A DNA stretch of 64,000 nt from an uncultured bacterium (GTDB taxonomy: Bacteria; Patescibacteriota; Gracilibacteria; Absconditabacterales; Absconditicoccaceae). Below the pieces are notes generated by a model that ran no database searches, had not been told where the DNA came from, and was given only the letters and a program-made list of their open reading frames with translations. The first letter of the stretch is position 1; each line of letters starts with the position of its first letter. Shown one piece after another: positions 1 through 64,000 of the stretch. The stretch covers positions 372,001-436,000 of the forward strand of contig CAMVNG010000001.1 in NCBI GenBank assembly GCA_947168815.1. Direction: 5' to 3'. The position numbers and the translations under genes were made by a program.

Positions 1-1
1 T

Positions 2-685
<684 letters not shown>

Positions 686-687
686 TA

Positions 688-715
688 TTGAATTATAGAC
701 CATTATTACTATAAA
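688..715 (+). promoter_or_regulatory. Promoter for the pseudopilin genes
   Basis: TTGAAT (688-693), 16-base spacer, TATAAA (710-715). It lies directly behind trpS and predicts a transcript start about 20 bases ahead of the first pseudopilin ATG. Seen by eye only. Confidence 0.5.
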
Positions 716-743
716 TTTTTAAATTTAATCCTTTGTCAAGACA

Positions 744-1385
744 ATGAAAAAAAAGGCATTCACTATGGTTGAAATATTAATTGTTCTTTTCATTTTTTGA
801 GTAGGAATACTTGCAGTATTAAACGTATTAACCAATAGTTTGTCATATTTTGACAATATCAGCACAAAAACAAAAGCAAGCTTTTTAGCTAAAGAAGGAT
901 TAGAAATAGCTTATAACTTCAGAGACGGTAGAATTGAAGAAGGATTGCCTTGGAACTACCTTACATGAAACTGTCCAGAATATTATCTCTGAGATAATGG
1001 ATATAATTATTTTAAAATAGGTTTCTGAACAGGAGATAAACCATATCGAATATTTGAACAAGGACCTGTTGTAGACACAAAAACTGATTTTGCGTGAGCT
1101 TTTAATCAATATAATCTAGAACTCTACACTTGAAGTGATTGAATGGGATATTATATCTATAACACAAAAAACGCGAGCTCTCCTCTTCCAGCAAAATGAT
1201 TTGCAAGATATATAACCTTCACATGAATCACTGCAGAAGATGGAACAACTCTAGATCCAAACAAAATCTTAAAAATAAGTTCTCATGCTCTTTATAAAAG
1301 AGGAAATCTAACAGGAGAGATAGTTCTAGAAAGCTTTATTGGTATAAAAGATACCATTCCAGCTGAAAGAACAGTATGTAATTAG
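744..1385 (+). CDS. Type IV pilin-like protein (minor pseudopilin 1)
   Basis: 213-residue protein with a type IV prepilin leader: a short basic start (MKKKA) then the processing site A^FTMVE, with the conserved Glu at +5, followed by a hydrophobic helix ending near residue 28. The rest is a polar, glycine-rich extracytoplasmic domain with no family I recognise. A prepilin peptidase would cleave before the Phe and the protein would assemble into a pilus or pseudopilus tip. It is first of three consecutive pilin-type genes. Without TGA = Gly it is broken at codon 19. Confidence 0.8.
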
Positions 1386-1416
1386 AACACTTTTCAATTT
1401 ACATTATATTTTAAGA

Positions 1417-2103
1417 ATGAAAAAACGTGCATTTACCTTAGTTGAAATCCTAATCGTACTTGTAATATTCTGAATGCTTGCTTGAATTATGTTAAAAACT
1501 TACACTACGATAACTAAAGTTTCTTTCAGAATAGGACAAGATAAAGAACTAGCAAAAGAAAGTCTTATTCTTTCACAAGTATTAGATAACATATCGCAAA
1601 CTGCAACACTCGATTACAAAGCCTATGAAAACAATGGTATTTCATTAATAAATAATCATGGTATCGTTGATATACTTTACCTAACATGAGACATTTGGAC
1701 TTGAACATCTCTTTATACAACTGGAGATTGTTATACTTCAAATAAAATTTACAATGAAAACTATATCAACGAAGTTGACCCAGAATTTACAAGTACTTGT
1801 AAATTAATACTCAACAGAAATAATGAAGAAATTGTTCTTCTTTGAGATACTGAATATTGAAGCTGAGAATATCATCTAACTCAAATGAAATTTAGAGTAG
1901 TCCCATATAAACCAACAAAAGAAATAATCATGGAATGAATAACAACATATAGAGCATGACAACCAGCTTTTTGGATTATTTGAGCACTCTATAGTAAATT
2001 CTATAATCCATTAAAATGGAGTAATTCTAGTGTGCAACCAATTCAATTTTTCTTTGGTCTAAAATGAGAAACACCAAATATTTATTCTTCTAATGATGAA
2101 TAA
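1417..2103 (+). CDS. Type IV pilin-like protein (minor pseudopilin 2)
   Basis: 228 residues. The prepilin motif MKKRA^FTLVEILIV is clear, with the +5 Glu and a hydrophobic helix to about residue 27. The C-terminal domain is polar and resembles PilW/GspJ-type minor pilins in size, but I see no diagnostic motif. The gene follows the first pseudopilin by about 30 bases and precedes the third by 3 bases, so the three are probably one transcript and form a tip complex together. Confidence 0.8.
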
Positions 2104-2106
2104 AAA

Positions 2107-2928
2107 ATGAAGATTAAAAGATTTCGTTGAAATGTAACAATACTTGCGTTATTTATTCTCCTTGCTTCTGCACTAACATGAGTCCTTGTAGCACTCTACA
2201 TGAAAAATTTCATTAAATATAGTGAAGAAATTTCTTCATATGAAAAAACAAGCTATCTCGCAAAAGCTGGAACAGAATTAGGATTAGCCATTGTCTGAAG
2301 TAAAGAAACTTGAGTAATGTACAGCATTGATTCTTGATATACAGCATGAATTTTCGAATGTCCATATCCTATAAATGATGAATGAATATGCCCTCAAGAA
2401 CCATTGTTTTGAATGGAAATAATTGGTTTAGCAGATAGTTACAATAGATGTGATGAAGAATGAAAAAAAACAACTGTTTGATCTGGATTATCAATTATAA
2501 TTCCTCTTTTCCATGAAAATTGACTAACAAACAATAGCCTTTCTAATGTTGTAACAAAATCAGTAAACTACGTAAATAGATGAGATGTATGAACTGATTC
2601 AAATCTAACATCTCTAGATGGATGAACATGGAAATTTTGAGTAGTTTGGTCTGAAAGCGATATGCTCAAAATGACGCAATGGACTGGACCAGCAAATAAA
2701 GTAAAAGATTTTGTTGCCTGAAACCACTCATATCTTGTAGTTGCAAATCCACTTACATGACAAACTCAAGATATTTGTATTAAATGAAAAGATATTCCAC
2801 AAGAAACCGTAAAAATAGTTAGTGTTGGTTATTATAATTGAAGACAATTATGAACAGAAACCTTTGCTACAAAAGCACTCCCTGATTTTCTACAAGGAGA
2901 CAACTATCTTAAAAATAAAAACTATTAA
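2107..2928 (+). CDS. PilX/GspK-like minor pilin or pilus-associated membrane protein
   Basis: 273 residues. A basic N-terminus (MKIKRFRGN) precedes one hydrophobic helix (about residues 10-31) followed by a long extracytoplasmic domain. There is no FTxxE prepilin cleavage motif; instead the start resembles the PilX/GspK group, in which this feature is weak. The region after the helix (YSEEISSYEKTSYLAKAG) looks like the N-terminal helix of these pilins. Third gene of the pseudopilin cluster; the function is inferred mainly from context. Confidence 0.6.
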
Positions 2929-2939
2929 AAATTTCTATA

Positions 2940-4385
2940 TTAACTATTTAATTCACCAGTAAGAACAGCAGTTATTTCTTTAGGATTTGCTTTTCCCTGG
3001 GTCTTTTTCATAACCTGACCAACGAAGAATCCGATAGTACTCGTTTTTCATCATTTATACTGCTCTACAATATTAGGATTTTCTGAAATAACTTCTTTAC
3101 AAACCTTCAATAAATCATCCTGTGAGAAAGCTGGAGCATCAAATCATCTTTCTTTAATAATATCAGAAGCAGAAGCTCAAGAACTAAGCATTTCTTCCAT
3201 AACCAATTTCAACTGATTATCGATTATTTTACCCTCTTTTGCAATTTCAAAGAATTCAATCAGTTGATCTTCATCAACAGGTAATCAATCAATTCAAACA
3301 AAATGAGCTGTCATATATGCACTAATTTGACCAGCTATCCACTTAGCAATTAATTTTGGATCAAAACCTTTAGATAATAAAGAATTAAAGAATTCTAAAG
3401 TAGAATAATCTCAAATCAACGTATTTATAAATTCCTTATTAAATCAGTATTCTGATTTCATTTTTTTAATATGATCAAAAGGAATCGTCAATGGTGTTGA
3501 TTCAATCTTTTTCAACATTGAATCTGATAAATACAACTCTGGCAAATCTGGTTCTGGAAAATACCTATAATCAAGAGCATCTTCTTTACTCCTCATTACA
3601 AATGATTGCCCCTTTAAATCATCCCATCTTCTTGTTTCTTGATGTATTTCTTCTCCTGCAATTTTACACTGCTCTTGTCTAAGCACTTCTGCATCAATTG
3701 CTCTTTTTATTGCAGAGAATGAATTAATATTTTTTAATTCAACTCTTGTTCACAAAGGGTCATCAGTACTATTTCTAATTGAAACATTAACATCGACTCT
3801 CATCTGACCTTTTTCCATATCAGCATCAGAGAGACAATTCCATTTAGCAATTCTTTGAATTTCTTTAGCAAATTCAACCGCCTCTTCAGAAGAAGAGAAA
3901 TCTGGTCATGTAACGATTTCAATCAAAGGAGTTCATGCACGATTAAAATCCAAATACATAGTCTCTCATTGATGAAGTGCCTTTGCTGTATCACACTCCA
4001 AATGGGCATCTAGAATTCTTACTTTCTTTTCCTCTTCATAATTATTTAAGAAAAACTTTACCTCTCAATTTACATTAATCGGATTATACAATTGAGTAAT
4101 CTGATATCCCATTGGAAGATCGGGATAAAAATAAGATTTTCTATCAAAACGAGAAGGGTTATTAAAAGAACAATGTAAGGCCTTTCAAATCAACAACCCC
4201 TTTTCAACCACTTCCTCACTTAATTGTGGTAATGCTCACGGTTGTCATGTACAAACAGGACAAATATTTGAATTCGGTTCATTATTCTCTAGACTCTGAT
4301 CATTCTTACATCTACAAAAAATCTTTGTTGCTGTAGACAATTTTAAATGGATTTCCAATCAAACAGTTACAAGTGAATTTGCCAT
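2940..4385 (-). CDS. gatB: Asp/Glu-tRNA amidotransferase subunit B
   Basis: 481 residues, normal length for GatB. With GatA and GatC it converts Glu-tRNA(Gln) or Asp-tRNA(Asn) to the amidated forms. It begins VGLEIHLKL (family: VGLEVH), has the zinc-site cysteines FCRC and CPVC, the segment [12 protein letters not shown], and the C-terminal tRNA-binding helical domain. The first conserved Gly (VGLEIH) is TGA-encoded. GatA and GatC are not in this window. Convergent with the pseudopilin cluster, with only 11 bases between the stop codons. Confidence 0.95.
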
Positions 4386-4463
4386 GAATAACTATATTTT
4401 ATTATATGAAAGTAAAATCAGTATAGAAATTTCAATAAAGAAAAAAAGATTAAATTAAAAAAA

Positions 4464-4485
4464 AGACCCTTTCTATGAAGGGTCT
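4464..4485 (-). terminator. Intrinsic terminator behind the topoisomerase gene
   Basis: Perfect 8-bp stem AGACCCTT/AAGGGTCT with a 6-base loop, followed on the minus strand by a T run (A run at 4455-4464 on the plus strand). It separates the gyrA/parC-like gene from gatB. Confidence 0.85.
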
Positions 4486-4499
4486 AAGTATGAATAATA

Positions 4500-7211
4500 T
4501 TATTCTTCACTATCTACTACTTCGCTATCTTCATCACTTGAATCATCTTTTTCATTTATTTCATCATTAGTATTAGGAATATCAAACAATCATCAATTCA
4601 TTTCTGCCTTTTCCGCTTTCTTTTTCTCTTCCTTATATTTCATATTTTCAGTCTTTTCCTCCCATGGACGATAAACAACATCAATTTCTTTATCAACCAT
4701 CTTATATAATGGAGTCTCAGGCTCATCTAATGAAATATCATTTGAATGTAATGTCTTTAATGATCAATCTGTAAAACGAATTCTAACTGCACCCTCAATA
4801 ATAGAAATACCTCAAACTAATTTCTCATTTCATGTCATTACAACTTGTCCTTTTCTTGCTCTTTTCCAAATCTTTAAATCTTCTAATGATAATAATTTAC
4901 CATTCTTATCAGAATAGATAAGAATAAATGGCTCATTGTAATGCAAGAACATGTTAGCAATCTGATCTCCCTCTTGAAGCTCAATAGCCTTCACTCATCA
5001 TGCAGTCTTACCCATAGCCCTTACATCATCAGACTTGAACAACAACATCCAACCTTGTTGAGTAATAACTCAAATATTATCTCAATCATTAACAGGTAGT
5101 ACTCTACAAATCTTTTCACCAGGTTCAAGAGACATAATTGTAGTAGGGAATTTTTTGAAAGACAATACTAATTCCTTTTTAGCTTTCTTAATACTATTTT
5201 GGTTAGTTAAGAAAACTAAATAATCATATTGGAAATGCAATGTCTTAGCAAAAACAATCTTTCACTTTAATCAGAAATGTTCTTTAAGATTCATAGCAGG
5301 TTTAGCCATAGAAGAAGCTCCAAAATCCTTTAATCTTTGAACAGCCAACTCACCTATATCAGTAATAATAATCAATTTATCCTGATTATGAGTATAAATC
5401 AAATCCAATGTTTCTTCAGGAATGTTTTGAATTCTTGTTTGATAAAGAACTCTTAATGAAAAATCATTTCCAATCCAGCAAATAACATCTTCCTTAATCT
5501 TATCTGCTGCCTTTTGGAACTCCTTCAATGATCAACTTATATTGTATACACTCAAATCATTAGACAATTCTGTTCTTCTTTCATCTCCATACTTTTCTTT
5601 AATATAAATCATCTCCTTTTCAATAACTTCATCAAGCTTCTCTGGATCTCCAATAATATGTTCTAATTCATCAATTAATCTTAATTTTTCTTCAATTTCA
5701 TCTGCAATCTTCTGAATTTCTAGTCAAACTAATGATTGTAATCTCATTAACAAGATATATTCAGCTTGCTTTTCTGAGAATCAGAATTTTTCCATCAAAT
5801 TATTTCTAGCATCACCTTTTGATTCAGATTTCTTAATCGTTTCAATAACTTCATCAATTATATCAATAGCTTTCTTTAATCCTTCTAATATATGTAATCT
5901 ATCTTTCGCCTTATTAAGTTGGAAAACAGATCTTCTATATACAACTTGTCTACGGAATGTTACAAATTCCATTAACAAATCCTTAATATTAAGCAATCTT
6001 GGCTGACTTCAATTATCAACAAGAGAAACATTATTCAAATTAAAATTAGTCTGTAATTCCGTTAATTTGTAGAGCTGAACTAAAACAATATTAGGATCAA
6101 CTCACTTTTTCAAATAAATAGCTATTCTAATCTTATTTTTATTAGACTCATCACGTATATCATTAATTCATTCTATCTTTTTCTCAACAACCAACTCACC
6201 AATTTTTTGTACCAAACTAGCTTTATTAACTTGATATGGTATTTCATCTACAACAATTACATGAGCACCATCATAAATTTCGTCATGGGTTTTTCAACGA
6301 ACAACAATACCTCACTTTCATTTTTTGTAAACCTCTAAGATATTATTTGAATCAAAAATCATACCTCATGTAGGAAAATCTGGACCCTTAATAATATCCA
6401 TTATTTCCTCAATGCTCACACAATATTTTTGTTTTACTTCAGCTCAATTTTCATCAACAACTGTTTCTTCTTTACCCTCTTTTTTCAAAAGTAACAAAGA
6501 AGCATCAATAACTTCTGTTAAATTATGAGGAGCCATATTTGTAGCCATACCAACGGCAATACCCATAGTTCCATTACAAAGATGATTAGGAAATTTCGTA
6601 GGAAGCATAATAGGTTCTTTCAAAGACCCATCAAAATTATCTCTCCAATCTATAGTGTCCTGATCTAAATCAGCCAACATTTCTTCAGCAATTTTCGTTA
6701 ATCTAGCCTCAGTATACCTCATAGCAGCGGCTCAATCTCAATCAATTGATCAAAAGTTTCCTTGTCAATCAACCAATGGATATCTCATTGACCAAGGCTG
6801 TGCCAATCTAACCATAGCTTCATAAATTGAAGAATCACCATGTGGATGGTATTTTCACATTACTTCTCAGACGATTCTCGCTGATTTCTTATGTTTTTCT
6901 CTATAGAAATTATTCATTCATGCCATACCAAAAAGAATTCTTCTCAATACAGGCTTAAATCAATCTCTCGTATCTGGCAAAGCACGAGAAATAATAACAG
7001 ACATAGCATAATCAATATATGACTGTGTAATTTCCTTTTCTACAGAATTTGTAATTAAGTTTTTCTCTCCAGTAGGGACATAAGAAAATTCCTCATTTGA
7101 ATTTGATGACAATGCAGAAGATTCACTAGAAGCTTCTCACTCTCAATTTTCAGAATTTTCATTTTCATTATCATCTCATGATGCTTGTCACTGCAATTCT
7201 TTTTCGTCCAT
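4500..7211 (-). CDS. gyrA: Type IIA DNA topoisomerase subunit A (GyrA/ParC)
   Basis: 903 residues. The catalytic Tyr sits in [11 protein letters not shown], preceded by [14 protein letters not shown] and QGNFGSIDGDG, as in gyrase A and ParC. A C-terminal beta-pinwheel repeats the RAMGKTAGGVKAIEL-type blade. An acidic, low-complexity N-terminal extension (about 55 residues) and an acidic tail (about 50 residues) are unusual. I see no clear GyrA box (QRRGGKG), so negative supercoiling activity cannot be read off; it may be gyrase or topo IV. The B subunit is not in the window. The promoter is at 7248-7275. Confidence 0.9.
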
Positions 7212-7247
7212 TTAAATTACAAAAAAATTAAAAAGCTCAACAAAGAT

Positions 7248-7275
7248 ATAATAGAAATCCCAGTTTGTTTCGCAA
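7248..7275 (-). promoter_or_regulatory. Promoter for gyrA/parC
   Basis: Minus strand: TTGCGA (7270-7275), 16-base spacer, TATTAT (7248-7253), about 37 bases ahead of the ATG. The rest of the 7212-7416 gap must also serve the divergent transferase gene, for which I see no convincing promoter. Confidence 0.55.
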
Positions 7276-7416
7276 GCAAAAATAAAAATCAAGGCTTGAC
7301 ATTTAAAAATAATAGACAACACATGTAATAGAATCAAAAAAAAATTCAGCTAGAAATTTTAAATATAATCACTACATATAAAAATAAGCTAATTTTTAGA
7401 CCAATAAAAACCAATA

Positions 7417-8490
7417 ATGACGCGAATTCTACTTATCATCATAACAATTATAATAGCCTGTCTATGACTATTTCTATTTAAAAAATTAAATATTCTCGAC
7501 AAACCTGGAAGCGACTTAAAAAACACAAGAGCACCTGTCCCAACTTTACAATGAATATTTGTCATTCTTATACTATTAATATGAATTGCTATCGTCTTCC
7601 CTGAATATTATAATAACCCCCTCTTCCTTGGTTTAGTTATCCCTTGAGGTCTAATAGGAATAGTAGAAGTAGTGGAAGAGTGTAGCTATTTATGAAAATT
7701 TCCAAAAGTACCACCTTTTTTCAGGTTATTAGTTCACTTAATTGCAGCATTTCTTGCTGTTCGAATTTGAGGAATATGAAATCAAGAATTTGTTCTTTGA
7801 GAAACAGTTTACCAAATACCAAACCGATTATTCACAATCGCCTTTATGATACGAACTATGTTCTGTATTAATGCAATAAATCGATTTGATGGAATATATG
7901 CACAATGAAGCTGAGTTTCAGCTATAGGTTTTCTCACAATCTATCTACTAATAAGATTTGTCGTTTTTGAAAGCTATGAAACGTTTTCAAACCTCGATAT
8001 ACTCATTATAGTTAAAAATTTATCACTTTTCTTATTTATTATATCATTAGTCTATACAATCATCGAATACAAACCATTAGGACTGGTAAGAGATGTGGGG
8101 ATAATGTTTTTTTGATTCGCAATAGCATATCTATCAGTAGCTTGAGGAGCAAAAATTTGAACACTAATAGTTGCCCTTTCTCTTGTTATCTTTGATGCTG
8201 TACGGGTGGGATTGTATAGAATATTTATACTCAAAAAGAACCCTCTAAATTGAGATTATACACATTTTCATCATAGATTAATGGGGCTCTGATTTTCAAG
8301 AGGAGAAACAAGAGCTTTCATACGAATTCGATCGATTATGATGATGATATTAATGCTTCTCCAATGAGCCAATAGATTCCATAAACTCATAATTTTCACA
8401 ATGATGGCATGCCTATTTTTTGGAATTAATGCATATTTATTCCTCTACAAAAAAATGCCTTGCTGATTACAAATCAAAAAAGAAAGGTAA
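7417..8490 (+). CDS. Undecaprenyl-phosphate sugar-1-phosphate transferase (WecA/TagO/MraY family)
   Basis: 357 residues, about ten hydrophobic helices. Polyprenyl-phosphate N-acetylhexosamine-1-phosphate transferases start envelope polysaccharide assembly on the inner leaflet. Key motifs: NAINRFDG (N152, N155, D158), the cytoplasmic catalytic loop, and HFHHRLMG (H283, H285, H286), the HIHHRL signature of WecA/TagO that separates them from MraY. The gene stands alone and ends 3 bases from the convergent next gene. Substrate (GlcNAc, GalNAc or other) cannot be decided. Confidence 0.85.
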
Positions 8491-8493
8491 TAA

Positions 8494-8898
8494 TTAATCT
8501 AAAAATAATAATTTCTTATTATTGTTGTTTATTCGCTGCTCTATTTTCTTTTTATTATCATTACTCAAAAAGAATTCTCGTCAATCTCTATCAATCACGA
8601 AAACATCATCTGAAAATTTTCACAAAGCTAAATCAGATAATTTTTTCTTAATATCAACATTTCAATCACAATAAATATCAAAATTAGATCAATAATCTCA
8701 AATTTGAACAAAATCCTCTGGCATAATTTCACTATTTAAAAGAGACATTCGTGCATCAAACAAAAATCAATAACGAGATATATAAAGCACCTTATTTCAT
8801 TTTTCATTTTCATGAATCAACTGATTTGCTATTTCCTTCAAGTTACTAGATTCTTTAATCTCCAACAAATCTAACACTAAATCAAAATATTTCTCCAT
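8494..8898 (-). CDS. Unknown 134-residue protein
   Basis: I do not recognise this family. It is a soluble, slightly acidic protein with a helical N-terminal part (residues 1-35), a central region rich in short beta-like segments (VLYISRYGFLFDAR) and a basic, Asn/Lys-rich C-terminus. It is the last gene of the run 12607-8494, starting 9 bases after the SufBD-like gene, so it is probably co-transcribed with it. There is no signal peptide or membrane segment. Confidence 0.6.
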
Positions 8899-8907
8899 TA
8901 TTAAACA

Positions 8908-9540
8908 CTAAAAGAAATAAAAATATTCTTCATAAAGTTGTCTTTTTTCTCTATCATCCAACTTAATTCAACTAAATAACTTTTCAACATAAGAAGACAA
9001 AAGTATTCATTTAGCTTTTCTAGGATCCAATCATTTTGACTCCAAATAAAATAGTTTATCTCAATCCAAACGATAAATTTTAGCCCCATGAGAAGCCATA
9101 ATATTTTTCGAACAAATATCTAATAACGGTAAATTCTTTATCTTAACCTTATCAGATAATATTATAGATTCCTCTAAAAGTGATACAGAACTATTTTGAA
9201 TCCCCTCTGACATAATAACACTTCAATTCAAAACAACCTCAGGACATTCTCTAACAAAAGAAACCATATGCACATTAACATTAACAGAACTATGACTAAC
9301 TCTAAGAAATAAATTAATATGAGTCGATTTTAAAGAATCAATTGGTATCAAGAAAAAAATATCCGACTCAGATCAATCATTCATAGTTTCTAAGTTGAAT
9401 TTTATTTTACTCTCATGAACTAAAGCTGCATATCTATTATTTCAATTTTTCAAAAAAAGATTTTTATCACAGTCTACACCATCAAAACATTCAAAAAATG
9501 AACTATCATCAAAAATAATATCATTAAAATTATTCTTCAT
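8908..9540 (-). CDS. Minimal SufB/SufD-like protein
   Basis: 210 residues, about half the length of SufB or SufD. The C-terminal half matches the SufBD core: LPLLDICSKNIMASHGAKI, then LDGDKLFYLESKGLDPRKA (SufD: SHGATVGQLDEDALFYLRSRG). The His of SHGA is kept, but the Cys just before it in SufD (CSHGA) is Ala. SufBD proteins scaffold Fe-S assembly with SufC; no sufC, sufS or second sufBD is near. An ATG two codons upstream (9546) is also possible. It overlaps the end of the preceding small membrane protein gene. Role uncertain: a shrunken scaffold or a repurposed beta-helix. Confidence 0.7.
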
Positions 9541-9823
9541 CAACATCTTGAACTTCTACAAATCAAAAATCTGTTTGACCTTCATATAAATTTTCCATAT
9601 CTTCTCATGAAAATAATGCGTCAAAACTATCCTGTAGTGCATCTACTGTTTTCACATCAACACTAGGTTCTTCTTCATCTTCAATAACAACTTCCTGATG
9701 AATTTCTTCATCAACCATTTTATCAAGTTTACTAGTTAGAATAACCACAAAAACAGTAATAGCTACCAAAATCAAAGTCAAAATACTCATAATAACAATC
9801 TGTGCTTTTTTCATTAATGCCAT
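9530..9823 (-). CDS. Small single-pass membrane protein
   Basis: 97 residues. One strong transmembrane helix (about residues 8-30) after a short basic start, then a highly acidic soluble tail (DEEIHQEVVIEDEEEPSVD) ending in EVQDVDEE. I know no family. The 3' end overlaps the start of the SufBD-like gene by 11 bases and the 5' end is 15 bases from the AI-2E-type permease gene, so all three are probably translated together. A partner for one of these neighbours is possible. Confidence 0.65.
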
Positions 9824-9838
9824 TTTACTAAATAAAAA

Positions 9839-11053
9839 TTATTCTCAACGATCATCAATAAACAAACCTAAAATAACAGCCAAAGGAACTGATAAAACTA
9901 TTCACCAGAATCACAAAATAACAGCTCACAATAATGCACATACTAAAATTAAAACAGAATTAACTCATAACTGTTTTCACATAACAATTGGAGTAAAAAC
10001 ATTTTCTTGAACCCATTGTATCAAAACAAACAAAACTCAAACAAGAATCATTGCCCAAAATCAATTATGCACAAAAGCCAACATAGCAATTGGAATTGCT
10101 GCCAATAATGGTCAAATATAAGGTATAATATCCAAAAGTCATGTAATTAAAGCAAGAGAAAAAACACTAGGTATTTCAATTCAACAAAGATTCAAAATCC
10201 ATAGACATATTCATATCATTATAGCCAAGAACAAAGATAATAACAATCTAGCCTTTAACCAAATTGAAAGTTGATCATAAATACGATCAATTTTTTGCTG
10301 AACAGCATATTGCTTTTTATCTGAGAAACACTTAGACAACAAATAAATTAAATAATCCTTTTCTATAGAAAAGAATATAGAAAGTGTAAAAATAATAGCT
10401 AATTGTCAAAGAATTGAAAACAATCATCAAACGAATGAAAAAACTCAAGTTGAGACCTGTTTTAAATAAACAACAGAAGAGTCCAATAAAGTATTTAAAC
10501 TTGAGAGTATTGCTGTTTGGAATCATGATCCATCTAAATTCAATTCATTCCAATGTTCTATCAAATATTCCTGAGCAAATACAGGCAACCAACCAACTTC
10601 TCTAATTGCTTCAGGCCAACTATTATTCATTACAAAATCTTTTAAACTAACTGTAATTCAAGAAATCCATTCAATCAAATGCGCAATTTGAGAAATAATA
10701 AATGGAACAATAAATACTATTCACGATAATAAAAATAGAACCAACAAAAAATATGTAATAGCAATAGCAACTCATCTTTGTTTTACCTTATTTTCAAATG
10801 CAATAATAATTCATTCCATTGAAACAGAAATAATCAATGCTGTCAAAATCATATAAACAACATTCAAAGATTGGAAAAACAAATATCAAATAAAACAGAA
10901 CACCAATCAAAGAAACCAAAATTTCACAACTGATTTTGTAGTAAAATGAATTAAAGTCTTTCACATATTCTTATTATCGATTTTTTTTTCAACAATTTTT
11001 TGATTATTATTTTCACCTTCTTTAATCTTTTCTTTTATTTGATCTTTTTTCAT
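9839..11053 (-). CDS. AI-2E transporter family permease (PerM/YdiK type)
   Basis: 404 residues with the typical layout: a charged N-terminal tail, two helix pairs, a soluble helical insert (about residues 125-220), then a helical bundle containing the family signature ALITGLLDIIPYIGPLLAAIP and a further GxNSVLILVCALLGAVILG-like region. Members export signalling molecules or ions; the actual substrate is unknown here. The start overlaps rnpA by 19 bases, implying translational coupling in the minus-strand operon. Confidence 0.85.
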
Positions 11054-11439
11054 AATCTTTTCAAAAAAGAACTAAAAAACTGCTCATGTTCATTAACAAG
11101 ATAAGTTTCTAATTGAGTACTATCTTTTTTCTCTAAAAAAGCAAGAAGTTGTGATAGTTTAGACTTATTTAAAGTAATAAATCATTTATAATACATATTT
11201 CAAAAATCAAGATGAAGTATTCTCGCCTCTAAATTACGCAAAAGAATCCTCTTGACTTTATGCCTAACAACAGCTCTCTTCGAAACAAGTAATGGAATGT
11301 GATAAGAAAATTGATGAAAAAGACGATTAGGATATTGTTCAATATAATACATTGTAAACAATCAATAAGAAAAAACTTGTCTCTTCCTTGTAAGAAACCT
11401 TACTTCCTTTCAAACCAATCTCTGATGTCTTTTTAACAA
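11035..11439 (-). CDS. rnpA: Ribonuclease P protein component
   Basis: 134 residues. The signature helix is LVSKRAVVRHKVKRILLRNL (family: VSKKVGKAVVRNRVKRLLRE), with a basic N-terminus KRHQRLVGKEVRFLTRKRQVF. It binds RNase P RNA and aids 5' maturation of tRNAs. There is no in-frame ATG ahead of the conserved part; TTG at 11439 is the best start. rpmH, the usual neighbour, is absent; the gene instead lies between a glycosyltransferase and the AI-2E-type permease. Confidence 0.85.
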
Positions 11440-11461
11440 AATACAAAAAAAACAATATAAA

Positions 11462-12607
11462 TTACTTATCCAATTTTTTATACCATTTTAAAAGCTTCTC
11501 ATATTCTTCATCCCAACTAAAAACTTTTACTGGTAATTTATCATATTTTCAGCTCTTCAACAGACACACCGCCTCACAAAGAGAATCTTTATCATCTGGA
11601 GCAAAAAAGACAACCTCTCATCAAGTTACTTCAGGCAATGAAGCAATATAAGTTGTAATAAGAGGAGTACCTAAAGCAAGTGTTTCGGTATGTACAGATC
11701 AAAAACCTTCAGATAATGAAGGAGCTATCACTCAATCAACTTCTGAAACAAGAGCCCTCAATTCATTCTTTTCTAAACCATTCCAAATCTTAACCCTTCC
11801 TCTATCACCTTTAGAAAGGGAATTCATAATATTCTGTATTCTTTTCTTGATATAAAAATCCCTTTGCGCAGGAATAAAATTAAATATTAATTGTAAATTC
11901 TTATTCTGTTTCAATAAATCAGGAATTGAATCTACAAGTAAATCTATTCCTTTAGAAATACCCGTATGTCAAAAATAAAGCAAATTCCATTTTCAATCCA
12001 AACCGAATTTCTTACTAACTTCCTCCCTTTCTTCTTTTTTTATTTTCTTTGAATCCCAAAAAGAATAATCTACACCATTATGTGCTACAAATAATTTTGA
12101 ATCCCTAATTCAATAATAAATTCTCAAGCAATTCAAAGTATAATATGAGACACAATGATAGCTATCAAAAGGCAAATGAAATATAATCCGTTCAAACAAT
12201 CTATAAATCCATGCAGTCAAAAATCACTTATAACGATTCCATAACTTTCAAAATATTTCATGTACAGTTAAAAGAACTTTCTTGTTATAAAACAGTCATA
12301 ACAAACTAGCAGGAATCGCTCATCAATAAGTACTTGTATGAATACCTATAATACTTGAATCACGTTTCAATATTTTTGCACCGCACCAAAAAGCCGACCA
12401 CATAAAACTTTTCCTAGAACTTCAAGTTCTAACAATTGTAAGATTATCATGAGTTTCATTAGCACTCAATCATTTATCATATCTTGAAGTCAACACAATT
12501 GCTTTATATCATTTAGACAAACTACGATTAATGATTTGCTCAAAAACCGTTTCAACACCTCATCTATGAGGAAGATAGTAATCTAAAACATATAATAGAG
12601 TCTTCAT
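11462..12607 (-). CDS. Glycosyltransferase family 4
   Basis: 381 residues with the GT-B fold layout. N-terminal glycine-rich acceptor loop LPHRGGVETVF, central hinge with VAHNGVDYSFW, donor-site region LYFGHTGISKGIDLL, and the retaining-GT4 motif PSLSEGFGSVHTETLALGTPLI with E/E spacing as in the EX7E signature. It transfers a sugar from a nucleotide donor to an envelope glycan or lipid. First gene of the run leading through rnpA to 8494. Confidence 0.88.
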
Positions 12608-12661
12608 ACAACAAAAATAATCTTAAACATTTAACTATCACCAATAGTTAACATAAATTTC

Positions 12662-12689
12662 AATATGAGAATTTTAAGAATAAAATCAA
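12662..12689 (-). promoter_or_regulatory. Candidate promoter for the GT4-rnpA operon
   Basis: Minus strand: TTGATT (12684-12689), 16-base spacer, CATATT (12662-12667). It lies between the valS terminator and the GT4 start. Confidence 0.4.
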
Positions 12690-12712
12690 GGACAGTTTGT
12701 AATATTTCATTT

Positions 12713-12748
12713 AAAAAAAAGCTCTCAATTCATTACAAATCAAGAGCC
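12713..12748 (-). terminator. valS terminator
   Basis: On the minus strand GCTCTTGATT pairs with AATTGAGAGC (10 bp including two G-U pairs), followed by a run of eight T. It lies 13 bases behind the valS stop codon. Confidence 0.75.
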
Positions 12749-12760
12749 TAAAAAGAAGTA

Positions 12761-15406
12761 CTATCATAGCAAAGCCAAATTCTTTTTTAATTTTTCTATC
12801 TTTTGAAGATAATCTGCCTTATTATTAACTTCTCTCTCAATGATTTGAGCAGGAGCTTTAAACATGAAGACTCCATCATTTAATTTTCTTTCACAAGAAG
12901 CTAATCAATTCTCTAATTTAGCTATTTGATCTAGAATCTTTTTCTTTTCAGCTTCTGTATCTAACAAACCTAACAAAGGAACAATAAGTTCAGATTTACC
13001 AACAACTCTGAATCCAGATAAATCAGGTTTTTGAATATCTGCACCAAAGTCTAATGAAGATAACTTAGCCAATTTCATTAAGAATGATTTATTATTCTCT
13101 AATATCTTAATTTCTTCAGCATCATTAGTTCTTACAAGAGCTGGTACTTCTTTACCAGGATTAATATTAGCTTCAGCTCTTATATTTCTAAATGCAGTAA
13201 TAGCTTCTTGTAACCAATTCATAGATTTCTCAATTTCTTCAGAAATTTGGCTCTCATCAGCTTTAGGGAATGCTTGAAGCATAATAGTTTCTCCTTCAAC
13301 TTTTAATTGTTGCCATAATTCTTCAGTAATGAATGGCATAAATGGATGAAGAAGTCTTAATGCATGTTCTAATACATCCCATAGAACATATTGAGCTGTT
13401 TGCTTACTCTTAACATCTTCGTTCATATATAATCTAACTTTAGCCATTTCAACGTACCAGTCACAGAAATCTCATCTAATGAACTCGTACACTGTTTTAG
13501 CAGCTTCATCAAGAGTATATTTTTCTAAGTAATCTTGAGTTTCTTTGATAGCTGAATTTAATCTAGAATAAATCCAGTGATCTACTAATTCTAATTGTAA
13601 ATCTTCTTTCTTTATAGCCTTAGGATCAAATTCTTCAAGGTTCATAAGCACGAAGTTAGTAGCATTCCATACCTTGTTTGCAAAGTTTCTTCCCATTTCG
13701 ATTAATTTCTCTGAAAAGTATACATCTTGTCCTGCAGAAGTATTATAAATCATTGTGAATCTGATAGCATCAGCACCATATTCATCAATAAGCTTCAATG
13801 GATCAGGAGAGTTACCTAATGATTTAGACATTTTACGTCCTAATTCATCTCTAACGATTCCGTGGAAGAATACATTATGGAATGGCACATCTTTCATTTC
13901 ATATAATCCCATCATTACCATTCTAGCAACCCGGAAAAAGATAATATCAGCTCAAGTTACAAGAGTAGAAGTAGGATAGAAGTGTTCAAGAAGTTCAGTC
14001 TTCTCAGGCCATCCCATTGTAGAGAAAGGCCATAGAGCAGAAGAGAACCAAGTGTCTAGTACATCTTCTTCTTGTGTAAGCTCAACGGCTTTACCATAAT
14101 TTTCTTTAGCTTGTGCTAGTGCGTCTTCTTCAGACTTAGCAACAAATACTTTTCCATCTGGTCCATACCACGCAGGAATTCTATGTCACCACCAAATTTG
14201 TCTAGAAATACACCAGTCTCTAATATTTTCAAGCCAGTGATAGTATACTTTAATCCATCTTTCAGGTTGAATCTTAATCTTTCAGCTCTTAACTGCTTCT
14301 AATGCAGGTTTAGCAAGAGGTTGCATTCTAACAAACCATTGTCTAGAAACTCTAGGTTCAATAATAGTATTACATCTATAACAATGACCTACAGCATGAT
14401 TATGAGGTCTAACTTTTACCAAGTATCCTCATTTTTCCAAATCTTCAACGATTCTATCTCTTGCTTCAAAACGATCTAATCATTGATATTTACCTCAATT
14501 CTCATTGATTTTTCCATCAGGAGTGAAAATATTAATAATATCCAATCCTGTTCTCTTTCCTACTTCAAAATCGTTAGGATCGTGTGCAGGAGTCATTTTT
14601 ACAACTCAAGTTCCAAATTCCCTATCAACATATTCATCAGCAACGATAGGAATCTCTTTATTAACTAATGGTAATAATACTTTTTTACCAATTAAGTGTT
14701 GATATCTTGGATCATCTGGATGAACAGCAACTCAAGTATCTCATAACATAGTCTCAGGTCTCGTTGTTGCTAGAATAAGCCTTTCATCAGTTCAAACAAT
14801 AGGATAAGCAATTTCCCAAAAATGTCATTCTGTGTCTATGTGCTCAACCTCATCATCAGCCAATGCTGTTCAACATCTAGGACATCGATTAACCATATAT
14901 TCTCACTGATAAATAAGATTATCATTATATAATTTTACAAAAATCTCTCTTACGGCAGCAGAAAGTCATTCATCCATAGTGAACCTTTCTTTTTCCCAAT
15001 CAAGAGATGCTCAAAGCTTTCTCTGTTGTTGAGTAATAATTCCACCATGCTTTCTTTTCCATTCCCAAGTTCTTTCAATGAAAGCTTCTCTTCATAAATC
15101 TTCTTTAGTTTTCCCTTCTTCTGCTAATGCTCTTTCAACTTTATTTTGAGTAGCAATACCAGCATGATCTGTACCTGGCATCCAAAGAGTATTATATCAT
15201 GACATTCTCTTCCATCTTACTAATACATCTTGAATAGCTTCATCAAGAACGTGTCCCATATGAAGTATTCCAGTTACGTTTGGAGGTGGAATAACAATAG
15301 AAAAATTATCTTTTTCAGGATTTGTTGTTGCTCTAAAATATCATTTTTCTTCCCAAATTTTTCACCATTTTCACTCAATATCATTAGGATTATATTTATC
15401 TAACAT
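12761..15406 (-). CDS. valS: Valyl-tRNA synthetase
   Basis: 881 residues, full length. The HIGH motif is ILHMGH, the family marker [11 protein letters not shown] distinguishes ValRS from IleRS/LeuRS, and the second signature is [14 protein letters not shown]. The editing CP1 domain, anticodon-binding domain and C-terminal coiled-coil arm (from about residue 815) are all present. TGA-Gly codons are common near both ends but very rare between about 12905 and 13921. It has its own terminator at 12713-12748. Confidence 0.95.
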
Positions 15407-15589
15407 ATTACTTAATTAAAAAAAATAAAAAATCAGATTCAACTAATTAATACAGACCGAATAACTAAATCTTCCTAAAAATATTCTCATAATTTAAACA
15501 AAAATAAAGCAATAAAGATATTAGTAATCATAAAAGAAAATTCAAGACCTAAGCCCTGAATTTTATTATACAAATAACTATAAATTACA

Positions 15590-16204
15590 CTATGAATAAT
15601 CCTTATTATCCAAATATTCTTTCACAACTTCGCTCATCGCCTCAACAAGAACTGTGAACCTTTCATTATCCTCAGATAAATCTTTTTCAACTTGTTGCTT
15701 CTGTCTTGAAAGAAAATCCTCTTTCATCATCATCAACTTTCTAACTTGTTTCTTAGGAGAATTAACATCAGCAAATGGAAATTCCGTATCAAATTCCAAT
15801 TTAATCAGAATATCTCATTTACCAGTAACTTTATCCCAGAAACCATTTTGATTCCAAGAAATAGTGTTTATTTTATTCCAAGAAAAAATCTCCGTTTTAT
15901 ATTCTAGCAATCAATCCCAAAGAAAAAAAGTTATATTATCCTTAGAAAGGATCAAACAATCCAAATAAAGATTCAAAAAATCGATTACTCGTTTTGCAAA
16001 TAATATTAATCAAAGAATTCAAAAGACCCATTTCCAATATTCTGCAGGATTACTTTGATCAAGAAGAGCAAAAATCACATAAAGAAGAAAAAGAAGTACA
16101 ATCGTTATAATTGCCTTCTTTATATAAACCACACTGCTGTGTCCAATAATTCGTTGTGTATCCTTGGTATCTACATATTTTTTAATAAGTACATTTCTTA
16201 ACAT
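15590..16204 (-). CDS. Membrane protein with PH-like domain
   Basis: 204 residues. Two adjacent hydrophobic helices (about residues 31-51 and 58-80) follow a short cytoplasmic start. They are followed by a beta-rich stretch that resembles a bacterial PH domain (CLILSKDNITFFLWDGLLEYKTEIF), then a charged helical tail. This layout is like the bPH2/YdbS-type membrane proteins, but similarity is structural rather than motif-based. Upstream of valS with a 183-base gap. Function unknown. Confidence 0.6.
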
Positions 16205-16247
16205 TAATAAAATGACTTGTTAATAAAATCCAAGAATAAAATCTTTC

Positions 16248-16478
16248 CTATTTCTTTGATTGAGCTGCCTCAATTCTCTTTTGTTTCTCTAAGTATTTTT
16301 CCATCATACCTTTAATTGGTTTTTTAACAACTCTATCTTTGTTAAAAACAGGATGACATTGATAACATGTTTCAACTTTAATAGGTCCTGGAACAGTAGT
16401 ATTAATCTTAAAGCTAGCTCAACAAATGCAGTTAACTTCAACATCCTTATAATACTGTGCATGAATTCCTTTTTTCAT
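16248..16478 (-). CDS. rpmE: 50S ribosomal protein L31
   Basis: 76 residues. It starts MKKGIHAQYYKDVEV and carries four zinc-ligand cysteines as CIC and CYQC with the family CHPVF segment, so it is the zinc-binding form. It binds at the subunit interface. It is followed downstream by the PH-like membrane protein and preceded by the RNHCP gene. Confidence 0.92.
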
Positions 16479-16564
16479 AATACACACTTTAAGAAAATTA
16501 AAATTTTCCGAACAAAATAAATATACTTTTTTACCCTAAAGTATCAAGACAATTAATAAGTTTT

Positions 16565-16873
16565 TTAAATTTTTGAACGATACTTTTCAACATATAATGG
16601 TAAATCTAAAATATTATCATCATCAGCTCTCTTATTCCAATGTTGCTTTCAACATTTAGAACAAGAGAATAAAATTCTATATTCACCATTCTTCATCTCA
16701 TAAGAAATAGGATACATCACTCAATGGCAATCGGTATTCCTATCTCATGGTATATCTCAATCAACATGAAGAGAGACAAAACAATAAGGACAATGATTTC
16801 TACATGTCTTTGAGGCCTTTCTAACCAATTTTCAACATCAAATACAAACAAACTCCTCATTAATCGTCTTCAT
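16565..16873 (-). CDS. RNHCP domain protein
   Basis: 102 residues. The N-terminal zinc ribbon reads CIGCGK...CRNHCPYC, giving the RNHCP motif itself, followed by SLHVDGDIPGDR, a CHG, and a second CSKCG pair near residue 78. The RNHCP family is small and uncharacterised; the cysteines imply zinc binding and its place among ribosomal genes hints at RNA binding. A TGA-Gly lies in the first CxxCG. Confidence 0.85.
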
Positions 16874-16920
16874 TGTCAAAACAAAAAATAATAAAAAAAA
16901 TCTCAACAAACATTCAACTT

Positions 16921-16992
16921 GGGGTAGCTGGGGATCGAACCCAGGACCACCAGCTTAAAAGGCTGTTGCTCTACCGACTGAGCTACTACCCC
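16921..16992 (-). tRNA. tRNA-Lys (anticodon UUU)
   Basis: Minus strand, 72 bases. Acceptor stem GGGGTAG/CTACCCC, D arm with AGCTCAGTCGGTAGAGC, anticodon loop CTTTTAA with TTT anticodon, variable loop, and T arm with GGTTCGATCC. The 3' CCA is not encoded. It lies between rpmB and the RNHCP gene. Confidence 0.97.
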
Positions 16993-17073
16993 ACAAGAAT
17001 GTTAACTTGAGATTTTCATAGTATGTGTAATATAAGTTTTTCCTTACCTATTTCAAGATTAATTGCCCAAAAA

Positions 17074-17262
17074 TTACATAAAACCCTTGAACTTTTTATA
17101 AAGTCTTGAGTTAATTTTTACTTTAACCTTACTTCAGTCTTCAAGTCTAACCCATTTATCAATCAAGTTAACCTTAAACTGTCTTTTTCAAGCTCTCATT
17201 GAATGAGATCTTGTTTGTCCAGATCTTGTTTTTCTACCTGTAAAATAACATATTCTAGCCAT
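17074..17262 (-). CDS. rpmB: 50S ribosomal protein L28
   Basis: 62 residues. MARICYFTGRKTRSGQTRSHSM matches the L28 start (family: ..C.ITGK....GN.VSHS), followed by the basic KRQFKVNL segment and the VKVKINSRLYK C-terminus. It has only one Cys near the N-terminus, so no zinc knuckle. The tRNA-Lys gene follows downstream. Confidence 0.9.
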
Positions 17263-17298
17263 GATTATTACAACACAATAAAGATAAAAGTACTAAAA

Positions 17299-17913
17299 CT
17301 ATTCTGCAGCTGGAGCAGATGCCTCTCAAGCTGTAGCAGCATCCTCAGTTGAAGTTGTTTCTTCTTCATCTGAAAGTTCTACAACAGTAACAACTGGTTG
17401 TTCTGCATCATCAACAATTCTAACCTTACTTGAAACCTGAAGATCTTTAACAAAGATAACATCATTAGCAGTCTCAATTTTAGAGATATCAATTTCGATA
17501 TTATGAGGAAGATCTTGAGGGAATGCCTCAACTTCAACAACATCCTTAACAAGTTGAATCTTTCATTCATTCAACTTTTCAACCTTAGACTCTCCAACCA
17601 AAACAACAGGCACTGAAGCGGTAACCTTTTCATTTTGATTTACAGCCAAGAAATCTACAGAAAGAACTTCATCAGTAACAGGATCTAATTGCATATCATG
17701 CAAAAGAACCAATTGATTGATAGCTCATGTTAACTCAATAGGAGCTGAGAATCAAGCAACTCTATATACTTTAATGAAATCATTTTTTAAACAGCTTAGA
17801 AGCACAGGGGTTTCTAATGTCTTTCAATATACTACTCCAGGAAGTTGTCCATCTCTTCTTAAACCTTTAACAGCTTTTCCAGTTGCAGTACGAGCCTGAA
17901 CAGTAAGTTTCAT
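17299..17913 (-). CDS. rplY: 50S ribosomal protein L25 (CTC form)
   Basis: 204 residues. N-terminal L25 domain (MKLTVQARTATGKAVKGLRRDGQLPGVVYGK) and the longer C-terminal TL5/CTC beta domain with VDFLAV and FPQDLPHNIEID. It binds 5S rRNA. The tail is acidic and rich in Ala/Thr/Glu. It sits directly upstream of rpmB, 36 bases away, and downstream of rplS. Confidence 0.93.
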
Positions 17914-17939
17914 TACAAAATACAACAAAATCTAAAATA

Positions 17940-18320
17940 TTACTTCAACAAATCTGTATCCCTTTTATCTGCAGTAATTTTACTCTTCATTCTAGCAGAT
18001 TTACCAATTTTTTCTCTAATATAGTAGAGTTTAGATCTTCTAATCTTATATTCATCAAGCAAAAGAACTTTTTCAAATTTAGGAAAAGAAAGTGGATATA
18101 CCTTTTCAATAGTTTGTCATGCTGCAAGTCATCTAATTGTGAATGTACCATCAGCACAACCAGGTTTCTTAACCTTAATTACAAGTCCTTTAAACTTCCA
18201 AATTCTCTCAGTAGATCATTCTCCAACTTTTTCGTGAAGTTCAATCTGCATTCCTGTCTTTACAGGCAAAATTTTATATCCATTGGTATCAGAGAGATAC
18301 TTCAATCTTTCATGATTCAT
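17940..18320 (-). CDS. rplS: 50S ribosomal protein L19
   Basis: 126 residues. Contains the L19 core: GMQIELHEKVGEGSTERIWKF, FEGLV-like segment KFKGLVIKVK, FTIRGLAAGQTIEKVYPL and the signature VLLLDEYKIRRSKLYYIRE. Three of the conserved glycines are TGA-encoded. Located at the 30S-50S interface in known ribosomes. Part of the minus-strand ribosomal run 19706-17074. Confidence 0.95.
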
Positions 18321-18346
18321 TCTTTATACTATCTATCAAGATAAAA

Positions 18347-18493
18347 TTATTTAGTTCCCTTACTATTCATAACTTTTGCCTTCCATTTTCTTTGTTGCTC
18401 CAACATTTTTCTTACATCCATAACTACTACCTTTTCAACTCTAGTAAGCGCCTTATTGAGTTTTCTCTTTGCATTAGTCCTAAGTCTTGCCAT
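18347..18493 (-). CDS. Very small basic protein (48 residues), unknown
   Basis: 48 residues: MARLRTNAKRKLNKALTRVE then a second helix VRKMLEQQRKWKAKV, almost entirely helical and strongly basic, like a ribosomal protein or RNA-binding peptide. I could not match it to a known r-protein family. It sits between rplS (26 bases downstream) and the next small basic gene (4 bases upstream), in a ribosomal operon, which is the main reason to believe it is real. Confidence 0.6.
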   Translation of the reverse strand: MARLRTNAKRKLNKALTRVEKVVVMDVRKMLEQQRKWKAKVMNSKGTK

Positions 18494-18497
18494 GGAA

Positions 18498-18764
18498 TTA
18501 TGATATTTTAGATGATAAATGAGAAAGTCCTCTTCTTTCAAGAACTTCTTGAATTTTCTGCTGTTTAATACCATATTTCTTTAGTTTTGCAGCAGCCTTC
18601 ATTTTAGCATTTTTTACCCAAGCAGTGAGTCCTTCTTTTTCTTCCTTCTTTAGGACATTGATATAACTATCAACTGCTTTTTCATTTTTAAGCCCTGTCT
18701 TTTTTCTGTGCAAATTTAATGCCTTAAGAAAGTGCTTAATTTTTCTTCCGTTGGTATCTCACAT
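18498..18764 (-). CDS. Small basic protein (88 residues), unknown
   Basis: 88 residues, lysine-rich and predicted helical throughout, with the C-terminal segment VLERRGLSHLSSKIS. It begins MGDTNGRKIKHFLKA, where the first Gly is TGA. No known ribosomal family fits clearly; a weak likeness of the start to uS15 is not enough. It lies 34 bases downstream of rpsG and 4 bases upstream of the 48-residue gene, so a ribosome-associated role is likely by context only. Confidence 0.65.
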
Positions 18765-18798
18765 TCTATCGTAGAAACAAAAATAAATTTAACATAAA

Positions 18799-19254
18799 CT
18801 AATTAATATATTTAGCCATATAAGCAAATGCCTTATTAGCTTCAGCCATTCTATGAGCTTCTTCCTTCTTTTTAACAGCTGCTCATTGATTAGAATATGC
18901 AGCCAACATTTCTTCAGATAATCTCTTATACATTGGTTTTCCACTCTTAGATCTAGCAGCATCTAGAATCCATTTAGTAGCAAAAAAGAATCTCTTATCT
19001 GCTTTTACCTCAACTGGAACTTGATATACAGCACCTCAAATTCTCTTAGACTTAATCATAATAGTTGGAGATGCATTCTCAATAGCTGTTCTAACAACAA
19101 CAGCTGGATTCATGTGTCCACTTGCTTTAATATCTTTTAATGTGTCTGCATATATTTTTTTTGCAACACTCTTTTTACCATGTTTCATGATAAAGTTGAT
19201 AAGCTTTTCTTCATAATCGAAAGTATCCAAAGCTTTATTTTTAATCACTGCCAT
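18799..19254 (-). CDS. rpsG: 30S ribosomal protein S7
   Basis: 151 residues. It contains the S7 core: [57 protein letters not shown] and ANKAFAYMAKY. It nucleates folding of the 3' domain of 16S rRNA. The usual MPR..P start is replaced by MAVIKNKALDTF. ATG at 19254 is preferred over one at 19266. It follows rpsL as in the str operon, but fusA and tuf do not follow. Confidence 0.96.
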
Positions 19255-19283
19255 AGGAAATAACAAAATACAAATTAAAAAAA

Positions 19284-19706
19284 CTATTTACCAGCTTTAG
19301 GCCTTTTTGCACCATAAAGTGATCTACTTTGCTTTCTGTTTGCAACAGCATTAGCATCATATTTTCCTCTAACAATATGATATCTTACTCATGGTAAATC
19401 CTTAACTCTACCTCCTCTTACAAGAACAACACTGTGCTCCTGAAGTGAATGAGCCTCACCTGGAATATATGCCAAAACTTCTGCTCCATTAGATAATCTT
19501 ACCTTTGCAAATTTTCTTTGAGCTGAATTTGGTTTTTTAGGACCCATTACAGATACTTTTAGACAAACACCTCTTTTAAATGGAGCTGGTTGTGCTACTT
19601 TTTTATTTCCCTTAAGCTTATTAACTCCAAATTGTAATACAGGAGCCTTAGACTTAAAAGTTTTCTTTGTTCTTCACTTTTTAATAAGTTGATTAATCGT
19701 TGGCAT
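19284..19706 (-). CDS. rpsL: 30S ribosomal protein S12
   Basis: 140 residues. [17 protein letters not shown] start, [44 protein letters not shown] and [12 protein letters not shown]. The Gly of KKGR and of DLPGVRYH are TGA codons; both are invariant in S12, which makes this gene one of the cleanest witnesses for UGA = Gly. The lysines whose mutation gives streptomycin resistance (PKKPNS, DLPGV region) are in wild-type form as far as can be seen. The promoter is at 19748-19775. Confidence 0.97.
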
Positions 19707-19747
19707 TATTTTCCAAGAAAACAAATAATAAAAACACAGTGAAATAA

Positions 19748-19775
19748 TATATACAAAATTCCCAACCAAAATCAA
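19748..19775 (-). promoter_or_regulatory. Promoter for the rpsL-rpsG ribosomal run
   Basis: Minus strand: TTGATT (19770-19775), 16-base spacer, TATATA (19748-19753), about 40 bases ahead of the rpsL ATG. The 334-base gap 19707-20040 holds this promoter and the divergent one at 19965-19992. I see no gene or further clear structure in the stretch between them. Confidence 0.55.
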
Positions 19776-19964
19776 GAGAAAATTGAAAAAATAATATTTC
19801 ATTTGTTCATATCTAGTATTATTACAAGATTTTTGGTCGAGAAAAACGAAACAATGCCTGATTTTTAAGAAATAAAAATCAAGAAATCAAGTATGATAAG
19901 CGGAATAACATCATCAAATAAATATCAAAAATCAGCATCAGAACAAAAAGGAGTATCCTTTAAC

Positions 19965-19992
19965 TTGTATTTATATTATCTTTCTCTATTAT
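19965..19992 (+). promoter_or_regulatory. Promoter for the pyruvyl transferase-uvrC pair
   Basis: TTGTAT (19965-19970), 16-base spacer, TATTAT (19987-19992), about 48 bases ahead of the ATG. Confidence 0.5.
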
Positions 19993-20040
19993 ACCAATAA
20001 TATAAATATTCTAACCCCATTTTACAATAAAAAACAATTC

Positions 20041-21078
20041 ATGCAAAAAGGAATTACAGCGACTCCTATAGCATCAATAGACGAATCTAATTTCAAGATA
20101 AAAGGACAAAGAATTCTTATTCTTTGAAACCGATCATATAAAAACATGGGAGATGAATTAATCCTTTTATGAACGACACGTCTGCTTCAAAAACAAGGAA
20201 AGGATGTTGTTATTTCTGCGTATAATCCGAAACGAATTGCCTCTTTTTTCTCACAATTTACAGACTTAAAACCTATAACATATCTCCATGAATTTCCAAA
20301 AGGAATTCGCTCATTTTTAAAATATTTTTTTACAAAAAGAAAAAATGAATTAGAACAATATAAAAATATCGACGCAATCATCATATGATGAGGAGAAATA
20401 TTAACAGAAGAAAGTAAAAATTCTTACCGATATCGGAATATTGCATTACTTCCAATATTAAAAAAATTAGAACACACACCGATATATTTAATGGGTGGAA
20501 TTCAAATTCCACAAAAAAACAGCAATCTAAAACTGTTCAAACGATTGCTCTCAAAAACAGAACATATCTATGCACGTGACCTAGAATCTGTTGAGAACCT
20601 AAAAAATTTCTGATACAAAAACGTTAGTTTTTTCATGGACACATCACGATTTGCTTATCAACGGGAATCTATACAAAAAAATTGTACTAAAGAAAATAAA
20701 ATAGCACTCATCAACTTAAATAAGAATTGAGAGAAATTTTTTGAAGACCTCCTTATTGAATGTGAGAACCTTTTATCATCATGATATACAATTAAATATG
20801 TTCCAATAAGCAAATGAGACAACGACACCTATAACGACATAATTTTCAAAGAAGAGCTCGAGAAAAAACTTTTAACCCACTTTGAAACAATAGATCGAGA
20901 AGAAAATTTTAAAATTTTTTTAGAAGAAGTTAAAAATTCGAATATTATAATCACTTCAAGATTACACTTTTTCCTAATTGCATCATATCTATGAGTAAAA
21001 ACAAAAGTCTATCCATACCAAATGAAAATTCTCAAGATGAAAAAAATTATTCAAGATTACTGAATCTTAGATCAATAA
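20041..21078 (+). CDS. Polysaccharide pyruvyl transferase family protein
   Basis: 345 residues. The N-terminus ILILGNRSYKNMGDELILLGTTRLLQ is the PS_pyruv_trans family start (NxGDELIL), followed by IIIGGGEIL (family: vvvGGG.l), YARDLESVENLK and the C-terminal SRLHFFLIASYLGVKT (family: SRLH...A...G.P). Such enzymes (CsaB, ExoV) add ketal pyruvate to cell-wall polysaccharide, e.g. for anchoring S-layer proteins. Followed by uvrC after 19 bases. Confidence 0.85.
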
Positions 21079-21097
21079 TTTAAAAATTTAGGAAAAC

Positions 21098-22768
21098 ATG
21101 GAAACAATAAATCTATCGCATTATCCTCAATCTCCATGAGTATATATCTTTAAAGACAAAAGAGACAATATACTTTACATATGAAAAGCTAAAAACTTAA
21201 AAAAAAGAATATCTCAATATTTTTCACCTTGAAGTGTTTGGAAACAAGAAATGGTTGCCCAAGCAGAAAAAATAGAATTTATAATAGTAGAAAATGAAAG
21301 TGAAAGCCTATATTTAGAATCAAATCTAATAAAAAAGCATCTTCCACCTTTCAACAATATGTTAAAATGAGCAAATGCTTATGCTTATATCAAACTCACA
21401 AAACATCCAATACCACAAATTTTCATAACTAGAAAAAAAATTAACGACTGAGCTACCTATATATGACCAAAGCACAACACAAGAGAACTAAAGAAATTTC
21501 TTCAATATCTAAGACAAATTATACAATATAGAACATGTCCACTCTCTCAATTCAATCAATGAAAAGTATGTTCTGATTATTACTTCTGACTCTGCAAATG
21601 ACGATGTAATGGAAAAACCGAAGAACCCGATTATCCAAAACTAATCACTTCCTTCTTCAAAGGGAATACAAAACCAATAGAACAAAAAATAAAAATTCTC
21701 ATTGATGAAGCGATAAAAGTTGAAAATTTTGAATGGGCTGCTAAATTAAGAGATATATACCTACAAATATGAAATTTTACAGAAAAACAATCAATTGAAT
21801 TTGCAAAATCATTCAGTTGATATCTTTTACAAATACGTGAAATTGGAACTCGAAGAGTTTATGTCCTCCTACATTTTTATGAAGGAAAAATGATAGACAT
21901 TATTCGTCACCATTTTGAAAAAGATGAAATAGATCAAGATACCATGTTAGCAAGTTTCAGTTCTGAATTCTGAGAATTTAAAAAAGAAAATTGATACTAT
22001 GCAACAACCCATTTCACACGAACAAAATGAGAAGAAAAAGAAATGCTACAGCTATTCAACGATTTCTTCGATTCATATCTCCTAGTTAACACAATTCAAT
22101 GAAGCTGAATAATTAATGAGCTCCTCAAAACATTACAAAATCGTTATTCTTTATCAAATTTTCCATACCAAGTTGAATGTCTTGATATCTCTCACCTTTG
22201 AGGAGATCGAACATCATGATGATTAAGCGCTATTACCTGATGATTACCCGATAAAAAATGGTATAGAAAATATAAAATAATTACATCAAAAAATGATGAC
22301 TATCTTTCTCTAAAAGAAGTATTAATAAGAAGATTTAAAATTTCAGGAATCAAAGGAACTTCTTCCCAAGAAAGAGAAAGCAATGTATTTCATTTACCAG
22401 ATGTCTTTATTCTTGACGGATGAAAAGGCCAACTAGGAATATTAAATGAATTATTAAAAGAATATCCACAATTCCAAAAAATTATAGACAATGTCCAATT
22501 TTGTTCTTTGGGAAAATGAGAAGCAAGACATAAAGCCACAATTGGAAAAACATCAAAAAAAACGAACGAACAAATAGGTGAAAAACTCTATACACGAAAC
22601 AACTGAAAAATAATAGAAAATGATTTCACATATGATGATGCAGATAAAATACTAATAAAACTAAGAGATGAAGCTCATAGATTCTCAAATGCGTACAGAA
22701 AAAAACAAGAAGAAATATCGTTTAAAAAAGAAAAGGAAAAAATCGAAAAGAAAAAGAAAAAATTATAA
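21098..22768 (+). CDS. uvrC: Excinuclease ABC subunit C, lacking the C-terminal HhH
   Basis: 556 residues. GIY-YIG nuclease at the N-terminus (PGVYIFKDKRDNILYIGKAK), a UVR segment (KVENFEWAAKLRD), and the RNase H-like C-terminal nuclease with CLDISHLGGDRTSGG, ILDGGKGQL and RDEAHRFS. It makes both incisions in nucleotide excision repair with UvrA/UvrB. After RDEAHRFSNAYRKKQEE there is only a short basic tail: the tandem helix-hairpin-helix of typical UvrC is missing. The stop codon overlaps that of convergent dnaE by 6 bases. Confidence 0.93.
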
Positions 22769-25700
22769 TGCTTTTAATTTTTCTAATCATTCTTCACTCA
22801 CTCTTTTTTCCTGCCCAGCAATATAGACTAAAATATCTCAAGGATAGTTTTTTAATACCGTTGCAATAATATTTATTTTTTCAAAACTATCTGGTAAATC
22901 TTCAATTGAAAAAGGTTCATCTTTAGGTTCCAATTCCGATTCTTCCGAATGTAAAAAATCTTCAGACATATTTTCTCAATCACCTTCAGCAACAACATCG
23001 CCGGTAAAATTTTCAGAAAAAGCTTCATCAACAACAGTATCTTGTTGGAATACTTCATCATCTGAAATATCTTCTTCTATTTTTTCTTGTTGAGAAGGAA
23101 TGGAAATATTGTTACTAACTCATTTTCATGATTCTTCATCGATAGTCTTTATTTGATTTTTTTTATCTCAATATCTTTCTTTTTTAGCTCTGACAACAGT
23201 CCACTGAGGATCAAATTTTCAACCAGCCAAGCTCTTCAAAGTAGGATAGTCTGTCTTAACCATTTTATCTAAATAGATTCTACCATTATTTTTACTTCAA
23301 TGAAGAATGATTAAATCAAAATTTTTAACATCAGGAGCCTCTCTAACAAAAAATTCCCAATTTCAAGAAATATCTTCAATTTTCACAAAGAATCATTTTT
23401 TCTTTGCTCTTTGAACCTCCTTAATATATCAAATAATAACAAATTTCTGCACTTGATCTTGTTCAAGAACCTGATTAATAAAAGAAAATTTCTTAATATA
23501 CTGATACAAACCATCCAAAGGATTTCATGATACAAATACTTTTAACACTTCATGCTCCATCATCAATTTTTCCATATGATTTGCTAATTCAACTTTTTTC
23601 AAAGGTATACTTGTATCCAAGCCAATTCATCAAAACAATCAAAAATCAGCAACTCAAACATTTTTAATCCAGTCAAGCATAACATCAATATTGTTCAATA
23701 ATATCTTTCTATCATTAAAGCAATCCAAAGCTCAAGACTTTACTAATCATTCTAATGATTTCTTGTTAATCACACTAGAACACCTCTTCAAAAAATCTTC
23801 TAAACTAATAAACAGTCAATTCTTTTGTCTTTCTTGCTGTATAAATTCTCATACATCCTCTCATATTCATTTAACAGAAATGAATCAAAGCCTAATATCC
23901 TCACCAATAGCAGCAACATGATTATAAGACTCATTAACATCCGGAGAAAGAACCTTTATACCCTTATTCTGTATTTCAGAAATATAAAAACTCTGAGTGT
24001 CGATATCTTCTTCTACAGAACGAATCAAAGCAGCGGAAAACTCAACAGGGAAATGAGCCTTTAAATAAGCAGTCTGATAAGCAACAAAAGCATAACAAAC
24101 GGAATGTGATTTATTAAACGAATACGAAGCTGCAGGTTCAATCATCTTTTCATAAATATTCGTTGTTGTTTCTGGCTTATATCATCTATATGTTTCTCAC
24201 CTTGAAATAAATTCTTTTTTCAATTTTTCAATTACTTCCTTTTTCTTCTTACCAACTCATCTTCTTAAAAGATCAGCTTCACCCAAAGAAAATCAAGCCA
24301 TAGCTTGAACCAAAAACATTAATTGCTCCTGATAAATAGCAATACCATGCGTAATATTCATAATTGGAGAAAGATCCTCTATTAACTTCTTATTTTCCTC
24401 CTCTGCAACATCAGCTCAATATTTTCTAGTCAAATCATATCTTAATTCATCACTCATATATCTAATTTCTTCAATTCACTGAGATCTAGCAATATAAGAA
24501 GGAATAAAATCCATTGGTCAAGGACGATATAGTGCATTCATAGCGACCAAATCATGAATCGCCGTAGGTTGAAGTTGAATCAAATACTTTCTCATTCAAG
24601 GGGATTCAAATTGGAAAATTCAAGTTGTATCTCACTCCTTAAAAACATCATAAGTTGCCTGATCAGTTATATCTGGTTGAAAAGACGTTGTTTCCAAAAA
24701 ATGTTGGTACATTTCAGGCAATTCTTTTCCTTCCTTTTCATATTTCTTAGAAATAATCTTTATTGCATTTTTAATGATAGAAAGATTTCTTAATCACAAA
24801 AAATCCATTTTAAGTAATCAAATACCTTCCATAGTTGGTCAATCATACTGGCTAACAACAGTATGATCATCTTCTTTAACATACTGAGCTGCCGTATATG
24901 TTGAAACAGCTTCAGGAGCTATAATAATTCAACATGCATGTACTCATAACTGCCTTAAATTTCATTCCAAATTAGAAGCCAATTCAAAAGCTTTCTTCAC
25001 TTTTTCATCAGTATCAAAAATAGTATGCAATTCCTCATATTCAGCTGAATTAGCAATAATATCCTTCAAACTAACTTTTTCAGGAATTAGGTTAGTAATC
25101 TGATTAGATTTATCGAAAGGTATCCCCAATGCTCTTGCAGAATCCTTAAATGCAGCTTTTGTAGCCATCTTCATAAAAGTTCAAATAGAGCACACTTTTT
25201 CCTGTCCATATTTTTGAGTACAATAATCAATAACTTTTTGTCTTTGCGTATCTTCAAAATCAATATCAAAATCTGGCATAGAAATTCTTGCCGGATTCAA
25301 AAATCTTTCAAAAAGTAAATCAAACGGCAATGGATCTATATCCGTAATTTCAATCATCCACGCCAATAAAGAACCAGCTCAAGATCATCTTCATGGTCAA
25401 ACCACAATCATCTGCCTCTTAGCCCATCTAACATAATCAGAAACAATCAAAAAATAAGTATTAAATCACATAGATTTCACAACCTTTAGCTCATACTCCA
25501 ATCTTTCAATATAATCAGCCAAAGAATATTGAGAAGTCTTCAACGGAAAAAAATCGCGATGTTTCTCAATCATATCAACCTTAAATGGAGTATACGTCTC
25601 ATGAGTAAAACGTCTTAAATCTTCAGGAGAAGTTTCAGGAACTGATTTTTCTAAAACTCACTTATTAGTAATTTTAGTTAAATTAATAATTGTTTCCTCA

Positions 25701-25783
25701 TCCCAACCAAGTCCCAATCTCGTATTCATTCAAGTATAAGCATGATAACGCAACTCAAATTCATGTAAATCCATAACAGCCAT
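22763..25783 (-). CDS. dnaE: DNA polymerase III alpha subunit without PHP domain
   Basis: 1006 residues. Palm motifs: [25 protein letters not shown] (catalytic D171, D173), LLKMDFLGLRNL, and [20 protein letters not shown]; then tandem HhH, an OB fold ([17 protein letters not shown]) and an acidic linker to a C-terminal region. In E. coli DnaE the PDFD motif is near residue 400; here it is at 170, so the N-terminal PHP domain is missing and replaced by about 90 unfamiliar residues. An in-frame stop 12 codons ahead of the ATG and a promoter at 25820-25847 support this start. PHP could be encoded elsewhere. Confidence 0.93.
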
Positions 25784-25819
25784 TTCTACTAATATGATTG
25801 AGAATATAAATCTATGCTA

Positions 25820-25847
25820 TATGTAATTTTTCACATAAAATTATCAA
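25820..25847 (-). promoter_or_regulatory. Promoter for dnaE
   Basis: Minus strand: TTGATA (25842-25847), 16-base spacer, TACATA (25820-25825). Predicted start about 30 bases ahead of the dnaE ATG. Confidence 0.45.
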
Positions 25848-25868
25848 GAGAAAGGTTTAATCAAAAAG

Positions 25869-25896
25869 AAAAAGATACTTATATAAGTATCTTTTT
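25869..25896 (-). terminator. Terminator behind T4SS pilin 1
   Basis: Near-perfect inverted repeat AAAAAGATACTTA/TAAGTATCTTTTT with a 2-base centre, 18 bases behind the pilin stop codon; symmetrical, so it could act in both directions. Confidence 0.85.
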
Positions 25897-25913
25897 CAAA
25901 AAATATGAAAGAA

Positions 25914-26348
25914 TTATTTTGTACCATCACCAGCTTGATCTGCTCATCAAACAGAATTAACAAGCCAGAATACAACTGATACAATGATCCATGCCAATAA
26001 GATAATAATTAATCAAATTCAAGCCTGCTTTAAAATTGTAAATCACTTCTTATATTTACCATCATCACCTGCAGCTGTAACCATTTGAAATCATCACCAC
26101 AATACTATACACAAAGTAATTAATGACAACATTCAAAGTACCCAGTTAACTGCATTCTTAATAACATCAAGCAAAGCTGAACCCCTTCTATTTTCTTCTC
26201 AAACTCATTGGATTCACTTAACACCTGTATTTCACTGTAATCACTCTTTTGCAGACCAATCAATATCAGTACTAGCCGTAGCTATACCAACAGTACTTCC
26301 AATTGTAGCCAGTCACATCATCATAACTGCAAGTAATTTCGTTTTCAT
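25914..26348 (-). CDS. T4SS-pilin family protein, paralog 1
   Basis: 144 residues. A signal peptide (MKTKLLAVMMMGLATIGSTVG, cleaved near ATA-S) precedes a 35-residue variable region, then two hydrophobic helices (VLGMLSLITLCIVLWGGFQM and IGLIIILLAWIIVSVVFWLV) joined by a basic loop (AAGDDGKYKKGF). This is the VirB2/TrbC-like T4SS pilin architecture common in CPR bacteria. The tail carries GGADQAGDG. Its sister gene lies directly upstream; both have matching promoters and terminators. Confidence 0.8.
25959..26140. repeat. Direct repeat copy A (pilin paralog 1)
   Basis: About 182 bases identical to 26719-26900 (offset 760), inside the two-helix part of the pilin gene. Flanks and the region coding for the mature N-terminus differ, while the signal-peptide and promoter regions are again alike. 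Confidence 0.9.
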
Positions 26349-26408
26349 CTTGTTTTAATAATAAAGGTTAAAAGGTTCTAAAGAGAAATTCTCTCACAAA
26401 GATAACTA

Positions 26409-26436
26409 AGTATAAATATATTTCGTAATAATGCAA
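26409..26436 (-). promoter_or_regulatory. Promoter for T4SS pilin 1
   Basis: Minus strand: TTGCAT (26431-26436), 16-base spacer, TATACT (26409-26414). Sequence around it is conserved with the promoter of paralog 2. The 316-base gap 26349-26664 holds this promoter and the terminator of paralog 2; I see no gene in it. Confidence 0.7.
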
Positions 26437-26617
26437 ATCTTTTTAAATAAATAAAAATTATAATACAATGTACAGCACAATGGATAATATGGGATTACCA
26501 CATCTACAAATATAATTAATATTTATATAGTTATAAAATTAAATAATAGAGATTATAAACACTCTTATCATAAAAAAGATAATCATAGAACCAAATAATC
26601 ATAAAAAACAACAAAAA

Positions 26618-26644
26618 AAAGATACTTTATGAAAAAGTATCTTT
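26618..26644 (-). terminator. Terminator behind T4SS pilin 2
   Basis: Inverted repeat AAAGATACTTT/AAAGTATCTTT around a 5-base loop, similar in sequence to the terminator of paralog 1; minus-strand T run. Confidence 0.8.
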
Positions 26645-26664
26645 AATATATTCAAAATCATTTA

Positions 26665-27141
26665 TTAATTAGCTGGAGTAGTTGTTTTCTCTGATGCTGT
26701 TGCTCATCAAACAGAACCAACAAGCCAGAATACAACTGATACAATGATCCATGCCAATAAGATAATAATTAATCAAATTCAAGCCTGCTTTAAAATTGTA
26801 AATCACTTCTTATATTTACCATCATCACCTGCAGCTGTAACCATTTGAAATCATCACCACAATACTATACACAAAGTAATTAATGACAACATTCAAAGTA
26901 TCCAGTTAATTGCATTCTTAATAACATCAAGTAATGAAGATCCCTCCCTTTGAGCAGTTCACACTCATTTAATTTCAGACACCTGAGAATCTGATGTTAA
27001 TCCAGAATTTTTAGCCCATGCATCTGTTGAACTTGTTGTTGGTCTTTTTGTTGTTGGTGTTGTAGTAGCCGTAGCGACACCAGAAATACTTCCGATTGTA
27101 GCCAATCACATCATCATAACTGCAAGCAATTTTGTTTTCAT
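26665..27141 (-). CDS. T4SS-pilin family protein, paralog 2
   Basis: 158 residues. Same signal peptide and two-helix core as paralog 1; between residue 80 and 140 the two proteins are almost identical. The mature N-terminal part differs: it is Thr/Ser/Pro-rich (ATTTPTTKRPTTSSTDAW), as is the tail (SEKTTTPAN). The conserved core suggests the same membrane or filament role, while the exposed parts differ, as expected for subunits specialised in what they display. Confidence 0.8.
26719..26900. repeat. Direct repeat copy B (pilin paralog 2)
   Basis: Partner of 25959-26140, identical over about 182 bases. Signature of a recent tandem duplication or gene conversion. Confidence 0.9.
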
Positions 27142-27199
27142 GTTGTTTTAATAATAAGATTAAAAGTTTTTTTGAGATACACTCTCATAAAGATACCTA

Positions 27200-27227
27200 A
27201 GTATAAATATATATTTTAATTTTGCAA
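27200..27227 (-). promoter_or_regulatory. Promoter for T4SS pilin 2
   Basis: Minus strand: TTGCAA (27222-27227), 16-base spacer, TATACT (27200-27205). The same arrangement and leader length as for paralog 1. Confidence 0.7.
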
Positions 27228-27245
27228 ATTTTTTTATAAAAAAAG

Positions 27246-27269
27246 CCCAACAAAATTTCTTTTGTTAGG
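27246..27269 (-). terminator. recA terminator
   Basis: Minus strand CCTAACAAAA pairs with TTTTGTTGGG (10 bp, one G-U), tetraloop, then a T run. It lies about 20 bases behind the recA stop. Confidence 0.8.
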
Positions 27270-27289
27270 ACCCATAGTTTCAAAGATAA

Positions 27290-28363
27290 TTATTCATCAA
27301 TAGATTGAGTTTCCTCCTCTAAAATAGCACCCATATTATCTAAAGCTTCATCATCCAAAACTTTTTTTCACAATCTCATATCTTTTATTTTCTCTTGAAT
27401 TTGTTTTTCAACAGCATTACGTGCTTTTTCATCTCATTCTAAATACTTACACAATTTCTCCTTTCATTGAAATTTTTCATTTCATAGTGTATAAAATGCT
27501 CATGCCTTAGTCACCAACTTCAAAATAAGAGCAGCTTCAATTATATCACTTGTCCTATCATATCACATGCTCCACTTAACAGGAAGTTCTGCTGTCTTAA
27601 AAGGAGCAAAAATTTTATTCTTTGCAACCTTAATTTTAGCATAATATCAAACTTGCTCTTTATCCTCCATAATTTTATCACCTTTCCTAATTTCAATTCT
27701 TTGTGATGCAAAAAATTTCAGTGCATTTCCTCATGTAGTAGTTTCAGGATTTCCAAACATAACACCAATTTTCATTCTAATCTGGTTAATAAAAACACAA
27801 ATAGTTCATGTTTTAGCCAAAACTGAAGTCAATTTCCTCAAACCTTGAGACATCATTCTAGCCTGAAGTCACATATAAGAATCTCACATATCTCATTCAA
27901 CTTCTGCTCTAGGAACCAATGCAGCAACAGAATCAATAACAATCATTTTAACAACTCCTGTCTTTGCCAATTCCTCAGCAATTTGTAAAGCTTGTTCTCA
28001 ATAATCAGGTTGAGATAGAATAAGACTATCCGTATCAACTCATAACTTTCTTGCATAATGAGGATCTAATGCATGCTCTGCATCAATAAATGCAGCCGTT
28101 TCTCACCTTTTTTGAATTTCAGCAATAGCATGAAGCGCTATAGTTGTTTTACCCGAAGACTCAGGACCATAGATTTCAATCACCCTTCCTTCAGGAAATC
28201 ATCATCAAAGAATAAGATCTAAAACATAAGATCAACTATGAGCCGTATTAACAAGACCCACATTTGCATTATCTCACATTCTCATAACAGCTCACTTTCA
28301 AAACTGTTTTTCAATGTTCATAAATGCTTCTTTTAATGCTTGTGCATTTGTTGGATTAGACAT
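27290..28363 (-). CDS. recA: Recombinase RecA
   Basis: 357 residues, full length. Walker A GPESSGKT (K72), [10 protein letters not shown], Walker [12 protein letters not shown]1/L2 loop regions around [14 protein letters not shown] and [27 protein letters not shown], and the C-terminal winged region. It forms the strand-exchange filament and the LexA co-protease. An acidic tail ([15 protein letters not shown]) is present. No intein. Divergent from lexA with a shared operator region (28464-28526). Confidence 0.97.
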
Positions 28364-28463
28364 TATAATATATAATAGATTATAAAACAAATTAAATATG
28401 ACAACGAAATGGTATTTAAGAAAAAAAAATAAAAAATCAAGAGAATTTTTTACAAAAAACAAG

Positions 28464-28491
28464 ATACTATGTAATAATACAAAACAGTCAA
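28464..28491 (-). promoter_or_regulatory. recA promoter
   Basis: Minus strand: TTGACT (28486-28491), 16-base spacer, TAGTAT (28464-28469). Its -35 box lies 5 bases from the LexA-type palindrome. Confidence 0.6.
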
Positions 28492-28496
28492 AAAAA

Positions 28497-28513
28497 GTTT
28501 GACAATGTCAAAC
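28497..28513. promoter_or_regulatory. Palindromic LexA operator (SOS box) between recA and lexA
   Basis: GTTTGACA-A-TGTCAAAC is a perfect 8+1+8 palindrome that overlaps the lexA -35 box and abuts the recA -35 box. A further half site GTCAAA (28487-28492) is part of the recA -35. The position fits autorepression of lexA and control of recA by LexA. The sequence differs from both the E. coli and the Bacillus boxes. Confidence 0.65.
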
Positions 28514-28526
28514 AAATCATTATATA
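28499..28526 (+). promoter_or_regulatory. lexA promoter
   Basis: TTGACA (28499-28504), 16-base spacer, TATATA (28521-28526). A transcript from here cannot include the ATG at 28505, which argues for 28562 as the lexA start. Confidence 0.65.
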
Positions 28527-28561
28527 AAGAATATAAACTTTTAAAATTACTTATAACACAA

Positions 28562-29182
28562 ATGAGAGAACCCCTAAAACTTGATGATTTACAAAAAAAA
28601 CTAATCGCCTTCTTCAAACAGAACAAAAATCAAGAAGGATTAACACTTAGGGAAATCGCAGCCAATGTATGAGCTAACCATCCTCAAACAGTTTTAAACA
28701 AATTAAATCAGCTCGTATTTAAAGGATATTTCGTTAAAGATAATCACTGATACAGACTAATAAGAGAAGAATTTGGTAGCCAACAATGAGATGTTGTACA
28801 ATTACCAATTTACTGATTCGCTCAATGTTGAAACAAAGGGAAAGCTATCATTGACGAATATTCCCAAGAAACAATACCAGTAACCGCAGCATTTGTATGA
28901 AGTGATTTATCAAAATGTTTTTTTGTAAGAGCAAAAGGTAATAGCATGGAACCTAAAATACAAGATTGAGATCTTATACTTATCCGTCAACAAGATGACT
29001 ACCAAGAGTATGATTATGTTCTAGTACTCCACAATCAACTCCCAAAATTAAAAAAGATTATAAAAGAAAATGGAAAATATATGCTAGAATCAATTAATCG
29101 CTTTTTTGACAAAGTTGAAATAAGTCCCTTTGATGAAACAAAAATAATAGGTGTTGTTAAAAAGATTATCAAAAGCCTATAA
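28562..29182 (+). CDS. lexA: LexA repressor
   Basis: 206 residues from the ATG at 28562 (E. coli LexA: 202). An N-terminal winged HTH (LTLREIAANVGANHPQTVLNKLNQL) is joined to an S24 peptidase domain with cleavage site QC-GN (C89-G90; Ala-Gly in E. coli), catalytic Ser in AKGNSMEPKIQDGDLIL (S128) and Lys in LPKLKK (about K162). An in-frame ATG at 28505 would add 19 residues but lies inside the promoter and operator, so I reject it. Represses SOS genes until RecA-stimulated self-cleavage. Confidence 0.88.
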
Positions 29183-29202
29183 TCGAAAAAAAGAAAAAAA
29201 TC

Positions 29203-29239
29203 AAATGTCGACAATTAATAAATCAATGTCGACATTTTT
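29203..29239 (+). terminator. lexA terminator
   Basis: Stem AAATGTCGACA/TGTCGACATTT (11 bp) with a 13-base loop, followed by TT and AT-rich sequence; 20 bases behind the lexA stop. Confidence 0.75.
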
Positions 29240-29261
29240 ATATTTTTCCCTTAAAAAAGCC

Positions 29262-29289
29262 TTGAAATCAATAGACACTTCAATAAATT
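29262..29289 (+). promoter_or_regulatory. Candidate promoter for the 29328 membrane protein genes
   Basis: TTGAAA (29262-29267), 16-base spacer, TAAATT (29284-29289), placed directly after the lexA terminator. Confidence 0.4.
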
Positions 29290-29327
29290 AGAGTAGACAT
29301 ATTGTGTATTTTATTCATTTTGTATGA

Positions 29328-29717
29328 ATGCGAAAATTTATAAAAGATATCTTACTATCTATAATAATAAACGCAATTATTCTTTATTGATTAAACTATT
29401 ATCAATTTTGAATAAGTATTGAAACAACATATTGAAATGCAATAGAAGCATATCTTATCTTAGGATTCATCTTTTGGATTGTTAATTTTTGACTTAAAAA
29501 GATTATAAGTCTCATAAGTTTTCCACTTAGACGATTGAGCTTTTGACTTATATCAATATTAATCAATGTTTGAATATTATACTTCTTTGAAAACCTCATA
29601 AATACAAAATACAGTGACATAGCAACAGTAACACTTTCTTGAGATCGAATAAGAGTACTTATAATCTCAGTTGTTGTCTCTATTGCTTATTCTTTACTTA
29701 GTAAACTACTAAAATAA
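29328..29717 (+). CDS. Phage holin family 4-like small membrane protein (PF04020 type)
   Basis: 129 residues with four hydrophobic helices. The segment GLKKIISLISFPLRRLSFGL followed by ILINVGILYFF matches the PF04020 pattern (N.xikPil.llslP..lltlGlf..viNalml). Members are widespread bacterial inner-membrane proteins of unknown role, named after a phage holin superfamily but not proven holins. Its stop codon overlaps the next start (TAATG), so the two are translationally coupled. Confidence 0.7.
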
Positions 29718-29974
29718 TGAAACGATGAGTTTGGTGATATGGGATTTGATTCTTGATATTTGTATCACTCGTAATCATTATCATGGCCCAAAACCTTTCC
29801 TCACAATGAGAAGTATCGTTACTCCGAATGAAAACAAATACAACCATCCTCACTTTAATAACATGATTATTCTGACTTATACAAGGGATATTATTAACTA
29901 TATTCATTAAATCTTTTTTTACCTCTATGCAAAGATCAGAACTATCAAAATTTGATTTAGACAAACCATTATAA
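29717..29974 (+). CDS. Small two-helix membrane protein
   Basis: 85 residues, two hydrophobic helices (about 5-23 and 43-66) separated by a short polar loop (SSQGEVSLLRMKTNT), and a polar C-terminal tail. It may be a LapA-like protein by size and layout, without clear sequence support. Overlaps the preceding gene by one base; the HTH membrane protein follows after 27 bases. Confidence 0.6.
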
Positions 29975-30001
29975 TTTTATTTCAGGACAAATATTATTAA
30001 A

Positions 30002-30610
30002 ATGAAAAATTATGCTATTACTAGAGAAAAAGCTGCTAGTGAACTATGAGTATCTACCAGAACTATTGATAGATATGTAAAATGAGGAAAGCTTTCATAC
30101 AAAAAAATAGCAAACAAAGTTCTCCTTGCAAAAGAAGAGATTGAAGCATTAAAAAATGAATTTTCAGCACTTCATCAAGAATTCAAAAGTGAACTCATTT
30201 CTGAAAATTCACAAACAGTTTCATTAAGTGGAGACTGAAATTCAAATCAATCAAATATTGCAGTTAGAGCAGATATTGACCAAGCAATAGAAGAAAAAAT
30301 AGACAAATTTATGCTCATATTCAAAGAAAAAGACAAAATGATTGAAGAAAAAAATAAAGTGATTTTTATGCTTCAACAAAGAATATGAGAATTAGAAACA
30401 AAGATACAAACAATGATTGCACTTCCAGATTACAATAGAGAGAAACAAGAAGCAATCATTGAAAAACAGAAATTAGAAGAAAGAATTTCAAAATTAAAGG
30501 AAGCCGTAAGAGCAGAAAAAGTAAAAAATTTCGTTATTATGCTCTTTTCCGTTCTTTTCATAGGGATTGCACTATTCCTTCTTCTAAAATATAAAATCAT
30601 TGCTTGATAA
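30002..30610 (+). CDS. MerR-like HTH protein with coiled coil and C-terminal membrane anchor
   Basis: 202 residues. Residues 1-50 are a winged-helix/MerR-like DNA-binding region (ITREKAASELGVSTRTIDRYVKGGKL...LLAKEEIEAL). Residues 90-175 form a long charged coiled coil, and residues 178-198 a hydrophobic helix (FVIMLFSVLFIGIALFLLL) with a short basic end. The N-terminus must face the cytoplasm, so this is a tail-anchored DNA-binding protein. It could tether DNA or a promoter to the membrane. I know no named family with this exact layout. Confidence 0.75.
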
Positions 30611-30675
30611 TTTTTTCACAATATAAATATACTATACCCATGCTGTTTTATAAAAACAAAAACAATTTTTTTAGA

Positions 30676-32007
30676 ATGTCATACAAAAAAATTATTTTCT
30701 ACTCTTTATTCTCATTTTCTTTGATTTTCAACTCAACACAAGCGTTTCTTTTCTGATTAAAATCATCTGACAATACTATAGAGAATATCGAAACTATTGA
30801 AAAAACATACAATCTTTATCTTCCTCTTGTCGGATTTATATATGACCCACGAGAACAACAAGATGTTATATGAAATCTAAAAGAAATGGAAGAAAAATTA
30901 TGAAATCAAAGGATTTACCATATTACAATATCACCAAATCAATATTCAGCAAAAGATGTTGCAGACTGAAAATTTGACGAACAATATACGGCATTTTTTA
31001 ATACTATAAAAGAATTAAATCTAAAAGTCATCTTTAGAACAATGCATGAAATGAACGGTTGACGATATCCACGATCTTCAAACCCAAATGACTTTAAAAA
31101 TGCACGAAACCATGTACGAAATTTATCAAGAAATCTTTGATTAACAAAAAACGACATTCTCTTTGATTTTTCTTTAAACCATCGAGACATGCCAACATTA
31201 GAAACACCATCCCAAAATGCGAAACTAATTGAATGTATAACTCCATTAACAGGGAAAAACAACAACATTCTAAACTATGAAAAAGAATGCTATCGTTTTG
31301 AAGACTACTATCCATGAGATAAATATGTAGATATTATATGAGTTACTTTTTATAACCGATGAAAAGCAACAAGTGATAGAAAACGAAAAACACCAGAAGG
31401 AACACTCAGCAATACAAATTGGAATACAATAAGAAGAATGAAAAAATTCAACAAGCCTTTATTTATTGATGAAGTTGGGACAACAGCTGTACGATACCAA
31501 TGAAAATTTGATCAAGAAATATCAAGAGCAATATACAATACAACATGAGCAGACGAAAGAAAAAACAAATGGCTAAAACAACTAAGTCAATATCTAACAA
31601 ACAACCAATTCATCTGAGCTGTTTATTTTAACGTAGATTATACCTATGGTCTACAATATCCTTCTCTTTGAGAAACAGACCGAGCCATTATCAATCCATC
31701 ACTTAATAAATTCTATGACGGTTTTCGAGATTTATATTCAAGCTCAAAAGTCGATTTAAAAAATATTTTAGATCTTTTTTGAATAGCTACAGTTAAAATA
31801 AATGGTAAAGACTGCTATGCACCAAAAGAAGCAATAAAAAACATAACATTTATTGAACCTATAGTAAACGATTACTTTTCATGAGACAAGAAAAAGATAT
31901 CTGATTTTTACAAAAAACTTTTAGAAAAACCAAGTTGACAAAAGAAATTTGATGACGCAATATCTTCACTAGCTAGGGAATATACAAAAGAAGAAACTAT
32001 TAATTAA
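30676..32007 (+). CDS. GH26-like secreted glycoside hydrolase
   Basis: 443 residues from ATG 30676, which gives a good signal peptide (KKIIFYSLFSFSLIFNSTQA); ATG 30640 is also in frame. The TIM-barrel motif RTMHEMNGG (acid/base E125) and the nucleophile strand LFIDEVGTT (E266) are the two catalytic glutamates of family GH26 (beta-mannanases and relatives), with intervening VDIIGVTFYNRG. The substrate is probably a beta-glycan outside the cell. A 100-residue C-terminal region has no family I recognise. The stop overlaps the convergent DUF456 gene by 8 bases. Confidence 0.8.
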
Positions 32008-32485
32008 TTAAACTTATATATCTCGAAACAATATATCGTCACAGGATAAGACAAATTCAAATTTTTATGATTCAACTCATTGCGACCCCTATAAAACTTC
32101 AAATCGCAGGCCTCAATGATTTTTTCCATTTAAATTCATACATATATTCACCAACCCGAGCCCCTAAAAAAGGCCCTATAACAATACCTCATAATCAAAA
32201 AAACATTCATATGAAAGTACCAATAACGGCACCCCACATTCAATACTTAGAACCTCAAAATTTTTTAGTAGCAAAAACTGGAAGAAAATTATCCAACACC
32301 ATAACTATGACTACGACAAAGAACCAAAAAATCAAAAATCGTAAAGAAAAAATTCTTCACGCCATAAAATGGAATATCAAAAGTCATAAATAAGCAAATT
32401 GAATTCAAGGAAGCATCGGAACTATAGATCCAACAACTCCCAACAATACAAGAATTATTCAAATAATCAATCAAGTTAAGACCAT
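32000..32485 (-). CDS. DUF456 family membrane protein
   Basis: 161 residues, glycine-rich, four to five hydrophobic helices. The pattern GVVGSIVPMLPGIQFAYLGLL, DNFLPVFATKKFGGSKYGMWGAVIG and GGIVIGPFLGARVGEY is that of DUF456 (PF04306), a widespread integral membrane family of unknown function. Many of its glycines are TGA codons, so the gene is invisible under the standard code. It starts 8 bases before the murD stop (10 bases downstream of it in reading direction). Confidence 0.85.
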
Positions 32486-32495
32486 GCTAAAATTC

Positions 32496-33818
32496 CTATT
32501 TCTCTAAAGAAGATTCTGCTATATCATAAATTGCTTGTTTGTATAGATTTCCCTTTTCTTCGAAATTTTTCCAGACACTATAACTTGGAGAAGCCGTAGA
32601 AAGAAGACAGATTTTTCCCTTTTCTGTATTTACAAAAGCAAAAGCTACCGCATCTTCCATCCTATCTGTATATAACAATCTCCCCTTAAAATTTTGTAAA
32701 AACTTTGCCATAATAGATCAAGATGGTGGAAAAAAAACAATATTCTGAATTCAATATTCCTGAACCATGTCTATTAATTTTCTAAAATCATATCCTCTAT
32801 TTGTTCCACCAAGAAATATAGTATCAACCCTCTTTCAAAAACTTTTTAATGCTTCTAACGTAGATTCTGGGGTTGTTGAAATAGCATCATCATAAAAAGT
32901 AATTCAATTAAATTCTCAAACCAATTCTAATCTATGCGGAAGCCCCCTAAAATTCTTTATAGTATTATGTACAACATCAATAGGAACCCCCAACTTCAAA
33001 GCAACAGCGATAGCTAGAGAAATATTTTGAACATTATGTTCTCATATTAACAACTTATCATCCGTTGAAAATAATGCTTCACCATTATAGACAAATTGAC
33101 CATCAGACCATGATGAAATACCTCAAATACCATAAGTTTCAATATTGTTATATTTATCAGAAAGTCCATATTCTTGAACTGTCTTCGCCAAAACAAAATT
33201 ATACTCAGATCCTTTTAAAATATTAAGCTTTGCTTGAACATAATGGTCAAATCAACCATGCCAATCCATATGCTCAGGAAAGATATTTCATAAAACAGAA
33301 ATATAATTTTTCTTTTCCAAACACTCCAACATATAACTCGAAAGTTCACAAACTACGTAATCATATTCTTCCTTAAAATTAATCTCATCAAGAACAGGAT
33401 TTCAAATATTTCAAACTAATTTTGTCGAAAATCAGGCATCTTTTAAAATTGTATATATTAAAGATGTCATTGTAGACTTTCCTTTACTTGCAGTAACGGC
33501 AATAACTTTTCCTTTATAATTATTGAAAAAGAACTGGATTTGTGTCAGTATTTTATCCTTAAAAGGAAGTAATTCTTCTGAATAAGGAACCCCAGCTGAC
33601 TTAAAAATAACATCATATTGACTCAAATGATCCAAATAATGCTCTCATGTCTCTACTCAAACCCCCGTACTTTCGAGTCATGGCTGGTCTTTCATATCAA
33701 GGACCGTCAATTTATTAAACGAAAAATTATTTTGAAGTAAGAAATTCAATGTGGACTTTCATTCCAATCAAAAGCCAAGAATTGCAATGTTCTTTCACTC
33801 AAACTGTTTCTTATCCAT
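32496..33818 (-). CDS. murD: UDP-N-acetylmuramoylalanine-D-glutamate ligase
   Basis: 440 residues. N-terminal Rossmann (IAILGFGLEGKSTLNFL), ATP loop AVTASKGKSTMTSL (family: GTxGKTT/S, here TASKGKST), VVCELSSYML, the metal-site region NIFPEHMDWHGGFDHYVQAK and GEHNVQNISLAIAVAL, then [30 protein letters not shown]. It adds D-Glu to UMAG during cytoplasmic peptidoglycan precursor synthesis, so this cell makes, or can complete, murein. Downstream of topA with a 31-base gap. Confidence 0.93.
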
Positions 33819-33849
33819 CCGAAAAAAGTATTAAGAAATAAAAAAATGT

Positions 33850-36183
33850 TTATTTCTTTTTCGTAATCTTTTTCCTGCTTACAGATTTCTTTTCTTCTTT
33901 CTTAATTCAAATAATATCTAAGCAATCATCTAACGTTAAATCAGTTGCATCCTTTCCTCACTTTGGAATCTTATAATTTTTTTTAGCATATTTAATATAC
34001 GGTCAATATGGTCAATTAAGAATCTGTATCTTTTCCTTTTCATATTCAAACTCACTAATATTCTTATTCTTCTCAATTTCAAGTTTATGCTGAATTAAAG
34101 GAATTGCTTCAGCCAATGAAATTGAAAAAGGATCAAGATTACTATCTTTAGGCATCGAAACAAAAATATTCTTATACTTTACATAAGGTCAAAATCTTCA
34201 AGTTGACGCTGTTACAACATCACCTTCCCATGTTCATAGATTTCTAGGAAGCGCAAAACACTGTAATGCCTCTTCTAAAGAAATAGTCTCAATTGTTTTA
34301 CCTACAGGAATAGACGCAAATTTCTTTTCAGGATCATCTTGATCTCATATTTGAATCATAGGTCAATATCTTCACATTCTTGCAACAACTTTTTTACCTG
34401 TACTTGGATGAATTCATAATTCTCTTTCTGTATTTACTCTATCTCTTCATGTTGTTTCAACAACTTGATCATGGAAAGGACCATAAAACTTTGAAATCAT
34501 CTTAACCCATTCCATCTTTCATTCAGCAATCTCATCAAATTCTTGCTCAACATTAGCCGTAAAACCATAATCCATTATTTCAGAAAAATTTTTATCCAAA
34601 AAATCCGTCACAATAATTCAAATATCAGTTGGAAACATTTTTTGTTTTTCTGCTCAAGTCAACTGTTCTCTTTCCTCTTTTTTAATTTCTCAATTTTTAT
34701 AAACCAACTCCAAATAATTCCTTTTTGTTCATTGACGATCTTCTTTTACTACATATTCTCTTTTCAAAATCGTAGAAATTGTTGGGGCATAAGTTGAAGG
34801 TCTTCCGATTCACTGTTCCTCTAATTTCTTAACAAGCGAAGCCTCAGTATATCTAGGTGGATGTTGTTTGAATTTTTCTGTTGCAACTATTCAATCCTCT
34901 TTTATACTATTTCATTTTTTCAAAACAGGAAGCATTCACTTCATTTCTTCATCCTCTTCATCATCAGTTGACTCAATATAGAGTTTAAGAAAACCATCAA
35001 ATTTTAAAACTTCACCATTAGCAACAAATTTATGCTTATCATTGGTTGAAATACCTATCACCACTTTTGTCTTTTCTATTTCTGCAGGAGCCATCTGAGA
35101 TGCAATTGTTCTCTTCCATATTAACTGATAAAGTTTTTTTTCACTAGGATCAGATCAAGCAATATGATTTTCCATATGGGTTGGCCTAATACATTCATGA
35201 GCTTCCTGCGCTCACTTAGATTTTGTAGTATACTTAGTTGGTTTAGAATATTTTTCTCAAAATTCTTGAGTAATCTGTTGCTTTGCAGCGTTTATTGCAA
35301 AATCAGACAAATTTACAGCATCTGTTCTCATATATGTGATATGTCACGCCTCATACAATTTTTGAGCAACCTGCATTGTCCTAGAAACAGAAAATCATAA
35401 TTTTCTACTAGCTTCCTGCTGTAATGTTGAAGTTGTAAACGGTGCTGACGGTGTCTTCTTTCATGGTTTAACATCAACATCCTCAACTTGATATTCCGCA
35501 TTATTCAAAGATGAAAAAAATTTCATCACCTCATTTTCAGACTTCAATTGTTTATTTAATTCAGCAACAAATTTCTTATCTTGCAAAGATATAAAGTTTC
35601 CCAATATTCTAAAAGCTGAAGCACTTTCAAAAGCTTGAATTTCTCTTTCTCTCTCTACTATTAATTTCACAGCAACAGACTGTACTCTTCATGCCGATAA
35701 TCCTGTTTTGATTTTTTTCCATAATACAGGAGAAAGTTCAAATCACACTAATCTATCTAAGACTCTCCTAGCTTGTTGAGCATCAACTAAACTCATGTCA
35801 ATTGTCCTTGGATTCTGAATAGCATGTTCTATAGCTGTTTTTGTAATTTCATGAAAAACAATTCTTGGTGTTGTTTTTACATCAAGCTTCAACTGATTAG
35901 CTAAATGCCAACCAATAGCTTCTCATTCACGATCCTCATCTGTTGCAATCCAGGTTTTTTCTGCTGATTCTGAAAGTCTTTTTAACTCAGAAAGAACCTT
36001 CCTTTTATCCGGAGAAACAACATATTTAGGCTCAAAATTATTTTCAACATCAATTCATAATTCCTTAGTTGGCAAATCTACAGTATGTCAAAACGATGCT
36101 TTTACCTCATAATCAGGACCTAGAAATTTTTTAATAGTTTGAGACTTTGCAGGAGATTCCACAATAACTAAGTTTTTTGGCAT
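33850..36183 (-). CDS. topA: DNA topoisomerase I
   Basis: 777 residues. TOPRIM domain at the N-terminus (VIVESPAKSQTI; DEDREGEAI), active-site Tyr in GHITYMRTD (Y284), and RPSTYAPTISTI. The C-terminal part has Toprim_C repeats (GRYGPMIQIG, GRFGPYVKY, GPYGPYIKY) instead of the zinc ribbons seen in E. coli; no CxxC pair is present. Ends in a basic Lys/Arg tail. Relaxes negative supercoils. The promoter is at 36220-36247. Confidence 0.95.
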
Positions 36184-36219
36184 TTTTTAATTTTTAATAA
36201 AGCAATCCAATCGATTTTT

Positions 36220-36247
36220 TATATAGCGAAATTAATATAGAGTTCAA
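36220..36247 (-). promoter_or_regulatory. Promoter for topA-murD
   Basis: Minus strand: TTGAAC (36242-36247), 16-base spacer, TATATA (36220-36225), about 37 bases ahead of the topA ATG. Confidence 0.55.
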
Positions 36248-36280
36248 GTGTAATTAAATTTAGAAAGGAGATTCCTATCA

Positions 36281-36793
36281 TTATTCTATTCATAGAATCT
36301 CAATTTTATCTCACTGTTCAAGTCATATTTTTTTTGCAACTCAACTACCCATCTCAATTACAAATAAATTTTTAACATTCGGCTTATAAATATCACAAAT
36401 CTCTTTCTCGCATGGATTTGCAGATATAATTTTTACAACTTCATAATTTTTATCAACCCATATAATATCTAAAGGTATTACCATATTCCTCATCCACATT
36501 CAATGATAGTCCTCTCAAGTGAAAACAAAAATCATACCACTTCACTCATTTAATTGTTCACGAAACATTAATCATAGTTCTCTTTTTTCTTGAGAATCAG
36601 CAATCTCCAAAGCAAAACAATAATCATTAAAACAGAATTGCGGTGAAGACTCCAAAAAAGAAGTCATTAATGAATTTTTTTGTTTGTAATAATATGAAAA
36701 AAAGAAAAACAAAATAATAAGCTTAATTCCAATGATAATAGCTAAACAATTTAAAAACATTTTCAAAGAATGTTTTTCATCATTTTTTGACAT
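36281..36793 (-). CDS. DUF192 family protein, membrane-anchored
   Basis: 170 residues. One N-terminal transmembrane helix (about residues 12-34) then a DUF192 (PF02643) domain: ALEIADSQEKRELGLMFRE, GMIFVF, MWMRNMVIPLDIIWVD, and NPC. The family has a small beta-barrel fold of unknown function, usually exported. Immediately upstream of topA on the same strand and divergent from lysS. Confidence 0.88.
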
Positions 36794-36816
36794 AACTCAT
36801 ATAGTAACGAATAAGA

Positions 36817-36844
36817 TTGCATTTAGAGTTTGAATTTTTATACT
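36817..36844 (+). promoter_or_regulatory. lysS promoter
   Basis: TTGCAT (36817-36822), 16-base spacer, TATACT (36839-36844). It overlaps an upstream in-frame ATG at 36830, so translation must start at 36881. Confidence 0.7.
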
Positions 36845-36880
36845 CTTGCAAGAAATTTATCTTTTTTGTCTAAAATTGCA

Positions 36881-38509
<1,629 letters not shown>

Positions 38510-38530
38510 CCAAAAAAATAATAATAAAAT

Positions 38531-38553
38531 GATCGATTTTCATCGATCTTTTT
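38531..38553 (+). terminator. lysS terminator
   Basis: GATCGAT/ATCGATC stem with a 4-base loop (38531-38548) followed by TTTTT; it may also serve convergent mutY. Confidence 0.8.
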
Positions 38554-38583
38554 ATTTTAATAAATAATTAAACAACAAAATTA

Positions 38584-39381
38584 TTAAGCTATTTTAACAT
38601 AATTATGAACAATCATAACTATCCCTTCTTTTTCCATGCCTTCCAATATTTTGTCTATATTTTTATGAGGAAATTGTTCTTGAATAGATTTTAATTCTAA
38701 AATATTATTACCTGATGTTAATTGTTTAACTATCCACCCTCTAACTTCCCTATCTGATCACTCAAACTTTGACTGTTTACCTAATGATTTAATCCTCGTT
38801 TTACGTGCCGTTAAATACATTGCTCAATAATCCATCAAAGCATTATGCCAATCCCTACTTCTTCATTCAGGGATTAACCTTTTAGCAATCATCGATAATT
38901 CATCATAAGAAATATCTTCCGGTAACTTCAATAAAAAAATTAAAACCCTTCTAATATTTGTATCTATAACAACTTCAGGTAAATTCCAGGCAAAAGAACA
39001 AATAGCTCATGCGGTATATGGTCAAATTCATGGCAATTCCAAAAGCAAATCTATACTTCACGGTAACTCTCCATTATATTTTTCAACAACAAGCTGAGCA
39101 CATTCTTGTAACCTTAGAGCTCTAGAATTAAATCATAATCATGACCAATATGAAAGAAGCTCAAGTTTTGATAAACTTGCAAGAGATCAATAATCTGGAA
39201 TATTTTGCATCCACCTGGTCCAATAGGGAATAACACGTTCAACTTGTGTCTGTTGCGACATTACCTCCGAAATATGAATTGCATAAGGATCACACGTATC
39301 CCTCCAAGGCAAGAATCTTTTGTGCGATGAATACCATGTAAGAATATTCTTTTGTAATAGATCAACTCAAGAAAAATCCAC
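38584..39381 (-). CDS. mutY: Adenine DNA glycosylase without Fe-S cluster
   Basis: 265 residues from GTG at 39381. The whole MutY core is present: LTWYSSHKRFLPWRDTCDPY, catalytic Glu in SEVMSQQTQVERV (E39), the HhH LELPGIGPYTAGA and the catalytic Asp in VIDTNIRRV (D140). The four cysteines of the 4Fe-4S loop, and the C-terminal NUDIX-like domain, are absent; instead the chain ends after a winged-helix-like tail. Starting at the first ATG (39261) would remove the catalytic Glu. Removes A opposite 8-oxoG. Confidence 0.88.
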
Positions 39382-39412
39382 CTTTACAGAAAAAGAAGAT
39401 AAAAACACATAC

Positions 39413-39440
39413 ACAGTAGACAAACAAAAAATAAATGCAA
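39413..39440 (-). promoter_or_regulatory. Promoter for mutY
   Basis: Minus strand: TTGCAT (39435-39440), 16-base spacer, TACTGT (39413-39418). The predicted start is about 25 bases ahead of the GTG at 39381, in support of that start codon. Confidence 0.45.
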
Positions 39441-39497
39441 GAAAAAACTATAAAAACCATCAAATCCTTTTTGTAAAGTCCATTTTAAGTAATCAAC

Positions 39498-39525
39498 TTG
39501 TATTTCAGCATTATTTCAATAGATA
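39498..39525 (+). promoter_or_regulatory. Candidate promoter of the ATP synthase operon
   Basis: TTGTAT (39498-39503), 16-base spacer, TAGATA (39520-39525), 43 bases ahead of the atpB ATG. The -10 match is weak. Confidence 0.4.
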
Positions 39526-39568
39526 TATCAACTACGAATATAAAAAATATTTAAGAAAAAAATTGAAT

Positions 39569-40435
39569 ATGGAAATTTTTCAACAAATATTGACAGATTT
39601 ACCAAGCTATCGAGATACCATTAAAGCATCTTTTTTTTCCGTACCTACACCCTTATTAAGAGGAGAGTTCTTTTTACTATTAATAATTCTTGTTTTCGCA
39701 ATATGTTACTACCTTTTTAAATCTGATAAACTTTTTCTATATTTTGGGAAACGCTTTATTCTTCTCTTCGAATTATGATTCGAAAAAATATATTGATTTT
39801 TCGATGAGATTCTCTGAGAAAACCAGAAATTTCGAGTAAAATCTTTTGTAATAGGTATTTTCTTCGTTATCCTATTTTCAAACCTAATGTGATCCCTAAT
39901 CGATTTTCTTAATACAATGTTTCCATGATTAGACACTTACATTACAGCACCGACAACTGATGCAAACTTTAATGTAGCTATGGCTTTAATCGCCGTCTTA
40001 CTAGTTTTATATCTTCAACGAAGAAAACTCTGAATATTGAAGTTTATATACTCTTATCTTCCAATTTTCTGAAAAAATATTATTACAATAGAAAAAGGGA
40101 ATAAACCTAATTATCTATACTATCCTTTACGACTATTTATCAAAATATTTGATATCATCATCTCTCTGTTTGTATGAATTCTTGATATTATATGAAATAT
40201 CGCAAAAGTCATCTCACTTTCCTTTAGGCTTACAGGGAATATGATGTCTTGAACAATTCTCCTTTGAATGTTAGTTGCTGGAATGAATCTATTAACTATG
40301 AAGATAACTAACACAGAATTCCCAATATTGTTTCCTTTAATTGTGGTACTTCAAGGATTATTGGTTGCTGTAATTCAAGCCTTTGTTTTTGCGTTATTAA
40401 CCGCAATTTTTATCAAAGTTGCAACAGAAGAATAG
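39569..40435 (+). CDS. atpB: F-type ATP synthase subunit a
   Basis: 288 residues, five to six hydrophobic helices. The essential Arg lies in SLSFRLTGNMMSGTILL (R220), matching E. coli aR210 (LRLFGNM); the C-terminal helix VIQAFVFALLTAIFIKVA carries the conserved Gln. It forms the ion half-channels next to the c ring. A longer in-frame start at 39320 is rejected because it would overlap the mutY coding region and its promoter. First gene of the operon; atpI is absent. Confidence 0.93.
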
Positions 40436-40460
40436 CCTTTATCTTTATTATTATATATCT

Positions 40461-40916
40461 ATGAATACTTTAGGTTTTTTATGAGCAGGTCTAGCTGTTG
40501 GTCTAGGTGGTATTGGTGCGGGATTTTGAGAAGCAATGATTGCTGCATCAGCAATGAACGCAATATTAAGAAATCCCGATTTAAAAGGTAAGTTAATGAC
40601 TTTTATGATTCTCTTTATTGCACTAGATGAAACCGTAGCAATTTATGGTCTTATTGTAGCTCTACAAATTCTATGAATAGACGCTACAAGTATGACAAAC
40701 CCTCATATGCTTATTGCGGCCGGACTTGCTGTAGGTCTTCCATGAATAGCAGTTTGAATTGGAGAATGACGGGTTGCTAAAACATCAGTTGAAAATATGT
40801 GAAAAAATCCTGAACTTAGTTCAACTTTTATGGTACTTACAATTTTAGGGATGGCTCTTGTTGAATCAGCCGCAATCTACTGATTAGTTGTTGCTTTTGA
40901 CCTTATTGGTGCTTAA
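40461..40916 (+). CDS. atpE: F-type ATP synthase subunit c, double hairpin, sodium-type
   Basis: 151 residues, about twice the usual length, with two helical hairpins in tandem (residues 1-70 and 80-151). Each has the same ligand set: Glu in GxGE (E24, E102), the ion-binding Glu 33 residues later (E57 in ALDETVAIY; E135 in ALVESAAIY), Thr or Ser next to it and Tyr at +5 (Y62, Y140). In sodium-type c rings this set binds Na+; a first-helix Glu is the two-carboxylate form. Both hairpins therefore appear active, unlike many V-type double hairpins with one site lost. Confidence 0.92.
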
Positions 40917-40938
40917 TTTTATCTTAAGAAAGAATCTG

Positions 40939-41427
40939 ATGGACATCCACATTGATTTAGTAATAGCATGAATTATAAATTTCTTAATATTAGTTTTTCT
41001 CTTCAGAAAATTATTATGAGATAAAATCGTTCAACAAGTAGAAGAAAGAAAAACTATGTTAGCTAAATTAAAGAAAGCAGATGATGAGTATAAAAGAATG
41101 ATAGAGTTTGCAAGAAAAGAGTCAGACTTAATCATTTCCAAAGCTGAAAAAAAGAAAAATGAATTAATCCACGAAGCTCACCTAGTCGCAGAAGAAGACA
41201 AGAAAAAGATTATAGAAGAAGGAAAATATAAAGTAAAAATTATGAAAGCCGATGCAGAACGCGAGAATGAAAAATTAGAAAAACAATTAAAAGAAGAACG
41301 AATTGATTCAGTAAAACAAACTTCAAAAAAAGTTGTAAAAAGATTATTAAAGCACAATAAAGAACTATCTGATGATTACTTCTGAGTTCTAGCGGAAGAT
41401 CTACAAGATCGCAATAAAATTTTTTAA
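40939..41427 (+). CDS. atpF: F-type ATP synthase subunit b
   Basis: 162 residues: one N-terminal membrane helix (LVIAGIINFLILVFLFRKLL) then a long charged coiled coil (EERKTMLAKLKKADDEYKRM...) to residue 145. It forms the peripheral stalk with delta. Standard layout and length, third in the operon. Confidence 0.93.
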
Positions 41428-41444
41428 TTAATACACAAAAATAA

Positions 41445-41897
41445 ATGGACAAAGAAGCCGTATTAAAAAAATTTCTAGAAGACAAAGAAGTGTATAAAGT
41501 AATTCAACATCTAGAAGTTATATTGGCTCTAGTAAGAAAATATTGAAAAAAACTTATGCTAAAAAATTTTATAAGTTGAATAGAAAAAATCAATAAAGAT
41601 ATTGCTGATTTAATCTATTTACTTGATGGAATACACCTTCTTAAAGAAAAAGAATTATCTAGATTTATACGCGATTTAAAGCAGAAAGTTGCAGAAAAAT
41701 ACCTCGATTTCAGATTATATTCAAACGATGAAAAAATTATTACACCTTTAAAAGATTTTCTTGAGAGACAATTTTGAAAAGGAGTAAATCTAGAATATGA
41801 GCCCATTGAATCTAACAATCTAACAGTACATATGAAGGGGCATGGATATTCATTTAATAGATCTTTAGAAACAGACATTGATAAACTACTAGCATAA
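41445..41897 (+). CDS. atpH: F-type ATP synthase subunit delta
   Basis: 150 residues, helical N-terminal domain and a C-terminal beta/alpha part ending in LTVHMKGHGYSFNRSLETDIDKLL, which matches the delta/OSCP end (D.S....L..L) loosely. It is shorter than the usual 175-180 residues. The assignment rests largely on its place between atpF and atpA, where delta is always found. Confidence 0.8.
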
Positions 41898-41924
41898 CCT
41901 TTAACTTTAATAAACAAATAACAG

Positions 41925-43433
41925 ATGTGAGTAATTCAAGAACTACTTGGACAAATTGAAGAATGAATTCAAAAGGCACAGCTTAACGACGATTTCCTAA
42001 AAAGATGAGAAATCCTCGAATTAAAAGATGGAGTTGCCACTGTTATATGACTTGATTCTGTTATGTTTTCAGAAATCGTTGTTTTCGATAACGGAATTAA
42101 AGGACTTGTACTTGACCTTTCCGTTGACGGAGTATGAGTTTTAGTCTTATGAGATTATACAAGCCTCAAACAAGGAGACACCGTACTTTCAACAGGACGT
42201 GTTTTTAGTGTAGGGGTATGAGAAGAATATCTCTGAAGAGTTTTAAACGGAATTTGAGAACCAATTGATGGAGGAAGAAGTATCAAACCTAAAAAATATT
42301 GATTAGTTGAAAAAATTGCACCTTGAGTAATTACAAGAAAATCTGTAAACGTTCCATTAGAAACAGGAATTAAATCAATAGATGCTATGGTTCCTATATG
42401 AAGATGACAGAGAGAATTAATTATTTGAAATAGACAAACAGGAAAAACAACAATAGCAACAGATACCATACTTAATCAAAAATGAAAAAATGTTTATTGT
42501 ATATACGTCGCTATCTGACAGAAAGAATCAAAAATTAGAAGAATTGTTGAAATGCTAAAAGAAAAAGGAGCAATGGAATATACCATTATTGTAAACGCAC
42601 CTATTTCTGATCCAGCAGTTATCCAATATATTGCTCCATACGTTTGATGCGCATTATGAGAATATTTCATGGAACACGGAAAAGACGCATTAATAATATA
42701 TGATGATCTTTCAAAACATGCTGTTGCATATAGAGAAATTTCCCTACTTCTAAGAAGACCTCCTGGAAGAGAAGCATATCCATGAGATGTCTTTTATCTA
42801 CACTCAAAGCTTCTTGAAAGAGCCGCCAGGGTTCAAGATGAGTTCTGAGGTGGTAGCTTAACAGCTCTACCAATAATAGAAACTCTGGATTCTGATATTT
42901 CAGCATATATTCCAACAAATGTAATATCAATTACAGATTGACAAATATTCTTAGAAACCGATCTTTTTAATTCTGGTTTTAAACCAGCTATTGACGTTGG
43001 ATTCTCTGTTTCAAGAGTTTGATGATCAGCACAGACCAAGATAATGAAAAAAGTTGCATGAAAATTAAGATTAGAATTAGCAACTTATAATGAATTAGCA
43101 AGTTTTTCTCAATTTGCATCAGATTTAGATGCTTCTACTAGAAGAAAACTAGATAACTGAGCTAAACTAATGGAAATGTTAAAACAGACTAACGATTCTC
43201 CTATTCCGTTCTATAAACAAGTTGTTCTTTTGTATATGGGAATCAATTGATATTTTGAAAAAATACCGTTAGAAGAAATAAAAAATATAGAAAAAACAAT
43301 GTATCAAAAATTAGACACCACCCATATTTCACTTGCTGAAGAAATAAAGAAACAAAAAGATTTAACACCAGAAATAGAAAATAGTATAAAAAAACTCATC
43401 TCAGAAATATTAAAAGAATGTGGATTCAACTAA
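41925..43433 (+). CDS. atpA: F-type ATP synthase subunit alpha
   Basis: 502 residues. P-loop GNRQTGKTT (K174), the alpha-specific DSVMFSEIV and GIGEPIDGG segments, [14 protein letters not shown], the [18 protein letters not shown] signature and the VGGSAQ loop with the catalytic Arg in FSVSRVGG. Regulatory nucleotide site of F1. Glycines at many conserved positions are TGA. Confidence 0.97.
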
Positions 43434-43456
43434 AATTTATTTAAAGGAATAACAAA

Positions 43457-43936
43457 ATGTTATTAAAAATTCATACAGTACATGGTGTAATTTTCGATGG
43501 AAATGTTGAAATGGTAGAGCTACCAACAAAAGTATGAGTGCTCTCAATTTTGCCACACCACAATCCACTAACCGCAATGATTACTCCTTGAATTGTAAAA
43601 TTTATTCCTCTTGAAAAAAGAAAAAGTGAATTCATTGCAGATACAGACTTTCTTTTTGAAGATGAAAAGATTACGATAGCAGTTTGAGAAGGTACTATTT
43701 ATACAGATTGAGCTGTTGTCATTTTATTTGTAGCATCTGCAACCATAACTCCAAAATCTGATCGTGAAGCACTCGAAGAAATGAAACAAAATTTAGAAAA
43801 ACAAATTAAAGAAATTAGAGCGTCTTGAAATTCTGATGAAATAGAAAGAGCTTATCTAAACCTCCAAAAACTTACCGCAGATATGGAACTTCTAAAAATA
43901 AAAGAAAGAAAATGAGGGAAAATACTTCGCAAGTAA
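43457..43936 (+). CDS. atpC: F-type ATP synthase subunit epsilon (moved position)
   Basis: 159 residues. N-terminal beta sandwich: LLKIHTVHGVIFDGNVEMVELPTKVGVLSILPHHNPL (the family GxxGILxxHxP loop) and IAVGEGTIYTDGAVVILFVASA; the C-terminal two-helix arm (about residues 97-159) is present and charged. It couples the rotor to the c ring and can inhibit F1. In nearly all F-type operons atpC is last; here it sits between atpA and atpG. Confidence 0.92.
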
Positions 43937-43957
43937 TTTATAGTCTCAAATAAAAAA

Positions 43958-44848
43958 ATGGCTAATTTAAAACAAGTGAGAACCAGAATAAAATCTGTAA
44001 AAAATCTTCAAAAAATAGTAAAAGCATTGGAGATTGTTTCTACCGTAAAATTACAAAAATTAAAAGGTGTTATCTCCTCATATAAAGATTTTATGCAAAG
44101 TTTTATTGAAGTTTTAAAAATTGTAAGAAAAGAAATAAACCTTTTTGACTTTGATGAAAAATCTTGGGACCCCAAAGGAAGAAGATTATTAATTGTTGTA
44201 ACATGAGACAAAGGTCTATGCTGAAGCATCAACTCAAGAATTTTTAAAAGGATGGAATCAAATTACGGCCAAGCAAAAGACAATGTCGACATCTTCGTTA
44301 TTTGAAAAAAATGAGTTGAATATTTCGTAAGAAACGGATGGAATGTTGTTGGATCAGCCATCATATCCGACAAAGTACTTCTTGCAGAAATTAATCCAAT
44401 ATCTGCTTATATTAAGAAAGCTTTAGAAGAAAAAAAATACTCAAAAATTAAAGTCTACTTCAACTTCTATAAGACAACAATGAATCAAGTTCTCACAAGA
44501 TTCAAATTATATCCACTAGACGAAGAAAGTTTTGAAAACTTCCTTGAAAACATAGAACTAAAAATGAATTTACTAGATGATATCAACAATAAATATTTAA
44601 TGGTAGAACCAGATATTGAAACTTTCAAATTTGATTTTATGCAATTACTCATAAGAACTATAATCTTTTCAGCAGTCATTCATAACAAAACAACAGAATA
44701 CGCAGCAAGAATGATAGCAATGAAAAATGCAAAGGATAACTGTACTGATTTACTATCAAATCTAAATCTTTTATACAACAAAACACGCCAATACAAAATC
44801 ACACAAGAGATAACTGAAATCGTTAGTGCAAGCACAGCAATCAATTAA
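43958..44848 (+). CDS. atpG: F-type ATP synthase subunit gamma
   Basis: 296 residues. N-terminal helix LKQVRTRIKSVKNLQKIVKALEIVSTVKLQK (family: I..R I.SV.nt.kIT.AM.mVs..kl.), VVTGDKGLCGSINSRI, and C-terminal helix SAVIHNKTTEYAARMIAMKNAKDNC (family: SE...RM.AM..A..NA). Central rotor shaft. Length and order of parts are normal. Confidence 0.95.
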
Positions 44849-44873
44849 TAATTTAATTTTTATTAAAAAAACA

Positions 44874-46352
<1,479 letters not shown>

Positions 46353-46412
46353 AACTTAACTAAGTTATTTTTCTACAATCAAAAATATAATTAAAATTTT
46401 TATTATAAATAC

Positions 46413-46446
46413 AAAAATCTCTAGAATAACACTTCTAGAGATTTTA
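46413..46446. terminator. Bidirectional terminator between atpD and the RND gene
   Basis: Perfect inverted repeat AAAATCTCTAGAA/TTCTAGAGATTTT with a 6-base loop, A run before and T run after. Lies midway between the convergent genes. Confidence 0.88.
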
Positions 46447-46467
46447 GATATCAACAAATATAGTTAT

Positions 46468-49400
46468 TTAAAAATCTTCATCTTCAATACTATCATCAAT
46501 AATTGAAATACCTGTAATCTTATCATGAATAAATTGATTATACTTAGAAGTCCAAAAGACATAAATATTACCAACAAAATAGAATAAGTATCAAGTAATT
46601 AAACTAGTTCTCATTGCAAGAGATGCAATAGTTTCTGAAGCACCAAAAACGTTAAATAAGAAAGTTATTAACAACGCCAAAGGAATAGGAACTAGCATTA
46701 ATCCAAATTTAATAAGGATTCTCTTAACTATTTGCTTTTTATTAAACCTCCTTCCCTTAGTTGCAGCTAATTTTAAATGCAATACAGCTTGTCTCCAACC
46801 TGGCTCACCATGAGAATTACTAACAAATTCCCATAGAATAAGAAAAATTGCTGTTGTAAGCAATAATGAAATCATTGCACTCTTTCAATAAATATTTCAA
46901 AAAACATCAAATCCAAACATATATCCTAATAAGAATAAGATTCAAATAACAATAACTGGAGCAACAAAAATAAGTAAAGGCTTTAATATAACTCTTCTAA
47001 TAATAATCCTTATCTTCTGTTCTCCTTGATAAAGAACCGGAATTGCATAAAGCGTAACCAAAGTTCCAAAAGAAAGTCAGAACATAATTGTCAATCAAAG
47101 AATTGCAAACATACCATTAGAAAGAAGCGTCGACATACCGATTACTGTTGTCAGTGTTGTAGATAGAATCGGCTTTAATCTAGATTTAGCACTTTCTCTA
47201 ATTGCATCTTCACGACTATATCAATGTGAAACATTATCATTTGCAGAATCAATTAAGATAATTGCATTATTTACAATAATTCACATAAGTGCAACAAATC
47301 ATATTAAGAACATCATTGAATATGGGTTTCATGTTACAAGCATTCCATAAGTTGCACCAATAAATCACATTAACAATGAATAAGAAATAATTAATGGCTG
47401 AATATAACTATTGAATTGTAACACTAAAATACCAAAAATCATAATAAATGCTAAAGCAACTGAAGCTAGCAAAGATTCAATAAGATCCGCATTTTCAACT
47501 TGCTCTCAACCTTTTGTATAGCTAACTCAAACAGGGAATTCATATGCATCTCAATAAGCATACAATAAATCATTAACTCCTTCAGCCTTTACTCACTGTA
47601 AAAGATTTGCTCAAATCGTTACAGTAATGTCTCAATCATCTCTAACAATACTTGAAATAGCTGGTTTAAAGGTATAGCTTCAAATACTTGCTAAAGGTAT
47701 TTGTCATGCAGTTGTTGATATAAGTGTTCCCATCAACGTATCAGGAGAAACCGTGTCATTAAAATCATCATATTTTACGTTAATATCATGAGTATCTCCA
47801 TCAATTTTCAAACTACCAGCCCCCATTCCATTTAATGCTAAATAAAGTGATGGTCAAATAGAAGTTTTAGTTAATCATAATAATGCTAATTTATCTTCAT
47901 CTAATTCAAATACAAATTGTCATGGACTTTCCTTACTTGAGTTAGTAACATTCTTTGTTCCTGGAATTGTTTTTAAATACTCTTCAAAATCTCTAGCTAC
48001 TTTTGCCAAGATATCTTGATTAACATGATCTTCTGCTTTTATTTTAATTCATACCTCACTTGAACTACCCATAGATCCAGCAGAACTTGTAACAGTAGCT
48101 ACACTTACATCAAATCCTTTTTGTTTCAAAACAACTAATTTTTCTGTTAGTTCTTCCTCAATATCAAATGAAGTTCTTTCTCTTTCAGTATGATCAATAA
48201 GATTCAACGTTGTTGATACAGTGTTTCAGTTAATAACTGCCGTATAACTAATTAATTCAGGAATATCAGCAAGAATTTCGTGAAGTTCTTTTGTTTTTGA
48301 AACCAATGTTTCAGTTGTTTGTCCTGCATCAGAAGTTAAATTAATACTAATATTTTCAGCATCATAAGATGGCATCAATAAGAATCCTAACTTCGGAGAA
48401 ACAAACATTGCTGTTAAGACAAGAAGCACTATCGGAGAAACAATCCATAAAGCACACCTTACTTTACTATTTAATGTTGCTCTTACTGATTTATCATAAG
48501 CAATTATAAGCTTATCTAAAAGCTTATCACGAAATGAACTTTTAGTTTCATTAGTCCTTTCTTGTTTTCACTCTCTATCAGCCTCAAGAATAAGCTTAAG
48601 ATTGTTATCCAAGTATTGTTCATTTTCCGAATCTTTTTTATAATATTTTTTATCCTTACTTGTTAAAAAGAAAATAGTTGGTGTTCAAGTAAGTGAAATA
48701 ATAAGTGATGCAACTAAGGTTGTAAAAATGGTTATAGGAATAATAGCCATAGTCTTTCCCATAACTCATGGAAGCATCATAAGAGGAATAAATACAACAA
48801 CAGTCGTTGCTGTTCATGAAATCAATGAATTCTTATAAGTTTTCACCGATAATAATACAGCATGAAGTGGCTTATATCACTGTTTCATATATTCACTTGC
48901 CCCCTGAATAATTACCGTTGCAGTATCTACAGCAATTCACAAACAAATAATAAGAGAAAAATTTGTAAGTGTATTCATCGTATATCAAACAGCATTAAGC
49001 ACAAAAAAAGTAACAAAAAATGCCAATGGAATTGATACTGTCGCTAAGAATGATTCCATCGCTCAAACAAAACATCGAACAATTAAGAATACTACAAGAA
49101 GTGTTGAAATCATATTAACAACAAGATCATTATAGAGTTTAGATACTTTATCTCAAAGATCACTGGTATAAAAATATCACAAACCTTCATACTCATCTTT
49201 ACTCATTTCCTCGTCAATAAGTTTTTTTGCATCTGTTGATGCAGAAAGCACACTTGCAGATGATTTCCTATTTACATTAAGTAAGATAGCTAAATTTCAT
49301 GAATTTTTTTCTCAGTTTTCAAAATGACCAACATTAATTTGTCCATCACTATCAAAAACTTTTTTAATAGTAGCAATCGATTCTAATGGAATTGTCTTAC

Positions 49401-50229
49401 CATTAGATAATGGAATAGGTGTCTGAGACAATGTCTCTATACTCGTAATCTCTCAATCTATTCTGAAAGAATAATCTTTTTCTCAAATAGTATGTGTTCC
49501 TAAAGGTTGGCTAACATTAAATCATTTAATAATACTTACAACCTGTGCTAAAGGAAGTCATAATTGCTCTAATTTACTTTGATTAAGCAAGATATCTATA
49601 TCATAAGATTCTGCTTTACTAGCAAGACCAGCAAGTGATTGAGAACCATCACTCAAAGAAATTGTATCAATTTTTCAAACTCACTCCAAATCTTTTTTTA
49701 ACTGAATTGCCTTCTCCTTCAAATAGGTTTCATCATAACGACCATCCTTAGCATAAAGAACTAGAGAGAAAATCATTGTTCAAACAAGATCCGTACTAAT
49801 CTGAGTTACTACAGGATCATTCGCATCTGATGGAAATGAAATCGTATTAATTTCATCTTGAACTTTATTAGCAACACTATCAACATCTGCTCCATTTTCA
49901 AGCGTTGCCATAACAATTGAGGTACTATCAGAAGAAGTTGAATCAATAGAATCAATACCATCAAGTCCTGATATTTTATCTTCTATTTTTTTTGTTATTA
50001 AGGAATCAATATCTTCAGGACTTCATCATGGATATACCGTAACAATAGTTACCATTCATAAATTTATTTCAGGAAATGATTCTTTTGGAATACGATATGC
50101 TGAAAAAGCACCAATTAATACAATAAGTACAAGGACAAGGATTGTCGTTCTCCATTGTTTTACCCAAAATCAAAAAAATCAACCTGATAATTCAGATTTA
50201 GCCCTCTTGAGTTGTTCTCATCCTTCCAT
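46468..50229 (-). CDS. RND-family efflux transporter with RDD-like C-terminal domain
   Basis: 1253 residues. Two RND halves, each with a first membrane helix, a large outer domain and five further helices; ASIPLAFFVTFFVL and VDTATVIIQGASEYMKQGY in half one, and MIIVNNAIILIDSANDN in half two, match AcrB/HAE1-type pumps. After the canonical end (LYAIPVLYQ, near residue 1062) about 190 residues follow with several more helices and an ending KYNQFIHDKITGISIIDD like an RDD domain (GQTLHDKLxGTxVVD). No periplasmic adaptor gene adjoins. Substrate unknown. Confidence 0.88.
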
Positions 50230-50267
50230 AATTTAAACGATAGCACAAAAGTAAAAAAGCAGCTTTT

Positions 50268-50295
50268 ATTATGGTTTTTTCGCCTTTACTTGCAA
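50268..50295 (-). promoter_or_regulatory. Promoter for the RND transporter gene
   Basis: Minus strand: TTGCAA (50290-50295), 16-base spacer, CATAAT (50268-50273), about 39 bases ahead of the ATG. Confidence 0.6.
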
Positions 50296-50382
50296 GCAGA
50301 AATTAAAACATTTGATTAAAAAACCAAATACACAATTTTAAAAAAAGTAAAGACATAATAAATTAAACTTTATAATAAAAAT

Positions 50383-50410
50383 TGAACTTTTCTTTTTTTT
50401 AGAATAGAAT
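50383..50410 (+). promoter_or_regulatory. Promoter for the TPR-ftsX pair
   Basis: TTGAAC (50383-50388), 16-base spacer, TAGAAT (50405-50410), about 35 bases ahead of the TPR gene. Confidence 0.5.
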
Positions 50411-50444
50411 TAAAAAAACGATTTATCAAATTATATAGAAAACC

Positions 50445-51068
50445 ATGGTCTATATTCCTGAAGAAATGATTGATGAAATCGAAGAACTCAAAGAGTTATG
50501 AAAATACGATGAAGCAATCAGAATTGTCAATTCCATTCTCACACGTGATCCAAAAAACGAAGATGCAATACTACAAATTGCAGACATTCAATATCGTAAA
50601 TGAGATATTTCAAAAGCAGATAAAGCTGTTGATTTTCTAAATGCACAAAAAAACAATAACGACCCACTAGGTCTATATATTAAAGGCCTACTTGAAATGG
50701 AAAAAAACAATTGGAAAGATGCAAGAAAATATCTACTAAAAGCCATGGAAATGACAAACGCAACAAATCACGAAATATTAAGATGCTATTGATTATGTGA
50801 GTATTGGTACTGAAATAGGGAAAAAGGACTTTGATTCTTAAAAGATGCATTCGCTATTGATAATAAAGATGCAGAAGTAATCTACAATCTAATACAACTC
50901 TACATTCTAGAACAAGAATATAAAAAAGCGCAAGAAATGATTGTATATTTCAATAAAAATAAAAATTCATTAAAATTTATTGATAAAGAAATTGATTTTT
51001 ACCAAACAAAAATTTCTCTATTTGAAAAATTTATAAAAGCAAAAAGACTTTTTCAAATCAGAAAATAA
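50445..51068 (+). CDS. TPR repeat protein
   Basis: 207 residues, all helical, with tetratricopeptide repeats recognisable as GKYDEAIRIVNSILTRDPKNEDAILQIA, KNNWKDARKYLLKAMEM and GNREKGLGFLKDAFAIDNKDAEVIYNL. Predicted to be a cytoplasmic scaffold; there is no signal peptide. It occupies the place usually held by ftsE, immediately upstream of ftsX (40 bases), so a link to division is possible but unproven. Confidence 0.82.
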
Positions 51069-51108
51069 AAATTTAAAATATTTATTTAACAAAATTATTT
51101 AAAAAAGA

Positions 51109-52053
51109 ATGAACAAAACAAAAAAAATGGGCGGTTTCGCTCTTGATCCAATAAAATCAGATACAAAAACAATTCTTAAAGCTTATAAAGCTCCATTGTG
51201 ATTAATCAGTATCTTAATGGGGATTCTTGTATTTATTCTAAATGTTTTTCTAGCAGGAGCTTTCTACTGAAACACTTTTAATAATAAAATGAAAGATAAA
51301 TTAGGTGTATACATCTATCTTAATGATACTGCATCTGAAGAAAAAGAAGCAATCAATCTTAAAACCAAACTCGAAGAAGCATGATTAAAAGTAAGTTATA
51401 CATCAAAAAAAGATGCTCTCGGTTTTGTAGAAAAAAGAGTCCCTGAATTAACAGATACATTTAAAAAATATAATCTCGCAAACCCACTTCCATCAACGCT
51501 ATATATTAATTATGCAGATAAAGAGGAATTTGCTGCAATGAAAGAAATTCTAGAAAATAATAAAAACAAAATTTTAAATATGAGCGATGTTTCAGATAAT
51601 GCAATAAAAACTCAAGAAAAAAGAGTATTAAACGTTATCAACCTCTCGAATTTTCTACAATCATTTGCTTACTTTGTTGTTTGTTCTATCCTGTTAACAA
51701 TAATAACATTTTCAATTTTTTTCCTAAAAACAATCTTTTCACATTTTAGCTGAGATATTCAAGCAAAAAAACTACTTGGTGCTTCAGCTTCTCAAATAAT
51801 TCAACCATTTGTAAATGTAATTTTTATTTCTCTTATACTTGCTTTTATAATAGCACTTATTCTATTGATTACATCATTAATCCCATTAGACGGATATCTT
51901 TCAGCACTTCTAGATATTAATATATTTAAACATATTAGTTCACTATGACTAGAAATTACATGAATTTGAATATTAGAAATCGCTATTATTATGGCATTAT
52001 TAATGGGAATCTCTTATAAATACGTTTGGAACCTCCATAAAAAACTAAAATAA
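51109..52053 (+). CDS. ftsX: Cell division protein FtsX
   Basis: 314 residues. First membrane helix (about 29-50), an extracytoplasmic domain containing the FtsX motif LGVYIYLNDTASEEKEA, followed by VSYTSKKDALGFVEK, then three helices with DIQAKKLLGASASQIIQPF (family: EI.IMkLVGAt..fIr.PF) between helices 2 and 3. FtsX works with the FtsE ATPase to activate murein hydrolases; ftsE is not adjacent here. Followed by a strong terminator. Confidence 0.9.
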
Positions 52054-52071
52054 AATTAAAAATAAAAAAAG

Positions 52072-52103
52072 CTCATCAGCTTCATTCTGATGAGTTTTTT
52101 TTA
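52072..52103. terminator. Terminator behind ftsX (possibly bidirectional)
   Basis: CTCATCAG/CTGATGAG stem (52072-52079, 52087-52094) followed by a run of T and preceded by a run of A. Convergent sigma-region-4 gene ends 18 bases further on. Confidence 0.88.
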
Positions 52104-52120
52104 TTAACAGGTTTAATTAA

Positions 52121-53212
52121 TTACTTTCCCATATATTGATAAAGTCACTTATCTATCCTCTTAAAATCTTTCTTATACTTCTGCAAATTCAAAAGAACTG
52201 TATTTTGTGAAACCATTTTTTGCTTTAAAACCTCTTTAGAGAGTTCTTTTGTATTCATTGGTCTATCGAATTTTTTAAATATTCTAATAAGAATATCTCT
52301 TACACTACCTCATTCATATCACCACTCTTTCAATCCATACAATCAAAGTCAAAGATTAACAAAAATATCATTATGTTTTACCAAATCATTATGTACTGTA
52401 TTAACTTTTACTCTGCTATTAGGGAACCATTCCATAATTTTTGCTGGCAATTCTTGATAATGAACAGGCTTATTTAATCTTCTCATCGTATAAAGCATCT
52501 TTAACTTTACTGTCTTAGGATTTATATCCTCAAAATCAATTAATCAAATTTTTCCATCTAAAATAGCCATTTCTCTTACAATAGAGAAAAAATTGATATA
52601 GAAAAGATCATTCTTAAGGAAAGAAACATCTCTTAAATCATCAGAAAACTCTTCCTTCAAAACAGCAACAAATTCATACAAATCCTGACTTTTCTTCTGC
52701 TGTTTGAAATGATTTAATGAAAAGATAACCATCTTAGTAAGAAGATCTTCATACAATGGTTCTATATAAAATGCTTTTGCCAAATATTTATTTCTCTTAA
52801 GATAAGTAATATCAAAATCTGAAACCAAAATAAGCTTTAGTTCTTGCTTTGAGAACTTAAATAAATTCTTATTTATAACTTTTGCAATTAAAGCATCTTC
52901 ACTAAGAATACCTCAATGAACTTCCAAGATTTTTTTACTTTCTGCTAGAACATTCATATACACCTCATTTCAAACAATCAACCTCCTAAATCTCATAAGT
53001 GCTTGAGTTTCTATTTGTCTAACTCTTTCTCTCGTCAATGAATATTCTTTTCAAATTTTTTGAAGAGGCACTTCTCTACCACCATCAAGTCAAAATTTTC
53101 TCATTAAAACGAGTCTTTCTTTAGGCTTACAATAGATCAATACATCCTTCAACTGAGTTGATTCAATATCAACCTTAATTTTTTTATCATCCATTTTTAC
53201 AACAAAACTCAT
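52121..53212 (-). CDS. Sigma-70 region 4 protein with HARE-HTH-like C-terminal part
   Basis: 363 residues. Residues 25-78 are a sigma region 4: PKERLVLMRKFGLDG, then the helix-turn-helix VPLQKIGKEYSLTRERVRQIETQALMRFRRL. Regions 1-3 are missing, so it cannot be a complete sigma factor. Near residues 240-360 there are two stretches resembling winged HARE-HTH domains (NKPVHYQELPAKIMEWFPN; DRPMNTKELSKEVLKQKM). Similar layouts occur in proteins that bind RNA polymerase. Single gene with a TTGACA-16-TATACT promoter. Confidence 0.75.
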
Positions 53213-53277
53213 CTTTTAACAAATTAATGGTGTAAAGATAATTCAAAACTGGAATATACAAGATATATTCTAATTGA

Positions 53278-53305
53278 AGTATAAGAAAGTGAAAAAGAAT
53301 GTCAA
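53278..53305 (-). promoter_or_regulatory. Promoter for the sigma-region-4 gene
   Basis: Minus strand: TTGACA (53300-53305), 16-base spacer, TATACT (53278-53283), the best consensus match in the window. About 66 bases ahead of the ATG. Confidence 0.75.
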
Positions 53306-53428
53306 GAATTTTATTCCATATTTTTCATAAAACTATTTCATATAAAATATAAAATCATTATGTGTGATTTTTCTTATAGAAGACCATATTTTGTCAAGAG
53401 ATTCATAATAAAAAATATCAATGTTTTT

Positions 53429-53456
53429 TTGAATTATTTTTATTTTCGGATATACT
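53429..53456 (+). promoter_or_regulatory. Promoter for the VirB4 module
   Basis: TTGAAT (53429-53434), 16-base spacer, TATACT (53451-53456), about 43 bases ahead of the virB4-like ATG. Confidence 0.65.
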
Positions 53457-53498
53457 TATCAATAAGTTATATAACCCTGTTTTATAAATGGAAAACCC

Positions 53499-55589
53499 AT
53501 GTTAGAAAAAATTCAAAACATTGTATATGATTCAAATTATGTTATGTTAGTACCTAACTGAGGTTTTGTTACAATGCCAAAAATCACAGAAAACGATGAA
53601 GAAAAAAAACAAGGAGAAAAAAAACAAGAAAAAAAGAGCTGGTTAGATAATTTTTTACAATCTATTTGACTTGCACCAGACTCAAAAAAAGGAGAAAAAG
53701 ACAAAAATATAGTAAAAATAGATAAAAAAACTGATACTTCAAAAGATCCAGCAAAAGAACATCCTGCTCTTGCTGAACAAGTAAAAAATCTTTTACAAGT
53801 TCCAGACGAAGAATACTCAGATACAAAACTTACATCAGAATTAAGACAATATATCAAAGAAGTTGATTCACGCTATAACTCTCTACTAGCTGATTATAAA
53901 TCACACATAGCTCCATCATATCGAGAATTCTCAATGCAACAATTCAATGTTTCCGGTATCCTTGGTAAATCATACTATACACAAGAATATCCAAGCTACA
54001 TCGATGCTCTACGAACAAGAGATATTATGAGCATGCATGCAAAACGAGATATGAGTTTTTATCTTTATCCTGAAGACGATAGTGCAATCCAATCAATGTT
54101 GAAACAAAAAGCAACACAATTAAAAGCAGAACTATCAGATGCCATGCAAAAAGGAATTACTATTGATAAAGATGTAGAACAGCAATATCGTGACGTTGAA
54201 ATGATTAGAGAAAAACTCACAACAAAAGAAGAAAGATATTTTGAGCTCGGAAATTATACAACAATATATGACTATGATGAAGAAAAATTAAGAGAAACAG
54301 GGAAAAAATTTGAACAAAAAATATCATGATACGGTATAAGAGTAAAAAATGCAATTCACAGAATGGATAATTGATTTACAGCGAATCTTCCTATTTGTTT
54401 AGATGATATGGGAATAGTAAGAAGCGCTGTGACTTCATCTCTAGCCGCATCATTTCCATTTATTTCAAGCGATCTTATTACAAAAACAGGTATCCTATAT
54501 TGAGTAAACGCACACACAGGAGGACTAGTAATTTTTGATCGTTTCAATTCAAAATTACCAAATATGAATAGCGTAATTCTCGCTACTTCATGAGCATGAA
54601 AATCATTTACTGTTAAATTAGAAATTTTAAGATATCTTCTAAACTGAGTTGACGTAATCGTTATAGACCCAGAAAACGAATATCGTTGACTATGTGAAAG
54701 AGTCGGAGGTACTTATGTAAACATAGCAACATCATCACAACAATTCTTAAACCCATTTGATATGCCTCCAATGCTAGAAGATGTTGAATATGGGAAAGGA
54801 GACCTTCTTCGTTCACAAATCATGAATCTAGTAAGTCTCATCCAAATTCTAATTTGAAAAATGACCCCTGAAGAAGAAGCCCTTCTTGATAAAGCATTAC
54901 AGAACACATATGCTCTTAAAGGATTTACTTTTGATATGGAAGACTATACATGAAAATTACCTCCTCTTATGGAGGACTTAATGAACGTTTTAGAATGAAT
55001 GCAAGGAGGAGACCAAATTGCTTTAAAACTTAGCAAATATGTCACTGGTACATTTTGAAAACTTTTCAATAACTATACAAATATCGACATCAATAACGCA
55101 CTAACTGTTTTTAGCATAAGAGATGTAGAAGAAGCACTAAAAACACCAGCAATGTTCAACGTATTAAACTTCATTTGGGCAAAAGTAAGAGCCGTAAAAA
55201 AGCAAAGACTGCTCGTTTGTGATGAAGCTTGGATTATGCTCCAAAATGAAATTTCGGCAAATTTCTTATTCTGACTTATAAAAAGAGCAAGAAAATATTG
55301 ACTATGAATTACTACAATCTCTCAAGATATAGAAGATTTTATTCGTAGTCCATTCGGTAAACCAATTGTTTCAAACTCATCATTACAAATACTTCTTAAA
55401 CAATCTGTAACATCAATAAAATCATTAAATCAATTACTTGGACTTTCAGAATCAGAACAACAAAGATTAATATCTGTAGGAGTTTGAGAATGATTGATGT
55501 TTGTATGATCACAACATGTGGGAGTTCAAATCTTAGCATCACCACAAGAAAAAGAATTCATTACAACCGATGTAAAAAACACCAACTAG
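53499..55589 (+). CDS. VirB4/TraC-type T4SS ATPase
   Basis: 696 residues. A charged, linker-like N-terminal 110 residues, a VirB4 N-terminal domain, then the P-loop ATPase: Walker A ATSGAGKS (362-369, both glycines TGA), VIDPENEY, Walker B LLVCDEAW (D575, E576), and GLGITTISQDIEDFI with the sensor Gln. VirB4 proteins energise pilus assembly or substrate transfer at the cytoplasmic face. Two membrane protein genes follow on the same strand. No relaxase or coupling protein is next to it. Confidence 0.9.
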
Positions 55590-55609
55590 TTTTATTTTAT
55601 TCATAGACA

Positions 55610-56536
55610 ATGCAAGAAAGAAGTCGTTATCAGAATGATGTAATATTCTCAGCACTTTCTGGGCTCCTTTTTTTCTGAAAACTAGTTCAACATTCAATGA
55701 AAAAAAACAACTACAATCGATCTGAAGAAGAAAAGAATTTTGTTAATACTTGGTGTATGGTAGGAAACACAGTACTTATATTATGATTATTATTTTTTCT
55801 ATTCATATGAATCAAAGAAATTACCGATTCATCTCTTTCTTGATTTCTTGCACAACTTTTTGGTTCTCTAACATTAACAATAATAATAATCTCATTACCA
55901 ATAATAATAATTTGAAAAAATATTCAATTTCATCAACTCCAACAAACAGAAGAAGAAAAATTTGATATGATTACAGCATTTATACCAATAGTTTCAAGTT
56001 ACCAACTTTTTTCTAATAAAGAATATTCAAACAAAAGACGACTAAAAGAATGACAATTGTGGCTTCTGTTAATATGGTTAACTCTTTTCTTTTTTAACAA
56101 CTATATGGTTTGAATAATCATATTAGGTCTCATGATTTTAAGAATAATACTCGGTTGTTTTTGAAAAGATATATTATCAATCCAACAAAGAGAAAAAATA
56201 AGTCATCGATTTTCCTTTTATCCAGAAGAATTTTTCTCTGCCCTATTTGTTCTAATCAAAGAAGGAAATGCCTTAGCAAGAGGGAAAAATGAAGTTTCTG
56301 TAGAAGAAATGGTAAAATATCAAAAAAGCTATTGAAAAAAATGGAGTGTCCGAACACGATTATTAACAATAATTATTTGATGAAGCTTATTAACACTATT
56401 ATGCCGATATCGACGAAAAGTTAAAATGTATCGAAAAATAATACCATTATCACGAATTATTCTAAGATATTTAACCCTTTTAATAACAAAAACAAAAATA
56501 CCAAAATTACCAATCATTGCAGAAATTACAGCATAA
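55610..56536 (+). CDS. Polytopic membrane protein of the T4SS-like module
   Basis: 308 residues. At least five hydrophobic stretches (for example LILGLLFFLFIGI, LTLTIIIISLPIIIIG, LWLLLIWLTLFFF and VGIIILGLMILRIIL) with an intervening soluble loop, and a basic C-terminal region. No motif gives the family; by position between virB4 and a pilin-like gene it may be the inner-membrane channel partner, comparable to VirB3/VirB6 in role. Starts 20 bases after virB4. Confidence 0.65.
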
Positions 56537-56566
56537 AAAAACAATTTTAAATTTATACTTCACAAT

Positions 56567-57541
56567 ATGAAAACAAAAATGAAAAAAATATTGTACTCAA
56601 TAATCTGAGTTCTATTCGGATTTATTTTATTCTCAGGACTAAGTTTTGCAAAAGTCGAGGTAGATATATGAGATGGTTGAAACATAGATAATTTTTGAGA
56701 TTGACTAACAAAATCAACAGCATCTATAGATTGAAGAATTGATACAAATCTCTCTACTTGATATAAATGAGAAACAGCATGGAACATCATACTAAAGATA
56801 TCTAGTGTAGTTTTCTCCGTTTTAATCGTCGTTGGTGTTCTTGTAGCCATGGTAGGTCTCTATCAAATACTTACATCAAGTGATGAATCAAAAATAAAAA
56901 CATGAACCTCAACACTAATCTATTGAGTCATTGGTATTATTTTAATGTACAGTGCACAATATTTAACCAAAGTAATTTTTAATAATCTATTCAATTGATG
57001 AGCAGGAAATGAAATTAAAGTCCAGCAACTTATTGAAAACCTTTATGGAAATGTCATGTTTCCTTTTATAAAAATAGCCATTTATCTTTCATTATGAATA
57101 CTCGTTGTAATAATGATGATACGCGTATTCACATACATAACATCAACAGATGAATGAACCAAGAAAAAATCATTAGGTGTGATTCTACGAACAACAGTAT
57201 GAATGCTAATTATTTCATGAGCAAAACAAGTTGTAGAAGCTGTTTATTGAAAACAAAATGAAGTATTAAGTTGACTATCTAGTACAAATCTATCAACAAT
57301 CTGATCTCAAATACTAAACCCATCTGAGATTCCAATTGTTTTCAATATCATAAATCGAGCACTAGGACTAGTAGCCTTTGTACTCCTTGCATTAATTATC
57401 TTTCAGACATATAAATTACTAACCAAACCTGATGATGCAGCGACATTCACATCTCTAAAGAAAACAATAATCTACGCACTTATCGGACTGTTATTAATAT
57501 GATCTGCTTATATGCTTTCAAATCTATTTATTATTGGATAA
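56567..57541 (+). CDS. T4SS-pilin-like membrane protein with duplicated helix pairs
   Basis: 324 residues. A signal-like start (KKILYSIIGVLFGFILFSGLSFA), a glycine-rich exposed region, then three pairs of hydrophobic helices. The first pair (VVFSVLIVVGVLVAMVGLYQILTSSDESKIKTGTSTLIYGVIGIIL) repeats the pilin-like plan of a helix, a short basic Gly/Ser/Asp loop and a second helix seen in the 25914-27141 paralogs. The later pairs repeat it less exactly. Probably a structural part of the T4SS-like complex. Confidence 0.65.
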
Positions 57542-57610
57542 AAATTGACAAAATACAACATCTTAAATATAATATAAACAGAATTTATTAAATATAAATC
57601 ACTAAATATA

Positions 57611-58387
57611 ATGAAAAACAAAATCATACTAAGTACGGACACAATGGTTGGTTATGGACTTGACATGATTTTTGATATGGCAAAAAACTGCGGATACAAC
57701 GGAATTGATTTAGCTATTTCAAAATGATTTGACGCCTGGAATGAAAATTATGTAGAAAGCTTAGTAAAAAAATATGAACTTCCTGTCTATTCAATACAAA
57801 CATCTTCTCTACTCAACAGTAAAGAAATGAACAAAGTCTTAGATTTATGTGAAAAAACAGATTGTGACCTTATTACAATCAATGCACCTAAATTTTTCGA
57901 TTTCAAAGCATATTCTTTTATTTCAAATAATATTGCAGAATATCAGAATCAAAATCCTGCACTACATTTTGCAATCATAAATCCTGAAGATACAAATGTA
58001 TTTGCTTTACCAATTCCCGCATATCATTTCAACAATATTGTTGATATTATTAAAAAATACGGATGTAACCTAGCTCTAGACATAGCAAATATGAACAGTG
58101 ATGATTTAGAGGGGGTTTTTATCAATAAATTAGATGAATTTGCACCATACCTTGGTTTAGTTTACATTTCAGATAAATCTAAAAAAGGAGAAACACATCT
58201 TCTTCCAGGAGAAGGTATTCTAAAACTACCTACATTCTTAAAAAAGATAAAAAAAGCCGGATATCTCCGTCCATTTAGTATTAAGCTATCATTATCAAAA
58301 GAAGAACTAGCAGATGTGGATAAAATTGAAATTCTCCTAATTAAAGCAAGAGAATATATCGAAAAATATTATGAAGATTTAAATTAA
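57611..58387 (+). CDS. Xylose isomerase-like TIM barrel protein
   Basis: 258 residues. Start IILSTDTMVGYGLDMIFDMAKNCGYNGIDLAIS, LVKKYELPVYSIQTSS, CDLITINAP and NLALDIANM follow the AP-endonuclease-2/sugar isomerase barrel plan. Metal ligands are hard to place: the usual E/D/H/E set is only partly visible (D159, H198?), so the enzyme may be inactive or unusual. It lies upstream of RuBisCO but has its own terminator, so co-transcription is not implied. A role in pentose phosphate handling is a guess. Confidence 0.6.
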
Positions 58388-58405
58388 AAAGTAATGTCCA
58401 ATATA

Positions 58406-58434
58406 AAAACTAGCTAAAATTAGCTAGTTTTTTT
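58406..58434 (+). terminator. Terminator behind the TIM-barrel gene
   Basis: AAAACTAGCTA/TAGCTAGTTTT inverted repeat with a 4-base loop followed by further T. Confidence 0.88.
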
Positions 58435-58513
58435 ATAAATAATTTATCTTATTCACACCTACTCATTATTCCAAATAAATTAATAATAAAAAGATATATT
58501 TAAAACCACTAAT

Positions 58514-58541
58514 TTGCAAAATAAAAATTTCTGAATATTAT
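58514..58541 (+). promoter_or_regulatory. RuBisCO promoter
   Basis: TTGCAA (58514-58519), 16-base spacer, TATTAT (58536-58541), 36 bases ahead of the ATG. Confidence 0.6.
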
Positions 58542-58577
58542 TATTAAGTACTACTTTATTTATATAAAAATAAATAT

Positions 58578-60032
58578 ATGGAAAAAACAAAAGAACTTCT
58601 TGCTAGTCTAAATGACCACCAACTAGCATATGTCAATTTAGATCTTGCAAACCCTAAAAACGGTGAATATATGTTGGCTGTATATCACTTAAAACCAGGG
58701 AAAAATTTAAATATTCTTCAAGCAGCATGTGAAGTTGCTGCAGAATCTTCTACTGGTACAAATTTCCTTGTACAAACAGAAACTGCATTTTCTAGAGAAA
58801 TGAATGCCCTTGTATATAAACTAGATCAAGAAAAAGAACTTGTATGGATTGCTTTTCCTTGGAGACTTTTTGATAGAGGAGGAAATGTACAAAACATAAT
58901 GACATACATTGCCGGAAACATTTTTGGGATGAAAGAAGTTTCTGCACTAAAGCTACTCGATGTTTGGTTCCCCGCAGCAATGCTTGAACAATATGATGGA
59001 CCAAGCTATACATTAGCTGACATGAGAAATTATTTAGGAGTTCATAATAGACCTATTCTTGGAACAATTATCAAACCAAAAATGGGATTAACATCTGCAG
59101 AATATGCTGAAGTGTGCTATGATTTTTGGGTATGAGGAGGAGATTTTGTAAAAAATGATGAACCTCAAGCAAATCAAGACTTTTGTCCTTATGATAAAAT
59201 GGTAAAACATGTAAAAGAGGCCATGGACAAAGCTGTAAAAGAAACAGGACAAAAGAAAGTCCACTCATTCAATGTATCTGCTGCAGATTACGACACAATG
59301 ATTGAAAGATGTGAAATGATTAAAAATGCATGATTTGAACCAGGTTCATACGCTTTCCTAATCGATGGAACTACTGCAGGATGGATGGCTGTTCAAACAT
59401 TAAGAAGAAAATATCCTGATGTATTTATTCATTTTCATAGAGCAGGTCATGGAGCATATACAAGACCAGAAAACCCTATTGGTTTCTCAGTACTTGTCCT
59501 TTCAAAATTTGCAAGATTAGCCTGAGCTAGTGGAATCCACACAGGAACAGCCTGAGTTGGAAAAATGGCAGGAGACAAATCTGAAGATATTACAGCAGCA
59601 GACGGTATAAGATACATGAAAAAGAACGGACATTTCTTCGAACAATCTTGGTGAACAATTCCAGAAACAGATAAAGATTTCATCGACTTAGTACAAAGAG
59701 ATGAAGACCTTGAAGAAGTTCTTAGAGATGACTCATGGAGAGGACTCAAGATGTGTTGTCCTATCATTTCATGAGGACTTAATCCAGTACTTCTAAAACC
59801 ATTTATTGATCTTATGTGAACAACAGACTTTATTACCACAATGGGAGCTGGATGTCACGCCCACCCTAAAGGAACACAAGCTGGAGCTAAAGCTATTGTT
59901 CAAGCCTGTGAAGCATATCAAAAAGGAATTGATATTCATGACTATGCAAAAACAAAAAAAGAATTAGCAGAAGCGATTGAATTCTTCGAAAAACCAAAGA
60001 AAAAAGACTCTAGTTTAAGAATCGCATCATAA
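58578..60032 (+). CDS. rbcL: RuBisCO large subunit, form II/III
   Basis: 484 residues. Active-site residues are complete: K166 in GTIIKPKMG, carbamylated Lys K192 with D194 and E195 in GGDFVKNDEP, HFHRAGHGAYTRP, loop 6 K329 in GVGKMAGD, and SGGLNP. The numbering coincides almost exactly with form II (Rhodospirillum K166, K191, K329), and the 30-residue insert typical of form II/III is compatible. In SR1 and other CPR bacteria this enzyme works in the AMP-ribose salvage route. The first TGA-Gly is at G187; before that none occur for over 180 codons. Followed by the 60057 gene after 24 bases. Confidence 0.96.
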
Positions 60033-60056
60033 TTTTATTCTCTAAATAAAAACAAA

Positions 60057-60590
60057 ATGTCTGAATTAACTGCAACATTAAATAAGTCAGTTGAAAATGC
60101 AGCAAAAAAGCTACTTGTACATTTTAAAGAACAATATGGAGCAATGATTTTCATACCATTAGGTGTTAGTGAAACAACAACTCCTGCAAAAATCGTTCCT
60201 AGTGTTGTTCCTGCTTTCGAACAATCAATGCTTTCTGCTGAAGGAAACAATATTACTGTCCTTATGAAAGATGAAAAAGTTGGAGAAGTATTTGATAGTT
60301 TTATGAACGCATTCTTTAACTCTCTTAATTTTATAGCTAAAGGAATTATGAATGGTCTTGGACTAAAAATGATGTGGGCTGATTTTAAAGTATCTCTCGC
60401 AAACCGTAAACAAAATAATCAAGAAGGATATATAAGACGAAAAAACAACCTTACCTTAGTTATTCAATGAGTCTTTGACGAAATTGTTAATGATCTAAAA
60501 ACACAAGGAATGAGTGTTACAATCACCAACGGTACAGAAAATTTTAATAGTGTTGCAGAAGCTATCGAAAAATTAGAAATATTTGCATAA
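60057..60590 (+). CDS. Unknown protein co-transcribed with RuBisCO
   Basis: 177 residues, one TGA-Gly (VIQGVFDEI). Soluble, with a helical N-terminus, a central segment FMNAFFNSLNFIAKGIMNGLGLKM that is hydrophobic but broken by polar residues, and a short alpha/beta C-terminal part. I recognise no family. It starts 24 bases behind rbcL with no terminator or promoter in between and ends at a strong terminator, so the two are one transcript. An assembly factor or regulatory partner of RuBisCO is possible but purely contextual. Confidence 0.65.
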
Positions 60591-60610
60591 AAACTATAAA
60601 ATAAAGAAAT

Positions 60611-60638
60611 AAGACTCCTCAAACAAAGGAGTCTTTTT
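60611..60638 (+). terminator. Terminator of the RuBisCO operon
   Basis: AAGACTCCT/AGGAGTCTT stem with a 7-base loop, followed by TTT. Confidence 0.88.
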
Positions 60639-60690
60639 CTGAATTATAGAATAAAAAAGGGAACAAAAGATTGTTAAACAAGAAGATTTA

Positions 60691-60718
60691 TTGAAAATAA
60701 AAAAATAATCATTAAATA
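60691..60718 (+). promoter_or_regulatory. Promoter of the putative RNA gene
   Basis: TTGAAA (60691-60696), 16-base spacer, TAAATA (60713-60718). The expected start, about 7 bases downstream, coincides with the first base of the RNA closing stem at 60726. Confidence 0.5.
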
Positions 60719-60725
60719 ATAACTA

Positions 60726-60871
60726 GCTGATTATCTCGCAATGAAGTTTACTATCAAAATTCTCAACTTATACATGGGAGCCAAAAATCCTATCTGTATG
60801 GATAGTGAGGAGCTACCCACCTTTCCGTAAGGAGAGATGATATACTTTGTTACGGATAATCGGTCTTTTTT
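60726..60871 (+). ncRNA. Putative structured RNA, about 146 nt
   Basis: No ORF fits this stretch, yet it is strongly self-complementary. GCTGATTATC (60726-60735) pairs with GATAATCGGT (60855-60864), and CGCAATGAAGT (60737-60747) with ACTTTGTTACG (60844-60854), giving a closing rod of some 20 bp with a few G-U pairs and one mismatch. Inside lie GGGAGC/GCTACCC around a CTATC/GATAG hairpin (60776-60818), and CTTTCC-GTAA-GGAGAG (60821-60836) with a GNRA tetraloop. A T run follows the closing stem. It does not match SRP, tmRNA or RNase P signatures; a 6S-like RNA or a new class is possible. A leader of the following gene is the alternative. Confidence 0.55.
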
Positions 60872-60888
60872 ATAAATGACATTATAAA

Positions 60889-61800
60889 ATGGAAAATATT
60901 CAATTAGAATACCAAGGAACAGGAAATGAAAGAATTGATGTTTTCCTCTCAAAACAATTCCCTTATTCTAGAAATTTTTTTCACCATATAATTGAAAGAG
61001 GAGGTGTTTCTATAAATAATAAAGCAGCAAAAAAATCACTAAAACTTAAAATTTGAGATAAAATAACAATAGACGATTTAGAAAGATATCTTTCCCCAAT
61101 AATCCTTGAAGAATCACCTGACATAGAAATTCCTATTCTTAAGGAAGAAGATGACTATCTTGTCATTAACAAGCCCAAAGGAGTATTATCTCATCCAAAT
61201 AGTATACGAGACATTTCACAACCAAATGTAGTTTGATTCCTATACCATCATTATAAAAATCTTCCTTCTATAGGAAATTTTATAAGAGCTGGTATTTTAC
61301 ATAGGCTCGATAAAGATACAGATGGTTTAATGATTATTGCAAAAACAGAAAAAGGTCTATCCCATTTTAAAAACCTATTTATGGAAAAATCATCAAAAGA
61401 TACTATCGAAGAAAAAAACAAAACACCACTAAAAAAATGGTACCGTTGTCTTTGCAAACAAACACCTTTATGAAAAAATTTTTTAAGAGAAATAAATAAA
61501 AAATGACTTCCTTATCTAATACAAGAAACAGTTATCGCCAAAGTTCCTCATACAACACCAAAACTCTGAATCACACAAATAGAAAGTATTGAAGAAAAAA
61601 ACTATTCTAACGTATTCTTACATTTGCAAATTTTTACATGAAGAACCCATCAAATAAGATACCATTTAAGCAACCATGGACTGCCTATCGTTTGAGATTA
61701 TCTCTATTGAGATGATAAAAAATGACCATTACAATTAACTGCCTATAAACTAGAATTCTTGGATTGTAATCAAAAATTAATAAATATCGAAATACCATAA
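60889..61800 (+). CDS. RluA/RluD family pseudouridine synthase
   Basis: 303 residues. An S4-like N-terminal domain (ERIDVFLSKQFPYSRNFFHHIIERGGVSINNKAAKKS), catalytic segment ILHRLDKDTDGLMIIAKT with the nucleophilic Asp (HRLDKDT; family has T-S-G where this has T-D-G), and FTGRTHQIRYHLSNHGLPIVGD. It isomerises uridines in rRNA (RluC/RluD type). An insertion of about 50 residues between these motifs is longer than usual. It starts 18 bases after the RNA gene. Confidence 0.9.
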
Positions 61801-61854
61801 TACGATATTATTATAAATACCAAATTCTATAAAATCAAAAATAATAATTTAAAA

Positions 61855-61888
61855 AAAAGTGAAGTTTTTCATTCTTCACTTTTTTGTA
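61855..61888. terminator. Terminator between the pseudouridine synthase and surface protein genes
   Basis: AAAAGTGAAG/CTTCACTTTT stem with a 9-base loop, A run before and T run after, so it can serve both convergent genes. Confidence 0.85.
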
Positions 61889-61910
61889 TTCTAAGGTTAT
61901 CTGTTCAAAA

Positions 61911-64000
61911 CTATTTTCTATAGACCTCTAATGCTGTATTAAATTCTTCAGCACCTGGAGGTAAACTTCACCAAAGATCAGGACTATATTCAACCAAAAC
62001 AGATGCTCAATTAAGAACCACATCCCTCTTGGCTTCAGGAGTATCTGACTTTTCTCTAAACCAAGTATATAATTCAGATCTTCTCTCATTTACAACTTTA
62101 GTAAGATCTCAAATTGCAACTCCTTTGATATGAAGATTTCAATAATTACACCAATCAGAATTTGAAACATTTATATTCTTCATATCATTTTTAGATTCAA
62201 ATCCTTGACCTGCATAGAATATTCATTTAACCATCTGTCATGCATGACCATATGACACTTTACCAGAAGAATCCTTATTACCATTACATGCACCTTGCGC
62301 ATCAAACACAATTTTACCTTTTGTCATAATCATTGCATTTGAATAAAGATTTCCCCTAATTCTAATAACTGCATTTGGATCTGTAGCAACAAGAGTAAAT
62401 GGAACATTCGTCATCTTGATTAAACTTCCATTATCTCAATTACCATCAATATAAATATCTTTCTTGTTAGTAAAGTATATAGACTTTCAACTTACCTTTG
62501 TTAATCCTGAAATTCCAGTAGACTTTGCTTGTTTTGAATATTTAGAAACAAATTTATCAAAAGTTGTTGCTAAACTCTTTGGCACAGAATAATCAGAAGG
62601 ATTAACTTCTTTTGTGATATCAAATAACGTAAATCCATTCTTTGTCTTATAATATTTAAGAGGCGTATTCAATGCATTAGATCCATATGTACTCTTTTGA
62701 ACCATATATGGATTTGTTACAGCAAAATCAACCTCACAAACTCTATCATTAACAGTTATAGATGATCAATCTTTACCATCAGAACAAATATCATATGTTA
62801 CACTTTGAAGTGAAATCTTATATTCACCAAACAAATCAATCGCTTTTTTAGTAATAACTGTTTTAGAACCATCTACACTACTACTTGCTCATTCTCAGAA
62901 CTTCTTAATAAGAACCTTTGAAGAAATAGGAGCTAAAGTAGGATAAGTGTGCCAACCATCATCCAATGTTGCAAAAACATTTTTAACACCCTCACCTTCA
63001 GAATAAAGTTGACTTCATTTAAACCATCAGTTTTTATTCTGTTCTATGAATTTAGCAATTGATGGATATGTAGGATTTCACCATGCATTAGTACCAACAC
63101 ATGGAGCATTGAATTCATAAACAATATTATCCATTACTCACTTCTTCTCTGTTTTATTAGGACCATATATTCTAAAATTACACATCATTGTCTCAAGAGA
63201 AATATGTCCATCTGAGTTTTTATCACTACATTTAGTAACGAAATTATCTGTCAAATATTTTGATCTATCGGCAGAAGACATCTTTCCTATAGCACCTTCC
63301 ATATTCCAAAAGAATGGCAATAATTCTCCTTTCATTATTGAAATTGATCCATTTTGGACATTGAAACATGCAGGAGCCTCTCAACTTTCATTCTTTAATG
63401 TACATGAACTAGTACAAGTCCATCAAGCATATTCTTTTTCATAAACATCTCCATTATTGAAAAGCTTACCATCAGAACCTACAATCTTTGATCATCCTAA
63501 ATCACACATTTCAATTCCTCACTTCTTACCATCTCAACAATATGGTGTTCATCCACCACCACCTCATCATCATCCACCTCATGGATTACCTCAACCAGGT
63601 GTTGTAACTTTAGCATTATCATTTGGACATGGATCAACCTCCTTTCAATCTTTATCATAGCATACATACGCTGTATTAGTTTCAGCATCCTTCTTTTGTG
63701 TTACAAAGATAATTGTTAGAGTATCACCTCTTACAAAATATCATGAACCCATATCAACATTCCATGTCAAAATATGTGTTCCATTTCAAGTACTAACACT
63801 TGGAACAATACTATATGATTTTTGATCTCATTTATTATTTGTTCAAAAAGCAATAACTCCTGTAAAATAATTATCTTTTACTGCATATGATTTATCACTT
63901 TGGAATAATAATTTAGAATCATTCAATGTATCCTTAACTCTAAACTTTTGCATTGGCTCACTTGCTCAAGCAATAATTAACTTAAAATATACAATTGAGT
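61911..64000 (-). CDS. Large surface-exposed protein, C-terminal part (5' end outside window)
   Basis: At least 696 residues. The visible part has beta-rich segments (ILTWNVDMGSGYFVRGDTLTIIFV), a glycine linker with NP (63549-63596), a short Cys-rich module CGDGKKGGIEMCD of the DUF4215/Myxococcus type, EF-hand-like DKNSDGHIS, and repeated beta-helix-like stretches such as NKKDIYIDGNGDNGSLIKM. No membrane anchor is visible at the C-terminus. Probably secreted or cell-wall-attached; similar long proteins in this group are thought to contact host cells. Family unknown. Confidence 0.7.
63549..63596 (-). other. Poly-glycine linker read partly through TGA codons
   Basis: In the surface protein frame these 16 codons read G-G-G-N-P followed by eleven G. 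Six of the fourteen glycines are TGA and the rest GGT/GGA, mixed without pattern, a direct internal proof that TGA is used as glycine. Confidence 0.9.

Follow-up and report, generated by a model that had tools for sequence, protein, structure and literature searches.

A predicted operator shared by lexA and the DNA damage genes dinB, dinD, recG and uvrD in Absconditabacteria

Background

The LexA box of Escherichia coli reads TACTG(TA)5CAGTA and that of Bacillus and Staphylococcus, where the repressor is also known as DinR, CGAAC-N4-GTTCG (both as quoted in an excerpt of PMC9578287). For Bdellovibrio, a box TTAC-N3-GTAA is reported in the excerpted part of PMC8565304, and an excerpt of PMC7739468 places the Patescibacteria SOS network (Sanchez-Osuna, Barbe and Erill 2017) with the direct-repeat motifs. 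Among the papers searched, none named LexA together with Absconditabacteria, and none combined Gracilibacteria, LexA and SOS, the 2017 study being considered through this citation.

Here, we analysed the divergent recA and lexA genes within a 64-kb stretch of DNA (the window). In our estimate (probability about 0.8), the region between them holds a LexA autorepression operator, an everted pair of half-sites TGTCAAA-N5/6-TTTGACA, and the same box stands ahead of damage genes in relatives, so that lexA and the damage genes dinB, dinD, recG and uvrD would share one predicted operator. The sequences show the sites and their spacing, their conservation, their co-occurrence with LexA and the genes that they precede; binding by LexA, repression at the sites and induction by damage we infer.

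Results

The recA-lexA locus of the window

The window belongs to an Absconditabacteria (SR1) genome. Its genes are open only under genetic code 25 (TGA = Gly), and the named genomes closest to it are of SR1/Absconditabacteria and include RAAC1_SR1_1. recA and lexA diverge from an intergenic region of 198 bases, in which neither TACTG(TA)5CAGTA nor CGAAC-N4-GTTCG occurs. The features considered below are:

27290..28363, minus strand (28363 to 27290): recA, read with code 25; TIGR02012 447.8 bits, over the cut-off
28413..28440, minus strand: conserved recA promoter, TTGATT, 16 bases, TAAATA in the window
28435..28454, minus strand: possible weaker LexA box at the recA -35, TGTAAAA-N6-CTTGATT; uncertain
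28466..28471, plus strand: position of half-site copy 1, GTCAAA in relatives; the window reads ACTATG, copy lost
28486..28504, plus strand: likely LexA box of lexA, AGTCAAA-N5-TTTGACA; such a pair lies at the lexA -35 in 24 of 24 recA-lexA regions
28497..28513, no strand: palindrome GTTTGACAATGTCAAAC, probably the right half of the likely LexA box plus the extra half-site
28499..28526, plus strand: lexA promoter, TTGACA at 28499-28504, 16 bases, TATATA at 28521-28526; same geometry in relatives
28507..28512, plus strand: extra half-site GTCAAA (copy 3) in the lexA promoter spacer; GTCAA in 24 of 24 regions, absent from other target promoters
28562..29182, plus strand: lexA, ATG at 28562, read with code 25; S24 domain, T. 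maritima LexA the best solved relative

The start of lexA at 28562, to which the original prediction had moved it, is supported by the distance from the ATG to HPQT, which is 39 codons in the window and 35-40 in relatives. Adjoining recA on the minus strand, a tandem pair of genes (25914-26348 and 26665-27141) encodes near-identical small secreted or membrane proteins (MKTKLLAVMMMGLATIGS...).

The LexA of the window scores 72.9 bits against the S24 autoprotease domain PF00717 (cut-off 23.3), 21.6 bits against the N-terminal DNA-binding domain PF01726, under the cut-off of 23.7, and 62.9 bits against the NCBIfam lexA equivalog TIGR00498, under the cut-off of 110.95. Its best solved relative is T. 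maritima LexA (E 9.8e-11). The cleavage site C89-G90 and the catalytic Ser and Lys (S128, K164), placed by alignment to T. maritima LexA, M. tuberculosis LexA and UmuD, are invariant in the LexA of 27 of 27 relatives. Furthermore, a structure model (mean pLDDT 77) displays a winged-helix pattern of three helices and a two-strand wing, with LexA proteins as best fold matches at a whole-chain TM of about 0.4. Residues and model suggest a protein that works like a LexA, and by the curated cut-offs it would be a divergent member at best.

The palindrome as written

The original prediction took GTTTGACAATGTCAAAC, a palindrome between two promoters with 16-base spacers, for the LexA box. The palindrome does occupy 28497-28513 in perfect 8-1-8 form, and both spacers are correct (TTGACA/TATATA for lexA and, on the minus strand near the palindrome, TTGACT, 16 bases, TAGTAT). 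Perfect palindromes of 17 bases number four in the 64-kb window, where 40 Markov-1 simulations gave 3.55 on average, and the probability of meeting one by chance within the 198-base intergenic region is about 0.02. The exact 15-mer TTTGACANTGTCAAA has a single copy in the 1.29-Mb genome; with up to two mismatches it has 8 places there against 16 for the reversed control, and TTGACNNNGTCAA with up to one mismatch has 19 against 59 for its control, without excess in either case. The genome scan with TTTGACAnTGTCAAA, which had been suggested as a check, returned no set of sites and no excess over the control. Because the count in the window is at chance level and near matches are fewer than for the reversed control, the palindrome alone, as written, defines no site set and proves nothing. 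The expectation that hits would precede repair genes fails for the palindrome and holds, mainly in relatives, for the corrected box described below. It is conservation in relatives, as read from their aligned sequences, that lifts the palindrome above chance.

Conservation of the half-site array in the family

The comparison covered 49 genomes of the family (Absconditabacteria/SR1, TGA = Gly), 32 of which have a LexA match, 27 a close one (at least 59 % identity) and 43 a recA, counts that refer to genomes of shared ancestry and not to independent events. recA and lexA lie at one locus in 24 genomes, divergent in every case; this set is without G058, G023 and G056, where LexA is present and recA is not beside lexA. 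Phased half-sites of the GTCAAA type occur in all 24 regions. In the alignment, the upstream copy 1 is GTCAAA in 23 of them, the window being the sole exception, copy 2 is GTCAAA in 21 and ATCAAA in the other three, and copy 3 is invariably GTCAA. The first step measures 21 bp, the second 20 bp in 18 regions and 21 bp in six. A degenerate copy 1 surviving in the window was considered and rejected, as the sequence in register is ACTATG. An operator unlike the E. coli or Bacillus boxes at the lexA promoter, as originally proposed, is supported, and it is conserved in relatives.

Nine of the 24 regions are long (771-1011 bases); in eight of these the half-sites are 183-391 bases from recA and 526-718 from lexA, and in the long region L038 they are 727 bases from recA and 240 from lexA. 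Open frames of 122-159 aa stand ahead of lexA in five of the six long loci read. In G058, recA lies apart from lexA, the full array of three half-sites accompanying recA (L079) and only copy 3 accompanying lexA (L034), as a rearrangement has split recA from lexA within the array.

Of the 27 genomes with a close LexA, 24 gave a match at E < 1e-8 to a sequence model of the array (R1); none of the 22 others did. The three close-LexA genomes without a strong match are the window's own (E 0.005, copy 1 lost), G023 and G056, the latter two having recA and lexA at separate places. No array was seen upstream of recA in the three LexA-less genomes read. Across 288 genomes of the class, R1 matched at E <= 1e-5 in 24, all in this family, with none outside it. 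With regard to further targets, R1 returned one strong locus per genome and otherwise background, G058 having a second, weaker one at lexA; the weaker R1 and dyad matches inspected were mostly within genes or unrelated, rpsL among them.

An everted pair at target promoters

The recA-lexA region is ambiguous on its own, as both TTTGAC-N3-GTCAAA and GTCAAA-N5/6-TTTGAC are present. A family-wide search with RTCAAA-N6/7-TTGACA, of which 40 places were inspected, led to promoters of recG, dinD, a Pif1-like helicase, dprA/mraY, uvrD, dnaX and yifB/comM. At target promoters with two half-sites the pair is TGTCAAA-N6-TTTGACA, the TTGACA of its right half being the -35, with the -10 sixteen bases on; the 24 that were aligned read TTGTCAAAAATAnnnTTGACA followed by TATAAT sixteen bases on, and none has GTCAAA after the -35. 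The dinB promoters of G000, G001, G002, G059 and G060 carry (G/A)TC(A/T)AA and then (T/C)TTGACA at a fixed distance. Since the targets carry the N6 pair without GTCAAA after the -35, we read the box as the everted pair, at lexA located at 28486-28504. The palindrome is then most likely the right half of this box joined to an extra half-site particular to lexA, and TTTGAC-N3-GTCAAA, the form first suggested, is most likely not the box, the two-half-site targets having TGTCAAA-N6-TTTGACA. A narrower reading, with LexA control confined to lexA and recA, did not survive the dinB promoters and the everted-pattern search, and a single dyad TTGAY-NN-TGTCAAA was discarded as scattered, with LexA-less genomes included.

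The protein families seen behind the box are DinD, RecG, UvrD/PcrA, DprA, YifB and PIF1, and two of the dinD-type proteins exceed NCBI's cut-off for DNA damage-inducible protein D. Others were named by resemblance to a scanned gene, namely L313 and L237 (Pif1-like), L318 (RhuM), and L316 and L310 (BRO-like, L310 having no Pfam match). The gene divergent from mraY is dprA; it has this arrangement in g14 genomes and lies near dnaX in G053. dprA promoters with a box or box-like site were noted at L242, L245, L246, L248, L252, L253, L258, L324, L329 and L337, and Y1/IS200-like transposase genes behind a box at L260 and L321 (G057, G055).

The spacer is N5 rather than N6 at lexA in 18 of the 24 regions, as well as near dnaX of G053 and yifB of G057, and N5 at lexA against N6 in the other targets is hard to reconcile with a rigid dimer. 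The loose pattern also has matches in some LexA-less genomes (four in G007, six in G013). In G056, with a LexA of 59 % identity, the box matches mostly fall within genes or next to repeats; at L263, L264, L268 and L269 of this genome a box-like sequence adjoins a GCGAATT tandem repeat and resembles a dispersed repeat, not an operator.

An independent profile and the targets of the window's own genome

A second model (R2) was trained on 24 N6 promoters, from which the window's genus and all lexA sites were excluded; only N6 sites were used, and L237 was left out owing to its unclear orientation. Within the window, its best match is 28488-28528, the lexA promoter (E 0.0018; next 0.023). Across 40 genomes it gave 39 rows, representing 38 places, at E < 1e-4, and none at this threshold in the 10 LexA-less genomes, where the best match (1.0e-4) is a site without the left half. 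Fourteen of the 38 places lay outside the training set, one of them (L237) having been seen before training. They include the recA-lexA region of G042 (E 1.4e-5), uvrD, yifB/comM, Pif1-like and RhuM genes (two each), the membrane/HU operon of G001, a BRO-like gene, an NYN gene, an SLH-domain protein and one unassigned place.

In the window's own genome, R2 has three matches at E <= 0.05. The membrane/HU operon (C6) and dinB (C1) are among the matches listed, and the third has a score that would agree with the lexA site. Targets vary from genus to genus and are few in this genome. In G000 and G001 a separate box precedes the small-membrane-protein/HU pair, which in G002 stands behind dinB. The pair consists of an HU-like protein and a protein of 82 aa with two hydrophobic segments (L333 2393-3102, G000:C6; L332 858-1540, G001; L198 312-1983, G002); the latter is a candidate for a membrane protein induced by damage, for example an inhibitor of division.

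The recA promoter

Across relatives, the recA promoter has a CTTGATT-like -35 and a -10 about 16 bases on (CTTGATT-16-TAAAAT). It lies about 45 bases nearer recA than TTGACT, which the original prediction had assigned as the recA -35 and which is not conserved as a promoter. The left half of the possible box at the recA -35 agrees at 6 of 7 positions in the window and L012 and at 2-5 of 7 in most others, and is perfect in G023 (L077); the box as a whole is good in G023, partial in the window, L012 and L013, and poor in the remaining genomes. Judging from these sites, LexA may control recA in part of the family only, or via the array upstream of the recA promoter. Between promoter and array, a second conserved dyad, (C/T)AGT-N5-ACT(A/G), was noted in L012, L013 and L041, at roughly 28448-28470 in the window, and in many relatives.

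Discussion

Other readings of these half-sites have to be weighed. It is unlikely that LexA binds the inverted TTTGAC-N3-GTCAAA as one palindromic box common to recA and lexA: although its left TTGA and right GTCAA are present in 24 of 24 recA-lexA regions (TTGAC in 17) and its core resembles the Bdellovibrio TTAC-N3-GTAA quoted in the excerpt of PMC8565304, scans of the window's own genome gave no excess over the control, and the other target promoters display the N6 pair with no GTCAAA past the -35. We consider as rather improbable a direct repeat, in which LexA would read same-orientation GTCAAA half-sites every 20-21 bp. Such a reading would account for the three in-phase GTCAAA copies of most recA-lexA regions and for a triple GTCAAA (24 and 21 bp) near yifB in G055, G060 and G005, and it would agree with the excerpt of PMC7739468 that cites the 2017 Patescibacteria study among direct-repeat motifs. 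However, the pattern GTCAAA-N14/15-GTCAAA recovered mainly lexA arrays and was rejected, and the recG, dinD, uvrD, dprA and dinB promoters have one inverted pair.

That the box is bound by some different regulator, one of competence for instance, rather than by LexA appears very unlikely, as the array tracks the presence of LexA (24/27 versus 0/22) and stands at lexA itself, and dinD, dinB, uvrD and recG are predicted targets, even though dprA and yifB/comM are among the targets. We give least credence, and very little, to the half-sites being the back-to-back -35 elements of divergent promoters with no operator at all. recA-lexA and dprA-mraY are divergent and TGTCAA can be read as a -35 on the opposite strand, but of the 24 aligned sites 18 do not belong to the dprA/mraY group, and in these 18 the -10 match is 2.9 of 6 leftward versus 4.7 rightward, the conserved recA promoter uses another -35, and the half-site inside the lexA spacer is invariant. 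Moreover, the mean -10 match to the right of the boxes is 4.6 of 6, mostly at 16 bases, and to the left 3.0 against 3.4 in shuffled sequence; as the leftward match is below the shuffled value, the boxes are not paired divergent -35s.

Returning to the everted pair, a LexA dimer would probably bind the half-sites of TGTCAAA-N5/6-TTTGACA and, with the -35 inside the right half, would block RNA polymerase when bound. At lexA of most relatives, a second box 20-21 bp upstream, on the same DNA face, and the extra half-site past the -35 could strengthen autorepression; in the window, the upstream second box at lexA has been lost. Upon DNA damage, RecA filaments would trigger self-cleavage of LexA at Cys89-Gly90, opening the gene set. 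In relatives this set would comprise dinD, recG, uvrD, the Pif1-like helicase, dprA (beside mraY or dnaX), RhuM and dinB, all behind a predicted N6 box, and yifB/comM behind one with N5 or N6, and in the window's own genome lexA, dinB and the small-membrane-protein/HU operon.

Tentatively, and with somewhat more doubt than confidence, we propose that Absconditabacteria possess a LexA regulon with its own box, TGTCAAA-N6-TTTGACA, through which damage induces repair and also genes that handle incoming DNA (dprA, yifB/comM), joined in the window's genus by the membrane/HU pair. If true, an ultra-small symbiotic bacterium would couple DNA damage to the recombining of foreign DNA, and the targets suggest that small symbiotic bacteria may connect damage to the way in which incoming DNA is processed. 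For DNA-damage control in a candidate-phylum lineage, the analysis provides a concrete candidate operator with a list of targets that can be tested. It also describes a family whose genomes have or lack the operator array along with LexA and, presumably, adds one more half-site to the known LexA boxes.

How does this system compare with those described? As in E. coli, LexA adjoins the operator of its own promoter, and the two boxes upstream of E. coli lexA are 21 bp apart, a distance equal to the step from half-site copy 1 to copy 2 in the present array. Members of the E. coli SOS regulon such as dinD, dinB and uvrD-type genes are likewise predicted targets here. In contrast to E. coli, the box is TGTCAAA-N5/6-TTTGACA, dprA, yifB and recG are among its targets, and the cleavage site is Cys-Gly, as in UmuD. 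With LexA (DinR) of Bacillus and Staphylococcus, as described in the excerpt of PMC9578287, it has in common an inverted dyad at SOS promoters, whereas half-site and spacer are different. The Bdellovibrio box TTAC-N3-GTAA, as excerpted, resembles the palindrome TTGAC-N3-GTCAA, but the other targets here are not built on an N3 pair. The Patescibacteria SOS network of 2017, as cited, is a LexA regulon of the same superphylum as Absconditabacteria. For LexA relatives from other families of the class, 11 loci were examined, and three of them (L020, L022 and L023) have a dyad of GGTGA type with six spacer bases ahead of the gene; this GGTGA(G/A)-N6-CTCACC or similar sequence shares its spacer with the Absconditabacteria box but has a half-site other than TGTCAAA.

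Follow-up and report, generated by a model that had tools for sequence, protein, structure and literature searches.

The window analysed here, a stretch of 64,000 nucleotides from an uncultured bacterium of the Absconditicoccaceae (order Absconditabacterales; assembly GCA_947168815.1, contig CAMVNG010000001.1, positions 372,001 to 436,000), contains a gene for the large chain of RuBisCO (58578-60032; PF00016, 1.2e-93) followed by an open reading frame for a 177-amino-acid protein without Pfam match (60057-60590). Neither stays open from end to end unless TGA is translated as an amino acid, and TGA is read as glycine in genes of the window, including the one farther downstream that encodes an S4-domain pseudouridine synthase of the RluA type (60889..61800, + strand; PF00849, 1.4e-22, and PF01479). 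Between the last two lies a gene for a structured RNA on the + strand, set apart from the upstream gene by a terminator-like hairpin at 60611-60635. Its predicted promoter (60691..60720, + strand) consists of a −35 element, TTGAAA (60691-60696), and a −10 element, AATAAT (60715-60720), separated by an 18-base spacer and together agreeing with 10 of 12 consensus letters. Six bases lie between the end of the −10 element and the start of the closing stem of the RNA. The structured body, about 137 bases long (60727..60863, + strand), is supported by two covariance models, by a match to the Rfam 6S family and by its folding energy, and a T run follows at the transcript end (60864..60871, + strand). 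This T run, which has T-rich counterparts in most relatives, forms the predicted terminator together with the closing stem.

The body is organized as a rod, all of whose parts lie on the + strand. The closing stem is formed by a 5' strand (60727..60747), in which 95% of the outer and 87% of the inner cells are paired and compensatory changes occur, and by a 3' strand (60843..60863) that is likewise supported by covariation and carries a conserved ACGG motif; in the match to the Rfam 6S consensus, the conserved letters include ACGGC. By alignment to the 6S model, a downstream helix lies at approximately 60752-60764 and the 5' side of a central bubble at approximately 60765-60775, both within 60748..60775. 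The apical arm, GGGAGC...GCUACCC with a variable inner hairpin, spans 60776..60818, and 98.6% of the cells of its lower helix are paired. Fold prediction assigns 60819..60842 to the 3' side of the central bubble, which starts with ACCUU and includes a small hairpin at 60821-60836.

The minimum free energy of the window RNA is −41.1 kcal/mol, compared with a mean of −27.9 for shuffled sequences (z −3.5), and 0 of 200 shuffles folded as well. In the initial annotation, a pair of inner hairpins sat within a long closing rod. The hairpin at 60821-60836, with its GNRA-type loop GUAA, is predicted as an alternative to a continued rod. In the window copy the two are near equal (4.0 expected pairs for the hairpin versus 4.6 for the rod), and in most relatives structure prediction prefers the rod. 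The 5' side of the central bubble is predicted to be unpaired or weakly paired, with the 3' hairpin competing with pairing across the bubble. By these calculations, the fold originally described is one of two near-equal folds.

Relatives and covariation

A DNA similarity search returned two other genomes of the genus, at 93-94%, plus one distant match and nothing more. The distant match supplied the conserved words GGGAG...GAGCTACCCACC, which served as a search pattern and picked out nine family genomes with the RNA. One further match elsewhere in the class (G073) is apparently due to chance; a reversed control pattern had no match in any genome listed for the class. A separate, looser pattern scan of genome contigs gave mostly chance matches and one true relative (L060). 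The latter belongs to an Absconditabacterales MAG, which, with TGA as a glycine codon, makes that lineage the most likely origin of the window. The window RNA and six relatives were aligned with plain MAFFT (alignment A2), and a covariance model, R1, was built from this alignment alone, with no knowledge of 6S RNA put in.

Already among these seven sequences the structure is backed by covariation. Paired cells amount to 91.8% versus 80.1% in shuffles, pairs changed on both sides number 18 versus 10.1, and the covariation score is 0.44, compared with 0.215 when shuffled and 0.07-0.16 for slid partners. In the closing stem, 97.7% of the cells of its 19 pairs are paired and 10 pairs show changes on both sides. 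R1 recovered the held-out relatives G034 and G026 (60 bits) and found one locus per genome in 34 of the 49 genomes of the family, counting one (G039) in which the locus is represented by two contig-end fragments, as well as a locus in a genome of another family (G349). One refinement of R1 yielded the model R2, which detects the RNA in 39 of the 49, almost always as a single copy. An alignment of 37 sequences contains compensatory changes in 34 of 42 pairs, with 345 cells changed on both sides versus 116 when shuffled and a covariation score of 0.558 versus 0.209; it was fitted to the model and thus leans towards the structure, unlike the plain MAFFT alignment. It upholds the closing stem. Compensatory changes in the lower helix of the apical arm are of the type GGGAGC/GCU-A-CCC to GGAGAC/GUC-A-UCC. 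A structured RNA, as initially annotated, is therefore borne out by folding energy and covariation alike.

In one genome (G009, locus L234, C28:31811-32147) the RNA is present twice, as diverged copies in tandem approximately 50 bases apart, with a promoter-like TTGAAA element between them. Pairs of 6S-1 and 6S-2 RNAs occur in other bacteria, and the tandem copies are possibly such a pair. In G039, contigs C11 and C14 (L201 and L202) both end within the RNA gene and the fragments overlap, so that the assembly is interrupted inside the RNA; either the genome has an additional copy or the break is an artefact of assembly. The RNA of G349, on a 4.2 kb contig (C99; L182/L200) and without an RF00013 match there, is of the Absconditicoccaceae type and scores 85 bits with R2; transfer, misbinning or an intermediate form would each account for it.

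A free-standing gene with changing neighbours

The pseudouridine synthase gene starts 18 bases past the T run, an arrangement common to the three genomes of the genus, as might be expected if the RNA were a cis-regulatory leader (attenuator) of that gene. Elsewhere the neighbours differ. Many other genera have the RNA between a gene for an RRM protein and one for an RNHCP-domain protein, and in some it lies near ATP synthase genes (recognized by eye, without family search). In several genera (L170, L175, L184-L194) the order is a gene for an RRM-domain RNA-binding protein, the RNA and the RNHCP-domain gene, all in one direction. What is kept across genera is the unit of promoter and RNA: nearly all relatives have TTGAAA-16-TATnnT in the same place, and the mean best promoter score is 9.0 of 12 versus 6.7 at control positions. 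Because the neighbouring genes vary between genera, we reject the reading of the RNA as a leader of the pseudouridine synthase gene and give it only a very small probability. The gene is thus free-standing, with its own promoter and terminator, and the suspicion that its setting beside the RuBisCO and pseudouridine synthase genes is due to chance fits the variety of neighbours.

Identification as 6S RNA

Standard searches did not reveal the identity of the RNA. At the gathering threshold, Rfam reported a tRNA in the window and nothing else; with a loose E-value over 800 bases, only chance matches were returned, 6S not among them. A scan of the organism's whole genome with RF00013 missed the window copy and found no other 6S candidate, so that relatives were needed to identify the RNA. 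When a short stretch of the window was compared with 4227 Rfam families, 6S ranked first, matching 60721-60870 collinearly from end to end (E 0.027), yet with 19.4 bits against a cut-off of 46.4.

The relatives provided stronger matches. In a loose-threshold Rfam search of 20 of them, the standout matches other than tRNA were to 6S (SsrS) RNA and fell exactly on the RNA, with 41.2 bits (E 6e-5) at L177, 37.5 at L179, 32.4 at L180 and 25.7 at L189. In genome-wide scans within the family, RF00013 matched G006 (44.3 bits), G003 (41.2), G034 (37.5) and G026 (32.4), all at the R1 coordinates and over the full length. Taken singly, every copy in the family falls short of the gathering score, and 6S membership therefore rests on a chain of relatives. 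Across the class, 97 genomes have one RF00013 match each, 28 of them above the cut-off. An independent test ran in the reverse direction: 30 loci were selected with RF00013 from other families of the class, and R2 matched 28 of them, each time where the 6S RNA lies. Even R1, trained on this family (f1) only, landed on an above-cut-off, 52-bit 6S RNA of G274 (387-538 versus 386-544). Among 20 genome-wide R2 matches outside the family, 14 coincide with a 6S match and none conflicts; the remaining six are in genomes without a reported RF00013 match. R2 does not match the E. coli 6S locus even at E 10, as expected at such a distance, and this result speaks neither for nor against the assignment.

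Sequence motifs point in the same direction. The family RNA and 6S RNA have in common CUG...CG, ACGG, GGGA and ACCCACCU. The E. coli 6S elements CUCUGAGAUGUUCGC...GCGGCAUCUCGGAG compare with CUGAUUAUCUCGC...ACGGAUAAUCGG in the window RNA, and GGGAGUCU...GACACCCACCU of other families of the class with GGGAGCC...GAGCUACCCACCU. An arm base of GGG / CCC beside the bubble motif CCACCU is found both in the window RNA and in other families of the class.

These data bear on whether the RNA could instead be a novel structured RNA of this lineage whose function differs and which resembles 6S in shape alone. The score of the window copy lies under the Rfam cut-off, and the apical arm shows strong sequence conservation of the kind seen in protein-binding elements, both of which would suit such an RNA. 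Against it stand the reciprocal model matches on clear 6S loci outside the family but within the class, the primary-sequence motifs held in common with 6S at matching positions, and the fact that a second locus is never found. We assign this alternative a slim chance and conclude, with high confidence, that the gene in the window encodes the single-copy 6S (SsrS) RNA of this Absconditabacterales genome, about 137 bases long and with its own predicted σ70-type promoter. The initial annotation had entertained a 6S-like RNA, a suggestion that these searches substantiate, but had called the RNA unidentified and possibly new. Instead of founding a new class, the RNA belongs to 6S as a diverged form that escapes the standard threshold. 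Of the two outcomes named there as speaking against a new RNA, a hit to a known Rfam family did come about through the relatives, at 25-44 bits at the same locus, whereas compensatory changes are clearly not lacking (covariation 0.56 versus 0.21 shuffled).

Other housekeeping RNAs had been discounted from the outset, and correctly. RNase P RNA (RF00010) has its own copy elsewhere in the genome (C1:121384-121714, 98.3 bits), and tmRNA was searched for with ARAGORN in the window. The model of SRP RNA (RF00169) has no match. A strongly diverged SRP RNA in place of 4.5S RNA would nevertheless fill a gap, as none was detected in the organism's own genome or in any of the 49 genomes of the family (0 of 49). 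The same genome, 99.7% complete, also yielded no Ffh M domain (PF02978) and no SRP54/FtsY GTPase domain (PF00448), while 14 of 14 control genomes were positive for both Ffh and FtsY proteins. An SRP RNA would thus have no partner here; moreover, the window RNA is without the SRP domain IV motif and matches 6S instead, making an SRP RNA exceedingly improbable. The SRP system (RNA, Ffh and FtsY) appears to be absent from this genome, in agreement with the lack of two SRP subunits in Vampirococcus and many other bacteria of the candidate phyla radiation (PMC8080830).

Proposed mode of action

6S RNA mimics an open promoter and blocks σ70-type polymerase; it comes free when a short product RNA is synthesized (PMC8876501, PMC8414754). 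The parts for this action are present in the window RNA: a closing stem, a 5' bubble, a 3' bubble with a small hairpin and an apical arm. By analogy, we infer that the window RNA binds RNA polymerase. Its rod with a central bubble would act as a mimic of an open promoter, and in a starved cell the RNA would occupy the active site of σ70-type RNA polymerase. Release would follow once the polymerase had transcribed a short product RNA from the 5' side of the bubble. The segment 60748..60775 is the likely template, and alignment to 6S suggests that the product RNA would start near 60764 with 5'-GAGAAUUUUGAUAGU....

A hairpin in the 3' bubble is typical of 6S RNA (PMC8414754, PMC8876501). In B. 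subtilis 6S-1, as predicted for the window RNA, a small hairpin in the 3' bubble has an alternative in pairing across the bubble (PMC8876501), and the two competing folds predicted here may resemble its rearrangement between the hairpin and a “central bubble collapse helix”. The two RNAs differ in length, sequence and taxonomic position. Ms1 RNA of Actinobacteria is also structurally related to 6S and binds RNA polymerase (PMC9130861). In contrast to the window RNA, which matches the Rfam 6S model, Ms1 binds the core polymerase and is known from Actinobacteria.

A short member of the 6S family

Textbook 6S RNA is 160-200 bases long, and its long apical arm includes a −35-like region. The RNA of this family shares with 6S / SsrS (RF00013) the rod with its closing stem, the central bubble with a 3' hairpin, the apical arm, the position of ACGG near the 3' end and of ACCCACCU at the 3' bubble, its own promoter, the usual single copy per genome and the reciprocal covariance matches in the class. 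It is shorter, at 137-149 bases (median 143.5, the six tail bases of the model counted in) versus 151-169 in RF00013-matched members of other families of the class and 183 in E. coli. The apical arm accounts for 38-43 bases versus 45-49 in those other families, and the apical loop is UGUAU/CCUAG instead of CGUGG-like. Truncated 6S-1 RNAs consisting of the bubble and two short arms, without the −35-like region, still work in vitro (PMC8876501). A short apical arm is therefore not disqualifying, and the textbook length is usual, not defining. We consider it possible, though rather doubtful, that Absconditabacterales have a shortened lineage-specific 6S RNA whose reduced arm, changed loop and bistable bubble go with a simplified release mechanism or altered polymerase contacts, in small-genome and probably host-dependent bacteria.

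A search of the literature for work linking 6S RNA to Absconditabacteria or to the candidate phyla radiation found no papers, although some may still exist. With the present assignment, the range of 6S RNA comes to include a candidate phyla radiation lineage in which the standard model misses it, and the alignment of 37 sequences can be used for extending Rfam. It also calls for caution, since an RNA without an Rfam hit in such genomes is not necessarily new. For the organisms themselves, the finding suggests that sequestration of polymerase by 6S RNA is kept in genomes of approximately 1 Mb, even where the SRP has apparently been lost.
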